A stretch of DNA of 51,920 nucleotides, from the NCBI GenBank assembly GCA_012728915.1, contig JAAYEC010000073.1:1-51920 (forward strand), read 5' to 3'. A program made the position numbers and the translations under genes. Shown here piece by piece: positions 1 through 51,920 of the stretch (position 1 is the stretch's first letter; each line of letters starts with the position of its first letter). The stretch is from Deltaproteobacteria bacterium (lineage in GTDB: Bacteria; Desulfobacterota; Syntrophia; Syntrophales; UBA2192). Under the pieces are notes generated by a model. The model saw only the letters and a program-made list of their open reading frames with translations. It ran no database searches and was not told where the DNA came from.

Positions 1-113
1 ACAGCATCATCCAGGCCGCCAAGGCCAGGGCCCGAGGTTACCGAACCATTAAGAACTTCATCACGATGATCTATCTCATCAGCGGCAAACTGGACTTCAG
101 GCTACCCACTTGA
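1..113 (+). CDS. C-terminal end of an ISL3-type transposase (cut by window edge)
   Basis: The first 113 bases read as an open frame, in the phase starting at base 3, that ends at TGA 111-113. The 36 visible residues are basic and include ARARGYRTIKNF followed by MIYLISGKL. This matches the conserved tail of ISL3-family DDE transposases as I know it. The catalytic core would lie left of the window, so it cannot be judged whether the copy is intact. The call rests on a short segment only. No terminal inverted repeat could be identified between its stop and the next gene. Confidence 0.6.
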   Translation, partial: SIIQAAKARARGYRTIKNFITMIYLISGKLDFRLPT

Positions 114-227
114 AACAGCGAGGAACCGTAAAAGAATCCGACAGTCCGGCGATTCGGGACGGCACGTCGTCCGACGGCCTGTCAGAAATGATATAGGAAA
201 TATACCGGTTAAATATAGGGGATATCC

Positions 228-1610
228 TTATATTTTCATGGACAGCGAGAGGAGGTGACTTCGGAGACTGGTTTTGCGGCGGTTGAGGCCAAGCTTGCGG
301 CGGATGTTGTTGCGGTGGAAGTCGATGGTTCCCTTCGAGAGCCGCAGCAGGGAGGCGATCTCCTTGGAACGCATGCCCTTGCAGATGCAGTTGGCGATCT
401 GGATTTCCGTCGGGGTGAGCCTGAATGAATGGTCCGTCAGCTGCTGGGAAAAAGGGGAGACAACCTCATCGAGACTCGACTCGATGATCTCCAGGCACGA
501 CTGCCGCTGTGTGCCGGTCCGGCACTGCGCGAGCTTTTCCAGGAGCGGCTTGAGAAGCTCGTTGATGTTTGCGGAGACTCTCTGCTCGAGAATTTTCCGG
601 TCCCGGTCCCGTTGCTCGAGGATGGTGTTCAGCGTGACGTTCATTTCCTCGAGCTTGATGTTACGCTGTTTCAGCTCCAGTTCCCTCTGTCGGAGGGTTT
701 CCTCGATGCGCTGGCGCTCTTCGATGTCCTTGAGCAGCTTCTCGTTGAGGCTGGCCAGCTCCTCCGTGCGTTCGCGTACCCTTGCCTCGAGCTCCTCCCT
801 CGCCCTGCGCAGGGCCTCCGCCGCCTCCCTTCGCGCGGTGACGTCGCGGGTGATCGACCGGTACCCCTCCAGCCGTCCTGCCCCGTCGAAGTATGGGGTC
901 GCGGAGGTTTCCAGGAAGACGAGCCTGCCCGATTTGTGCAGCATGGCATACTCGAACGAATGCAGGGGCTCTCCAAGGCCCGAGGCCCGACGGAATATCT
1001 CTCTGAGGCGATTCGCCTCGTCGTTCGGCATGAGGTCAAAGGGCGTCCTGCCGACGACTTCATGGGGTTGATAGCCGAGCAGGTCGAAGACGCGCGGGCT
1101 GGCGTACCGGCATATCCCGTTGGTATCATTGTCGGCGAGGAATTCATCGATGGACTCGACGAGATTCCGGAAACGCTTCCCGCTGTCCAGAAGCGCCGAC
1201 TCCGCGCGCTTCCTCTCCGTGAGATCCGTGAAATAGGCCATCGACAGGGGGCAGCCGCCCGAGTCGATGAGGTTAACCTCGACGCAGAGGGGGAAGGTCG
1301 TCCCGTCCTTGCGCAGCCCCACGATCTCGTAGCCCAGGGGCGCCGGCTCGCCTCTCCTGCGGCGCTCGATGCAGTCCGTCACCTGACGGCGGCTTTCGGG
1401 GGCCACGCGGCCGAGCTGTGACGTGCCGACGAGCTCTCCGGGGTGGTCGTAACCGAAAAGGCGTGCGCAGGAAGGGTTTGCATAGAGGGTGATTCCGTCG
1501 CGGGCAACCGAGATGCCCATGGGGGACCGCTCGACAAGCGTCCTGAACCAGCCCTTTTCAGCGGGCTGGCCACGGCCGGGGGGGCTTTTGTGATTCGATT
1601 CGTCCCTCAC
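228..1610 (-). CDS. PAS-PAS-LuxR transcriptional regulator
   Basis: This is a cytoplasmic sensor-regulator with two PAS domains. The first covers roughly residues 20-135 and the second 145-265; both end in PAC-type motifs (TDLTERKRAE and RDVTARREA). They are followed by a glutamate/arginine-rich coiled coil of about 80 residues and a C-terminal LuxR-type helix-turn-helix. The helix-turn-helix is visible as LTPTEIQIANCICKGMRSKE followed by a recognition helix with TIDFHRNNIRRKLG. No receiver domain or membrane segment is seen, so PAS ligand binding probably controls DNA binding directly. A GTG start at 1610 is preferred because AGGA lies six bases upstream; a TTG at 1628 is also open. The stop is followed by AT-rich DNA. 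Target genes are unknown. Confidence 0.8.
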   Translation of the reverse strand: MRDESNHKSPPGRGQPAEKGWFRTLVERSPMGISVARDGITLYANPSCARLFGYDHPGELVGTSQLGRVAPESRRQVTDCIERRRRGEPAPLGYEIVGLRKDGTTFPLCVEVNLIDSGGCPLSMAYFTDLTERKRAESALLDSGKRFRNLVESIDEFLADNDTNGICRYASPRVFDLLGYQPHEVVGRTPFDLMPNDEANRLREIFRRASGLGEPLHSFEYAMLHKSGRLVFLETSATPYFDGAGRLEGYRSITRDVTARREAAEALRRAREELEARVRERTEELASLNEKLLKDIEERQRIEETLRQRELELKQRNIKLEEMNVTLNTILEQRDRDRKILEQRVSANINELLKPLLEKLAQCRTGTQRQSCLEIIESSLDEVVSPFSQQLTDHSFRLTPTEIQIANCICKGMRSKEIASLLRLSKGTIDFHRNNIRRKLGLNRRKTSLRSHLLSLSMKI

Positions 1611-1806
1611 GTGTGGTCCTGGCCTCAAGCGGATGACGCGGGCGCGCTGACAGTCCCGCGCGGCCTACTGGCTTACTGCCGGTCCGCCGCTCGATGGGTC
1701 AACGCCGCTCCGGGAAGGAGGAGTTCAGGTCGATGAGCGACAACTTCATCTGGACGTGTTTGTCGCACGAGTATCACGGGCTCGGCAGCCATGTCAAGGC
1801 ACAAAC

Positions 1807-2819
1807 GGGGTCAGACTTGCATATTGACATTTGCGCTGCTTTCCGCTATTTCCCGGTCATGGCAAGAAAACCAAGAATCGAGATTGAAGGGGCGCTCTAC
1901 CACGTCATGACCCGGGGAAATCAGCGGCAGAGGATCTTTCGATCGAGGAAAGACTATGCCCGGTATCTCGAGTTTCTCTGCCGGTACAAGGAGCGTTACG
2001 GCTTCCTGCTTTTCGCCTATGTACTGATGCCCAACCACGTCCATCTTCTCGTTGAAATGTCCCACGTCCCCCTCTCGAAGGTCCTCCAGGGGATTAACCA
2101 GAGCTACACGATGTATTTCAACCGCAGGTATGAAACGGTCGGACACTTGTTCCAGGGTCGCTACAAGGCGATTCTCTGCGACAGGGATGAATACCTCCTG
2201 GCGCTGGTGAAATACATCCATCTCAATCCGGTCAGGGCCGGTGCGGCGCGAACCGCCGACGATTACCCCTGGAGCAGCCATCCCGCATATGCGAAAAAGG
2301 CGACAGACAGCCGTCTCGTTGACGCGGACTTCGTTCTCCGGTTGTTTTCGGAGAATAGAGCCGCCGCGAGCAGGCGTTATCAGGAGTTCATCGACGGGGG
2401 GCCGGCCGTTGAAAAGGCGGAAATATACCGTACGGCGGATCAGCGTGTGCTCGGGGACGAGGAGTTTGTGGCGGATGTGAAAAGCAGGGTTCCTTTTGAG
2501 ATGAACGGGCGTGGAAGGCAGCGCGCGTATTCCCTGGAGGACATTGCCGCGGCGATCGAGCGCGTTACAGCGGTCTCGATTGACCGGATGCGCACTCAGA
2601 CGAAATCAAGAACGGTCGCTGACGGCCGGAGGCTGTTCTGTCGGGCCGCGAAAGAATTTTCCTGCCGGAACCATGAAATCGCCGCTTTTCTGAGGAAGGA
2701 TCCCGCTGCGGTGACCCGGTATCTGAAAGAGTACACGGGGATCGAGGCCGACGTGAAGAAAGTCCTCGCTTCGCTGGAAGGATGAATGGCTTAAATATCA
2801 AATATGCAAGTCTGACCCC
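1807..2819 (+). mobile_element. RAYT unit: transposase gene bounded by perfect 19-bp inverted repeats
   Basis: The left repeat GGGGTCAGACTTGCATATT (1807-1825) lies 33 bases before the transposase start. Its exact reverse complement lies at 2801-2819, 15 bases after the stop. REP-associated tyrosine transposases are typically flanked by inverted REP-like sequences, so the whole unit is best read as one element. No target duplication is expected for this enzyme class. Confidence 0.75.
1859..2785 (+). CDS. REP-associated tyrosine transposase (RAYT, Y1/HUH family)
   Basis: This 308-residue protein has the Y1_Tnp (IS200-like) nuclease fold. It starts MARKPRIEIEGALYHVMTRG, has the HUH metal motif in MPNHVHLLVE near residue 60, and has a tyrosine-containing helix around DEYLLALVKYIHLNP near 125. 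The C-terminal part (about 230-300) looks like the DnaA-type helix-turn-helix found in a subgroup of RAYTs. The ATG at 1859 is chosen because the conserved fold begins there; the open frame runs further upstream, through the left inverted repeat, to 1694. These enzymes cut single-stranded DNA at REP hairpins. The gene looks intact and may act on the related palindromic elements at 5.0, 9.6 and 11.2 kb. Confidence 0.85.
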   Translation: MARKPRIEIEGALYHVMTRGNQRQRIFRSRKDYARYLEFLCRYKERYGFLLFAYVLMPNHVHLLVEMSHVPLSKVLQGINQSYTMYFNRRYETVGHLFQGRYKAILCDRDEYLLALVKYIHLNPVRAGAARTADDYPWSSHPAYAKKATDSRLVDADFVLRLFSENRAAASRRYQEFIDGGPAVEKAEIYRTADQRVLGDEEFVADVKSRVPFEMNGRGRQRAYSLEDIAAAIERVTAVSIDRMRTQTKSRTVADGRRLFCRAAKEFSCRNHEIAAFLRKDPAAVTRYLKEYTGIEADVKKVLASLEG

Positions 2820-2839
2820 TCCCCTTTGATTTGGTGAGG

Positions 2840-4276
2840 CTACGGGCAGGTGTTCTTGCCGTAGTTCTGGGCGAACGTCGAGATGTCCATCAGGGAGGGG
2901 TTGCCGATCAGCACCGCAAGGTCGCTTCCGTCCACGTCGCAGTCTGGCGGTGGGAAATCGCCGGCGAGGGTGCCCTGCACGTTCACCCGGACCGTGTCCG
3001 TCCGCACGCCCGATGCCGTGGTTGCACGGACTTCAACGGTGTGCTCACCCGGGGCAAGGCCGGAGGCATTCCACACGGCCTCCCAGAGATGCGGGTAGGC
3101 GGGATTGCCTGCGGCGGTCCTCTGCATGGCACGCCACGACCCCGACAGGTCGATGCGGTACTGCACCTCGTTCACGGCGGCGGTGTCGAAGACGAGGGCG
3201 CGGATCGGGTTGGCTGGGGAATTCGGAATGGAATACGTGTAGGGATTGACATTCCCGCCCAGATAGCGGTCCATGGGGGCGGTGACGAGAACGACGGGCC
3301 ATGTGTTGACGTTCTGTGTGACGCTGGCGATGCCGTTGCAGTCGATGGCGGTCACCGTGTATTGGTTCGGGCTGTCCTTCCCCAGCGCCGAAACGTTGAA
3401 ATAGAACACCCCCTCCGACATCCCCGCCGTGTAAAAGCTCTCGCTGGAGTCGTGCGTGTGGCCATATCCGTAGAGGGACGCCCCGTTGCTGTTCATCAGA
3501 CCGACGAACTCGTCCCTGCCGTAGTAGATGTACGTATCCTTGGGGTCGCCGGTGGCGGCCAGGGGGTGGTGGCCGAAGACCAGGGTCAGCGCGGCGTTCG
3601 GGTGTGCCTGCAACTCCGACGAGATGAAGGCAAGTTCCGTGGAGTCGAGTCCGGCATGATCTCCATAATAGGGCGGCAGGAAACTGAACGCGGCCCCCGT
3701 GTTGTCCGCCGTGTTGACCCCCAGAAAATGGTACTCCCCGAACCAGAAATTTCGGGTCCAGGAGTGCTGCGTCCCCCCTGTTGCCCGGCCCTGGACCGAA
3801 TTGGCCAGGTAATAGGCGAAGTACTGATCGCTGTACGCGTCGTGGTTGCCTGGAATGTCGTAATAGGTGTCCGCGGTGACGTTGGGGTCCACGATGCTCT
3901 TGTATTCGTTCCATTCTTCCTGGTGCGGACCGTTGGGATACCCCAGGATGTTCCCGTTTGTCGAATCGGTCAGATCCCCGGAGACGACGATGAAACTCGG
4001 ACAGATCGTGTTCTGCGCCGTCGTGACGAGCCACTGGAGGTTTTCGCTGTCCTTGCTGCCCCGGGCGCCGAGATGGATGTCCGACGCATGGATGAACCAG
4101 AAGACCCTGTCGTTCGCTGGGCTGTAGAAGGCGGAGTGGGGGTTGCCCGCAGCGGTCGGGGAAGCGGCCGCCGACAGCAGGAGGACGGCCAGGGCGGCCA
4201 TGGGTAAAGCGCGCCTGAAGGCCTGCATCAGGCAGGCCGAGCCCTGCGTCGCGTCGCGGTGTCGCGTCCCCGTCAT
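2840..4276 (-). CDS. Secreted calcineurin-like metallophosphoesterase with dockerin-like tail
   Basis: The protein has a cleavable N-terminal signal (LPMAALAVLLLSAAAS), so it is exported. A metallophosphoesterase domain follows with all expected motifs: DIHLG, VSGDLTD, IPGNHDAY, FGHHP and GYGHTHD. The region around residues 330-430 is beta-rich and Ig-like (GLAPGEHTVEVRA). The last 40 residues contain DCDVDGSDLAVL and a partner segment ending FAQNYGKN, resembling a dockerin or thrombospondin-type calcium-binding repeat often used for extracellular attachment. The ATG at 4276 overlaps the stop of the upstream TPR gene by four bases (ATGA), implying translational coupling. A second start at 4228 would give a tidier signal peptide. 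The substrate is unknown. Confidence 0.8.
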   Translation of the reverse strand: MTGTRHRDATQGSACLMQAFRRALPMAALAVLLLSAAASPTAAGNPHSAFYSPANDRVFWFIHASDIHLGARGSKDSENLQWLVTTAQNTICPSFIVVSGDLTDSTNGNILGYPNGPHQEEWNEYKSIVDPNVTADTYYDIPGNHDAYSDQYFAYYLANSVQGRATGGTQHSWTRNFWFGEYHFLGVNTADNTGAAFSFLPPYYGDHAGLDSTELAFISSELQAHPNAALTLVFGHHPLAATGDPKDTYIYYGRDEFVGLMNSNGASLYGYGHTHDSSESFYTAGMSEGVFYFNVSALGKDSPNQYTVTAIDCNGIASVTQNVNTWPVVLVTAPMDRYLGGNVNPYTYSIPNSPANPIRALVFDTAAVNEVQYRIDLSGSWRAMQRTAAGNPAYPHLWEAVWNASGLAPGEHTVEVRATTASGVRTDTVRVNVQGTLAGDFPPPDCDVDGSDLAVLIGNPSLMDISTFAQNYGKNTCP

Positions 4277-4767
4277 CGTGCCTGCTCCAGCTTCTCGATG
4301 TATCCGTTCAGCCTCTTGATCGCCCCGGGGTCGTCGGTCTTTGTCTTGGCCCGCTCGAGCTGCTCGATGGCCTCTTCGTACCGGTTCAGATGGGAATAGG
4401 CAACGGCAAGATTGACATAGGCGTCGATGTCCCCGGGTCTCAACTCGGTGACCCTCCTGTATTCCTTCGCGGAAAGCGCGTACTTCTTCTGGGCTTGATA
4501 GACTCGCGCGAGGTTCCGGTGCGCGGCCGCGTCGCCCTCGTTCTCCGCCAGGGCCTTCATGAATTCCTCGATGGCCATCTCGTAGTACTGGTTTGCCTCC
4601 AGGTGCTTGTTGTGGGGTGCGTACTCGTAGAAGCCCTTCTTGAAATAACCGAGGCCTTTTTCGTTGTGTGACGAGCCGCCCTCCTGGGCCCGGCACGGCG
4701 CAACGAAGCCCGTTGAAAGGACAAGAAGCAGGGCCAGGGTCACGTTGACGGCCGTTCTTCGGTTCAT
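4273..4767 (-). CDS. Exported tetratricopeptide-repeat protein
   Basis: The 164-residue protein starts with a signal peptide (VNVTLALLLVLSTGF, then APCRAQ). It then carries three to four TPR units, visible as repeated helices such as AIEEFMKALAENEGDAAAHR, LARVYQAQKKYALSAKEYRR and NLAVAYSHLNRYEEAIEQLE. TPRs mediate protein-protein contacts; here the contact would be outside the cytoplasmic membrane. It is the first gene of a two-gene unit with the metallophosphoesterase, overlapping it by four bases, so the two products may work together in the envelope or outside. No enzymatic motif is present. Confidence 0.75.
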   Translation of the reverse strand: MNRRTAVNVTLALLLVLSTGFVAPCRAQEGGSSHNEKGLGYFKKGFYEYAPHNKHLEANQYYEMAIEEFMKALAENEGDAAAHRNLARVYQAQKKYALSAKEYRRVTELRPGDIDAYVNLAVAYSHLNRYEEAIEQLERAKTKTDDPGAIKRLNGYIEKLEQAR

Positions 4768-5029
4768 GGCCTTATCCCTCGCGCGTTTCTCATACCGGAG
4801 ATGGGATCTGGAAGATCGGTTGTTGCAGGGGTGAACGGGTTGCCGCTCGGGAGCCGTGCGCTTCCCGAAACCCGGCCGGCTGCACGGCGCGATGCCATCT
4901 CATGAAGGGCTGAGCGTGCAGGCTCGAGCCGGGACCTCATGAGGCCTATCGGCCGGGCAGCGGGGATTCATCTGCATTCATCATAGCGGCCTGACGGCGA
5001 TCCGGCAAGGGCTGATTCGCAGAATAATC
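4768..5029. other. Non-coding leader region upstream of the TPR gene
   Basis: No convincing coding frame is seen in this stretch. It presumably holds the promoter of the minus-strand TPR/phosphoesterase pair, but no hexamer pair good enough to call was found. It ends at a palindromic element (5030-5122), which together with this stretch makes a gap of more than 300 bases. Confidence 0.4.
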
Positions 5030-5122
5030 GATCAGGGACGTTGTTTACTAATTAGAATAACTCGGCGCGATGCCGTCCGGGTCTCTAAAAGTTATTCTAA
5101 TTAGTAAACAACGTCCCTGATC
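5030..5122. repeat. Long palindromic intergenic element, copy 1
   Basis: Two 33-base arms (5030-5062 and 5090-5122) are perfect reverse complements around a 27-base loop. The arm core reads GGGACGTTGTTTACTAATTA and ends in GAATAACT. The element lies one base after the stop codon of the minus-strand lipocalin gene. The same arms recur at 9611-9700 and, degenerated, at 11146-11237. It could be a REP/MITE-type element, a terminator for the lipocalin gene, or both. Confidence 0.85.
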
Positions 5123-5123
5123 T

Positions 5124-6233
5124 TCAGAACTGGCCGCCGAGGCTGCCCGCGTAGCCCGTCATCTCCACGTAGCCCTCGCAGGTGACGGGGCTGCCGGCCG
5201 AGGCGCCCCTGCCGTCCACGGCGCCTTCCCAGTAGGTCACGCCCGTCGAGCCCTCCGTGATCAGCTCTTGCTCCGCGACAAGCGGGGCAATCGTCAGGTC
5301 AATGCCGGCGGCGGGGACACGGATGCGCCAGCGGCCCGGGTATCTTCCCCCGCTTCGCTGGCTTGTCCAGGTCGCGAGGACCTCGACGCCGATCTCGCCC
5401 GTCTTCAGCCCGAGGGAGCGGCCGTCGGCCTCCACGAGCGTCCCCGACGATTCCTGCTCGACCGTTCCGTCCTTCTTCCGGAGAAAATAGAGCATCAGCT
5501 CGCGGCCGTCGGAGAGGCGGATCGAGAACCAGTCCCAGCCCTCCTGGTCCTTCGTGAGGGCGTTGGAGCTGAACTCGCGGTCGAGCCAGCTTGCCCCCTC
5601 CACGGACACGGGCGCCCCGCCGCCCGGCGTCCGGATCGTCCCCTTCGTCGCCAGGTCTGTTAAGGAGTAGTAGTAAGATGCCTGGCCCCTGCCGGGTCCC
5701 TTGCGGCTGAGGCCCCTGTCGCCATGGAGGACGAGGGGTTTTCGCGGCACGAGTTCGAGCTCAAGCCCCATCCCCCCGTGCTGCGCGCGGATCCGGATGA
5801 GGGAGCCCTCCATCTTTGCCGACCAGCCGAGGTTCCAGACGTTCAGGCCGCCCTTTGCCGCGCCGGCAAGCCCCGGGCCCGCGCGGCTGATCTGCTCGGC
5901 GTAGCGGAATGCGCCGGTTCGGGCGTCGGTGATGGCGAAGTGCGCGGGGTAGAGATCGCGAAGCGACCAGGGGTTGCGGGGGTCGGAGGCCCTGAGTCGC
6001 ACGCCCTGCCGGAAAAAGGTCAGCTGGTAGCCGTAGCGGTTCCCCGCGGCGTCGCGCAGGTTGCCCGTGAAGTACCACCACTCGGTGCGGAACTCCGGGT
6101 GCGCCCCGTGGTCCCGCGGGAAGCTCCAGCTCCACGGCCCGACGGCCTGCTTCCACGTTTCCTGCGCCGGCGCTTCCGGGCAGGGAAACGACGAAAGCAG
6201 GGTGACCAACAGTGCAGCGATCCATGGGCGCAT
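5124..6233 (-). CDS. AttH/CrtC-like lipocalin-fold secreted protein of an ABC export operon
   Basis: After a signal peptide (WIAALLVTLLSSFPC) the protein carries the hydroxyneurosporene-synthase/AttH family fold. The hallmark segment is FRTEWWYFTGNLRD near residue 60, with LTFFRQGVRL and the later SWLDREFSSN block. Family members are two-domain lipocalin-like proteins that commonly sit beside LolCDE/MacB-type ABC transporters and are thought to handle a hydrophobic cargo. The carotenoid hydratase activity of true CrtC is not implied here. ATG 6233 is chosen because it begins the signal peptide directly; the open frame extends to 6296. It is the last gene of a minus-strand operon after an ATPase and an FtsX-type permease. 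Confidence 0.78.
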   Translation of the reverse strand: MRPWIAALLVTLLSSFPCPEAPAQETWKQAVGPWSWSFPRDHGAHPEFRTEWWYFTGNLRDAAGNRYGYQLTFFRQGVRLRASDPRNPWSLRDLYPAHFAITDARTGAFRYAEQISRAGPGLAGAAKGGLNVWNLGWSAKMEGSLIRIRAQHGGMGLELELVPRKPLVLHGDRGLSRKGPGRGQASYYYSLTDLATKGTIRTPGGGAPVSVEGASWLDREFSSNALTKDQEGWDWFSIRLSDGRELMLYFLRKKDGTVEQESSGTLVEADGRSLGLKTGEIGVEVLATWTSQRSGGRYPGRWRIRVPAAGIDLTIAPLVAEQELITEGSTGVTYWEGAVDGRGASAGSPVTCEGYVEMTGYAGSLGGQF

Positions 6234-6246
6234 AAAGGTTTCAGGT

Positions 6247-6275
6247 TTTGCCCCCTTTAACAAAGGGGGATGCAA
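6247..6275. repeat. Short palindrome (CCCCCTTT...AAAGGGGG)
   Basis: The 82-base gap between the permease and lipocalin genes holds the palindrome CCCCCTTTAACAAAGGGGG followed by ATGCAAGGG. It could form a stable hairpin in the operon transcript. Similar C5T3/A3G5 hairpins are, as I recall, scattered in deltaproteobacterial intergenic DNA. Confidence 0.55.
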
Positions 6276-6314
6276 GGGTGATTTTCTTGGAACCAACGAA
6301 CCAACGAACTGCTT

Positions 6315-8804
6315 TCACTCTTCCCTGATCTGCATCTGCGGGTAGGTGCGATGGACCTTCCAGATCGGGTAGAGCGCCGCGCCGAGGCTGGCCGCCAGGG
6401 CCGTGGCCGCCGTGACGGCGTAGGGCTGCCAGTCGGGGAAGTAGAAGACCGTCCAGTTGAAGCTCCGCAGGTTGATGACACGGATCAGGAGAACCGCCAG
6501 GACCGTGCCGACTCCCGAACTCAGCGCGAAGCTCACGATCCCCATCCCGAGGGCCTCGAGCAGGGTCATGCGGGCCACCTGCCCCGTGGAGAAGCCCAGG
6601 GCCCGCAGGATCCCGAAGTCGCGCCGCCGCTCGATGAACAGGGTCAGCAGGGCCCCCGTGATCCCGAAGAAGGCGATGACGATTGCCATGATCCGCATGG
6701 AGCGCGTCACGGCGAAGGTGCTGTCGAAGACCTCGAGGATGTTGCGGTGAAACTGCTCGCGCGTCGAGACGGGCAGGCCCCGCGCGGCGGCGCGGGCGCG
6801 GATGTCGTCGAGGATCCGCCTTTTCCGCGGCTCCGAGGGGTCGATGAAGACGGCGATGCTGTTGATCGTCCGGTCGCCGTAGAGGGCGATGTAGGTGGCG
6901 CGGTCCATCATGACGAGGCCGTGCTCCGTCGAGTAGTCGTAGAAGACGCCCTCGATGCGCAGGTCGACGGGCCCCTTCGCCCCCTCGAGGGTCACGACGC
7001 CGCCGGGGGAGGCGCCGAAGCTCCGGGCAAAGCTCTCCGAGACGATGACGTCGCCGCGCTTGACGGCCTCCCAGTGCCCGTCGCCGCCCTCGACCCAGCC
7101 GAACCGCGCGAAGCGCTGCAGCACGCCGGCCTGGATGGCGGCCACGTGGATCGCCCGTCCGCGGTAGGTCACCTGCGCCTTCCGGTAGGTGTCGACGCCG
7201 CCCACCCCGGGGATGCCCCGAATCTCCTCGTAGAACCCTTCGGGGACCTCCATGTCCGAGGCGTTCGAGACGTACAGGTCGCCGCGAAGCTGGGTGCCCA
7301 TCCACCAGATGAGGGACTGGCGGAAGCTGCCGATCATGGAGCCCAGGCCGATCGAGAGGGAGAGGGCCATCATGAAGGCGGCCACGGCGACGCCCGTCCG
7401 ACCGAGGTTGCGGATGATGTTGCCCGCCGCGATCCGGCCCGGGAGGCCGCCGAATGACGCCAGGACGCGGCCCAGGAGGGGCTCGGCGAGGACCATGATC
7501 ACGCCGGTCAGCAGGCTCAGCCCAAAGAGGAAGCCGAAGACGCCGATGAAGGCCGCGTAGACGCGCTTCGAGAAGAAGGCCAGGAGGAGGATGCTGGCGA
7601 TCAGGCACCCGGCCCCCGCGAGCGCCACGATCCAGGCCCTGCGCCGGTTCCCGCGGCTTCCCGATCGTCCCCGCAGGGTCACGGCGGGGTCCGTGCGGGT
7701 CAGTTCGACCAGGGGGTAGAGGCTGCCCAGCAGGCTGGCCCCGAGGCCGACGGCGACGCCCGCGGCGGGCACCCACCAGGACCAGGGCATGGGCGCGGTC
7801 CTCAGGAAGAAGTAGAGGCTGCTGATCGTGCCGCCGATCACCTCCGTCAGCGCCCGGCTCAGCAGGAATCCGAAGAGGCTGCCCGCGAGGCCGCCGAGGG
7901 TGCCGAACAGGGCGATCTCGGTGAGGAAGGCCCCCGCCACCTCGGCGCGGCTCGCGCCCAGGCTGCGCAGGATGCCCGCGTCCCGGCGCCGGCTGACGAC
8001 GGCGAACATGGCCGTGTTGTAGATCAGGAAGACGCTCACGAAGAGGGCCATGAGCGACAGGGCCTCCAGGTTGAGTCGGAAGGCGCCCACCATGGCCCCG
8101 AAGGTGTCCTGGCGCTGGCGCTTGGACTGGATCCGGTAGCCCTCCCGCCAGCGGGAGGCGAAGCCGCCCTCGTCGTCGAGGATGAGGTCGACGTGGTCGA
8201 TCCTGCCGCCGAGGCCGAGCAGCTTCTGGGTGTGGGCGATGTCCATCAGGATCAGGGGCTCGCCGGAGGGGTTGGCGAAGGATCCGACTACCCGCAGGGG
8301 CCCCTTCAGGGTGGGCACGGAGCCGCCGGTCGCAAGGCCGAGCGTGCGGGCCAGCCCGGCCTCGATCAGGACAGCCCGCTCGTCGGTGAGAAAGGCGATC
8401 GAGTCCTCGAAGGATCGCGACGTGCGCCGCTCGAAGGGGACCCGGGAGAGCTCGGGGCGGATGGCCCGATCGAGAAAGGGGTCGATGCCGAGAAGCCGGA
8501 CCAGGTCGCCGTTTCCCAGCTTCAGGCGCCGCTCCAGCACGGGGGCGAAGGAGACCACGGCGGGATCGGCGGCGAGTTGCCGCAGGATCGACTCGTCCAT
8601 CGGGCCGGCGAGGCGCTCGAGGGTGTGGGTGGATTTGCCGCGCAAAAACTCCACGGCCTGGGAGAAGCTGGAAAGGGCCGACCGGGCCGAGAGGGCCATG
8701 CCGACGACGGCGGCCACGCCGCAGGCGATGCCGAGGAGCTGCAGGAGGCTCAGGCTCCGGCGCCGGTAGAGGTGTCGAAGAAAGGATCGGGTGACGGTGC
8801 GCAA
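6315..8804 (-). CDS. FtsX/MacB-type ABC transporter permease (duplicated)
   Basis: This 829-residue inner-membrane protein begins with a cytoplasmic, basic N-terminus and a transmembrane helix (LLGIACGVAAVVGMALSA). It has a large extracytoplasmic domain, then FtsX-type membrane blocks around 250-370 (VFLIYNTAMFAVVSRRRDAG) and 390-480, a second periplasmic domain, and a final FtsX block at 700-825. The repeated RRRDAGILRSLGAS and RRRDFGILRALGFS segments show the internal duplication typical of AttF/AttG-like permeases. It pairs with the upstream ATPase at 8898-9596 and the downstream lipocalin protein. Together they probably form a mechanotransmission-type exporter moving a lipid or lipoprotein cargo. 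The cargo cannot be deduced. Confidence 0.88.
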   Translation of the reverse strand: MRTVTRSFLRHLYRRRSLSLLQLLGIACGVAAVVGMALSARSALSSFSQAVEFLRGKSTHTLERLAGPMDESILRQLAADPAVVSFAPVLERRLKLGNGDLVRLLGIDPFLDRAIRPELSRVPFERRTSRSFEDSIAFLTDERAVLIEAGLARTLGLATGGSVPTLKGPLRVVGSFANPSGEPLILMDIAHTQKLLGLGGRIDHVDLILDDEGGFASRWREGYRIQSKRQRQDTFGAMVGAFRLNLEALSLMALFVSVFLIYNTAMFAVVSRRRDAGILRSLGASRAEVAGAFLTEIALFGTLGGLAGSLFGFLLSRALTEVIGGTISSLYFFLRTAPMPWSWWVPAAGVAVGLGASLLGSLYPLVELTRTDPAVTLRGRSGSRGNRRRAWIVALAGAGCLIASILLLAFFSKRVYAAFIGVFGFLFGLSLLTGVIMVLAEPLLGRVLASFGGLPGRIAAGNIIRNLGRTGVAVAAFMMALSLSIGLGSMIGSFRQSLIWWMGTQLRGDLYVSNASDMEVPEGFYEEIRGIPGVGGVDTYRKAQVTYRGRAIHVAAIQAGVLQRFARFGWVEGGDGHWEAVKRGDVIVSESFARSFGASPGGVVTLEGAKGPVDLRIEGVFYDYSTEHGLVMMDRATYIALYGDRTINSIAVFIDPSEPRKRRILDDIRARAAARGLPVSTREQFHRNILEVFDSTFAVTRSMRIMAIVIAFFGITGALLTLFIERRRDFGILRALGFSTGQVARMTLLEALGMGIVSFALSSGVGTVLAVLLIRVINLRSFNWTVFYFPDWQPYAVTAATALAASLGAALYPIWKVHRTYPQMQIREE

Positions 8805-8813
8805 AGGAACCTC

Positions 8814-8848
8814 AGGCTAAAGGCTAAACGCTAAAGGCTCAGGGCAAG
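8814..8848. repeat. Heptad array, five units (AGGCTAA type)
   Basis: Directly upstream of the permease start the sequence reads AGGCTAA, AGGCTAA, ACGCTAA, AGGCTCA, GGGCAAG. This is an exact 7-base periodicity. A short pyrimidine stretch (CTTGCCTTTCC, about 8889-8899) lies on the other side of the gap. Confidence 0.75.
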
Positions 8849-8897
8849 AAATGAATGCAGGACCCGTCTCTCCCCGGCCTTATGCCACTTGCCTTTC

Positions 8898-9596
8898 CTA
8901 ACGGCATTTCTCGTCTTCCGTCACGACGCCGTCCACCATCTTCAGGATGCGGTCGGCATACCTGCAGGCCAGCGGTGTGTGGGTCACCATGAGCAGCGAC
9001 GTGCCCCCCTGCCGGCAGCGCTCCGTGATGAGCTGCAGGATCTGATCGCCCGTCGCCGTGTCGAGGTTTCCCGTGGGCTCGTCGGCCAGGATCAGGGAAG
9101 GCTCCTTGACGATGGCCCGCGCGACGGCGACGCGCTGCTGCTCACCGCCGGAGAGTTCGTGGGGGTAGCGGTGTTCCTTCCCCTTGAGGCCCACCCGCTC
9201 CAGGGCGTCGCGGGCGGCCTGCGGCTGGATCCTGCCGGCAAGCTCGAGCGCCAGGAAGACGTTCTCGTAGGCCGTCAGGGTGGGCAGGAGGTTGAAGAAC
9301 TGGAAGATGAAACCCAGCCGGGACCTGCGAAGCTCCGTGCGGCCGGCTTCGCCGAGCTGCTCGAGGCAGCGCCCGTTGATCTCGACCGTGCCCCGCGTGG
9401 GGCGGTCGAGGCCCGCCAGCAGGTTCAGGAGGGTCGTCTTGCCGGAGCCGCTCTTGCCGAAAAGGGCAACCACCTCGCCGGGGGCCACCTCGAGGTTCGC
9501 CCCGCGGAGGGCCTGGGTGACGGCCTGCCCGTTCTCGCGGTATTCCTTCCACAGATCGACGACGCGCACGACAGGAGTGTTCAACAGTCTTTCCAC
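8898..9596 (-). CDS. ABC transporter ATP-binding protein (LolD/MacB-type)
   Basis: This 232-residue cytoplasmic ATPase shows Walker A (GKSGSGKTT), the Q-loop region ([19 protein letters not shown]), the ABC signature ([14 protein letters not shown]), Walker B ([12 protein letters not shown]) and the switch histidine (MVTHTP). The [13 protein letters not shown] and [11 protein letters not shown] blocks are characteristic of the LolD/FtsE/MacB class that works with FtsX-like permeases, which matches the next gene. The start at 9596 is GTG with GGGGAGA just upstream; an internal TTG four codons later is also possible. Promoters for the operon probably lie in the short stretch before palindromic element 2. 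Confidence 0.9.
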
Positions 9597-9610
9597 TCTC
9601 CCCGAGTTGG

Positions 9611-9700
9611 GATCAGGGACGTTGTTTACTAATTAGAATAACTTTCCGCCCGAGCCAGGCCGTACTGAGTTATTCTAATTAGTAAACAACGTCCCTGGTC
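9611..9700. repeat. Long palindromic intergenic element, copy 2
   Basis: The arms at 9611-9643 and 9668-9700 are 33 bases each with a single mismatch and a 24-base loop. The left arm is identical to that of copy 1 at 5030. The right arm ends on the base immediately before the stop codon of the minus-strand YihY gene (9701). The loops of the two copies are unrelated. Confidence 0.85.
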
Positions 9701-11020
9701 TCAGAGGTCTTTGAGGCGGAGGTTGGCCGGGGATGTCCCGATGGCCTCGCCGAAGGCCTCCAGGCTCTTCTCGAGCCGCTCGATTTCCTCCGTGCGGGCC
9801 ACGGGGATATAATCCGTTCCGCGGCGGTCCATGGCGTCCATCACGAACGAGACGGTCAGCTGATCCGTGTCGCGGGCGGGCGCGTAGGCGGTCTCATCGA
9901 GGCCGTGCGGGCCCGCCTCGAGGAGGACCCCGCTTGCCCGGAGGTCCTCGAGGAGGTCGGCGGTGAGCCCGAGCGGGATCTCGAGGCTCTCCGAGACCGC
10001 ACGGGCCGTGAGGGGGACCTGTCCGGCGGAGAAATTCCGGCTCACGTGGTTGATGATCCGCAAGGCCAAAAGCCTGCGAAAGTGAAGGCTGGCGCCCCTG
10101 GCGTCGGGGCCGTACTCGAGGGCGTCGGCGTTCTGGTGGACGCAGGAGATCTCGGCTCCGGCCAGCACGATGAGCCAGCTGAACTGCAGCCAGGTGAGGA
10201 AGAGGGGCAGGGCGGCGAAACTTCCGTAGATCGCGTTGTGCTTGGCCACCCCGACCTGGAACTTCACGTAGACGAGTTGGACGATGACGTAGACGGTGCC
10301 GGCGATCACCCCCGCCACAAGCCCCGATTTCCTGTCCACGCGGCGGTTCGGCATGAAGAGGTACAGGAAGGTGAAGAGCACCCACATGGTCACGAAGGGC
10401 GTGAGCTCCAGGAAGACGACCACGACGGGGCTCAGGATGCCGAGCACGTCGATCTTCGCGGTGATCGCGGCAAGCTGGGTGGTGAGGAAGACGGTGGCAC
10501 TCCCGGAGAGCACCAGCAGCACCGGCGCCACGAGCATGACGGAGAGGTAGTCGGTGATCTTGCGGGCCAGCGGCCGGTCCCGCCTGACCGACCAGATGTC
10601 GTTGAAGGAGTTCTCGATGTTGCCCAGGACCTTGATGATCGTCCAGAACAGCAGGATGACGCCCACCCCGGCGACGAGCCCTCCCTTGGTGTTTTCGAGA
10701 AGCGAGTTGGCAAACCCGAAGACCTCCAGGAGCACTTCCTCCTGCCCCTCGAAGCGCTCGAGGATCTTCTCCTGGAGCAGCTTTTCGAACTCGAAGCCCT
10801 TGGCGATCCCGAAGGCCATGGCGACGACGGGGACGATGGAGAGCAGCGAGTAGAAGGTCAGAGCCGAGGCCCTGAGCTGGCAGCGGTGTTCCCGGAAGGC
10901 CCGGGTCGCACCCAGAAGAATCCGCAGGGACCGGAGGCCCGCGGCCTTGAGCGGCGGCAGGCCCTTCGCGCGGACCCGCCAGATGTCCTCCTCGACGAAC
11001 TTCCTGACCTTTGCGAACAT
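9701..11020 (-). CDS. YihY/BrkB-family inner-membrane protein
   Basis: The protein has the YihY (formerly RNase BN) core. A cytoplasmic N-terminus is followed by about six transmembrane helices, including RASALTFYSLLSIVPVVAMA near residue 60, LVAGVGVILLFWTIIKVLG, PVLLVLSGSATVFLTTQLA, FVTMWVLFTFLYLFMPNR, SGLVAGVIAGTVYVIVQLVY and FLTWLQFSWLIVLAGAEIS. A C-terminal cytoplasmic extension of about 130 residues (RRLLALRIINHVSRNFSAGQ onward) resembles a winged-helix domain, as in the longer members of the family. The function of the family is not settled. ATG 11020 is chosen because GGGAAGGGA precedes it; the frame is open to 11128. The gene stands alone between two palindromic elements. Confidence 0.85.
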   Translation of the reverse strand: MFAKVRKFVEEDIWRVRAKGLPPLKAAGLRSLRILLGATRAFREHRCQLRASALTFYSLLSIVPVVAMAFGIAKGFEFEKLLQEKILERFEGQEEVLLEVFGFANSLLENTKGGLVAGVGVILLFWTIIKVLGNIENSFNDIWSVRRDRPLARKITDYLSVMLVAPVLLVLSGSATVFLTTQLAAITAKIDVLGILSPVVVVFLELTPFVTMWVLFTFLYLFMPNRRVDRKSGLVAGVIAGTVYVIVQLVYVKFQVGVAKHNAIYGSFAALPLFLTWLQFSWLIVLAGAEISCVHQNADALEYGPDARGASLHFRRLLALRIINHVSRNFSAGQVPLTARAVSESLEIPLGLTADLLEDLRASGVLLEAGPHGLDETAYAPARDTDQLTVSFVMDAMDRRGTDYIPVARTEEIERLEKSLEAFGEAIGTSPANLRLKDL

Positions 11021-11145
11021 GGCCCCGTCCCTTCCCTTGCCTGCCCGGCCCTTTGCCGAAGGCCATTCCCTGTTTAACACAGCGCGCAGCGAAGGTAAAG
11101 AGAGGGCGGGCGGAGCCCCCTGCCGCACAAAAAAGGATTGAAAGC

Positions 11146-11237
11146 GGGGACGTTGTTGAGTAATGAGAAGAACCCCGCCGGAAGGGGCGCAAGCTGTCCC
11201 GGGGTCAGAGTTATTCTAATTAGTCAACCACGTCCCC
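11146..11237. repeat. Long palindromic intergenic element, degenerate copy 3
   Basis: The 28-base arms at 11146-11173 and 11210-11237 match with four mismatches. The right arm carries the same GTTATTCTAATTAGT core as copies 1 and 2. The bases just inside it read GGGGTCAGA, which is also the start of the RAYT inverted repeat at 1807. The element lies upstream of the YihY gene and nine bases after the stop of the S24-like gene. Confidence 0.75.
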
Positions 11238-11245
11238 GGAATTGC

Positions 11246-11620
11246 CTAGAGCGGCCCGGGGCGGCCCGCTGAGGCGCCGTTTCGCCGAAGGGGATACAGC
11301 CTGGATCCCTTGCGGACGCCAACCACCCGCATGACGATGGGCTGAAGGGGGCTTTCGCTGCCGATCACGTCGTGCCTGCCGAAATCGTCGAGCCGGCAGA
11401 GCCGGGTCCGGCGCCCGTCATTGCCCTCGAAGAGCCGGAAGCCGGCCTTGCGGCCGAGAATGACGAAGCAGATCTCGTCGGGATCGGGGACGATCCCGGC
11501 ATCCACGTAGACCACGTCATTGCAGCTGAAAAGGGGCTCGTACTCGCTTCCCTTGATTCGGATGCCGAAGAACCGGGGGATCTGCCAGACGACCTCTCCC
11601 TCCTGCCGTCTTCCCGTCAT
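11246..11620 (-). CDS. S24/LexA-fold-like small protein, probably not a protease
   Basis: The 124-residue product has the beta-rich layout of the C-terminal S24 (LexA/CI) peptidase domain: GSEYEPLFSCNDVVYVD, then ICFVILGRKAGFRLFEG, then PIVMRVVGVRKG. In active members the first block contains a serine before the M/E-P pair; here that position is glutamate. I therefore infer loss of self-cleavage, or a non-peptidase role. There is no N-terminal helix-turn-helix. GGAGGT lies six bases before the ATG at 11620, fixing the start. It is divergent from a ribbon-helix-helix gene across an AT-rich gap, so the two may form one regulatory module. The assignment is tentative. Confidence 0.5.
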   Translation of the reverse strand: MTGRRQEGEVVWQIPRFFGIRIKGSEYEPLFSCNDVVYVDAGIVPDPDEICFVILGRKAGFRLFEGNDGRRTRLCRLDDFGRHDVIGSESPLQPIVMRVVGVRKGSRLYPLRRNGASAGRPGPL

Positions 11621-11699
11621 GTGATGACCTCCCACTGTCCGACGCTCCCGCCGGGCGCTGCGGGCCCTCGGATCGCCGGCGCCCTCCGGCCGTAACCGG

Positions 11700-11804
11700 G
11701 GACGCGGGGAGCCGCCCGCCGCGGGGATAATTTGTATATACCCTTATATATTATTAAAGGTATTGTCAATAAATATCTTATTGCAAATATAATTTTTATA
11801 GGGT
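11700..11804. promoter_or_regulatory. AT-rich divergent promoter region
   Basis: This stretch is strikingly AT-rich against GC-rich surroundings. On the plus strand TATAAT at 11788-11793 lies 11 bases before the ribbon-helix-helix ATG, with TTGTCA at 11763-11768 (19-base spacing). A transcript from it would have almost no leader. The opposite strand also offers several TATA-like hexamers for the S24-like gene. Confidence 0.5.
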
Positions 11805-12056
11805 ATGAGCACAGACATGCCCAGCGACAAACCGAAAATCCTGTTCGTCATCGACAGGGAGCTGCTCGAGAGGCTCAGGGACTACCGCTTCGAGAACCGC
11901 ATCAATTCGATGTCCGAGGCGATCCGGCAGCTTCTCGAGATCGGGCTGGCGGCCGCAGCGAAGAAAGCGGCGCGAACGTCCCCGGGCAGGGACGGGCCGC
12001 AGGTCCGCCGGCGCAGCACGGCCGTGCGGCAGGCGGCGGAAGACAGAAGGGAATAA
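11805..12056 (+). CDS. Ribbon-helix-helix (CopG/Arc-type) DNA-binding protein
   Basis: The 83-residue protein has a beta strand KILFVIDRELLERL followed by two helices (NRINSMSEAIRQLLEIGLAA). This fits the Arc/CopG fold, in which paired strands read DNA. A basic tail of about 30 residues follows (ARTSPGRDGPQVRRRSTAVR). No usable Shine-Dalgarno sequence separates the TATAAT box from the ATG, so translation may be leaderless. It is followed directly by a strong bidirectional terminator. Likely targets are its own promoter region and the divergent S24-like gene. No toxin gene is adjacent, so an antitoxin role is unsupported. Confidence 0.75.
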   Translation: MSTDMPSDKPKILFVIDRELLERLRDYRFENRINSMSEAIRQLLEIGLAAAAKKAARTSPGRDGPQVRRRSTAVRQAAEDRRE

Positions 12057-12086
12057 AAAAGCCCGATCGCAGGATCGGGCTTTTTT
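12055..12086. terminator. Bidirectional rho-independent terminator
   Basis: A perfect 8-bp stem GCCCGATC/GATCGGGC with loop GCAG is flanked by six A on the left and six T on the right. It terminates both the plus-strand RHH gene and the minus-strand flavoprotein cluster. Confidence 0.92.
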
Positions 12087-12109
12087 GCCGTACGCCTTTC
12101 GCGGGGGGA

Positions 12110-15100
12110 TCAGATCTCGGCGTCGCAGCGCAGGCAGCGCGTCGCCTCCTTCACGGCCTGGTCCTTCTTGTAGCCGAGCTCCACCTCGGCGAAGTTCTTC
12201 CGCCGGAATTCGGCCTCGAGCTCGGGCATGCGGGCCTGCGGGCACTCCTCCGTGTCCTCGTCGACGACGAAGGGGATGTGGATCTGCTCCTCGGAGGGCG
12301 GCACCCAGGCCGGTTCGCCGTTTTTCTTCCGGATCCAGCCGTCGATGTCCTCGGCGGCCCCGTGGCCCGCGGCGATGGCCTTGATGACCGTGCTCGGGCC
12401 CGTCACGGCGTCCCCGCCGGCGAAGAACTTCGCGCTGCTCGTCTGGGAGGGGATGTCGTCTCTCACGTCGAAGCAGGACCACTTGTTGACCTTCACGCCG
12501 CTCTCGGCGGGCACGAAGGAGAGGTCCGGCGTCTGGCCGATGGCGGCGATCACCGTGTCCACGCTCAGGGTGAACTCGGAGCCCGGGATGGCGACGGGGC
12601 GCTTGCGGCCGCTCGAGTCGAAGTCCCCGAGTTTCTGGCGCAGGCACTCGACGCCCGTGACGCGCCCGCTCGAGCCGACGACGCGCAGCGGGGCGATGAG
12701 GTACTCGATCTTGATGCCCTCGTGCTCGGCGGCGAGGATCTCCTCGGCCGCGGCGGGCATGTCTTCGCGCAGGCGCCGGTAGAGGATCGTCACCTCGGCG
12801 CCCAGCCGCAGGGCCGTGCGGGCCGCGTCGATGGCGGAATTGCCGCCGCCGATGACGGCCACCCTCGATCCGAGGCTCTTCTTCCCCGTCCTCCAGCCCT
12901 CCTCGTCACCGTTGTAGTCCCGCAGGAACTCGACGCCGCCCCAGACCCCCTTGAGGTCCTCGCCTTCCACGCCCAGGCGCTGGCTCTTGTGGGCGCCCGG
13001 CGCGAGGTAGACGCAGTCAAAGTCCTCGTCGATCCGGGCCCAGGGGATCTCGCGGCCCACCCGGGTGTTGCACCGGATCTCGACGCCCAGCTTGCGGATG
13101 TCGTCGATCTCCCCGTCGAGGACCGCCCGGGGCAGGCGGTACGAGGGGATGCCCCAGCTGAGCATGCCGCCCGGAGCGGGGAGCTCCTCGAACACCGTGA
13201 CGCCGTAGCCGCGAAGGGCCAGGTCACGCGCGCAGGTCAGGCCGGCCGGCCCCGCCCCCACGACGGCGATCTTCTCCCTGCGGGTGATGCCCACGGGCTT
13301 CACCTGCGGCCGCGGCGCGTTGTCGCTGATGTAGCGCTTCAGGAACTTGATCGCCACGGGCTCGTCGAGCAGGCCCCTGCGGCACTTGGTCTGGCACTGG
13401 TGGTCGCAGACCCTCCCGCAGACGGACGGGAAGGGGTTGGTCTTCATCATGACCTTGTACGCGTCCTCGAGCCGGTCGTCGCGGATGAGCGCGATGTAGG
13501 CCGGGATGTCCATGCCGATCGGGCAGGTGTGCTGGCAGGGGGACCTGAAGAGGGCCGAGCAGACGGCGGCGCGGCACTTCTTGTCGCGGATGTGCTCCTC
13601 GTATTCCTTGCGGAAGTACCGGATCGTGGAGAGGACGGGGTTCGGGGCCGTCTGCCCGAGGCCGCAGAGCGCCGAGTCCTTGATGACGGTGGCCATCGAT
13701 TCGAGCAGCTCGATGTCGCCCTCCCGGCCCTTGCCCTTGCAGATGTTCGTCAGGATGTCGAGCATCCGCTGCGTGCCCTCGCGGCAGGGGGTGCACTTGC
13801 CGCAGGACTCGTCCTTGCAGAACTCCATGAAGAAGCGCGCCATGTCGACGGCGCACTTGTCCTCGTTCATCACGATGAGGCCGCCGGAGCCCATGATGGC
13901 GCCCAGCTCGGCCACCTTCTCGTAGTCGACGGCGGCGTTGAGGTGCTCGACGGGGATGCATCCGCCGGAAGGCCCGCCCAGCTGGGCGGCCTTGAACTTC
14001 TTGCCGCCCGGGATGCCGCCGCCGATGTCGTAGATGATCGACCCCAGGGTCGTCCCCATGGGCACTTCCACGAGGCCCACGTTGTTCACGTCGCCCGTCA
14101 GCGCGAAGACTTTGGTTCCCTTGGACTTCTCCGTGCCCACGCTGGCGTGCCACTCGCTGCCGCGCAGGATGATCTGGCCGATGTTGGCCAGGGTCTCCAC
14201 GTTGTTGAGCACGCTGGGCTTGGCCCAGAGGCCTGCCACGGCGGGGAAGGGCGGCCGGGGCCGCGGCATCCCGCGCTTTCCCTCGATGGAGGTCATCAGC
14301 GCCGTCTCCTCGCCGCAGACGAAGGCGCCCGCGCCCTGGTAGATCTCGATATCGAAGTCGAATCCCGTGCCGAGGATGTCCTTCCCGAGCAGGCCCATCT
14401 CGCGGGCCTGTCCGAGGGCCACGTTGAGGCGGTGGATCGCCAGCGGGTACTCGGCGCGGCAGTAGATGTAGCCGTGCTTCGATCCGATCGCCTTGGCGGC
14501 GATCACCATGCCCTCGAGCACCGCGTGGGGGTCGGCCTCGAGGACGCTGCGGTCCATGAAGGCCCCGGGGTCCCCCTCGTCGGCGTTGCAGAGCACGTAT
14601 TTGACGTCGCCGGGGGAGCGCTGGGCGAACTGCCACTTGAGCCCCGTCGGGAACCCGGCGCCCCCGCGGCCGCGCAGGCCCGACTTGAGGACTTCCTGGA
14701 CGATCTGCTCGGGCGTCATCTCCGTGAGGGCCTTGGCCATGCCGGCGTAGCCGTCACGGGCGATGTACTCCTCGATGTTCTCGGGGTCGATGAGGCCGCG
14801 GTTGCGTAGCACCCGGAGGTCCTGCAGGGCGAAGAAGGGGATCTCCTGCATCGAGGGGATCCGGTCTTCCTTGCCCGGCTCCTTGTAGAAAAGCCTCTCG
14901 ACGGGGCGACCCTTGATGAAATGCTCCTCGACGAGCACGGGGACGTCCTCCGTCCGGACGTTCATGTAGATGATGCCCTCGGGGTAGACGACCAGGATGG
15001 GCCCCATGGCGCAGAAGCCGTTGCACCCGGTCTCGACGATCTTGATCTCCTCCGCAAGGCCGCGCCCGGAGATCTCGTCGACGAGGGCCTTCTTCACGGC

Positions 15101-15166
15101 GAGGCTGCCCGATGCGTGGCAGCCCGTCCCCCCGCAGACCAGCAAATGCGAGCGAAATACTTTCAT
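12110..15166 (-). CDS. Fusion flavoprotein: NuoF/HydB-like NADH module + GltD/NfnB-like NADPH-FAD module
   Basis: This is a 1018-residue cytoplasmic redox protein with four parts. Residues 1-90 form a thioredoxin-like [2Fe-2S] domain (C11, C16, C48, C52). Residues about 110-515 are a full NuoF/HydB core with the FMN/NADH motif GLRGRGGAGFPTG at 163-175 and the N3-type [4Fe-4S] ligands C455, C458, C461 and C501. Residues about 525-615 carry eight cysteines (531, 536, 544, 548, 583, 587, 591, 595) for two [4Fe-4S] clusters, as in GltD/NfnB. Residues 630-985 hold an FAD site (VVGAGPAG) and an NADP-type Rossmann motif (VIGGGNSAID then YRR). The last residues contain CLRC. It thus links NADH, FMN, FeS, FAD and probably NADPH in one chain. 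It is the last gene of a HydABC-like cluster with no hydrogenase. A role as an electron-bifurcating or plain transhydrogenase is inferred. Confidence 0.88.
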   Translation of the reverse strand: MKVFRSHLLVCGGTGCHASGSLAVKKALVDEISGRGLAEEIKIVETGCNGFCAMGPILVVYPEGIIYMNVRTEDVPVLVEEHFIKGRPVERLFYKEPGKEDRIPSMQEIPFFALQDLRVLRNRGLIDPENIEEYIARDGYAGMAKALTEMTPEQIVQEVLKSGLRGRGGAGFPTGLKWQFAQRSPGDVKYVLCNADEGDPGAFMDRSVLEADPHAVLEGMVIAAKAIGSKHGYIYCRAEYPLAIHRLNVALGQAREMGLLGKDILGTGFDFDIEIYQGAGAFVCGEETALMTSIEGKRGMPRPRPPFPAVAGLWAKPSVLNNVETLANIGQIILRGSEWHASVGTEKSKGTKVFALTGDVNNVGLVEVPMGTTLGSIIYDIGGGIPGGKKFKAAQLGGPSGGCIPVEHLNAAVDYEKVAELGAIMGSGGLIVMNEDKCAVDMARFFMEFCKDESCGKCTPCREGTQRMLDILTNICKGKGREGDIELLESMATVIKDSALCGLGQTAPNPVLSTIRYFRKEYEEHIRDKKCRAAVCSALFRSPCQHTCPIGMDIPAYIALIRDDRLEDAYKVMMKTNPFPSVCGRVCDHQCQTKCRRGLLDEPVAIKFLKRYISDNAPRPQVKPVGITRREKIAVVGAGPAGLTCARDLALRGYGVTVFEELPAPGGMLSWGIPSYRLPRAVLDGEIDDIRKLGVEIRCNTRVGREIPWARIDEDFDCVYLAPGAHKSQRLGVEGEDLKGVWGGVEFLRDYNGDEEGWRTGKKSLGSRVAVIGGGNSAIDAARTALRLGAEVTILYRRLREDMPAAAEEILAAEHEGIKIEYLIAPLRVVGSSGRVTGVECLRQKLGDFDSSGRKRPVAIPGSEFTLSVDTVIAAIGQTPDLSFVPAESGVKVNKWSCFDVRDDIPSQTSSAKFFAGGDAVTGPSTVIKAIAAGHGAAEDIDGWIRKKNGEPAWVPPSEEQIHIPFVVDEDTEECPQARMPELEAEFRRKNFAEVELGYKKDQAVKEATRCLRCDAEI

Positions 15167-15229
15167 CGATTGCCTTCCTTCCCTGAATTGGATTCCCCCA
15201 ATCGGGGCAGGGGCTCCCTGTCCCCTCCC

Positions 15230-15613
15230 TCAGCGGACGACCTCGGCCCCCTTCGCGAGCACGAAGGGCGTTTGGATCTCTCCCTCCAGCACGTGCCGCT
15301 TGAACACCTGCCGCATCTTCATTTCGTCCATCTTCTCGTACTTGATGGGCTCCTTGCCGAGAAGCTCGACGGTCACGAGGGGCTCACGGCTGCAAAGCCC
15401 CATGCAGCCCGACGTCGTGACGATGACGTCCGTGGCATTGGTCTCCTCGATGGCGCGCATCAGGGCGTTGAGCACCTCGCGGGCCCCCGAGGCGATGCCG
15501 CAGGTGCCCATGTGGACCGTCACCTTGGCCCGCTGCCCGCCTTCCCGCAGGGCCGTCTGGGAGTGGACCTTCTCCTTGATCTTCTTGAGATCTTCGATCT
15601 TCAGCTTGGACAT
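15230..15613 (-). CDS. Thioredoxin-like [2Fe-2S] ferredoxin (HydB-N/HydC-type)
   Basis: The 127-residue soluble protein matches the small ferredoxins found in HydABC and NuoEF clusters. It shows VTVHMGTCGIASGAREVL near residue 35 and VTTSGCMGLCSREPLVTVEL near 75. Only three of the usual four cluster cysteines are evident (one in the first motif, two in the second), which I believe is common in this subfamily; the cluster ligation is therefore uncertain. It would relay electrons between the NuoE-like and NuoF/GltD subunits. It lies between them, 63 bases upstream of the fusion gene. A large heptad repeat separates it from the NuoE-like gene. Confidence 0.8.
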   Translation of the reverse strand: MSKLKIEDLKKIKEKVHSQTALREGGQRAKVTVHMGTCGIASGAREVLNALMRAIEETNATDVIVTTSGCMGLCSREPLVTVELLGKEPIKYEKMDEMKMRQVFKRHVLEGEIQTPFVLAKGAEVVR

Positions 15614-15627
15614 GGCGCAACCTCGTT

Positions 15628-15732
15628 GGCGAAGGGCTAAGGTCTAAGGGCGAAGGGTGAAGGCCGAAGGCCGAAGGCCTGAGGATAAAGACTCTTCTTG
15701 CCCTTTGCCCTACGCCTTTCGCCTTTTGCCTG
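15628..15732. repeat. Heptad array, fifteen contiguous 7-base units in two opposed arms
   Basis: Exactly fifteen 7-base units fill this gap. Eight or nine are purine-type (GGCGAAG, GGCTAAG, GCCGAAG and so on); a short turn follows, and the rest are pyrimidine-type (TTGCCCT, TTGCCCT, ACGCCTT, TCGCCTT, TTGCCTG), the reverse complements of the same motif. The arms could pair as a long imperfect hairpin in the transcript between the NuoE-like and ferredoxin genes. Confidence 0.85.
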
Positions 15733-15737
15733 TTTTT

Positions 15738-16232
15738 TTATTGGTATTCATCCAGCACCGATTTCAGCTTCTGCGTCTTGACCCGTCCGTGGACGTTCTC
15801 GTTCACCACGATGACCGGGGCGAGGCCGCAGGCCCCGAGGCAGCGGACCGTCTCGTAGGTGAAGCGCCGGTCCGGCGTCGTCTCGCCTTCCCCGACCTTG
15901 TATTCCTTCACGATGTTCTCGGCGATGGACTTGCCCCCGCGCACGTAGCAGGCCGTCCCCAGGCAGACGCGGAGCGTGTGGCGGCCGCGCGGCTTCATCG
16001 TGAAGAAGGAGTAGAACGTCACGACCCCGTAGACCTGCGCCAGGGGGAGATTCAGCCCGTCGGCGATTCTCTTCTGGACCGGGACGGGAAGGTAGTCCAG
16101 AACCATCTGGGCCTCCTCCAGGACGGGGATGAGGCCGCCCGGCTTGCCCCTGTAGCGGGCGATGATCCCGTCGAGCTTTTCCACCTGCTCGGCGCTGAAC
16201 TCCTTGAGCACGTCGCTGCTGCCGCTCTTCAT
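15738..16232 (-). CDS. NuoE/HydC-like [2Fe-2S] subunit
   Basis: The 164-residue protein has the complex I 24-kDa (NuoE) fold: a helical N-terminal half (IIARYRGKPGGLIPVLEEAQ) and a thioredoxin-like C-terminal half. The four cluster cysteines are visible in CLGTACYVRG and VRCLGACGLAP. It normally partners NuoF/HydB to pass electrons between NADH/FMN and downstream clusters. The length is typical of HydC. It follows the HATPase gene by 26 bases, and its own ATG is preceded by GAGAGGAG. It is likely the small subunit of a complex with the ferredoxin and the fusion flavoprotein. Confidence 0.88.
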   Translation of the reverse strand: MKSGSSDVLKEFSAEQVEKLDGIIARYRGKPGGLIPVLEEAQMVLDYLPVPVQKRIADGLNLPLAQVYGVVTFYSFFTMKPRGRHTLRVCLGTACYVRGGKSIAENIVKEYKVGEGETTPDRRFTYETVRCLGACGLAPVIVVNENVHGRVKTQKLKSVLDEYQ

Positions 16233-16258
16233 GGGTCAACTCCTCTCTCGGGAGGCCG

Positions 16259-16807
16259 TCACGGCGCCGCCCCGATGTCCCTGAGCCCCTCCGCGATGTG
16301 CCCGCGGAGGAACCCCGTGACCTCGGGGTGGTTCAGCGGAACGTCCTCCAATGCTTTTTTGAGATCTCTCGTGTCCAGCAGGTAGACTCTGCCGTCCGCC
16401 TCGTGCCTGTAGATGAAATCGCCGCCGGTATTCCCCGCGACGAGCGCAATCAGGGTCGACGCGATGTCGCCCAGGGGCTGCCGGTCGATGTGGCTCATCC
16501 CGAAGACCGCCTCGACGACCGTCCCGGTCCGCGGCCTCGAGCGCAGCGTCATCCTCCCGCCCGTCCTCTGCGCCGCGTCGGCCAGCATCGGCAGCCCCAG
16601 CCCGACGCGCCGGACCTTCTTCGTGGAATAGAAGGGGTCGAGAGCCCTTTGCCGCTCCTCTCGGGTCATCCCCTTTCCGTTGTCCGTGATCCGCAGCAGG
16701 AAGAGGTCTTTCGACCGGCTCTCCCGGATGAGGATGCGCACGAGCGTCGCGCCGGCGCGGATGGAGTTTTCGGCGATGTCCAGGATGTGAAGCGCCAGCT
16801 CGAGCAC
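16259..16807 (-). CDS. HATPase-domain protein of the hyd/nuoEF accessory set
   Basis: The 182-residue protein is a GHKL ATPase domain without a phosphoacceptor helix. It has the N-box DIAENSIRAGA near residue 10, the G1 box ITDNGKGMT near 40 and GLGLPMLADAA near 75. The C-terminal 70 residues are specific to this subfamily. Proteins of this kind recur beside NuoE/HydC in HydABC-type hydrogenase loci of clostridia and deltaproteobacteria; their exact role (regulation or assembly) is not established. It begins four bases after the stop of the PHP gene, so it is surely co-transcribed. Confidence 0.8.
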   Translation of the reverse strand: MLELALHILDIAENSIRAGATLVRILIRESRSKDLFLLRITDNGKGMTREERQRALDPFYSTKKVRRVGLGLPMLADAAQRTGGRMTLRSRPRTGTVVEAVFGMSHIDRQPLGDIASTLIALVAGNTGGDFIYRHEADGRVYLLDTRDLKKALEDVPLNHPEVTGFLRGHIAEGLRDIGAAP

Positions 16808-16811
16808 TTGC

Positions 16812-17549
16812 TCACTCCAGGATGCGGCGGCCGTCTTTCTTCTCGAGGGCCAGCTTCAGCTCCGACAGCAGGGGCGCTTCCATCAAGACCCGCGTGACCC
16901 CCGTCCCGATGTCGGTGATGATGTGGGAGTCGGAGGACTCGATGAATGCGAACCGGGCCAATTCCGGGTAGCGGCGCCTCGCCCCGGCAAGCCCCAGCCG
17001 GCGGGTGACCTCCAAGGCATCCAGGGGGAGCCCCTCGGGGATGAAGCCGAGCTGTCCGAGGATGCCGAAGCTCTCCCGGTCGATGTGCGCCGCGACGGCA
17101 AGTCCGCCCAGCGCGTGGATCTCGCCCACGATCCGCTCGAGCGGAAGCCCGGTGGCCCCGATGAGCAGCCTCTCGCTGAGCCCCTCCACCTCGTCGTGCT
17201 CGTTGACGACGGCCTGGCAGCCGAAGGCGTCCTCGTCGTTCTTCCCGGGCAGGTGCCGGTAGACGAGGTCCTGCAGGGGGCCCAGGTTCTCCAGCCTGTC
17301 AAAGAGCGCCAGGACATGAACTTCTTCGCTGCTGGTGACCTCCATGCCGGGGAAAACGGTCAGCCCGGTCCCTTCCGCGCACTTGATGACGTACGGAATG
17401 TTTTCGGATGCGTTGTGGTCGCAGATGGCGATGATGTCGAGCCGGCGGGCCAGCGCCATCGAAACGACGGCCCGGGGGTACATGTCGAGGTCGGCACAGG
17501 GCGAAAGGCAGGTGTGGACGTGGAAATCACAGCGGAACTCCCTGATCAT
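16812..17549 (-). CDS. PHP-domain metal-dependent phosphoesterase
   Basis: The 245-residue protein has a complete PHP metal site: CDFHVHTCLSPC at residue 6, ICDHNA near 47, the FPGMEVTS glutamate, AAHIDRES near 165, and the terminal SSDSHIITDIG. Members cleave phosphoesters, from histidinol phosphate to 5'-nucleotides; the substrate here is unknown. This gene recurs in HydABC-type loci beside DRTGG and HATPase genes, which fits its place here. The ATG at 17549 is chosen because GAGGGG lies eight bases upstream and the PHP motif follows at once; the frame is open to 17594. Confidence 0.82.
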   Translation of the reverse strand: MIREFRCDFHVHTCLSPCADLDMYPRAVVSMALARRLDIIAICDHNASENIPYVIKCAEGTGLTVFPGMEVTSSEEVHVLALFDRLENLGPLQDLVYRHLPGKNDEDAFGCQAVVNEHDEVEGLSERLLIGATGLPLERIVGEIHALGGLAVAAHIDRESFGILGQLGFIPEGLPLDALEVTRRLGLAGARRRYPELARFAFIESSDSHIITDIGTGVTRVLMEAPLLSELKLALEKKDGRRILE

Positions 17550-17668
17550 CGGCGGAACCCCTCGAGGGCTGCTGCCGCTCTCCCCTCCTGTCACGGTCCC
17601 CGCGGGCCGTGCACGGCAAAAACCCGCTGAAGGAACGTCCCGGTTCGGCCCGTTCCTTTACTACAAAA

Positions 17669-18004
17669 TCATGAATGGATCAATTGATATATTCGGCCGA
17701 CGATCTCGAAGGCCGGCAGGTCCGTCACCAGGATCGGGATCCCCTCCGCGCCGGCCTTGGCTGCCGTGTCGGGGGTGGGCTCGCTGCCCTGGATCAGGAT
17801 GATCCCCGCGAGGTCCTTGAGGCTCGCCACGGCCACGATGTTCTGGTGCACCTGGCGGGTGATCCAGATGTCGCCTTCCCGGCTGTTGGCCATGACGTCG
17901 CTGAGCAGGTCGCCGACGTATCCCCCCCTGACGTCCCGCCCGAGGCTGCCCTCGGCGCAGCACACCCTGAGGCCCAGTTTCCGCACCAGTTCATCGAGCT
18001 GCAT
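17669..18004 (-). CDS. DRTGG-domain protein (second copy)
   Basis: The 111-residue protein matches the small single-domain DRTGG family (GRDVRGGYVGDLLSDVMANS, DIWITRQVHQNIVAVASLKD, GIPILVTDLPAFEIVGRI). DRTGG domains also occur in phosphotransacetylase and CBS proteins and are thought to bind nucleotides. A paralogue lies at 18532-18897. Such paired genes are typical companions of HydABC-type operons. The stop is followed by a 120-base gap that contains nothing recognisable before the PHP start. Confidence 0.78.
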   Translation of the reverse strand: MQLDELVRKLGLRVCCAEGSLGRDVRGGYVGDLLSDVMANSREGDIWITRQVHQNIVAVASLKDLAGIILIQGSEPTPDTAAKAGAEGIPILVTDLPAFEIVGRIYQLIHS

Positions 18005-18058
18005 AGACGTCCTCTCAAGCGGTCAGCCGGAGCGCCCCTCCTCGCGGCCCTTTCTCCC

Positions 18059-18529
18059 TCAGAGCGTGATCGACGGCAGGTCGGGGTGGAGGATCTTCTG
18101 GAAGTTCATCACCATCATCCTCACATAGGTGCCCACGCCCAGCTCGGAGGTGATGATCAGGTGATCCGCGTATTTCTTCATGTTCGCGAGGCCCATGCCC
18201 GCTCCAAACCCCATCTCCCGGACGGCGGCCGATGCCGTGGAGTAGCCCTCCTTCATGGCCAGCTCGATGTCCGCGATCCCGGGGCCTTCGTCTTTCGTCT
18301 CGATCTTCACCGCCTCATCGGTGACGGTCAGGGTGATCGTGCCCCGCTTGGCATAGGAGACGATGTTGATCTCGGACTCGTAGCAGATGATCGCGACCCT
18401 GCGCACGATGTCCGTCGATACGCCGAGATCCTTCAGGATGCCCTTGATCTGGCCCGACACGTTCCCGGCATTCTGGAAACTGCCGCCCTCCACGTCGAAG
18501 GATTTCTCGAAATATAGCGGCTCGGCCAT
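18059..18529 (-). CDS. Anti-sigma-factor-like serine kinase (RsbW-type HATPase)
   Basis: The 156-residue protein resembles RsbW/SpoIIAB kinases. It has an N-box region (VAIICYESEINIVSYAKRGT), the G1 box DEGPGIADIELAM and FGAGMGLANMKKYAD. The start at 18529 lies two bases after the stop of the upstream DRTGG gene, so translation is probably coupled. In related HydABC loci a kinase of this type stands next to a sensory [FeFe]-hydrogenase subunit that should follow it; here the next gene is a DRTGG protein and that sensor is absent. It may phosphorylate or sequester a regulator of the cluster, but no partner STAS or sigma-factor gene is in the window. Confidence 0.78.
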   Translation of the reverse strand: MAEPLYFEKSFDVEGGSFQNAGNVSGQIKGILKDLGVSTDIVRRVAIICYESEINIVSYAKRGTITLTVTDEAVKIETKDEGPGIADIELAMKEGYSTASAAVREMGFGAGMGLANMKKYADHLIITSELGVGTYVRMMVMNFQKILHPDLPSITL

Positions 18530-18531
18530 TG

Positions 18532-18897
18532 CTACGTCTCGCCGCCGACCTTTTCGATGCAGCCCGTGACCCCCCTGGCGTGCAGGCGGCCCGACGTCTC
18601 GAACAGGATGTAGCGGGTCGAAAGGATCGGGATCTTGAGCTCCTCGGCAAGCTTGATGGTCTCCTCGGAGGGCTTCTTGCCGCGCACCATGATGATGGCG
18701 GTGATATCCAGGATGTCGGCGGTCCGGACGACCTGCGGGTTCGTCAGCCCCGTGAGCAGAAGACTGTCGGGCTTGGCAAAGGCCAGGACGTCGCTCATCA
18801 GGTCTGCGGCGAAGGCCGTCTTGGCCGGTTTCTCCAACTGGTCGCTTCCGACGAGGACTTCGGCCTCCAGGATCTCTTTGACATCTTTCAGGGTCAC
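18532..18897 (-). CDS. DRTGG-domain protein (first gene of the cluster)
   Basis: The 121-residue protein begins TLKDVKEILEAEVLVGSDQL and contains FAADLMSDVLAFAKPDSLLL, then IIMVRGKKPSEETIKLAEEL, all typical of the stand-alone DRTGG family. It is the 5'-most gene of an eight-gene minus-strand set (DRTGG, RsbW-like, DRTGG, PHP, HATPase, NuoE, ferredoxin, NuoF-GltD). AGGAGGA lies just before its ATG. The promoter must lie in the 320-base divergent gap shared with the TetR gene. A TTGACT is present near 19029-19034 on this strand, but no matching -10 hexamer at normal spacing could be assigned. Confidence 0.78.
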   Translation of the reverse strand: MTLKDVKEILEAEVLVGSDQLEKPAKTAFAADLMSDVLAFAKPDSLLLTGLTNPQVVRTADILDITAIIMVRGKKPSEETIKLAEELKIPILSTRYILFETSGRLHARGVTGCIEKVGGET

Positions 18898-19116
18898 AGC
18901 GTCCTCCTATGGTTTCGAAAGCCGGCATGCGTGCCGGACGCGGCAGGCGCGGGCCGATGCCGGCCGCAGGGCGGAATCGATGGAACGACCGTCAAATCTT
19001 AGGGTTGGTAACATATCGGTGCGCTCGAAGTCAACCAGGAAGATTGCCGCCCCGGGCCAGCCGGGGTTTCCGAGCGGCACGCGCCGCCACGGGAAAAGGA
19101 GGACGAAAATTTTTTG

Positions 19117-19145
19117 TTGACAGGGAAGGACCCGGGGTGTATGCA
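19117..19145 (+). promoter_or_regulatory. Sigma-70-type promoter of the tetR/beta-oxidation unit
   Basis: A perfect TTGACA (19117-19122) is followed after 17 bases by TATGCA (19140-19145). It reads toward the TetR gene, whose TTG start lies 80 bases downstream. The -10 box abuts the paired operator sites. Confidence 0.75.
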
Positions 19146-19177
19146 TGACCAATAGTCAGTAAATGACCATTATTCAT
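19146..19177. promoter_or_regulatory. Paired TetR-type operator palindromes
   Basis: Two adjacent palindromes begin right after the -10 box: TGACCAATAGTCA (19146-19158) and ATGACCATTATTCAT (19163-19177), spaced 17 bases apart from start to start. Each has TGAC/GTCA- or ATGA/TCAT-type half-sites, the form bound by TetR-family fatty-acid regulators. Their position would block promoter escape, predicting autorepression. Confidence 0.7.
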
Positions 19178-19224
19178 GAGCGTCCCCGGGGAGACGCGGG
19201 GACGGGCGACAGGGGGGGAGGGCC

Positions 19225-19866
19225 TTGGGTTCGGAGCGCAGGCGGGAGAGGGAGAGGGAGCAGCGGCGCAGCACCATCCTGCGGTCGGCCAGGAAGGAAT
19301 TCTTTGACAAGGGGTTCCGGGCCGTCACGGTGGACAGCATCGCGCGGCGCGCCGAGCTGAGCAAGGGCGCGATCTACCTTTACTTCAAGAGTAAGGAGGA
19401 GATTTACGCCCAGATCCTCCTGAGGGACATCGACAAGTTTCACGATCGGGTCGAATCGCTGCTCGACACGGCAAGGAGCGCAGCGGACAACCTGAGGAAC
19501 TTCGCCGAGGTCTACGCGGCTTTTTTCATCAGCGACCGGGAGTTGTTCCGGATCTTCATGAACTTCATGATCCAGCACAACCCCGTCAACTTCACGCCGA
19601 ATATCAACGACCATATCGTCAAATCCACCAACCAGACCATCGCCATCATCGAGCAGATCCTGCAGATGGGCGTGGAGAGCGGGGAGTTTCCGGGATGCCT
19701 CAACGTCCGGGTCTGCCGCAACGCCCTGTGGGGTCTGCTCAACGGCATCATCGCCCTGCACCTCTTCACGGGCAGGGAGGAAACCCGGGAGGAACGGGTC
19801 CGCGCCCAGGTCCGGGGCGGGCTCGAGCTGTTCATCGGGGGGCTGCGCTCCGAACAGAAACCATAG
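19225..19866 (+). CDS. TetR-family repressor, probably FadR-like
   Basis: The 213-residue protein has a basic N-terminus (RRREREREQRRSTILRSARK) and a canonical TetR helix-turn-helix at about 20-65 (VTVDSIARRAELSKGAIYLY then FKSKEEIYAQIL). An all-helical ligand domain follows, containing FFISDRELFRIFMNFMIQHN. The start is TTG at 19225 with GGGGGGGAGG immediately upstream. It precedes acyl-CoA dehydrogenase, FadN-like and thiolase genes, so an acyl-CoA is a likely inducer. Two operator palindromes lie between its promoter and start. Repression of the divergent redox cluster as well is possible, but its promoter is over 200 bases away. Confidence 0.85.
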   Translation: MGSERRREREREQRRSTILRSARKEFFDKGFRAVTVDSIARRAELSKGAIYLYFKSKEEIYAQILLRDIDKFHDRVESLLDTARSAADNLRNFAEVYAAFFISDRELFRIFMNFMIQHNPVNFTPNINDHIVKSTNQTIAIIEQILQMGVESGEFPGCLNVRVCRNALWGLLNGIIALHLFTGREETREERVRAQVRGGLELFIGGLRSEQKP

Positions 19867-19947
19867 GCGGCAGCCGGACACCGTCCCGGTACCCTGCATG
19901 AAAAGAACACGGCCGCCGCGAACGACCTTCGAGAAGGGGAGACACAT

Positions 19948-21816
19948 ATGGGCAACATGCTGGTGAACACGCGGGATCAGAAGTTTCTGCTCTACGAGCA
20001 GATCGGGATCGACAGGCTCTTCGAGACCGAGAAGTACGGCGAGTACAACCGGGAAACGGTGGACATGATGCTCAACGAGGCCGAGAAGCTGGCCGTCGAA
20101 GTCCTCCTTCCCACCTACGACAAGGGCGACAGGGAAGGCTGCACGTTCGACAAGGGCAAGGTCAAGGCGCCGCCCTGCTTCCACGACGCCTACCGGAAGT
20201 TCTGCGAGGGCGGATGGCTCAACTGCATGCGCAGCGTCGAGTCCGGCGGACAGGGGATGCCCAACGTGGTGGCCCAGGGCTGCTACGAGTTCTTCCAGGC
20301 CGCCAACTTCCCCCTTGTCATGTACCCGGGGCTGACCAACGGGGCCGCGGGCCTCATCGACCGTTTCGGGACGCCGGAGCAGAAAAAGAAGTACATGGAG
20401 AGGATGTACACCGGCGAGTGGGGGGGCACCATGTGCCTCACCGAGCCCGGCGCGGGCAGCGACGTGGGCTCCCTGAAGGCGACGGCCAGGAGGCTGCCCG
20501 ACGGGACCTACAGCATCTCGGGCACGAAGATCTTCATCTCCTCGGGTGATCACGATCTGACGGCGAACAACATCCACACGGTGCTCGCCCGCATCGAGGG
20601 AGACCCCCCGGGGACGAGGGGCGTCTCGATCTTCATCGTGCCCAAGTACCGCCTGAAGGCCGACGGAAACCCGGGGCCCTCCAACGACGTCACCACGGGC
20701 GGCATCGAACACAAGATGGGCATCAAGGGCTCCGCCACGGCGATGCTGATCTTCGGCGAAGAGGGCAAGTGCGTGGGAGAGCTCCTCGGCAAGGAGCGCG
20801 ACGGCATGAAGATCATGTTCCACCTCATGAACGAGGCGCGCCTCGAGGTGGGGCTCCAGGGGCTCGGCACGGCCACGGCGGCCTACGAACACGCCGTCGA
20901 GTACGCCAGGCAGAGGCTGCAGGGGGCGGAGATCTTCGAGTTCAAGAACCCGGCGGCCCCGCAGGTCCCCATCATCCGCCACCCCGACATCCGGCGCCAG
21001 CTTCTGTGGATGAAGGCCCACGTGGAGGGGTGCCGGGCCCTTCTGTACTACGCGAGCTTCTGCCAGGACATGATGGAGGCGGCCCCGACGAAGGAGGAAC
21101 GGCAGATGTGGGCCAACCGGGCCGACCTGCTGATCCCCGTCTGCAAGGCCTACGTCACGAACCGCGCCCTCGACGTCTGCTCCGTGGCCATCGACGTCTA
21201 CGGCGGCTACGGCTACTGCTCCGAGTACCCCGTGGAGCAGTACATGCGCGACTGCAAGATCACCCAGATCTACGAGGGGACCAACGGCATCCAGGCCCTC
21301 GACCTGGTGGGGCGCAAGCTCGGGATGAAGAAGGGCATGCACCTGCTGGCCATCGCCAAGGAGATGGACGCCGACATCGCGAAGCTGCGCGAGGAACTCC
21401 CGGAGCTGTCCGCCTATGTCAACTATCTGGCCGAAGCGAAGAACGCCCTGACGGACATCACGATCCAGTTCTTCAAGCTCGGCAAGACCGCGAGCTTCCT
21501 CGTCCCCATCCTCTACGCCAGCCCCTACCTGAACCTCTTCGGGGACGTGGCCGTGGGCTACCTGCTCATGCAGGCAGCGGGCATCGCCCAGAAGAAGCTC
21601 AACGCCATTTACGCCGAGGCGGGCGCCAGAGGATCCAAGGCCAGGCAGCGGGCCCTTGTGCACACAAACGCCGAGGTGGCCTTCTACCAGGGCAAGATCG
21701 CGGCGGCCAAGTTCTTCGCCGTCAACGTCCTGACCTCCGTGAGGGGCCGGGCCGAGGGGATCAAGGCGGGCGACCGCACCCCCATCGAGATCGCCGACGA
21801 GAGCTTTACTGTATGA
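19948..21816 (+). CDS. Acyl-CoA dehydrogenase (long form, about 620 residues)
   Basis: This FAD enzyme performs the first beta-oxidation step, acyl-CoA to trans-2-enoyl-CoA. The N-terminal extension (KFLLYEQIGIDRLFETEKYG) and C-terminal extra domain match the long bacterial acyl-CoA dehydrogenases. FAD and substrate motifs are MCLTEPGAGSDVGSLKATA near 165 and ISGTKIFISSGDHD near 190. The catalytic glutamate lies in IYEGTNGIQALDLVGRKL near 445. The C-terminal domain (LAEAKNALTDITIQFFKLG) is complete. GAAGGGGAG precedes the ATG. In syntrophs this enzyme needs an electron-transfer path to quinones or ETF, but no ETF genes are in the window. It lies 81 bases after TetR and is probably repressed by it. 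Confidence 0.92.
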   Translation: MGNMLVNTRDQKFLLYEQIGIDRLFETEKYGEYNRETVDMMLNEAEKLAVEVLLPTYDKGDREGCTFDKGKVKAPPCFHDAYRKFCEGGWLNCMRSVESGGQGMPNVVAQGCYEFFQAANFPLVMYPGLTNGAAGLIDRFGTPEQKKKYMERMYTGEWGGTMCLTEPGAGSDVGSLKATARRLPDGTYSISGTKIFISSGDHDLTANNIHTVLARIEGDPPGTRGVSIFIVPKYRLKADGNPGPSNDVTTGGIEHKMGIKGSATAMLIFGEEGKCVGELLGKERDGMKIMFHLMNEARLEVGLQGLGTATAAYEHAVEYARQRLQGAEIFEFKNPAAPQVPIIRHPDIRRQLLWMKAHVEGCRALLYYASFCQDMMEAAPTKEERQMWANRADLLIPVCKAYVTNRALDVCSVAIDVYGGYGYCSEYPVEQYMRDCKITQIYEGTNGIQALDLVGRKLGMKKGMHLLAIAKEMDADIAKLREELPELSAYVNYLAEAKNALTDITIQFFKLGKTASFLVPILYASPYLNLFGDVAVGYLLMQAAGIAQKKLNAIYAEAGARGSKARQRALVHTNAEVAFYQGKIAAAKFFAVNVLTSVRGRAEGIKAGDRTPIEIADESFTV

Positions 21817-21914
21817 GGCGAAAGGCGAAAGGCGAAGGGCGAAAGTCTGAAGGCTAAAGGCTAAAGGCTAAGGGCGAAAGGCAAAGGGCAAAGGGCAAAG
21901 GGCGAAAGGAAAAA
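21817..21914. repeat. Heptad array, fourteen contiguous units after the acyl-CoA dehydrogenase stop
   Basis: Starting on the base after the TGA, fourteen 7-base units follow without interruption: GGCGAAA three times in variants, GTCTGAA, GGCTAAA twice, GGCTAAG, GGCGAAA, GGCAAAG three times, GGCGAAA, GGAAAAA. Exact phase is kept for 98 bases. Confidence 0.88.
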
Positions 21915-22000
21915 ACAGGGAACCGTTTCGAACAGGCAAGAAACATGTCAGGCACGGGACCAGGGTGATGCGTCGGGAGAGGGGAATGTCCGTTGGCGGG

Positions 22001-22036
22001 CCCTTCGCTTGCACCTTCAGCCTTTCGCCTGATTTC
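22001..22036. repeat. Opposed pyrimidine arm of heptad array
   Basis: Five 7-base units of the complementary type (CCCTTCG, CTTGCAC, CTTCAGC, CTTTCGC, CTGATTT) lie about 90 bases after the purine array. Pairing of the two arms would close a large stem just before the FadN-like gene. Confidence 0.65.
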
Positions 22037-22056
22037 GAATCCAGGAGGAGGAACCC

Positions 22057-24474
<2,418 letters not shown>

Positions 24475-24476
24475 TG

Positions 24477-24573
24477 GAAGTTGAGAAGGTAAGAACGTGA
24501 GAAGGTCGGATCAGCCGAACTCAGACGGCACTCGGGTCTCCAACCCTCTTACCCTCACACCCTCTTACCTTCT
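24477..24573. repeat. Imperfect hairpin of GAGAAGGTAAGA-type units between fadN and thiolase genes
   Basis: A purine arm (24477-24507, with GAGAAGGTAAGAACGTGAGA) faces a pyrimidine arm (24541-24573, with CCCTCTTACCCTCACACCCT). The arms are imperfect reverse complements around a loop of about 33 bases. The unit sequence differs from the AGGCRAA heptads, but the architecture is the same. Confidence 0.65.
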
Positions 24574-24621
24574 ATATGAAGGTTATTTCACCGTCTCTTA
24601 AACCAAGGGAGGATCCATACC

Positions 24622-25809
24622 ATGAGAGAAGCCGTTATTGTCGCAGCGGTCAGGAGCCCGGGGGGGCGATATAGAAGGGGGGGCCTCGCGGCCACCCGGG
24701 CCGACCAGTTCGGCCTGCAGGTTGTGAAGGGGCTGCTGGCGAAGGTTCCGCAACTCGACCCCCGGGACGTGGACGACCTCATCGTCGGCTGTGCCTTCCC
24801 GGAAGCCGAGACGGGCATGAACCTCGGCCGCGTTCTCGCCCTGGGCGCGGGGCTGCCCATCGAGACCTCGGGCATGACGATCAACCGGTTCTGCTCCTCG
24901 GGCCTGCAGGCCATCGCCGACGCGACGGCCAAGATCCGGGCAGGCTGGTCGGACGTCATCATCGCCGGGGGCTGCGAGACCATGTCCCACATCCCCATGG
25001 GCGGGAGCCGCTTCCGCCCCGACCCCGACTGGGGCAGCCGGCCCAACACGTACGTGTCCATGGGCATCACGGCGGAAAACGTCGCCGCCAGGCACAACGT
25101 CTCCCGCGAGGACCAGGACAAGATGGGCGTCGAGAGCAACCGCCGGGCCGCCGAAGCCCTCAAGGCCGGGAAGTTCAAGGACGAGACGATCCCCGTCAAG
25201 GCCTGGAGGTACAAGAAGGATGCGGCCGGCAGGCGGGTCCGCGAAGAGGTCCCCTTCAGCGAGGATGACGGCGTGCGATGGCCGACGACGGTCGCCGACC
25301 TCGCGAAGCTCAAGCCCGCCTTCAAGGCGGGGGGGTCCGTGACGGCGGGCAACTCCTCCCAGATGACCGACGGGGCCGCCTTCACCCTGCTCATGACGGC
25401 GGAGAAGGCCAAGGCCCTAGGCCTCAATCCCGTCGCCAGGCTGGCCTTCTATGCCGTGGCGGGCTGCGCGCCCGAGGAGATGGGCATCGGCCCGGCCGTG
25501 GCCATTCCGAAGGTCCTGAAGCTGGCCGGCCTCAAGACGGAGGATATCGAGCTCTTCGAGATCAACGAGGCCTTCGCCGCCCAGGCCATCGCGTCCTGCC
25601 GCTCCCTCGGGCTCGAGGAGCGCTACTGGACGGGCGACATCAACCCCAACGGCGGCGCGATCGCCCTGGGGCACCCCCTGGGAGCCACGGGCGCCAAGCT
25701 CACGGCGCAGATCCTCCACGAGGCGAAGCGCCGCAAGGCCAAGCGCTGCATGGTCTCCATGTGCATCGGCGGCGGTATGGGCGCTGCGGGGATCTACGAG
25801 ATGTTTTAA
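24622..25809 (+). CDS. fadA: Acetyl-CoA acyltransferase (thiolase)
   Basis: The 395-residue thiolase performs the final CoA-dependent cleavage of 3-ketoacyl-CoA. The nucleophilic cysteine is C91 in NRFCSSGLQAIADA. The remaining active-site blocks are EINEAFAAQA, NPNGGAIALGHPLGATGAKL with the catalytic histidine, and SMCIGGGMGAAG with the second cysteine. Length and motif order are normal. GGGAGG lies upstream of the ATG. It is the third enzyme of the tetR-acyl-CoA dehydrogenase-fadN set, and it is followed by a heptad array and a strong hairpin, which probably ends the transcript. Confidence 0.93.
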   Translation: MREAVIVAAVRSPGGRYRRGGLAATRADQFGLQVVKGLLAKVPQLDPRDVDDLIVGCAFPEAETGMNLGRVLALGAGLPIETSGMTINRFCSSGLQAIADATAKIRAGWSDVIIAGGCETMSHIPMGGSRFRPDPDWGSRPNTYVSMGITAENVAARHNVSREDQDKMGVESNRRAAEALKAGKFKDETIPVKAWRYKKDAAGRRVREEVPFSEDDGVRWPTTVADLAKLKPAFKAGGSVTAGNSSQMTDGAAFTLLMTAEKAKALGLNPVARLAFYAVAGCAPEEMGIGPAVAIPKVLKLAGLKTEDIELFEINEAFAAQAIASCRSLGLEERYWTGDINPNGGAIALGHPLGATGAKLTAQILHEAKRRKAKRCMVSMCIGGGMGAAGIYEMF

Positions 25810-25812
25810 AAA

Positions 25813-25854
25813 CAGGCAACAGGCAACAGGCAAAGGGCAAAGGGCAAAGGGCAA
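25813..25854. repeat. Heptad array, six units
   Basis: Starting five bases after the thiolase TAA the sequence reads CAGGCAA three times, then AGGGCAA three times. The 7-base phase is exact. Confidence 0.85.
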
Positions 25855-25859
25855 AGGAG

Positions 25860-25905
25860 TCCCCCTCCTTCCCCCGTTCGGGGGGAGCGAGGGGGACGCT
25901 TTTTT
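25860..25905 (+). terminator. GC-rich hairpin plus T-run after thiolase gene
   Basis: The arms TCCCCCTCCTTCCCCCG and CGGGGGGAGCGAGGGGGA pair with a few mismatches around a very short loop (25860-25896). They are followed by ACGC and six T. It resembles a rho-independent terminator for the beta-oxidation operon, although the C/G-run palindrome may also be a dispersed repeat. Confidence 0.6.
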
Positions 25906-25956
25906 CAGTTTCCTCTTTCGAAAGGTCGGGAAAGGCGGTATAGACAAACAAAAAGG

Positions 25957-26012
25957 CAGGCTAAAGGCGAAGGGCCAAGGGCGAAAGACAAGAGACCAAA
26001 GGCGAAGGGTCG
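25957..26012. repeat. Heptad array, eight units, before the acetyltransferase gene
   Basis: Units CAGGCTA, AAGGCGA, AGGGCCA, AGGGCGA, AAGACAA, GAGACCA, AAGGCGA and AGGGTCG keep a 7-base phase. Further downstream (26092-26133) units of the GACCGAACA type continue the periodic character. The whole 25810-26136 gap (327 bases) is filled by such repeats and one hairpin, with no coding frame. Confidence 0.75.
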
Positions 26013-26136
26013 GGATGCCGGGGCTGGGGGTCGGTCAAGCGGCGTGCAGGGCGATCGGGAATAGCCGGGAGTCCTATGACAGGGGCAGGGGATTTGGACC
26101 GAACAGACCGAAGAGACGGAACAGACCGGATAGACG

Positions 26137-26634
26137 ATGACGATTCGATTCGACCGGATGGCCGAGGGTGACCGCACGGCCGTCATCGACCTGTTCAACC
26201 ACTACGTCGAAAACAGCTTCGCGGCGTATCGCGAGGAGAAGGCGCCCTACGGGCTCTTCGATCAATTCCTGGAGATGACAAGGGGCTACCCCGCGTTCTC
26301 CGCGCGGGACGAGGAATGCAAGGACCGCTTCGCCGGCTTTGCCTTTCTTCGCCCCTATCATCCGGCGCCTTCATTCCTGCGTGCAGCGGAAATATCCTGT
26401 TTCATCGATCCGGGGTATAGGGGCCGCGGGATCGGTTCGGCCCTGCTGCGTCGAATCGTCGCCGAGGCGCGAAACAGGGGGGTCGACACCGTCCTGGCCA
26501 ACGTCTCGTCGCTCAACGGTGCAAGCCTGCGCTTCCATGAGCGTCACGGGTTTACGGAGTGCGGCCGATTCCGGCGGGTTGCGAGAAAGAAAGGCCAGGA
26601 TCTCGACGCCGTGTGGATGCAGCTGGTCCTGTGA
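26137..26634 (+). CDS. GNAT-family N-acetyltransferase (phosphinothricin-acetyltransferase-like)
   Basis: The 165-residue enzyme has the GNAT acetyl-CoA site in AEISCFIDPGYRGRGIGSAL near residue 85-110. The Bar/PAT subgroup signature also occurs: VIDLFNHYVENSFAAYREE at the N-terminus and LRFHERHGFTECGRFRRVAR at the C-terminus. These enzymes acetylate small amines; the substrate cannot be told. It directly precedes a nitrilase-family amidohydrolase by 53 bases, so the two may be co-transcribed. Confidence 0.85.
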   Translation: MTIRFDRMAEGDRTAVIDLFNHYVENSFAAYREEKAPYGLFDQFLEMTRGYPAFSARDEECKDRFAGFAFLRPYHPAPSFLRAAEISCFIDPGYRGRGIGSALLRRIVAEARNRGVDTVLANVSSLNGASLRFHERHGFTECGRFRRVARKKGQDLDAVWMQLVL

Positions 26635-26687
26635 AGACAGGGCCGGGGCGCAGGGGACAGGGGAAAAGCACAGAAAAGGGTGGGATC

Positions 26688-27485
26688 ATGAAAACAGGGT
26701 ACGTGCAGTTCAACCCGGCCTTCGGGGAGGTGAACCGGAATCTCGACAGGGTCGAGGCGCTCATCGAGGGGGCACAGGCGGATCTGCTGGTGTTGCCGGA
26801 GCTGTTCAACACGGGCTACCTGATCACCTCGAAGGAAGAGATCGCCGCGCTGGCCGAGGAGGTGCCCGGGGGGCCGACGACACGGCGGCTGGCCGCCGTC
26901 GCGAAGAGACGGAACCTGCACCTCGTGGCGGGGATGGCCGAGCGCAGCGGGGACAGGATCTACAACGCAGCCGTTCTGATCTCTCCAGCCGGGCACGTGG
27001 CGACCTATCGCAAGGTGCACCTCTTTTTCGAGGAAAAGCTCTGGTTTGACCCCGGTGACGGCGAATTTCCCGTCTACGACATCGGGGCGTGCAGGGTGGG
27101 CATCATGGTCTGTTTCGACTGGTTCTTCCCGGAGGCCATGCGGACGCTCGCCCTGAAGGGGGCCCAGGTCGTCTGCCATCCCGCTAACCTGGTCCTTCCC
27201 TACTGCCAGGCGGCCATGCTCACCCGGTGTCTCGAGAACCGCGTGTTTGCCGTCACGTGCAACCGGACGGGCACGGAGCACAGGGGGGGCAAGAGCCTCC
27301 GCTACACGGGAAAGAGCCAGATCACGGACACGGTGGGCGACATTCTCTCCCGGGCGGGCGAGGACGAGGAGTGCGTCGGCGTCTTCGAGATCGACCCCGC
27401 GAAGGCGCTGGACAAGCAGCTCAATGCGCACAACAACCTCTTCGGGGACCGGCGGCCTTCCTTCTACAGGGACATCTGCCGCTAG
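26688..27485 (+). CDS. Carbon-nitrogen hydrolase (nitrilase superfamily)
   Basis: The 265-residue enzyme has the complete Glu-Lys-Cys triad: E38 in LLVLPELFNTGYL, K109 in ATYRKVHLF and C142 in GIMVCFDWFFPEA. It is an amidase or carbamoylase-type hydrolase of C-N bonds, with substrate unknown (omega-amidase and N-carbamoylputrescine amidase are relatives). The ATG at 26688 is chosen because the conserved first strand (TGYVQFNPAFGEV) begins there and AAAGGGTGGG lies upstream; the frame is open from 26559, overlapping the acetyltransferase. It converges on the HDOD gene across a repeat hairpin. Confidence 0.88.
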   Translation: MKTGYVQFNPAFGEVNRNLDRVEALIEGAQADLLVLPELFNTGYLITSKEEIAALAEEVPGGPTTRRLAAVAKRRNLHLVAGMAERSGDRIYNAAVLISPAGHVATYRKVHLFFEEKLWFDPGDGEFPVYDIGACRVGIMVCFDWFFPEAMRTLALKGAQVVCHPANLVLPYCQAAMLTRCLENRVFAVTCNRTGTEHRGGKSLRYTGKSQITDTVGDILSRAGEDEECVGVFEIDPAKALDKQLNAHNNLFGDRRPSFYRDICR

Positions 27486-27524
27486 GCCGCGGTCGGTGTG
27501 GTCACAAAGGCGCAGCCGGTTCTT

Positions 27525-27572
27525 GGAGAAGGCAAGAGGGTAAGAAAGAGCCTTACTCCCTTCTCGCCTTCT
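27525..27572. repeat. Imperfect hairpin of GAGAAGGC-type units between convergent genes
   Basis: The arms GGAGAAGGCAAGAGGGTAAG (27525-27544) and CCTTACTCCCTTCTCGCCTT (27551-27570) are near reverse complements with a 6-base loop. The right arm encodes the last residues of the minus-strand HDOD protein. It may act as a two-way terminator. Confidence 0.65.
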
Positions 27573-28431
27573 GTTCATCGGGGGGCGGACGGACCTCGAC
27601 GTACTTGCCGTAGCCGATCGCGCTGAACTGCTCCCGGATGGACGACCCGACAGTCGATTCGATCGCGCCATCGGGAAGGGGGGATTCGATGACGAGCTTT
27701 CCGTGCCGGGAAAAGCTCTTCGCCACGACGAGCTCGGCGATGTCGATCACGGCCGTCGGCGACAGCGATCGTTGAAGGAAGGGAAAGTGACTGTGCAGGA
27801 GAATGTCCTCCAGGTAGCCGGGCAAGTCGTACTTTCTGAGGATGGAGAGGCCCAGCAGCGGGTGCCAGGCGGAGACGAACGCCTCGTCCAGGGTGACGCC
27901 CCGGCGGATCTCGTGGAGGATGGCGGGAATCCGGCCGATCTCGAGAAGGAGCGACCCCATTTCCACCCGCTCCACGGCCGTGCTCCTGAACCCCAGTTCC
28001 TCCGCGAGGATGCGGCCGAGAATCGCCCGCGAGAAACTGCGGCCCGCCAGCGGCTCCAGGGCGGGGTCGACCAGGAAGAGGGCCAGGGCGAGGATGTAGA
28101 TCTTGGCGGGTTTCATCCCCAGCCTCAGGATCACTTTCGTGAAGCTGCCGGCGTCGCCCGGCTTGACCTTGCCGAAGAGCACGACGGAATTTGCGCGGCC
28201 CATCATGCGCGAGACGATCTGCTCGCTGATCTTGAACTTGAGATGCTCAATGTCTTGCTGGTCGGCGTCCTCGTTGTCCAGGACGAGAAGGACGGAGGGG
28301 TCGAACCCGAGGCTGAGGCTCTCGATGACCGTTTCGTGAATCTCGCACAGCACGGCAAGGGCGGGCTCGGGGACCTCCCGGTTCAACTCTGCGACGAGGC
28401 TTTCCATGGGGCTGCTCATGTCGGCAACCAT
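27553..28431 (-). CDS. HDOD-domain signalling protein
   Basis: The product (about 290 residues) has the HDOD arrangement. An N-terminal helical region contains FKISEQIVSRMMGRANSVVL, then SFTKVILRLGMKPAKIYILA and RSFSRAILGRILAEELGFRS. The central ERVEMGSLLLEIGRIPAILH replaces the metal-binding HD pair with other residues. It is therefore expected to be a non-catalytic regulator, as for most HDOD proteins. ATG 28431 is tentatively chosen; 28419 and 28488 are alternatives. A second HDOD protein lies at 42310. No effector partner is adjacent. Confidence 0.75.
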   Translation of the reverse strand: MVADMSSPMESLVAELNREVPEPALAVLCEIHETVIESLSLGFDPSVLLVLDNEDADQQDIEHLKFKISEQIVSRMMGRANSVVLFGKVKPGDAGSFTKVILRLGMKPAKIYILALALFLVDPALEPLAGRSFSRAILGRILAEELGFRSTAVERVEMGSLLLEIGRIPAILHEIRRGVTLDEAFVSAWHPLLGLSILRKYDLPGYLEDILLHSHFPFLQRSLSPTAVIDIAELVVAKSFSRHGKLVIESPLPDGAIESTVGSSIREQFSAIGYGKYVEVRPPPDEQKARRE

Positions 28432-28856
28432 ACACTCGCCACGCGGCGGGCACCACGCGCGGTCCTGCCCGGTCGATGACCTGACCACCGGCGATCACGG
28501 GCTCATCAGGGCGCAGGTGAGGTTTCGCATCCGCAGTCGGTCGAGCTCAGAGAGAGCATGAGAATCATGAGTCCGTTTTTCGCGTGAGATCCGGTGTCAG
28601 GGCTCGCCCTGCCGATGGTCAGGTCATTCAAAGCAGAATCCCTGTTGGTTCATCAAGCAATTACCATACCATGACCTGCAGGGCCGTGCCTGCCGATCCC
28701 TTCGTAAGCTGCCGATTCCACTTGACAGTCGTCTCTCGCCGGTTCTATCTATGGCCACTGGCCGCCTTTGCCGCAGAGCAGGGGCCGGAGGTCCGGATGA
28801 CCGGCCCCGCCAGGCGTGCCCGGCGCGCTGCACAATCGAACTTGATGGGGGAGTCG
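28432..28856. other. Non-coding gap upstream of corA
   Basis: No gene-like frame is seen. AGGTCAT and ATGACCT near 28624 and 28672 form a weak inverted repeat. A possible promoter lies near the right end. I found no recognisable Mg-sensing riboswitch, although one would be plausible before a magnesium transporter. Confidence 0.4.
28722..28751 (+). promoter_or_regulatory. Candidate corA promoter
   Basis: TTGACA (28722-28727) and TATCTA (28746-28751) are separated by 18 bases and lie about 105 bases before the corA start. The -35 is perfect and the -10 fair. Confidence 0.5.
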
Positions 28857-29921
28857 ATGGCGAAGAGCTACATCAAGAGATCCCGGAAAACGGGGCTGCC
28901 GCCGGGCAGCCTCGTCCACATCGGCAGGGAGCGCTCGGAGAAGACCCGGATCACCGTTCTCGATTATGACGCGGAGCACGTCGAGGAGCGCACGATCCAG
29001 GCGGTCGACGAGCTGGCCCCGTACGTCGGCAAGCCCACGGCCACGTGGATCGATGTCGTCGGGATCCACGAGCCGGACGTCATCGAGCAGATCGGCAGCC
29101 GGTTCCAGATCCATCCGCTGATGATGGAAGACATCATGAACACGACCCAGCGGCCGAAGATCGACGACCTGGGCAAGTACATCTGCCTGATCCTCAAGGT
29201 CATCGCATTCGACGAGTCGTCGGCGGACCTCCGGGTCGAGCAGCTGAGTCTCGTGTTCAGCCACGATTTCGTGCTGTCCTTTCAGGAGTCCGACAGCGGG
29301 ATCTTCCGGCCGCTCCGGGACAGGATTCAAAACAGTCGCGGGCGGGTCCGCCGGATGGGGACGGACTACCTGGTCTATTGCCTCATGGATGCCGTCGTCG
29401 ATCACTATTTCGTCGTGATGGAGAGAATGGGGGAGAAGCTCGACAGCCTGGAAGACGAGGTCGTGTCGAACCCGAAGCGGGAGATCCTGAGGGACGTGCA
29501 GCGGCTCCGGGACGAGATCCTGGTGGTGCGCCGCGCCGTCTGGCCGCTTCGGGAGGTGATCTCCATGCTCGAAAGGGCCGATTCGCCGCTGGTCGACAGG
29601 ACGACGGCGATCTACTTCCGGGACGTCTATGAGCACACGATCCAGGTTATGGACACGGTGGACACCTACCGCGACATCCTCTCCGGGATGTTCGACATCT
29701 ACCTCTCGAGCGTGAGCAACCGCCTCAACGAGGTCATGAAGGTGCTCACGATCATCGCCACCGTCTTCATGCCGCTGACGTTTCTCGCGGGCGTCTACGG
29801 CATGAACTTCGAGCACATGCCGGAGCTCAAGTGGCGATACGGGTACGTCCTGATCTGGGGCGTGATGATCGTCATTGCCCTGGCGATGCTGGCGTACTTC
29901 CGGAGGCGGAAGTGGATTTGA
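28857..29921 (+). CDS. corA: CorA-type magnesium/cobalt channel
   Basis: The 354-residue inner-membrane channel has a large N-terminal cytoplasmic domain (HPLMMEDIMNTTQRPKIDDL), a long stalk helix, and two C-terminal transmembrane helices. The first of these ends in the invariant YGMN pore motif followed by FEHMPEL; the second is YVLIWGVMIVIALAMLAYF, with a basic RRRKWI tail. It imports divalent metals. The ATG at 28857 is preceded by GGGGGAG and gives normal CorA length; the open frame extends upstream to 28584. Its last 50 bases overlap the end of the convergent response-regulator gene. Confidence 0.92.
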   Translation: MAKSYIKRSRKTGLPPGSLVHIGRERSEKTRITVLDYDAEHVEERTIQAVDELAPYVGKPTATWIDVVGIHEPDVIEQIGSRFQIHPLMMEDIMNTTQRPKIDDLGKYICLILKVIAFDESSADLRVEQLSLVFSHDFVLSFQESDSGIFRPLRDRIQNSRGRVRRMGTDYLVYCLMDAVVDHYFVVMERMGEKLDSLEDEVVSNPKREILRDVQRLRDEILVVRRAVWPLREVISMLERADSPLVDRTTAIYFRDVYEHTIQVMDTVDTYRDILSGMFDIYLSSVSNRLNEVMKVLTIIATVFMPLTFLAGVYGMNFEHMPELKWRYGYVLIWGVMIVIALAMLAYFRRRKWI

Positions 29922-30294
29922 GCGGCGGCGGGGCCGCCAGTTCCTCCACGGCGCCGAGCAGCTGTGCCGTGTCGACGGGCTTGGAGAAGGTCCGGTCCGC
30001 CCCGAGCAGAGCCGCCATTTTCAGATAGCCGACCGGCCCGAGCCGCCCTCCGCCCGAGATCGCGATGATCTTCACGCGGGGGAACGATTTCCGGAATTCC
30101 GTGATCGTCTCGAGGCCCTCCTTCTCCGGCATGAGGATGTCCGTGATCACAAGGTCGAAGGGGTTGTCGCGGTGCAGACTCAACGCGCGACTGCCGTCTT
30201 CCGCCGTATCCACCTCGTAGCGCGCCCTGCGCATGAGCCGCGCCAGCATGTCCCTCACGAGATAGTCGTCGTCGACGATCAGGATGCGCGTCAT
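29872..30294 (-). CDS. Single-domain response regulator
   Basis: The 140-residue protein is a receiver domain with acidic pocket VDDD at 8-10, phosphoacceptor D52 in DLVITDILMPE, a switch serine in IIAISGG and lysine in TFSKPVD. A short Ala/Pro/Ser-rich tail follows. There is no output domain. It begins inside the stop of the hybrid kinase at 30291 (ATGA overlap), so the two are translationally coupled and it probably takes phosphate from that kinase. Its 3' end overlaps corA tail-to-tail, and the overlap encodes its low-complexity tail. Confidence 0.88.
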   Translation of the reverse strand: MTRILIVDDDYLVRDMLARLMRRARYEVDTAEDGSRALSLHRDNPFDLVITDILMPEKEGLETITEFRKSFPRVKIIAISGGGRLGPVGYLKMAALLGADRTFSKPVDTAQLLGAVEELAAPPPLKSTSASGSTPASPGQ

Positions 30295-32870
30295 GACGAA
30301 GGCCCCCTGCCGCTGCCGTCGAGCACGGCGCGGATTTCCCGGGCCACGTCCCCCATGAACAGGGGCTTCATCAGAAAGCGCCGGATGCCCATCCTCAGGG
30401 CCTCGTCCTCACCGATCAGCTCGCTGTAGCCCGTGCAGAGGATGATGGGCGTGCCCGGCCTGACCCGGAGAATCTCCCGGGCCAGTTCGGCGCCCGTCAT
30501 GCCCGGCATGGTCATGTCCGTGATGACCAGATCGAAGCTCCCGGGGTCTTCGCGGAACAGGCGCAGGGCGTCGCGGCTCTGGCGTGCAGCGGTGACGCGG
30601 TAGCCCAGCGAAGCCAGCACCTGCTCCATGACCTCCACCAGGTGCCCCTCGTCATCGACGAACAGGATGTGCTCCGAACCGCGGGGGATGGGCTCTGCGG
30701 GCCTCTCCGGCTCCAACCGGCAGCCGGCGGCGGAGGGGAGGTAGATGTCGAACGTGCTGCCGCGGCCCGGCGTGCTGGCCACGCGGACGGCGCCGCCCAG
30801 GGCCTTCACGATGCCGTAGACGACGGAAAGGCCGAGCCCGGTCCCCTCCCCGGGGGCCTTCGTGGTGAAGAAGGGGTCGAAGATGCGATCGAGTTGCGAC
30901 GACTCGATACCGTGCCCCGTGTCGCTCACGCTCAAGCGCAGGAAACCCGCGGACCGGTCGCCGTCCCCCTCGGGCGCGAGCCCCGGCGGCGGAGACGCGT
31001 TGTCGATGCGGATGCCCAGACGTCCGCCCGATGCCCGCATGGCGTGTGCGGCATTGGTGCAGAGGTTCATGAGCACCTGGTGGATCTGCGCGGCGTCGGC
31101 GAGGATGACGCTGTTGGCGGCGGCGGCATCGAGGCTCAGGTCGATCGTGGCGGGCAGGGAGGAGCGAAGAAACGTGACGGCCTCCCTGGCCAGGGGGACC
31201 ACGTCCAGGGGCCGGCGGTCCTGTTCGACCTGCCGGCTGAACGCGAGGATCCGGCCCACGAGGGTCTTCGCGCGGCGGCAGGCGCTGAGGATCTGCGAGA
31301 GGTTCCACCGGTTCTCCTCGTTCGTCTCGTCCTGGAGGCACAGCTCGGCGTAACCGATCACGGCGAACAGGATGTTGTTGAAATCGTGGGCGATGCCTCC
31401 CGCGAGGGTGCCGACGGCTTCCATCTTCTGCGCCTGCCGCAGCTGCCGCTCCAGCATCGCGTTTTGCCTCTCGGCGTTTTTCCGTTCGGCAACGTCCCGC
31501 GTCACCCCGATGATGGAGAGGGGCCTGCCGTCCTCGTCCCGGATGAACTGCGCCGATATCTCGTAGCAGCCTGTGGAGCCGTCCCTGCGGTAGAGCTCCA
31601 ACTCCGCCGTGACGACCCGCGGGGCTTCACCGCGGGCCGGGCCGGCCCTGCCGGCCTCCTCGCGGAGCAGGCGCTGTGCGACCTCGAGGGAGGCCGGCGT
31701 CAGAAAATCCCGGAGCGGCCTGGACATCCACTCGGCCGGGCTCCAGCCGCACACCCGTTCCGACGAGGGGCTTATGTATGTGAACGAGAGGTCCAGGTCC
31801 GCCGTCCAGATGACGTCGGCGACGTTCTCCGCCAGCAGGCGGTATTGCTCCTCGCTCTGCCGGAGCTTTTCCTGCGCCTCAACCTGCTGCGAGATGTCGT
31901 GGATCGTCGTCAGGAGCACCTCTTGGTCCCCGAGCCGGATCCGGTCGGCCGACCAGAGCGCCGGCGACACCCTCCCCTCCCGGGTCCGGAAGTGAGCAGG
32001 TTCGTCCCTCAGGGATCCGGCCGCGCGGAGCCTGGCGATGAGCCGGTCCCGCTCCCTTGGGCAGGCCCAGAGCCCGACGTCCACGGATGTCCGGCCGATC
32101 AGCTCCTCACGGGGGTATCCGGACAGCTCGACGGTGCGCTCGTTGACGTCGTGGATGCGTCCGTCGTCGATCGCGGTGATGGTCATGGGAACCGGGTTGG
32201 ACTGGAAGACCCTGAAGAACCGCTCTTCGCTGGCCTTCAGGGACTCCTCGGCCTGCTTGCTCCGGGTGATGTCTTCGATCATCCCCTCGATGAAGAGGGG
32301 ACGCCCGTCCGCATCGCGGACGAAGCGGGAGTTGATTGCCGTCCAGATGACACGGCCGTCCTTGCGCCGTGTCCGGGCCTCGAACCGCTCGAGGACCCCC
32401 GTTTCCTGCAGGATCGCCAGGCAGCGCCTGCGGTCTTCCGCGTCGACGAAGATCTGGGCGCCGATGTCCGTGACGGAGGCGACCACGTCCCCGGGGGATT
32501 CGTAGCCGTAGATCCGGGCAAAGGCCGGATTGACGTTGAGGTACCGGCCCTCCAGGGTTGACTGGAAGATGCCCACGATCGAATTCTCGAACAGGGTCCG
32601 GTACCGCTCCTCGCTCAGGCGCAGGGCCTCCTCGGCCTCCCTGCGCCGGGTGATGTCCTCGTACGTCCCCTCGTAATGCGTGATTCGACCCTGCCGGTCC
32701 CGCGCGGCTTGCGGTGCGGGTCGGCCCCCTGCGCTCTTTTTCGCTGCCGCCTTCGGGACCTTTTCGCTCTGGACGGCGGGGATCTTCTGCACGACGGCTC
32801 TTTTCATGGCCTCGGGCTGCTTCTCTTTTCGGCCGGCACGGATTCCCTGTGCCGGCGTCGGGCGGTTCAA
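30291..32870 (-). CDS. Multi-PAS hybrid histidine kinase
   Basis: The 859-residue kinase has three complete PAS domains, at about 83-205, 212-330 and 340-465. The DHp helix carries phosphoacceptor H495 ([20 protein letters not shown]), and an HATPase domain with [15 protein letters not shown] and [10 protein letters not shown] follows. A C-terminal receiver has [14 protein letters not shown]. No transmembrane helix is seen, so it senses inside the cell. Residues 1-50 are basic and Lys/Ala-rich, then [20 protein letters not shown] is a PAC-type end of a PAS domain whose front part is missing. This suggests N-terminal truncation or rearrangement. It overlaps the downstream regulator by four bases. 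An alternative start is 32807. Confidence 0.88.
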
Positions 32871-32996
32871 AAATCACGACAGGCTGTCAAGGAGGGAGAA
32901 ACCGGATGCCTGCCCCTTCTGCCCCCCGAATCGCGGAACGTTGCAAAAACGGTGCCCGGGTGTGCGACACGGGCGGAGGGCGCCGGAAGCGGGCGA

Positions 32997-33131
32997 TCAC
33001 GTGAGGCCGAGCGCGTCGGGAAGCCACAGGAGGAGCTGCGGAAAGAAGACGAGGGCCGCCGGTCCCGGTGCCATGATGAGCAGAGGCCGGGTGACTCCTC
33101 GGATGGCTGTCAAAACCGAAATCAGGCCTCA
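32997..33131 (-). pseudogene. Remnant of a TRAP transporter large permease (DctM) C-terminus
   Basis: On the minus strand an open frame of about 43 codons, ending at TGA 32997-32999, reads TAIRGVTRPLLIMAPGPAAL then VFFPQLLLWLPDALGLT. A hydrophobic helix followed by FPQL..WLP near the end is the standard tail of DctM subunits of TRAP transporters. No start codon or remainder of the gene is present. The frame is closed upstream at 33129-33131 inside the kdsD end. I read it as the residue of a deleted dctPQM locus. Confidence 0.5.
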
Positions 33132-34144
33132 CGCCCGTTGGAATTGGGCACGGAGATCCGCAGCGTGCCGCCGCGGCCGAAGATGTCGTGCAGGTGGATG
33201 TAGCCCTTGAGGGCGCCGTTTTTCCCCGTCACGACGAGGGTGGTGATTTCGAAGGTCTCCATGGTCTCCACGGTCTTGGCCAGGGTGGCGTTCTCGTCGA
33301 TCGTCCGGGGCGTCGTCGTCATGACGTCGTCGACGGGGACGGCGTCGAAGCGCACCCCGCGCGTGACGCAACGGCGCACGTCGCCGTCCGTCAGGATCCC
33401 CCTCAGGCGGTTCCGGCGGTCCGTGACGAGGACGAAGCCCAGGTTCCGGCGATCGATCTCCCCGACGGCCTCCAGGGCGGGGGAGCCCGTGTAGACGCGG
33501 GGGATGCGGTCACCCGTGATCATGGCGTCCCTCACCTTGCTCATGAGCCGCTGGCCCAGCGTCCCGCCCGGGTGAAACTTCAGGAAATCCTTCTCGCCGA
33601 AGTTGCGCTTTTCCGTCAGGGCCACCGCCAGGGCGTCCCCCATGGCCAGCGCCGCCGTGGTGCTCGAGGTGGGGGCGAGGCCGAAGGGGCAGGCCTCCCG
33701 GGCCACCCCCACATCGATGACGATGTCGCTTGCCCGGCCCAGGGTCGACCGGGGGTTCCCCGTCAGGGCGATGAGCGGCAGCTCGATGGGAGCGATGCGC
33801 GCGATGAGCTGGTTGAGCTCGGTCGTTTCCCCGCTGTTGGAAATGGCAATGAGCACGTCGCCCTTCGTCACGATGCCGAGGTCCCCATGCATCCCCTCGA
33901 CGGGGTGCAGGAAAATGGCCGGGGTCCCCGTGCTCGTGAAGGTGGCGACGATCTTGCGGCCGATGAGGCCGGACTTGCCGATTCCCGACACGATGACGCG
34001 CCCCTTGGCCCTGTAGATGGTGTCGACGGCCTTCGCGAAGTTCCGATCGAGCTTGGGGATGAGCCCGAGGATGCACTCCGCCTCGATCTTCAAGACATCC
34101 CGGGCCTGCTTGAGGGCGTCGCCGCCCTGCCTGGTCGTTTTCAT
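33122..34144 (-). CDS. kdsD: D-arabinose-5-phosphate isomerase (KdsD/KpsF/GutQ family)
   Basis: The 340-residue enzyme interconverts ribulose-5-phosphate and arabinose-5-phosphate for Kdo and lipopolysaccharide synthesis. It has an N-terminal SIS domain (GRVIVSGIGKSGLIGRKIVA, then PVEGMHGDLGIVTKGD and AISNSGETTEL) and two CBS domains (MITGDRIPRVYTGSPALEA and DDVMTTTPRTIDENATLAKT). Length and order match KdsD; the conserved HPGGTLGQRL segment is present. It implies an LPS-bearing outer membrane. Other Kdo genes are not in the window, so it seems to stand alone. Its 3' end overlaps the TRAP remnant. Confidence 0.9.
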   Translation of the reverse strand: MKTTRQGGDALKQARDVLKIEAECILGLIPKLDRNFAKAVDTIYRAKGRVIVSGIGKSGLIGRKIVATFTSTGTPAIFLHPVEGMHGDLGIVTKGDVLIAISNSGETTELNQLIARIAPIELPLIALTGNPRSTLGRASDIVIDVGVAREACPFGLAPTSSTTAALAMGDALAVALTEKRNFGEKDFLKFHPGGTLGQRLMSKVRDAMITGDRIPRVYTGSPALEAVGEIDRRNLGFVLVTDRRNRLRGILTDGDVRRCVTRGVRFDAVPVDDVMTTTPRTIDENATLAKTVETMETFEITTLVVTGKNGALKGYIHLHDIFGRGGTLRISVPNSNGREA

Positions 34145-34517
34145 CCGCTGCCCCGCGACGGATTGGGATATGAACGGTGTTGCGTGCGAGGATTCCTGAC
34201 TATCAAATCTTCACGGCGATGACAAGGTTCATTTTGAGGCGAATCAGGGCCTTGAAACTGAATGAGTGCTGTGGTTTAGTTTAGGCGCTCGACCGGGATT
34301 CTTCTCGCGAATCGACGGTTTTTGACCGCTCTAACGCTCGCGGCACTGCAGGCGCAAAAACTCGCCCTTCGGGCTCACACAGTTTGCGCTGCGGCCGTTC
34401 CGCTTCGCGAAGAGCGGTTACCAAAAACACGCCGAACTTCGCGTTCCAGAATCCCGTTCAAGCGACGCAGAGCGACGGTCATTCATGGAATGCCCGATTC
34501 GCGAGGGGAGGTGCCGG
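34145..34517. other. Non-coding gap with hairpins between kdsD and yjbQ-like genes
   Basis: The 373-base gap has no coding frame of note. An imperfect inverted repeat at 34352-34389 has ends GCGCAAAAACTCG and CACACAGTTTGCGC around a CCCTTCGGG turn. Just downstream, CCGCTTCGCGAAGAGCGG (34400-34417) forms a second hairpin. Both resemble dispersed palindromes rather than regulatory sites. The promoters of the two divergent genes are presumably in the first 150 bases. Confidence 0.45.
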
Positions 34518-34949
34518 ATGGAGATCAAGAGCTGCGTGCTGAGCTTCCCGACGACGGCGAAGACGGATCTGATCGATATCACGCGGGAGGTTTCCAGGAC
34601 GATCCGGGAATCGGGTATCGTCGAGGGCCAGGTCCTCGTCTTCGTGCCGGGTTCGACGGCGGCCCTGACGACCATCGAGTACGAAAGCGGCGTCGTCGAG
34701 GATCTGCGGGAGGCGCTCGGGCGGCTCGCGCCGGAGGGCGTGCCTTACCGCCACGACGCCCGCTGGGGCGACGGAAACGGGTACTCCCACGTCCGGGCGG
34801 CCCTGCTGGGGCCGTCGCTGACGATCCCCGTCATCGACGGCAGGCCCGTGCTGGGCGCCTGGCAGCAGGTGATCCTCTGCGATTTCGACAACCGGCCGCG
34901 GAAGCGTCAGGTGGTGGTGCAGGTCAGCGGCGAGGGCAGGGCCCGGTAG
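34518..34949 (+). CDS. YjbQ/UPF0047-family protein
   Basis: The 143-residue protein covers the whole YjbQ family length. Signature blocks are the N-terminal DLIDITREVSRTIRESGIVE, then VFVPGSTAALTTIEYESGVV and YRHDARWGDGNGYSHVRAAL near 75-100, then GTWQQ-like GAWQQVILCDFDNRPRKRQV. E. coli YjbQ has a weak thiamine-phosphate synthase activity, but the true role is unknown. The ATG at 34518 is chosen because AGGGGAGGT lies just before it; an upstream in-frame ATG at 34485 lacks such a site. Confidence 0.85.
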   Translation: MEIKSCVLSFPTTAKTDLIDITREVSRTIRESGIVEGQVLVFVPGSTAALTTIEYESGVVEDLREALGRLAPEGVPYRHDARWGDGNGYSHVRAALLGPSLTIPVIDGRPVLGAWQQVILCDFDNRPRKRQVVVQVSGEGRAR

Positions 34950-35267
34950 GGGAGGAAGCGGGGAAGCCCGGAGAAGACGAAAGGGAGTGGTCGCCGACCC
35001 CCCCTTGAGACTGTGTCATCATCGGCTCTCGTCATTGCGAGCAACCGACGGGAGCGCGGCAATCTCGATCTTTTCCGGAACATCCGAGATTGCTTTAGTC
35101 GCTTCGCTCCTTCGCAATGACATTGCGACATGGTCTCCTTGCGGACGGGCTGAAGGATTCGCCTGCCCGTCCGCGGCGGCTCCCGCTCGCAGACCCCGTA
35201 GGGACCCGCACCTGGCATGAAACTTGTTTCTTTTCACCCGGGAACATTTTTTTTGCGAGGTGCGGAA
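34950..35267. other. Non-coding gap containing a CATTGCGAG-type palindromic repeat
   Basis: The 318-base gap contains the repeat at 35031-35121 listed separately. Outside it, TTCTTTTCACCCGGGAACAT near 35228 precedes the CBS gene, whose ribosome site is GAGG at 35257. Apparent small reading frames across the repeat are artefacts of the palindrome. Confidence 0.5.
35031..35121. repeat. Dispersed palindromic repeat with GTCATTGCGAG ends
   Basis: The element runs from GTCATTGCGAGCAACCGACG to its partner CTCCTTCGCAATGAC, with an inner complementary pair GCAATCTCG/CGAGATTGC. This kind of CATTGCGAG palindrome is widely dispersed in bacterial genomes and behaves like a MITE. It is often misannotated as a short protein. 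Confidence 0.8.
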
Positions 35268-35945
35268 ATGCTGGTCCGGTACTGGATGACCGAATCCCCC
35301 ATCGTTGCCCTGGAGAAAACGAGTCTCTACGATGCCCTGAACCTCATGCTCAGGCACGATATCCGGCGCCTGCCGGTCCTGTCCTCCCAGAACCGGCTCT
35401 GCGGCATCGTCACCCTTTCCGACCTCTACCCCTACGTCCACCCCGTCAAGCTCAGGGGGGAGCTTCCGGCCCCGGACGCGGAGCTTCTCAGGCAGCACAC
35501 CGTGTCCGAGGCCATGACGAGGGAACTCGTCACCTGCGGTCCGAATACGGCACTCGAAGACGTGGGGGTCCTGTTGCGGGAGAAAAAGATCGGCGCCCTG
35601 CCGGTCCTGAAGGACGATCAGCTCGTCGGCATCATCACGGACTGCGACGTCCTCGAAGCCCTCTGCGGCATTGCGCGTGCCGGCGACAACAACGTGCGGA
35701 TCTGCTTCAGCGTTCCCGCCGGCGAGCGGCAGAACATCATCTATGACGTCGTCGAACTGTGCAAGCGTCACCGGCTCGACCTCCAGACGGTGCTCGTGCA
35801 CCCCCTGAAGGGCAGCAAGCGATGCCTCGTCATGATCCGGGTGGAAGGCCCCCGGATGGACGATTTTCTCAAGGCCCTCTGGGACATCCACTACCAGGTG
35901 CTGATCGTCAGCGACGGGACGGACCGGGGCAGGGCAAGGCGCTGA
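35268..35945 (+). CDS. Tandem CBS-domain protein with ACT-like tail
   Basis: The 225-residue protein has two CBS domains (about 1-60 and 85-145), seen as MTESPIVALEKTSLYDALNL, LPVLSSQNRLCGIVTLSDLY, MTRELVTCGPNTALEDVGVL and LPVLKDDQLVGIITDCDVLE. A C-terminal region of about 75 residues (VRICFSVPAGERQNIIYDVV) resembles an ACT domain, as in AcuB-like proteins. It should sense an adenine nucleotide or similar ligand; no catalytic domain is attached. ATG 35268 is chosen because GAGG lies seven bases upstream and the fold begins at once; the frame is open from 35217. Confidence 0.82.
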   Translation: MLVRYWMTESPIVALEKTSLYDALNLMLRHDIRRLPVLSSQNRLCGIVTLSDLYPYVHPVKLRGELPAPDAELLRQHTVSEAMTRELVTCGPNTALEDVGVLLREKKIGALPVLKDDQLVGIITDCDVLEALCGIARAGDNNVRICFSVPAGERQNIIYDVVELCKRHRLDLQTVLVHPLKGSKRCLVMIRVEGPRMDDFLKALWDIHYQVLIVSDGTDRGRARR

Positions 35946-35961
35946 ACGAGCGCTGAAAAAA

Positions 35962-36038
35962 CGAAGGCAGAAAGCGATGAAGAGCAGTGAAGCGGAGAAG
36001 GAATGTCTTCTTCCCTTGCCGCTCTTCCGCGCTTCCGG
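35962..36038. repeat. Imperfect purine/pyrimidine hairpin after the CBS gene
   Basis: A purine arm with GAAGGCAGAAAGCGATGAAG and GAAGCGGAGAAGG faces a pyrimidine arm CTTCTTCCCTTGCCGCTCTT followed by CCGCGCTTCC. The units are irregular, but the architecture is that of the other intergenic hairpins. Confidence 0.5.
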
Positions 36039-36098
36039 TGTTCGCGTGCCGGATGCGATTGGAGGAACGCAGGTCATCGTCGGGAATGATCCCGGGGC

Positions 36099-36473
36099 CT
36101 AGAGCAGAGGATAGAGGCTGTCGATGAGAATCAGGTGCCATACCGTCACGGCGCCGTAGAGGACGGCCGCAAGGCCGAGACAGACCTTCGCCAGGCGCAC
36201 GTGCACGAAGCCGCTCAACAGCAGGACCGACAGGGAGACCACGGCGTACTTCCAGATCCAGAAGGAATCGCCGAAGGCGGCGATGGCGGCCCGGGCGATC
36301 GGGTTGACCTCCCAGCCGCCGTGGGCGAGGATGAAATCCGTGAACACGGCGTCGGCCAGGTTGAGGATGACCACGAGGACGGCGAGGAAAAAGACCAGCG
36401 GGCTGTCCCTGCGCGCGCGCAGGACGTGCAGCCAGTCGGCCATACCCTGAAGCGACCTGCAGCTTCCGTCCAT
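36099..36473 (-). CDS. Small membrane protein, DUF5658-like
   Basis: The product (about 124 residues) has three predicted membrane helices: LVFFLAVLVVILNLADAVFT, IWKYAVVSLSVLLLSGFVHV and a C-terminal LGLAAVLYGAVTVWHLILI. The LNLADAVFT then GGWEVNPIARA pattern is that of the DUF5658 family, whose function is unknown. AAAGGGG precedes two nearby ATGs at 36479 and 36473; the second has better spacing. It stands alone downstream of the MFS gene on the same strand. Confidence 0.65.
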   Translation of the reverse strand: MDGSCRSLQGMADWLHVLRARRDSPLVFFLAVLVVILNLADAVFTDFILAHGGWEVNPIARAAIAAFGDSFWIWKYAVVSLSVLLLSGFVHVRLAKVCLGLAAVLYGAVTVWHLILIDSLYPLL

Positions 36474-36593
36474 CCCCATCCCCTTTCGGCGGATCCGGGC
36501 CGCCCTTTCCTGCTGCAGACATCCGACCACACAACCGGACCGGGGGCAATACGACGGGAAGGTGATTTTTTCTACGAAAAAAACGGTAGTCCT

Positions 36594-37895
<1,302 letters not shown>

Positions 37896-37918
37896 GTCCA
37901 GAACCCCGCCTGTCTCAC

Positions 37919-37946
37919 AAAAAACCCTCCGCGGGCAGCGAAGGGT
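37919..37946 (-). terminator. Rho-independent terminator of the SYLF gene
   Basis: Read on the minus strand, ACCCTTCGCTGCCCGCGGAG followed by GGT and six T gives an ACCCT/AGGGT-closed stem with a T-run. It lies 30 bases after the stop of the SYLF gene. Confidence 0.7.
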
Positions 37947-37976
37947 CTTTCGGCCGGTTGATGCCGTCCCCCGGGA

Positions 37977-38672
37977 TCACTTCCCCCCGGAGATCCTTGC
38001 CACGCTCTCGCGCAGCTTGTCGGCGTGGGCGTTGGACGCGTTCTTCTTGACAAAGATGTCCGCCGGCGTGACGGACTTGCCGTAGTAGGCCCTGTTGAGG
38101 CTGTCCCGGACATCCACGACGGCGCCGTCCAGCGAGATTCCCCCGTAGAGCCCCTTGGAGCGCGAGAAGGCCAGGATGTCGGCGCTGATGTTCGCCGTCG
38201 CGGCCTGGGCTCCAGCGCCGTAAGGACCCGCGGCGATGCCCACGTCGGCGCCCAGCTTGACGCTGTTCTGCAGCAGGGTCGTCACCCCGCGCTCGGTCAT
38301 GGCCAGCAGGATGACCTCCGAGGCCTGGCCGCCGATCTGGAGCCCGAAGCTCACGCTGCCGATCGTGTAGAAGGCCGGGTAGCTCCACGTCCCTCCCTCC
38401 TCGCGCACGAGGAGCACGCCCGTGCCTCCCGAGGCTCCGACCACGAAGGCGCCCTTGAGCACCTGCGGGGCGATGAAGATGCCCCTGGCCGAGCGTGAGA
38501 GCTTTCTCATCTCCGTGAAATTCTTGTCGGACATGAAGCTGTTGAAGGTGATGTCCGCCTTGGTGACCGTGGCCTGGGCGTCGGCCTTGTCACTGGCGGC
38601 GAATGCCGCGGGGGCCGCGGCAAAAACGGCCAGCACGGCGGCTGCGAACAGCGGAATCGACCATTGTTTCAT
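37977..38672 (-). CDS. Exported SYLF (Ysc84-type) lipid-binding-domain protein
   Basis: The 231-residue protein starts with a signal peptide (SIPLFAAAVLAVFAAAPAAF then AASDKA). It then has the SYLF fold: ARGIFIAPQVLKGAFVVGAS, TWSYPAFYTIGSVSFGLQIG and ADILAFSRSKGLYGGISLDG. SYLF domains bind phosphoinositides in eukaryotes; bacterial members are periplasmic or outer-membrane associated with no firm role. The ATG at 38672 has GGAGGT four bases before it. A single-gene transcript is likely, given the terminator downstream. Confidence 0.88.
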   Translation of the reverse strand: MKQWSIPLFAAAVLAVFAAAPAAFAASDKADAQATVTKADITFNSFMSDKNFTEMRKLSRSARGIFIAPQVLKGAFVVGASGGTGVLLVREEGGTWSYPAFYTIGSVSFGLQIGGQASEVILLAMTERGVTTLLQNSVKLGADVGIAAGPYGAGAQAATANISADILAFSRSKGLYGGISLDGAVVDVRDSLNRAYYGKSVTPADIFVKKNASNAHADKLRESVARISGGK

Positions 38673-39018
38673 GGGACCTCCTTTTTCCCGCCGTTCCCGA
38701 AGGGGCCGGGGAGTATGCGCCGGCGGGCGGTATTTCTCTCGATGATGCAGTATACCGGAAAGCGGCGGGATATCAAAAGCCAAATTACCCGCTTCACGCG
38801 GCCGGGAACTGGTCCACCTCCCTCATGAGATGCGGCGCAGCTTCAGGGGAGGGCTGAAAAAAAGCGTCCGTAGCGGGTCGGGAAGGTCGTTGGGGTGGTT
38901 CGGGGTGAGGATCGCGGGGGCCCAGGCCCGGCCACGTCAAACGGGCATCGGGAAGGAAGATGATTTCGCCGCAGGACAATTTCCAATCCCTTCGGACCCG
39001 GTACCCGAAACCCCCGCT

Positions 39019-39708
39019 TTATCTCTGTGTGGCCCTCTCGACGATCGAGCCGAGTTTCCCGACGATCGCCTTCAGCTCGTTGTCGCTGTAGGTCGCCGCA
39101 CCCAGGCAGCTTCTGTCGAGCGTCCTGGTGGGGACGAATCTCTGGAGCACGAAGCGTTTTGCCCCGGCGATGAGCCGCCCGATCTCCTCGAAGTCGGGGG
39201 GTGCGAGGAAGGAGCGGACCGCCGTCGTCCGGAATTCGTACTCGATGCCAGAGCCCATGATCAGCGAGATGCTCCGGGTGATCCTCCGCCCGTCCGCCTT
39301 CACCCCCGTCGCCTCGCCGTATTTCCCGAGAGGGGCCTTGATGTCCATGGCGATGTAATCCAGCAGCCTTCGGCCGAGCATCTCCTCGATCACCTCGGGC
39401 AGGGCCCCGTTGGTGTCGAGCTTGATCCGGTAACCCATCGCCCTGAGGTGGATGACGAAGGGGAGCAGCTCGGGCTGCAGGGTCGGCTCGCCTCCCGTGA
39501 TGACGACGGCGTCGAGACGCCCCCTGCGCTTTTCGAGGAAGGACAGGATCTCCGGCTCGGGGATGAGGTCCGTAAATCGCTCCGGGTCCACGAGCTCGGG
39601 GTTGTGGCAGAAGGGGCAGCGGAAATTGCAGCCCCGGGTGAACACGACGGCGCTGATCCGGCCGGGGTAATCGATGAGGGAGACTTTCTGAAAACCGCCG
39701 ATCTTCAT
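39019..39708 (-). CDS. nrdG: Anaerobic ribonucleotide reductase activating enzyme (radical SAM)
   Basis: The 229-residue protein has the radical-SAM cluster motif CNFRCPFC near residue 27, followed by VVITGGEPTLQPELL, IKLDTNGALPEVIEE and LDYIAMDIKAPLGKYGEATG. This matches the longer NrdG subgroup that generates the glycyl radical on class III reductases. The C-terminus of the matching NrdD lies at the right edge of the window, 12 kb away, so the pair is not an operon here. It follows two small membrane-protein genes and an exported-protein gene on the same strand with short gaps and may be co-transcribed with them. Confidence 0.85.
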   Translation of the reverse strand: MKIGGFQKVSLIDYPGRISAVVFTRGCNFRCPFCHNPELVDPERFTDLIPEPEILSFLEKRRGRLDAVVITGGEPTLQPELLPFVIHLRAMGYRIKLDTNGALPEVIEEMLGRRLLDYIAMDIKAPLGKYGEATGVKADGRRITRSISLIMGSGIEYEFRTTAVRSFLAPPDFEEIGRLIAGAKRFVLQRFVPTRTLDRSCLGAATYSDNELKAIVGKLGSIVERATQR

Positions 39709-39751
39709 TTTCTGCTCTCTTTGTCCTGTCGTTGCCGCTCTTCCGCTCTTC

Positions 39752-40066
39752 CTAGGTTCCCGTCTTGCGGCTGAGCTGACGCTTCTTGAGCCAGTGGATC
39801 AGGCCCGTCATCAGCATGGCGCCGATCGCCTTTCCCAGGATGGCGAATCCCGCGTGGGGGGTCGGGAAGGAGAAGAGCTTCCCGTCCGGGTAGAACCAGG
39901 TCAGCACGACGAAAAGCACGGCGACCAGTCCGGCCGCGGCGATCACGGCCTGGTCGAGACGCTCCGCCGACCAGCCGCAGATGCCGCAGATCAGCCACTG
40001 GATCGGGTCGAGGAAGGCCGAGACCGTGTAGTAGGCGAGGGCCGTGACGAGGTTCGGGCTCTCCAT
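39752..40066 (-). CDS. Small membrane protein of unknown function
   Basis: The 104-residue protein has hydrophobic segments (ALAYYTVSAFLDPIQWLICG, AVIAAAGLVAVLFVVLTWFY and ILGKAIGAMLMTGLIHWL) and a basic C-terminus. I do not recognise the family. GGAGGGGCGG precedes the ATG. It lies 15 bases after the CBU_0592-like gene and 43 bases before nrdG, and is presumably part of the same transcript. Confidence 0.6.
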   Translation of the reverse strand: MESPNLVTALAYYTVSAFLDPIQWLICGICGWSAERLDQAVIAAAGLVAVLFVVLTWFYPDGKLFSFPTPHAGFAILGKAIGAMLMTGLIHWLKKRQLSRKTGT

Positions 40067-40081
40067 GGACCGCCCCTCCTT

Positions 40082-40336
40082 TCAGGATGCCTGCACGGGC
40101 GCCGCCCGCAGCCGCTTCGCGAGGGCCGCCGCCGCAACCAGGCACCAGACGGCTTCGAGGACGACGAAGGGCATGAACGCGATCATCCAGGACGACAGGC
40201 ACGCGAGCCCTGCGCCGGCGATGTTCAGGCCGATGTAGGCAAGACCGTCCTGGGCGATGAACTTGAAGAGATTGAGAAAAAAAGCCAGGAGCAGCAGGGC
40301 CACCCCCAGCGAGCCGATCCAGGTTGCCGCGTCCAT
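40082..40336 (-). CDS. CBU_0592-like small membrane protein
   Basis: The 84-residue protein fits the pattern of the CBU_0592 membrane family: WIGSLGVALLLLAFFLNLFK, AYIGLNIAGAGLACLSSW and PFVVLEAVWCLVAAAAL. That gives three short helices with a conserved LN, LLGA-like segment and PFVVLE. The function is unknown. It sits between the exported protein gene and another membrane-protein gene with gaps of 22 and 15 bases. Confidence 0.68.
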   Translation of the reverse strand: MDAATWIGSLGVALLLLAFFLNLFKFIAQDGLAYIGLNIAGAGLACLSSWMIAFMPFVVLEAVWCLVAAAALAKRLRAAPVQAS

Positions 40337-40358
40337 AGGGGACCCTTTCCGATGCCCC

Positions 40359-40850
40359 TTACATCCGTTTCACGGTGAGGCTGACGGACCCCGTGTGCGA
40401 CGTATCGGGCCGGGGCTTTCCCGTCGCGTCGACCAGGGGCTTGTCCTCCGGCGTCACGAGGGTGGCCGTGACGGACTTGCGTCCCGAGGTCTCCCACCGC
40501 GCCATGAAGGTTCGCTGCCACTTCTTGCCGGGTTCGATCGACTCGACCCGGTACAGGCGAGGCTCGGCCGCCTTGCCGTCCGTCTCCATGTACCGCAGGC
40601 GGACGGGCTCCGATTTCTCCTTGCCGTAGTTCTCGACGGTCACGGTGATGTTCACCCGTTTGCCCTTGCGGATGACGCGGGAGGCCGCCGACTCGAGGGG
40701 AATCTTCTTGTCCGATTCCTGGGTGAAGAAGGGCCCTACGGTGACCCTGAGCTTGTTGGTCTCCGGGCCGGACGCGTCGCCCTGTGCAGGGGCCGCCGTC
40801 CCGGAGAGAATGAAACCGGAGAGCATCGCAAGGATCATCCATCTTCGCAT
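40359..40850 (-). CDS. Exported beta-rich protein of unknown function
   Basis: The 163-residue product has a signal peptide (MILAMLSGFILSGTAAPAQG) and a body rich in alternating strands (KRVNITVTVENYGKEKSEPV, RTFMARWETSGRKSVTATLV). This pattern resembles an Ig-like or CARDB-type fold often found in extracellular adhesion or structural proteins. No enzyme motif is evident. ATG 40850 is chosen because GGAGG lies five bases upstream. It is the first gene of a four-gene minus-strand run that ends with nrdG. Confidence 0.55.
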   Translation of the reverse strand: MRRWMILAMLSGFILSGTAAPAQGDASGPETNKLRVTVGPFFTQESDKKIPLESAASRVIRKGKRVNITVTVENYGKEKSEPVRLRYMETDGKAAEPRLYRVESIEPGKKWQRTFMARWETSGRKSVTATLVTPEDKPLVDATGKPRPDTSHTGSVSLTVKRM

Positions 40851-41001
40851 GGCTGCCTCCATGGCCTGACGTTTCGGAAGACCAATTTACAGGGAACCGC
40901 CGGGGCGGTCAATAGCGGAAAACCGGGGCCCGTGAAATATCCGTTGCATAATTGCCGCCGTTCCCTATAATCGTGCAACAGCAGTCGACCAGGAGGAATG
41001 T

Positions 41002-41352
41002 ATGAAAATAACGGGTCTCGATCGGGTTGAGAAGGTCAGGATGACCATGGAGGGCGCGAAGGACGTGCTGAAGCAGGTCCCGCTGTCGAAAAACGACGGC
41101 GCCCCGAATTTTTCTTTCCGCGTCTTCACGATCCAGCCGGGAGGCCACACGCCCTATCACAGCCACGGCGTGGAGCACATGAACTACATCATCGAGGGCG
41201 AAGGGGCCGTCGTAGACGAAGCGGGCAGGGAGCACCCCGTGAAGAAAGGGGAGTTCGTCCTGGTGCTTCCCGACGAGAAGCACCAGTACAAAAACGTCTC
41301 CGCGAAGGATCCCATGGTCATGATCTGCGCCGTGCCCAAGGAATACGAGTAG
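41002..41352 (+). CDS. Single-domain cupin
   Basis: The 116-residue protein has the two cupin motifs. Motif 1 is IQPGGHTPYHSHGVEHMNYI with H-x4-H-x3-E-type metal ligands. Motif 2 is EFVLVLPDEKHQYKNVSAKD with the second histidine. It probably binds a metal and a small molecule; the reaction is unknown. AGGAGGAATGT precedes the ATG. A GGGGACAGTCCCC palindrome follows the gene. Confidence 0.82.
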   Translation: MKITGLDRVEKVRMTMEGAKDVLKQVPLSKNDGAPNFSFRVFTIQPGGHTPYHSHGVEHMNYIIEGEGAVVDEAGREHPVKKGEFVLVLPDEKHQYKNVSAKDPMVMICAVPKEYE

Positions 41353-41379
41353 GGCCTTGCGGCCCGCCGGGACGCGGAG

Positions 41380-41406
41380 CGGGAAAGGGGACAGTCCCCT
41401 TTCCCG
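41380..41406. repeat. Near-perfect palindrome around GGGGACAGTCCCC
   Basis: CGGGAAAGGGGA and TCCCCTTTCCCG are exact reverse complements around CAG. The surrounding GACGCG/CGCGTC bases extend the symmetry. This motif is a dispersed repeat in many deltaproteobacteria, as I recall. It could also act as a weak terminator between the cupin and C39-like genes. Confidence 0.75.
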
Positions 41407-41447
41407 CGTCCGACGGTGCCCGCAGGCCCGAGAGGGAGCCCGTTGCC

Positions 41448-41975
41448 ATGATCCTGCACCCCTATCCCACGGTTACCCAGAGGACACGGGACGACTGCGG
41501 GGCCGCCATCGTTTCCTCCATCCTTCGCAAGCACAACATCAAGCACCAATACAGCCGCCTGTGCCGGGAACTCCACGTCAGCGACCAAACGGGGACGGAG
41601 GAGCCCGATATCGTCCATTTTCTCAACGGCAAAGGCTTCCGCGCCTGGATGACCTACGACATGACCGTCGATTCGCTGATCACCTTCATCGACTCCGAGA
41701 TCCCCGTGATCCTCATCGTCCAGGCCTACAGCCGCAGCAGGAAGGAAGACCGCTATGAGGGGCTCACGAATTACGGCCACTACCTGCTCGCCATCGGCCA
41801 CGACGAAGACCGGGTCATCTTCATGGACCCCGGGCTGCCTTTCGGAAGCTACGGGTACCTGACGAAGGCGGAACTGGACAAGCGGTGGTACTACGTCTCG
41901 GAGGACAACCGCAAGCTGCGTGTCGGCATCGTCGTGGAGCCCCCCAGGAAGAACAATCTCGTCCACATCCGCTGA
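41448..41975 (+). CDS. C39-like cysteine peptidase family protein
   Basis: The 175-residue protein has a papain-like C39 arrangement. A glutamine and cysteine occur in TQRTRDDCGAAIVSSILRKH, a histidine in NYGHYLLAIGHDEDRVIFMD and an aspartate in the following MDPGLPFG. The catalytic Cys, His and Asp positions are all present. It has no signal peptide and no attached ABC domain, so a bacteriocin-processing role is not supported. Stand-alone C39-like domains often lack a known substrate. It lies after the cupin, in the same direction. Confidence 0.75.
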   Translation: MILHPYPTVTQRTRDDCGAAIVSSILRKHNIKHQYSRLCRELHVSDQTGTEEPDIVHFLNGKGFRAWMTYDMTVDSLITFIDSEIPVILIVQAYSRSRKEDRYEGLTNYGHYLLAIGHDEDRVIFMDPGLPFGSYGYLTKAELDKRWYYVSEDNRKLRVGIVVEPPRKNNLVHIR

Positions 41976-42309
41976 GCCGCGTCCGCATGCCGGGGGCCGC
42001 CTCCGTACCGGACCGGGTATCTCGGCCGGGAACGGTCCATTCTGGCCCGGCAATTCCAAAATGCGTGAAACAAGAAGGTTTTTGACTCACCACCCCATCA
42101 GGCCGGGCCGAAACGGCACAGGACGAATGTCGCGTCGACAGCCGCTTCCCGGAGGCGGATATCGTGCAAGGATCGGATTTCATGGATGAATGCCGTGCCG
42201 ACGTGGGCGCTCCGGCGTCCGGCATGGCTAGTGCTCCTGCGAAGTGTGAACCGGACACAGGGCTGCCGAAAGGGCGGCGACCGGGAACAGAGACGGGAGG
42301 ACTTCGGCC
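41976..42309. other. Non-coding gap before the HDOD gene
   Basis: No convincing gene or strong palindrome was found in this 334-base stretch. It presumably contains the promoter of the HDOD gene, but no confident hexamer pair was identified. Confidence 0.4.
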
Positions 42310-43494
42310 ATGGTATCGCTGACCATTACCGCCATCATCGCAGCCGCGTGCCTGCTCATCCTCCGGCACGTCCTGAATCGCAGCGCCCCGGCGACGGCGG
42401 CCGTTCCGGGCATGTCCGCGAAGGCCGCCCCGCCCCGGTCCGTTGACCGCGCCTCCCGGCCCCGGAGGGTCGAACGGGCGGAGGAGAAAGAAGAGGAGGG
42501 GGGGTGGCCCCCCGGGTTCCGGGATTCCCTGAGGGCGGGGATCGAACGGGTCCTCTCCGGCGGTGGCACCCCGGCCGACGGGAGGAATCCCATGCCCCGG
42601 ATGGGCTACGATTACTCCGCAGACCGGATCAATGCCACCCTGTCCTCCGTCGGCGACATGAGCAACATCCACGCCCTCCAGCAACTCAGTCGGCTCCTGG
42701 GCGATTCCGCCATCGGGATGGGCGAGATCTCGAAGATCGTCATGACGGACCCCGTCATGGCGGGAAGGGTCCTCAACGCGGCGAATTCGGCCTATTACCG
42801 GATGCTCGGCAAGGTCGACTCCGTCAGCCACGCCCTCATGATCCTGGGCATCGTCCACACGCGCAGCGTCCTGCTCCATGACGGCCTGATGAAGGCGCTC
42901 AACCTGTGCGACAGCAGGCGCAAGGAGGCCCTGGCCGGCTTCTGGAGGCACGCGACGCTCACCGCCACCTGCGCTTCGCACCTGCAGGGGCTCTTCAGGG
43001 GCCGGCACGGCGGAAACGCCTACACGCTGGGGCTGCTGCACGACGTGGGCAAGTACGTGATCCTGGCCATCCGCGGCGAGGACGGGAAGGTCGACCGGTG
43101 GCTCGACAGCGGAAAGACCGGCCGTGAAGGGCTGCTCGAGGAAGACGAGCTCTTCGGGATCAATCACGCCGTTCTCAGCGCGGGCGTGCTCGAGAGGTGG
43201 GGCCTGCCCGTTTCCGTGCTCAGGAGCGTCGAGTACCACCATCACCCCGAGATGCTCGAATTCGGCATTGCGGACCTGGACCCGGAGGGACAGCGTCAGC
43301 TCGTCATCCTCTACCTTGCCGACCAGATCGCCCGGTGGATCGACGGGGGACCGGGCGTCGCGCCCAAGGTCGATCCGATCCACGAATCCTATCACTTCCT
43401 GATCGACCGGGAACGGCTGTGGGAGCTGCTCAACGACAGAAAATTCGTCGAATCCGTCGCCTTGGCGAAAGCGCTGACGGCGCCCGCGGCCTGA
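42310..43494 (+). CDS. Membrane-anchored HDOD-domain protein
   Basis: The 394-residue protein begins with one transmembrane helix (SLTITAIIAAACLLILRHVL), followed by a charged linker with EEKEEEGG. From about residue 110 the HDOD domain contains IHALQQLSRLLGDSAIGMGE, ISKIVMTDPVMAGRVLNAAN, FWRHATLTATCASHLQGLF and TLGLLHDVGKYVILA. The LLHDVGK piece retains an HD pair. HDOD proteins act in signalling without proven catalysis, often linked to cyclic-di-GMP or two-component pathways. GGGAGG lies upstream. It converges on the acyl-CoA synthetase gene. Confidence 0.85.
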   Translation: MVSLTITAIIAAACLLILRHVLNRSAPATAAVPGMSAKAAPPRSVDRASRPRRVERAEEKEEEGGWPPGFRDSLRAGIERVLSGGGTPADGRNPMPRMGYDYSADRINATLSSVGDMSNIHALQQLSRLLGDSAIGMGEISKIVMTDPVMAGRVLNAANSAYYRMLGKVDSVSHALMILGIVHTRSVLLHDGLMKALNLCDSRRKEALAGFWRHATLTATCASHLQGLFRGRHGGNAYTLGLLHDVGKYVILAIRGEDGKVDRWLDSGKTGREGLLEEDELFGINHAVLSAGVLERWGLPVSVLRSVEYHHHPEMLEFGIADLDPEGQRQLVILYLADQIARWIDGGPGVAPKVDPIHESYHFLIDRERLWELLNDRKFVESVALAKALTAPAA

Positions 43495-43541
43495 TCCGGG
43501 CGAGATCCTCCTTCGATCCCGGGCCGCACGGCCCCGCGCTC

Positions 43542-45635
43542 TTATTGCCAGAGGATGCGGGCGTCGACGGCGACGCAGCCCTCCGAAGAGGCCAGGACGG
43601 GATTGATGTCGAGTTCCGCCACATCGGGGTTTTCCGATGCGAAGAACGAGAGACGCTCGATCGCCCCGACGATCGCCTCCGTGTCCGCGCCCTTCTCGCC
43701 GCGCACGCCCATGAGAAGCGGCCAGATCTTCAAGGACTCGAGCATGGCCCGCGCCGCGGCCCCGTCCACGGGAACGAGGTCGCGGCTCACGTCGCGGAAG
43801 ACCTCCGTGTACACGCCTCCCTGGCCGCAGGCCAGGACGTGACCGAAGACGGGGTCGCGCTTCAGGCCCAGCAGGATCTCCCTGCCCGCGGCCTGCTCCT
43901 GGAGGTGAAAGGCCTCGATGCGCAGGCCCGGGTCCTTCGCCCGGACATTCTCCGCGATCCCTTTGCGGGCGGCCTTCAGTCCGGCGAGGGTCCCGATCCC
44001 GGTCACGATCCCGCCCCACTCGCTCTTGTGCAGGAAGGCGCGGCCGGCGAGCTTCAGCACGAAGGGGGGCTTCATGGCCCTTGCCGCCCTCACGAGGGCC
44101 GACAGGCTCCCGGCCTCGATGCCGCGCGCGGCGGGGATCCCGTAGCAGCCGAGCAGCTCAAGGGCGTCCTGGCCGAGGAGGATGCCCTTGCGCCTGCCCT
44201 TCGCGGCCAGGCCTCCGGCCCTTGCCCTGTCGACGGGGAACGAGCGCGGACGCGGCGTGCCGCGACGCCTGAGACGGTGATACCGGTAGCCGTACGAGAG
44301 CCCCTCGACGGCCTGCTCGATCGAATCGAAGCAGGCCACGCCCGGGATCCTCTCGAAGCGCTCGACGGAGGCGGCGCTGTCCAGGTAGGGCCACGCCGCG
44401 ATAGGCTTGAGGTTTCCCGCTTCCCGCCTTGCCCTGTCGACGGCCTGCTCGAGATCCAGATCGCCGTGCAGCGGCGAGCCGGAGACGATGAAGACGGCGA
44501 GCACGCCATCGATGCCGGGGGATTTCAGCATCTCCGCGAGCGACAGCCGGAAGGCCTCCTCGTAGCGGCCGCCGAGCATGCCGATGGGCCAGATGTCGAT
44601 GGGATTCGTCACGTGGACCCAGTCGGGTAGTCCGGCCCGGAGCTTTTCCCGGAGATCTGCGGGCATCTTCCCGAAAACGAGCCCGTGCTCTTCGGCGGTG
44701 TCCGCGGCCATGATGCCGCCCGCCCCGGTGGCGGTGACAACGCCGAGCCGCGGGCCCTCCATTTCGCCGAGAACGGCAAGGGCGTGGATGGCATCGCGCA
44801 TCTGGCCCCCCGTGCGGACACGGAGGACGCCGGCGCGCTCGAAGGCGGCGTCGTAGACGTCGTCCTCGCCGACCAGCGAGCCCGAATGGGACAGCGCGGC
44901 CTTCGCCCCCGCGGCGCTCCGGCCCGTCTTGATCACGATGACGGGCTTGAGGCGGCTCGCCCGGCCTGCCGATTCCAGAAATGCGGGGCCGCGCTTGAGG
45001 CCTTCCATGTGGACGACGATCACCTTCGTTTCCGGGTCGTCCGCGAGGTAGTCCAGGGCGTCGGCGATATCGAGGTCGCAGGCGTTCCCCACGTCGATGG
45101 CCTTGCCGATGTCGTGCCAGGAGAGATTGCGGGACGCCACCTGGAGAACGCCCGTCTGCGCGACGAGCGACACGGGAAGGAACCGTTCGGGGAAGGGGAT
45201 GTCGATGAAGGCCGTGTTGAACCGCCGGAAGTTGTTGACCACCCCCAGCGTGTTGGGGCCCATGACGCGCACGCCGCTTTCGCGGGCGCGCGCCGCGAGC
45301 TGGTCCTGGAGGCGGCGGCCGCGTTCGTCGGCGTCGGCGAAGCCCTGGCTGATGACGATCACGCGCCGGATGCCGGCCCGGATGCAGTCTTCGAAGGCCG
45401 CCGCCACCCGGTCGCGGCCGACGGAGATGACGGCAAGATCGACAGGCTCGGGGATGTCGGCCAGGGCGGGATGGATCTTCATTCCCAGGATGTCCCCGCC
45501 GGCCGGGTTTACGGGATAAATGCGGCCCCTGAAGCCGTAGCGGAGCATCATCTCCGCGTTGTTGAAGGCGCCGGCCCCCGTCCTGCGCGGGGTTCCGATG
45601 AGTGCGACGGATGCAGGGTCCATGAACTTGTGCAT
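43542..45635 (-). CDS. ADP-forming acyl-CoA synthetase (fused alpha-beta subunits)
   Basis: The 697-residue enzyme converts acyl-CoA, ADP and phosphate to acid, CoA and ATP. The order is: a CoA-binding domain (VALIGTPRRTGAGAF then GFRGRIYPVNPAGG), a succinyl-CoA-ligase-like domain with the phospho-histidine in AALSHSGSLVGEDDVYDAAF near 250, a ligase domain, and a C-terminal ATP-grasp domain from about 475 (LLGQDALELLGCYGIPAARG then LDINPVLASSEG). The fusion order matches archaeal and bacterial acetyl-CoA synthetases (ADP-forming). It would conserve energy from acetyl- or acyl-CoA made by the beta-oxidation enzymes in this window. Substrate preference is not evident from sequence. Confidence 0.88.
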   Translation of the reverse strand: MHKFMDPASVALIGTPRRTGAGAFNNAEMMLRYGFRGRIYPVNPAGGDILGMKIHPALADIPEPVDLAVISVGRDRVAAAFEDCIRAGIRRVIVISQGFADADERGRRLQDQLAARARESGVRVMGPNTLGVVNNFRRFNTAFIDIPFPERFLPVSLVAQTGVLQVASRNLSWHDIGKAIDVGNACDLDIADALDYLADDPETKVIVVHMEGLKRGPAFLESAGRASRLKPVIVIKTGRSAAGAKAALSHSGSLVGEDDVYDAAFERAGVLRVRTGGQMRDAIHALAVLGEMEGPRLGVVTATGAGGIMAADTAEEHGLVFGKMPADLREKLRAGLPDWVHVTNPIDIWPIGMLGGRYEEAFRLSLAEMLKSPGIDGVLAVFIVSGSPLHGDLDLEQAVDRARREAGNLKPIAAWPYLDSAASVERFERIPGVACFDSIEQAVEGLSYGYRYHRLRRRGTPRPRSFPVDRARAGGLAAKGRRKGILLGQDALELLGCYGIPAARGIEAGSLSALVRAARAMKPPFVLKLAGRAFLHKSEWGGIVTGIGTLAGLKAARKGIAENVRAKDPGLRIEAFHLQEQAAGREILLGLKRDPVFGHVLACGQGGVYTEVFRDVSRDLVPVDGAAARAMLESLKIWPLLMGVRGEKGADTEAIVGAIERLSFFASENPDVAELDINPVLASSEGCVAVDARILWQ

Positions 45636-45799
45636 CGTGAGTCCTCCTCCAGGGGATTGCGGGGTCCGTACCGCCCCTGCAGGATCCCCGCAGGGGGCGC
45701 TCGTTCACGAAGAAGAACGAATCCCTTGACGCATGTCCGCCCGCCCCGGGAGGTGCGGGTGCCGCCATTCCCGGGGCCGGCGGCGGCAACGCCCGTCAT

Positions 45800-46690
45800 T
45801 CAGGGCGAGGCGCAGATCCGGTTCTTCCCCCTCCTCTTGGCCTCGTACATGAGCCGGTCGGCGCGGTTGATGAAATCCTTCATGTCCTCGCCGTACCGGT
45901 ACCCGGTGATTCCGATGCTCACCGTCTTGGCCTCCTCGCAGCCCGGGACGGGGCGGAACCGTTCAGCGGCGAATTCCGTCCGGATTCTCTCCGCCACCAC
46001 CTCCGCCTGGTCCCTCTCGGTTTCCGGCATGAAGACGGTGAACTCCTCTCCGCCGTACCGGAAGGCCCAGTCGGTGCGCCGGATGCACCGCTGGATGGTT
46101 GCCCCGATCCGCTCCAGGACCCGGTCGCCCTCCATGTGCCCGTAGGCGTCGTTGAACCGTTTGAAGTCGTCGATGTCGAGGAGCAGCAGGGACAGGGGGC
46201 GCCCGTAGCGCTCGGTTCGCTCGATCTCGGCCTGCAACAGGTTGTAGAAATGCCGCTGGTTGTAGAGGCCCGTGAGATCGTCGGTGATGCTCAGCTCCAT
46301 GTAGCGCGACTCGCTCTGGCGCAGGGCCTCCTCGGTCTTCTTGTGCCCGTCGATCTCCCTCTGCAGGGCCTCGACATGGCTGCGGATGCGGCCCGAGAGG
46401 GTCGAGATGATCACGGCGATGGCCAGCAGGGCGAGACCCCGGATGCCGCCTTCGACCAGGGCCCGCGTGTCGCCGGGGGAATGGAAGAACACGAGAAGCA
46501 GGTAAACCATCACGAGAAACAGCGAGAGCAGGAGCCCCCGCTCCCTGTACTGGTACGACGCAATGAGGATGGGAATGTAGTAGAGGTGTACGAAGATGCC
46601 CGTGATGTCCTCGGAGAGACAGTACACGGAAACCAGGACGGCGAACACCGACGTGGCCGCCGTGTAGAACTGCCAGTGCTTGTCGCTCAA
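45800..46690 (-). CDS. Membrane diguanylate cyclase (GGDEF)
   Basis: The product (about 296 residues) has several N-terminal membrane helices (FYTAATSVFAVLVSVYCLSE, LLLSLFLVMVYLLLVFFHSP, LALLAIAVIISTLSG). A coiled linker follows, then a GGDEF domain from about 135 with DDLTGLYNQRHFY, the metal motif LLLLDIDDFKRFND and an active-site RYGGEEF. It should make cyclic di-GMP. The start is read as TTG at 46690, because GGAGGAG lies six bases before it and a membrane helix follows at once. An inhibitory RxxD site before GGEEF is not obvious. Confidence 0.85.
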   Translation of the reverse strand: MSDKHWQFYTAATSVFAVLVSVYCLSEDITGIFVHLYYIPILIASYQYRERGLLLSLFLVMVYLLLVFFHSPGDTRALVEGGIRGLALLAIAVIISTLSGRIRSHVEALQREIDGHKKTEEALRQSESRYMELSITDDLTGLYNQRHFYNLLQAEIERTERYGRPLSLLLLDIDDFKRFNDAYGHMEGDRVLERIGATIQRCIRRTDWAFRYGGEEFTVFMPETERDQAEVVAERIRTEFAAERFRPVPGCEEAKTVSIGITGYRYGEDMKDFINRADRLMYEAKRRGKNRICASP

Positions 46691-46764
46691 CGTCGTCTCC
46701 TCCTCAACGCCTCCCCGTCGAGCACCCCCGGCGCAGGGGGCATCGGGCCGGCCATCCCGGTGTC

Positions 46765-47118
46765 TCAGCGCTTTTCGAGGTAGAGTCGCAGGGCCTCGGC
46801 ATTGTTGATGAGCCGCTCCGCGGTGCCGTAGAGGAAGGTCACGGGTCCCTTTCCCATGGCCGCGATCAGCGCCTCGACGCCCGCTGCATTCCGGTCCAGC
46901 TCGGCGAAGTACCGCTTCCGGAACTCGTCCCATTTCGCGGGGTCATGGCCGTACCACTTTCGCAGCTCGTTGGAGGGCGAGATGTCCTTCGCCCAGTGGT
47001 CCACCTTCGCCTTTTCCTTCGCCAGGCCCCGGGGCCAGAGCCGATCGACGAGAATCCGCCGCCCGTCGGAGGCGGCCGGTTCGTCGTAGACGCGTTTCAC
47101 GGCGATCCTCTGTTTCAT
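46765..47118 (-). CDS. DUF488-family protein
   Basis: The 117-residue protein has the complete DUF488 signature: KRVYDEPAASDGRRILVDRL followed by WPRG, DHWAKDISPSNELRKWYGHD and the terminal TFLYGTAERLINNAEALRLY. The function of the family is not known. AGGAGGT precedes the ATG at 47118, fixing the start; the open frame runs on to 47445 through the methyltransferase gene in another phase. It lies 173 bases after the methyltransferase stop. Confidence 0.85.
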   Translation of the reverse strand: MKQRIAVKRVYDEPAASDGRRILVDRLWPRGLAKEKAKVDHWAKDISPSNELRKWYGHDPAKWDEFRKRYFAELDRNAAGVEALIAAMGKGPVTFLYGTAERLINNAEALRLYLEKR

Positions 47119-47290
47119 CGCATTGACCTCCTGGATGCTCCCTGATTTGCCGCTCGGGGCGGCATCATGGGTTGTGCCGTCGAAAGACGGCATTGTTGCG
47201 CAGCAGGCCTCCCGCGTCGAGGGCCGCGATCGCGATCCCGAAGGCGCTCGGCGATGCGTTGACATGGACCCACGGCCCGTCCGCCGGGCC

Positions 47291-48289
47291 CTAGCGCGGC
47301 TTGAGCGCTTCCACCAGCCCGTCCATCCGATGCCCTTTCTGCAGGAGCCGCACGCCTGTAAACCCGGCCGCCTCGAGCCAGTCCCGGACCTCCTCGAAGG
47401 TGTACGTCGATCCGCCCTTGGTGTTGACGAGCATGTTGACGGCAAAGACCGCCCCGTCGCGGGGCTGCGTGCGATCGGGGTCCATGATGTGATCGCGGAT
47501 TACGACGCGGCCCCCGGGGACGAGGGCCCGGAACACCTTGCGGAAAAGCTCACGGTTGTCCTGCGGGCTGCCCTGGTGGATGATGGCCGACAGCAGCGCC
47601 AGGTCGTGCCCGGCGGGCAGCTCGTCGCGGTAGAAGTTGCCCGCCGCGAGGCGGACGCGGCCGAGCAGTCCCGCGTCGGCCAGCCGCCTGCGGGCCATGG
47701 GGATGACCTCGGGCCGGTCGAAGAGCGTCGCCGTCATTCCCGGCGCCGCCCCGAGGAACGCGATGGTGTAGGTCCCCGAGGCGCCGCCCACGTCGAGCAG
47801 GCTCTCCGCGGCTTCCGGACCGATGGCCGCCACGATTTTTTCCGCCAGGGGAAGCCCTACGACGTGCATGGCGCCGATGAAGGCGGAAAGCTCGTCGAAA
47901 CGGCCCCCCGCGTCGGAGGCGAGGGCCTCCTGCGGCCCTGTTGCCCTGACGGCGGGCGTGAGGCCGGACCAGCTCTCCCAGAGATGGGCCGCATGGAGGA
48001 CCATGGGAATCACGGACCGGGGGCTCCCGCCGGACAGAAACGGGGCGGCCGCGGGGGGCGTGCGGTAGGCGCCGTCCTGCTTTTCCAACAGTCCCATCGC
48101 CGCAAGGGCGTCGAGCAGCACGGTCAGGGCGCGGAGGTCGCAGTGGAGCATGCCGGACAGGCCCTCGGCGGTTTGCGCCGTCTCCGCGAGCGGGGTGAAG
48201 AGGTCCAGCTCCGCGGCGGTCAGCAGGATGCGGCTCTCCATGAACTGCCGCGCCAGCCTCAGGACGGCTTCGGGGGTGTCGTAGCTCAT
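47291..48289 (-). CDS. SAM-dependent methyltransferase (O-methyltransferase-like, two-domain)
   Basis: The 332-residue enzyme has an N-terminal helical dimerisation domain resembling a winged helix (LLTAAELDLFTPLAETAQTA, LTVLLDALAAMGLLEKQDGA). The C-terminal Rossmann methyltransferase has motif I LLDVGGASGTYTIAFLGAAP near 165 and GRVVIRDHIMDPDRTQPRDG near 260. This is the plan of hydroxyneurosporene and antibiotic O-methyltransferases (PF00891-like). The substrate is unknown. It begins 13 bases after the end of the rhodanese gene and is probably co-transcribed with it. Confidence 0.85.
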   Translation of the reverse strand: MSYDTPEAVLRLARQFMESRILLTAAELDLFTPLAETAQTAEGLSGMLHCDLRALTVLLDALAAMGLLEKQDGAYRTPPAAAPFLSGGSPRSVIPMVLHAAHLWESWSGLTPAVRATGPQEALASDAGGRFDELSAFIGAMHVVGLPLAEKIVAAIGPEAAESLLDVGGASGTYTIAFLGAAPGMTATLFDRPEVIPMARRRLADAGLLGRVRLAAGNFYRDELPAGHDLALLSAIIHQGSPQDNRELFRKVFRALVPGGRVVIRDHIMDPDRTQPRDGAVFAVNMLVNTKGGSTYTFEEVRDWLEAAGFTGVRLLQKGHRMDGLVEALKPR

Positions 48290-48302
48290 GCCGGCCTCGC
48301 CG

Positions 48303-48623
48303 TTATTCCTTCAGAACCCTGTAGCCCGCCTTCTTCCAGCCCTCGACGCCGTCGGACAGGGCCTTGGCGTTGGCGTAGCCGAGCTTGTTGTACCTGGCCG
48401 CCTGACCGGCGGCCGTGTGCTCCTTCGTTCAGGCGCAATAGAAGACGATCTCCTTGTCTTTGGGGAGCGTCGGCAGCATTTTCTGGAACTCGGCGAACGA
48501 GACGGCCCCCTCGAGCCGCAGGGCGCCGAATTTCTCTTCGTCTTCGTAGCCGCAGACCAGGAGGGCCCGGCCGGCCATGACCTTCTCGTAGGCTTCCTTT
48601 GGTGTGATTCGGGCGGCAGGCAT
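48303..48623 (-). CDS. Rhodanese-like protein with predicted selenocysteine (in-frame TGA)
   Basis: The 106-residue frame is interrupted by one TGA at 48429-48431. Before it the sequence reads KDKEIVFYCA and after it TKEHTAAGQAARYNKLGYAN, then SDGVEGWKKAGYRVLKE. Together these make a normal full-length single-domain rhodanese. C63 occupies the usual active-site position and the TGA falls at residue 65, two residues on, giving FYCAU. A perfect hairpin with a GGU apical loop lies just downstream of the TGA. ATG 48623 is chosen because GGAGAAGGA lies four bases upstream; the frame is open to 48704. A simple nonsense mutation is the main alternative. Gene fragments annotated as ending at the TGA would be wrong. 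Confidence 0.78.
48396..48414 (-). promoter_or_regulatory. Bacterial SECIS-like hairpin
   Basis: On the minus strand, 14 bases after the TGA, the message folds as GGCCGCC, loop GGUCA, GGCGGCC. That is a perfect 7-bp stem with GGU in the apical loop, about 21 bases from the codon. This spacing and loop match bacterial selenocysteine insertion elements. Confidence 0.72.
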
Positions 48624-48783
48624 GCTGTCCTTCTCCTTCATCCGGTATTCGCCCGGCGGGCGGTCGACCGGAATCATCTTATCATAGTCGGCTTGACTTC
48701 CCAAGTCTCCCGAAAGGAGTGGCGTTTTGGCCTGCTCTCTGCTAAATATGGTCCCGTTCTCTCATGGGAAAGGGAAAGAGGCC

Positions 48784-49326
48784 ATGACCGGCGTGTTCAT
48801 CTGTCCGGTAGACGACGAATCGGCCGCCTTCGGGCCGGCCCTGGAGATCGGGTGCGCCCTCGGCACGGTACTGCCCTTCATCAACGATGCGGGCGAGGCC
48901 GAAGTCATGAAGAACCTGTACCCCGGCGGCCACTGTCACGTCTGGGGGGTGCGGGACGAGGGGGAAAACCGCCCGGTCTGGGAGGGGATGGCCGCCGGCG
49001 ACCTCCTGCTGGGGTATCGCAACGGCGCCATCCTGACGGCCTCGACCGTTCTGTACAGGACCCGTAACCCCGCCCTGGCAGATCGCCTGTGGGGCGGCAC
49101 GCCGGAGAGGCCTTTCGAGCTGATGGGCTTCACCGGCAGGCCGCATGTCGGCGAGGTCCCGATCGTTTCGCAGATGCTCGGATATCTGGACCCGGATTAC
49201 CGCGGGTTCACTCGACTCGGCCCGGAGAAGTGCCGGGCCATCCACAACGCCTTCGGGTCGCTCGAAATGTTCGTCCGGCTGGGCCTGCGGTACGACTTCC
49301 CCTTCAACTTCCGCCACTCGGAATAA
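48784..49326 (+). CDS. EVE/PUA-like domain protein (stand-alone)
   Basis: The 180-residue protein shows the pattern GHCHVWGVRDEGENRPVWEG, then MAAGDLLLGYRNGAIL, then LADRLWGGTPERPFELMGF. This resembles the PUA-fold EVE-type domains found at the N-terminus of some McrB-like modification-dependent restriction proteins. I infer a nucleic-acid-binding role, possibly reading a modified base, but no nuclease or ATPase domain is attached and none is adjacent. AAAGAGG just before the ATG at 48784 fixes the start. The gene ends in a strong bidirectional terminator. Confidence 0.5.
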   Translation: MTGVFICPVDDESAAFGPALEIGCALGTVLPFINDAGEAEVMKNLYPGGHCHVWGVRDEGENRPVWEGMAAGDLLLGYRNGAILTASTVLYRTRNPALADRLWGGTPERPFELMGFTGRPHVGEVPIVSQMLGYLDPDYRGFTRLGPEKCRAIHNAFGSLEMFVRLGLRYDFPFNFRHSE

Positions 49327-49357
49327 AAAAGGCAAGGTGCGGACACCTTGCCTTTTT
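49326..49357. terminator. Bidirectional terminator between convergent genes
   Basis: AAAAAGGCAAGGTG and CACCTTGCCTTTTT form a perfect 14-bp stem around CGGA. The A and T runs serve both the EVE-like gene on the plus strand and the CoA-transferase gene on the minus strand. Confidence 0.95.
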
Positions 49358-49380
49358 CGTCATGCGCCTGTCCTGCAGGA

Positions 49381-50928
49381 TCAGTCGCTCAGCTTGGCGA
49401 TCTCCTTCGGTTTGACCATCATATCCATGTAGCCGTACTTGTGTTCCTTCAGCTCCTGGGGCGTCGGGAACCGGCGGTCCGGGGCATTCTTGAACATCCA
49501 GTGGTTCAGCTTGATGCCGAGCTTCTCCACGGCGGCCTTCTCCAGCGCCTCGCGGTCATCCGGGTGGGCGATGGAGATGATCTTCTTGGCCTTCTCGGCG
49601 TCGGTGCAGCCCATGATGTTGACGATGCCGTACTCGGTGCAGATGTAGGTGACGAGCTGGTCGGGGACGGTCACGACGCTGCCCTGGTCCAGCATGGGGA
49701 CGAAACGGGAGCGGCCCTTGGCGTCGCGGGACGTTCCCGCGAGGATCGCCCGGCCGCCCTTGGCCAGCGAGGCGCCGATGGCGAACTGGAACTGGCCGCC
49801 CGTCGAGGAGATGGGACGTCCGCCGACGTTGCCCGCCGCGTCCTGGCCCCGGAGGTCGATCTGGGCGAAGTTGTTCACCGTCACCATGTTGTCCAGGGAG
49901 GACAGGGTAATGAAGTTGTTCGTGTAGCCGATGTGGTAGCCGGCAAACTGCGGGTTGCGGTGCACCCACTCGTAGTAGCGGGGCGTGTCGACGGGCATGA
50001 TGTAGGCCCAGCCGCAGCGGCCCTTGTCGATGTTCTTCCGGGAGTTGTCGACGACGCCTGCCTCGAGGAGCGTGAAGGCGTACTCGCCGATCATCTCGCT
50101 GTGGATGCCGAGGTGCTTCAGGCCGGAATCCCGCATGCCGAGGACGACGGCCGTGGGAAGGGCGCCGATGCCGACCTGGATGCAGTCGCCGTCGCGCATG
50201 ATGGAAACGCAGTGGTTGGCGATCGCCTTCTGGATATCATCGGGCTTGATGTCCTTCTCGGCGATGTAGGGCCACTGGTTCTTCGGGTCGTCCACGTCCA
50301 CCTCGATGAAGTAGTCGACCTCGTCGATGGGCAGATTCATGCCGTCGCCGCCCTCGCACCAGGCGTAGTCCGAGCGGATCTCGCAGACGAACTTCTTGCA
50401 GGTCTTGGCGACGATCATCCAGTTGTTGACGCCGTAGCTGGCGTTCACATAGGTCCCCTGAGGCACGGCGCAGGCCTGGATGCCCCAGTCCATGGCGCGT
50501 TTGGCCTTTTCCTTCCGGTAGAAGCGGGCGTACTCGGCGTCCATGCCGATGGCCCATCCCCAGTGCTTCCAGTCGACGCCCTTGTACCCCTTGGTCATCA
50601 GGCCGCGGGTGGTGGGCAGGATGAAGGCCTCGTGCAGGACGTGGTACTTGGCTTCCATGTCGGCGGCGGCGCAGAAGTTGTTGCCGATCATGATCGCCTG
50701 GTTCCAGATCTCGATGTTGTTCAGGTCGCCGGGGCCGGGACCGAGGCGTGCGGCCAGGGCTTCCATGCTGGCGGTCGTATCGGACCCGGGGCCGCCGCGG
50801 TTGATCCATTCGCCGGGCTTGACCATTTCCGCCCACTTCTTGGCGGTGATCGTCTTGTCCCGAAGCTTCTGCTGCACGGGCGTCGGCATCCAGACTTTCT
50901 CTTTGTTTGCGATTTTCTGCTGCGGCAT
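49381..50928 (-). CDS. Acetyl-CoA hydrolase/CoA-transferase family protein (family I)
   Basis: The 515-residue enzyme belongs to the acetyl-CoA hydrolase/transferase family (Cat1, 4-hydroxybutyrate and succinate CoA-transferases). N-terminal and C-terminal alpha/beta halves are both present. Key blocks are WINRGGPGSDTTASMEALAA, DCIQVGIGALPTAVVLGMRD followed by GIHSEMIGEYAFTLLEAGVV with the likely catalytic glutamate, and GGRPISSTGGQFQFAIGA. The last 90 residues (CTEYGIVNIMGCTDAEKAKK) match the usual end. It would exchange CoA between acetyl- or acyl-CoA and a carboxylate, which fits fatty-acid activation in a syntroph. GGAGGAAC precedes the ATG. It is transcribed alone, with a terminator downstream. 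Confidence 0.9.
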   Translation of the reverse strand: MPQQKIANKEKVWMPTPVQQKLRDKTITAKKWAEMVKPGEWINRGGPGSDTTASMEALAARLGPGPGDLNNIEIWNQAIMIGNNFCAAADMEAKYHVLHEAFILPTTRGLMTKGYKGVDWKHWGWAIGMDAEYARFYRKEKAKRAMDWGIQACAVPQGTYVNASYGVNNWMIVAKTCKKFVCEIRSDYAWCEGGDGMNLPIDEVDYFIEVDVDDPKNQWPYIAEKDIKPDDIQKAIANHCVSIMRDGDCIQVGIGALPTAVVLGMRDSGLKHLGIHSEMIGEYAFTLLEAGVVDNSRKNIDKGRCGWAYIMPVDTPRYYEWVHRNPQFAGYHIGYTNNFITLSSLDNMVTVNNFAQIDLRGQDAAGNVGGRPISSTGGQFQFAIGASLAKGGRAILAGTSRDAKGRSRFVPMLDQGSVVTVPDQLVTYICTEYGIVNIMGCTDAEKAKKIISIAHPDDREALEKAAVEKLGIKLNHWMFKNAPDRRFPTPQELKEHKYGYMDMMVKPKEIAKLSD

Positions 50929-51740
50929 AGTCGATGTTCCTCCTTGTTCAGTTGATCATGTCGTCATTGAGCCGTTTTCTCTCCGTCGTTGATGATTCTC
51001 GTAAAAAGACAAAAAAGATAAGATGCCGGTCGGACCCCCTCCTTTCTTTAGATGAATTTCTGCGAATTGTGTCTCCCACAATCGTATCTGCGTGCCTGCC
51101 ATCCACGGCGCGGAAATCCCTGATGTTTCGGCGCAGGAAATCTCTGGCGCAAGATTGCGAGAATCGGGTACCATGCTTCAGCCGATGCCCGAGAATATCC
51201 GGGTATCGTGCTTGTCATGAAGACGAGAAAACGGAGGGCCTCTCCCCTCGAGCCGCCTGTCCGCAAGGCCGTGATGCCTCAAGGACGGGGCTTTATGAGT
51301 CCCGGAATATCCCGATTGCGGGGATGCCGTGCGAATTCCGGGAACCGGCAGGCGTCCCGGGCTGACTGATCCCTTTCCCGTGGCGCCGCCGCGTCTCTGT
51401 CATCCGTGTCAGGTAGGTCGAAAACCCTTGCGGGATCAGCAGTTGCAGCTGTAGGGCTGCCTGTTTCCATGCCTGGGGACCCCGGGGGCGATTTTCGATT
51501 TCCTGAACTGATAACAAAAAAAAGATACGAAATCAAATCCTTTTTGCTCTTTTTCCGGGATTTTCGGACGGCCTGCCCCGCGGGAGGCCGGCGGAGGTGT
51601 TCCCGGGTGATTTCAACAGGGGAGGGAGGCGGGAATGCGCTGCGGCCGGCCCGCGGCCCCGATGCAAACCGGGCCGCCGATGCGCCCTCAAGCGCCACGA
51701 CGGCCCGGTTCTCACCCCTTCTTCCCTGTGTCCTGAATGC
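50929..51740. other. Long non-coding gap upstream of the CoA-transferase gene
   Basis: No convincing gene was seen in these 812 bases. There is a short palindrome at 51066-51082 (ATTGTG, five bases, CACAAT) and an AT-rich stretch at 51490-51550 with partly symmetric GATTTCG/CGAAATC segments. The 51190-51370 part has repeated CCCGGAATATCC-like pieces. The gap lies between the 3' end of nrdD and the 5' end of the CoA-transferase gene, so it must hold the latter's promoter. Confidence 0.45.
51066..51082. promoter_or_regulatory. Candidate operator upstream of the CoA-transferase gene
   Basis: The perfect palindrome ATTGTG-N5-CACAAT lies about 140 bases before the CoA-transferase start. It is shorter than a Rex box (TTGTG-N8-CACAA). 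A redox or catabolite regulator is possible but not shown. Confidence 0.3.
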
Positions 51741-51920
51741 TCAGCGCGCCGCCCCCGAGTGCCGTTCGCTCTCCACGGGGTAGAGCCGCGCCTTCCCGTC
51801 GTTCTTTTCCTCCGGGGCCGTTCCGTTGACGTCATAGGTCTGCCGCAGCCCGAACTCGGCCTGCTTGCCCTTGTTCCACTGCTTGACGGGCCGCAGGTAG
51901 CCCACGACGCGCGAGTAGAT
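51741..51920 (-). CDS. nrdD: C-terminus of anaerobic (class III) ribonucleoside-triphosphate reductase
   Basis: The last 59 codons before the window edge, read on the minus strand, give IYSRVVGYLRPVKQWNKGKQ followed by AEFGLRQTYDVN and an acidic-basic tail that ends at TGA 51741-51743. This is the characteristic glycyl-radical end of class III NrdD. The radical site is the glycine in RVVGYLRP, and GKQAEF is the conserved following block. Its activase NrdG is encoded at 39019-39708. The bulk of the gene, with ATP-cone and active site, lies outside the window. The presence of this oxygen-sensitive enzyme fits an anaerobe. Confidence 0.85.
   Translation of the reverse strand: MYSRVVGYLRPVKQWNKGKQAEFGLRQTYDVNGTAPEEKNDGKARLYPVESERHSGAAR

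Follow-up and report, generated by a model that had tools for sequence, protein, structure and literature searches.

A minus-strand gene running from 48623 to 48303 in the window (the whole stretch of DNA analyzed here, 51,920 nucleotides of contig JAAYEC010000073.1) very probably specifies a true selenoprotein, a free-standing cytosolic rhodanese in which UGA codon 65 would be read as selenocysteine (Sec). Judging from the sequence, we place the probability of this reading at roughly 0.93. A preliminary description of the window had called the gene a probable selenoprotein, and that view is supported by conservation of the TGA and of an RNA structure, by purifying selection before and after the TGA, by the presence of Sec machinery, and by a rhodanese fold. 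The preliminary description gave no strand; the features listed here are all on the minus strand:

48303..48623, minus strand: predicted selenoprotein gene encoding a single-domain rhodanese of 106 aa with Sec at residue 65 (ATG 48623-48621, TAA 48305-48303; read-through translation, Pfam, AlphaFold2 model)
48429..48431, minus strand: in-frame TGA, predicted Sec codon 65 (FYCAU; TGA conserved in relatives, Sec machinery in the genome)
48435..48437, minus strand: codon (TGC) of the predicted catalytic Cys63, also TGA (UxU) in three clade members (invariant as Cys or Sec in the alignment, in which U is shown as C)
48552..48554, minus strand: codon (TGC) of Cys24, in the signature LLVC[AG]Y, in place of the rhodanese DxR Asp (invariant in 24 of 24 aligned members)
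48396..48414, minus strand: bSECIS-like hairpin with stem GGCCGCC (48414-48408), loop GGUCA (48407-48403), and stem GGCGGCC (48402-48396) (fold, recoding test, covariation)
48630..48637, minus strand: probable Shine-Dalgarno region, a purine-rich AAGGAG approximately 9 nt before the ATG (sequence inspection)
47291..48289, minus strand: PF00891 O-methyltransferase family gene, 13 nt after the rhodanese stop and possibly cotranscribed (Pfam, 88.7 bits; neighborhood clustering)

Under translation table 11, the frame stops at the TGA, and the mechanical open reading frame (ORF) list contains a 91-aa ORF that starts at an upstream TTG and ends at 48429. An ordinary gene caller would therefore truncate the rhodanese, in keeping with the earlier expectation that ordinary annotation would miss or split it. 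Translation with TGA as U yielded a 106-aa read-through product (MPAARITPKEAYEKVMAGRALLVCGYEDEEKFGALRLEGAVSFAEFQKMLPTLPKDKEIVFYCAUTKEHTAAGQAARYNKLGYANAKALSDGVEGWKKAGYRVLKE), confirming that the TGA is the sole interruption of the rhodanese and that it lies two residues past the active-site cysteine, at codon 65 relative to C63 (FYCAU). The Pfam Rhodanese model PF00581 matched the window protein with 32.8 bits, against a gathering cutoff of 22.2, and the match spans the TGA, in line with the observation that family sequence flanks the TGA on both sides. An AlphaFold2 model of the window protein, built from 24 aligned relatives, had a mean pLDDT of 92.2 and a pTM of 0.85, and the solved structures that it matched were rhodaneses, with GlpE and YgaP among them. 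A rough screen of the entire window for TGA codons with coding-like flanks on both sides returned four, among which only the codon 65 TGA has two-sided protein-family support; the other three resemble, by eye, antisense frames or a gene junction.

The search for relatives covered 395 genomes from the phylum and 155 from the order. TGA is found at exactly codon 65 in 45 members of one clade, a count that includes the window gene and its paralogue. The carriers comprise orthologues in all five congeners that have one, about 81-84% identical to the window protein, and roughly 40 others spread over 19 family-level groups, mostly 45-62% identical. Clade members are present in 25 of the 395 sampled phylum genomes. 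Several species have two or three copies, and the second copy in the source genome (C32:88978), which is 52% identical to the first, also carries the TGA. The preliminary description had proposed aligning homologues for cysteine or TGA at residue 65, and sister species indeed carry TGA there. No member of the clade has Cys at this residue; outside the clade, Cys occupies the homologous site as FYCSC in L143/L145, from the branch of the NCBI family NF041203, and as FYCAC in the DedA-rhodanese fusions L091/L092. The only otherwise intact clade member lacking Sec is L139 (FYCGSG), and L052 is frame-broken. A congeneric orthologue, L128 (genome G473), has an extra in-frame TAA at codon 28 and may be decaying or contain a sequencing error. 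A profile search of the genome contigs, in which Sec was entered as Cys and TGA could not be matched, returned only two distant Cys relatives, and a search of a plasmid collection gave one weak match (34%).

Purifying selection has acted on both parts of the gene. Over ten congener pairs, dN/dS was 0.11-0.74 upstream of the TGA and 0.13-0.61 downstream, the downstream values being biased upward because the synonymous sites of the hairpin are themselves constrained. The downstream ratio is well below 1 in most pairs, and Trp, Gly, and other fold residues past the TGA are invariant in the alignment.

The RNA downstream of the TGA also shows signs of constraint. The hairpin begins 14 nt past the UGA, with its apical loop 21 nt past it, and it consists of the perfect 7-bp stem with GGU in the loop that had been reported previously (GGCCGCC-GGUCA-GGCGGCC). 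According to the wording of PMC1088965, a bacterial SECIS hairpin lies just downstream of the UGA and has a small apical loop containing G, and the hairpin of the window gene has both properties. A 42-nt piece folds with a minimum free energy of -17.6 kcal/mol (z = -2.8 relative to dinucleotide shuffles). Each side of the stem partly encodes Ala-Ala, so that Ala codons by themselves might produce a seeming stem; we therefore performed a synonymous-recoding test. When synonymous codons were redrawn from each locus's own usage, the stem was expected in 6.4 genes, whereas it is kept in 42 of 45; such sampling counts ignore relatedness and so are not probabilities. In all 36 cases in which the loop encodes Gly, the codon used is GGT, although GGT accounts on average for 12% of Gly codons (8% in the window); genes that have Arg or Ser there instead retain G in the first two loop bases. 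Two synonymous third positions pair as C-G in 21 genes, as T-A in 21, and otherwise in 3 (covarying in 42 of 45, a count that related sequences inflate). These third positions switched about 8-9 times on the tree; strongly supported branches alone leave three independent covariation pairs (2 agreeing, 0 disagreeing, and 1 uninformative), too few for significance. This pattern of sequence conservation indicates that the hairpin is under selection at the RNA level.

The source genome (2.79 Mb in 81 contigs, estimated to be 100% complete) encodes the apparatus that Sec insertion would need. The earlier suggestion to search for selA, selB, selC, and selD was followed, and all four are present: selA (609 bits), selB (370 bits), selD (385 bits; L090 on contig C79), and selC in the form of a tRNA-Sec (76 bits with RF01852; anticodon tca according to ARAGORN). 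The selD gene has an in-frame TGA of its own, in the context HGAGUACKIG; Sec-containing SelD is common among related bacteria (list in PMC1794560). Across the sampled phylum, selA is found in 355 of 395 genomes, a prevalence that makes its co-occurrence with the rhodanese uninformative, and it is present in every carrier genome that is at least 90% complete. No selA match was found in four incomplete carrier genomes (G355, G396, G473, and G475; 77-88% complete), and G464, which is 95% complete and has selA, yielded no tRNA-Sec above the cutoff. In the source organism, the SelA/SelB/SelD/tRNA-Sec system would decode UGA 65 as Sec, directed by the hairpin inside the coding sequence.

Two other readings of the TGA have to be weighed against Sec insertion. 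If the codon were a true stop, the gene would be a pseudogene or the product of a sequencing error and its downstream part a relic, as might be supposed from the table 11 ORF that ends there and from the draft state of the assembly, with its 81 contigs. The recurrence of this TGA at an identical codon position across 45 genes, five congeners included, is difficult to reconcile with this idea, and conservation in independent genomes refutes both the pseudogene and the sequencing-error versions of it; the low downstream dN/dS in most pairs and the invariant fold residues after the TGA likewise speak against a relic. We therefore regard a true stop as very improbable. Still less credible is a reassigned code, under which the TGA, which does stand in frame, would specify a different amino acid or undergo selenium-free readthrough. 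TGA is the ordinary stop of other genes in the window, and thus is not reassigned, and it also ends several rhodanese relatives. Further, the genome has complete Sec machinery, and related proteins have Cys at the site rather than Trp or Gly.

Selenoproteins of the CxU rhodanese kind have already been catalogued, as "rhodanese-like domain-containing protein form 3," NF041203 (PMC13188914, PMC9312934), and a marine deltaproteobacterium is recorded as having a rhodanese-like protein with Sec (PMC8318568); a literature search on NF041203, LYCAU, or FYCAU found nothing further of relevance beyond PMC13188914 and PMC9312934. The statement in the preliminary description that Sec rhodaneses had been reported before was thus correct, but the window protein itself falls in a separate clade and not in NF041203. 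Against the NF041203 model (rhodanese_LYCAU), it scored 55.3 bits, short of the cutoff of 115, in an alignment limited to the C-terminal residues 35-103, and among 24 clade members the strongest match had an E value of only 1.3e-19. In a tree of 102 sequences, the clade members and L139 formed one clade of 46 rows (SH-aLRT 99, branch length 0.71) apart from the NF041203 sequences. The two groups share the rhodanese domain, the CxU motif (FYCAU in the window), an 18-residue spacing between the catalytic Cys and the Gly-aromatic pair that follows it, the occurrence of UxU variants, and a common presence in the phylum. They differ in that most clade members have no signal peptide, that the clade has an invariant Cys24-[AG]-Tyr26 where NF041203 has Asp-Val-Arg, and that the clade motif is mostly FYCAU rather than LYCAU. 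Within the NF041203 branch, Sec has been swapped for Cys (FYCSC) in L143 and L145, which lie near L071 and L080 in the tree and are paralogues in genomes that also keep the Sec form.

Comparison with other rhodaneses likewise set the clade apart. TsoB (NF045694), a rhodanese/DsbD fusion selenoprotein, also has a rhodanese domain with Sec, but the window protein matches it only weakly (20 bits against a cutoff of 805) and has no DsbD part. A Sec-containing rhodanese-related sulfurtransferase from the Sargasso Sea, filed under COG2897 (SseA type), likewise comes with a bacterial SECIS (PMC1088965) and is set beside the window protein by description only. The single-domain rhodaneses GlpE and YgaP share the fold (TM-score 0.65-0.77) and the position of the catalytic Cys but have no Sec. 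In GlpE, the DxR Asp is present (Asp-Val/Ile-Arg) where the clade has Cys24, and by count 16 residues separate the catalytic Cys from the Gly-aromatic pair, making the active-site loop region of the clade two residues longer. The DedA-rhodanese fusions have the cysteine version of the motif, with CxC where the clade has CxU, but they are membrane-protein fusions that retain DVR and are 41-44% identical over half of the domain. On sequence grounds, the clade appears to be a so far unnamed branch of the catalogued CxU selenoprotein kind, distinct from NF041203, and its members may sit unlabeled in published lists.

Some members of both groups depart further from the usual rhodanese arrangement. 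The catalytic Cys codon is also TGA in clade members with the motifs FYUSU (L034/L108), LYUAU (L050), and FYUAU (L140), and UxU likewise occurs in NF041203 at L066, L072, L076, and L087 and in a gene on contig C6 of the source genome (LYUAU). In the UxU rhodaneses of both clades, a single hairpin might act on the two UGA codons, its apical loop lying 21 and 27 nt away. The C6 gene (L089:5037-6653; source genome C6:29036-30652) encodes 539 aa with a signal-peptide-like start, and its NF041203 rhodanese has two TGA codons, so that Sec would replace the catalytic Cys too. This rhodanese is fused to a multiheme cytochrome c (PF13447, PF13435) with weak similarity to hydrazine dehydrogenase, and the protein is possibly a double selenoprotein that couples sulfur chemistry to electron transfer. 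Within the clade of the window protein, L137:556-1947 and L138:1-1269 are in-frame fusions of an FYCAU rhodanese with a patatin-like phospholipase domain (PF01734), from two genera of the same order outside the window genus.

The replacement of the DxR Asp by Cys24 argues against plain rhodanese catalysis; thiosulfate sulfurtransferase activity, with sulfur transfer by Cys63, is putative. The parallel sheet of rhodaneses has the strand order 32451. In the AlphaFold2 model, residues 20-24 and 58-62 form strands, and this order puts Cys24, at the end of strand 2, beside Cys63, at the end of strand 4; Cys24, Cys63, and Sec65 should therefore cluster in the predicted fold. A thiol positioned two residues from a selenol would suit a two-electron reductive step. 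In the mechanism we propose, Cys63 would take up sulfane sulfur or another two-electron oxidant (persulfide, thiosulfate, polysulfide, or perhaps selenium or arsenic oxyanions). The Sec65 selenolate would then resolve Cys63, freeing HS- or the reduced product and leaving a Cys63-Sec65 selenylsulfide, and thioredoxin or a similar dithiol would reduce this bond, possibly via the invariant Cys24. We see roughly even odds that the enzyme is, by such a mechanism, sulfane-sulfur reductase-like and not a plain sulfurtransferase. The fusion of a related UxU rhodanese to a multiheme cytochrome in the source genome is consistent with a redox role.

Alternatively, Sec65 might serve in selenium or metal(loid) handling, for example as a selenide carrier or in arsenic or mercury binding, and not in persulfide reduction. 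The Cys-X-Sec pair together with Cys24 would make a plausible soft-metal site, a part in selenium metabolism is known for other rhodanese domains (YbbB/SelU, cited in PMC1794560), and no gene context singles out a substrate. We nonetheless consider this role rather unlikely, since the same cytochrome fusion favors electron transfer. The neighborhood also bears on the earlier suggestion that the adjacent methyltransferase shares a substrate pathway with the rhodanese, for instance in the methylation of sulfur, selenium, or arsenic species. The two genes are 13 nt apart on the same strand, and the methyltransferase is near the rhodanese in the window and in three congeners, at a growing distance (0.3-1.5 kb between starts). 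This linkage is confined to the genus: the methyltransferase is not beside any relative outside it or beside the second copy in the source genome, and its matches are to O-methyltransferases (PF00891). A functional partnership is thus improbable. When the neighborhoods of 48 loci were clustered, no partner was conserved beyond the genus, and the two patatin-fused members outside it have no common theme. Divergent from the rhodanese in the window is a 180-aa ORF (48784-49326, plus strand) with no Pfam or NCBIfam match.

Returning to the reductase-like reading, we tentatively propose, with slightly less assurance than for the mechanism itself, that the clade is a distinct, almost always Sec-containing cytosolic subfamily whose fold has been rebuilt around a putative Cys24/Cys63/Sec65 redox triad (Cys24/Sec/Sec in three members). 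A sulfurtransferase scaffold would thereby have become a selenol-dependent sulfane-sulfur reductase that falls outside current selenoprotein models and is likely truncated in annotation. Because the NCBI model for CxU rhodaneses misses the clade, annotation probably overlooks these genes or ends them at the TGA. The clade raises the question of why Sec stands beside, and sometimes replaces, the catalytic Cys, with no Cys-for-Sec form found in the clade, and its UxU members and patatin fusions offer direct handles for biochemistry.
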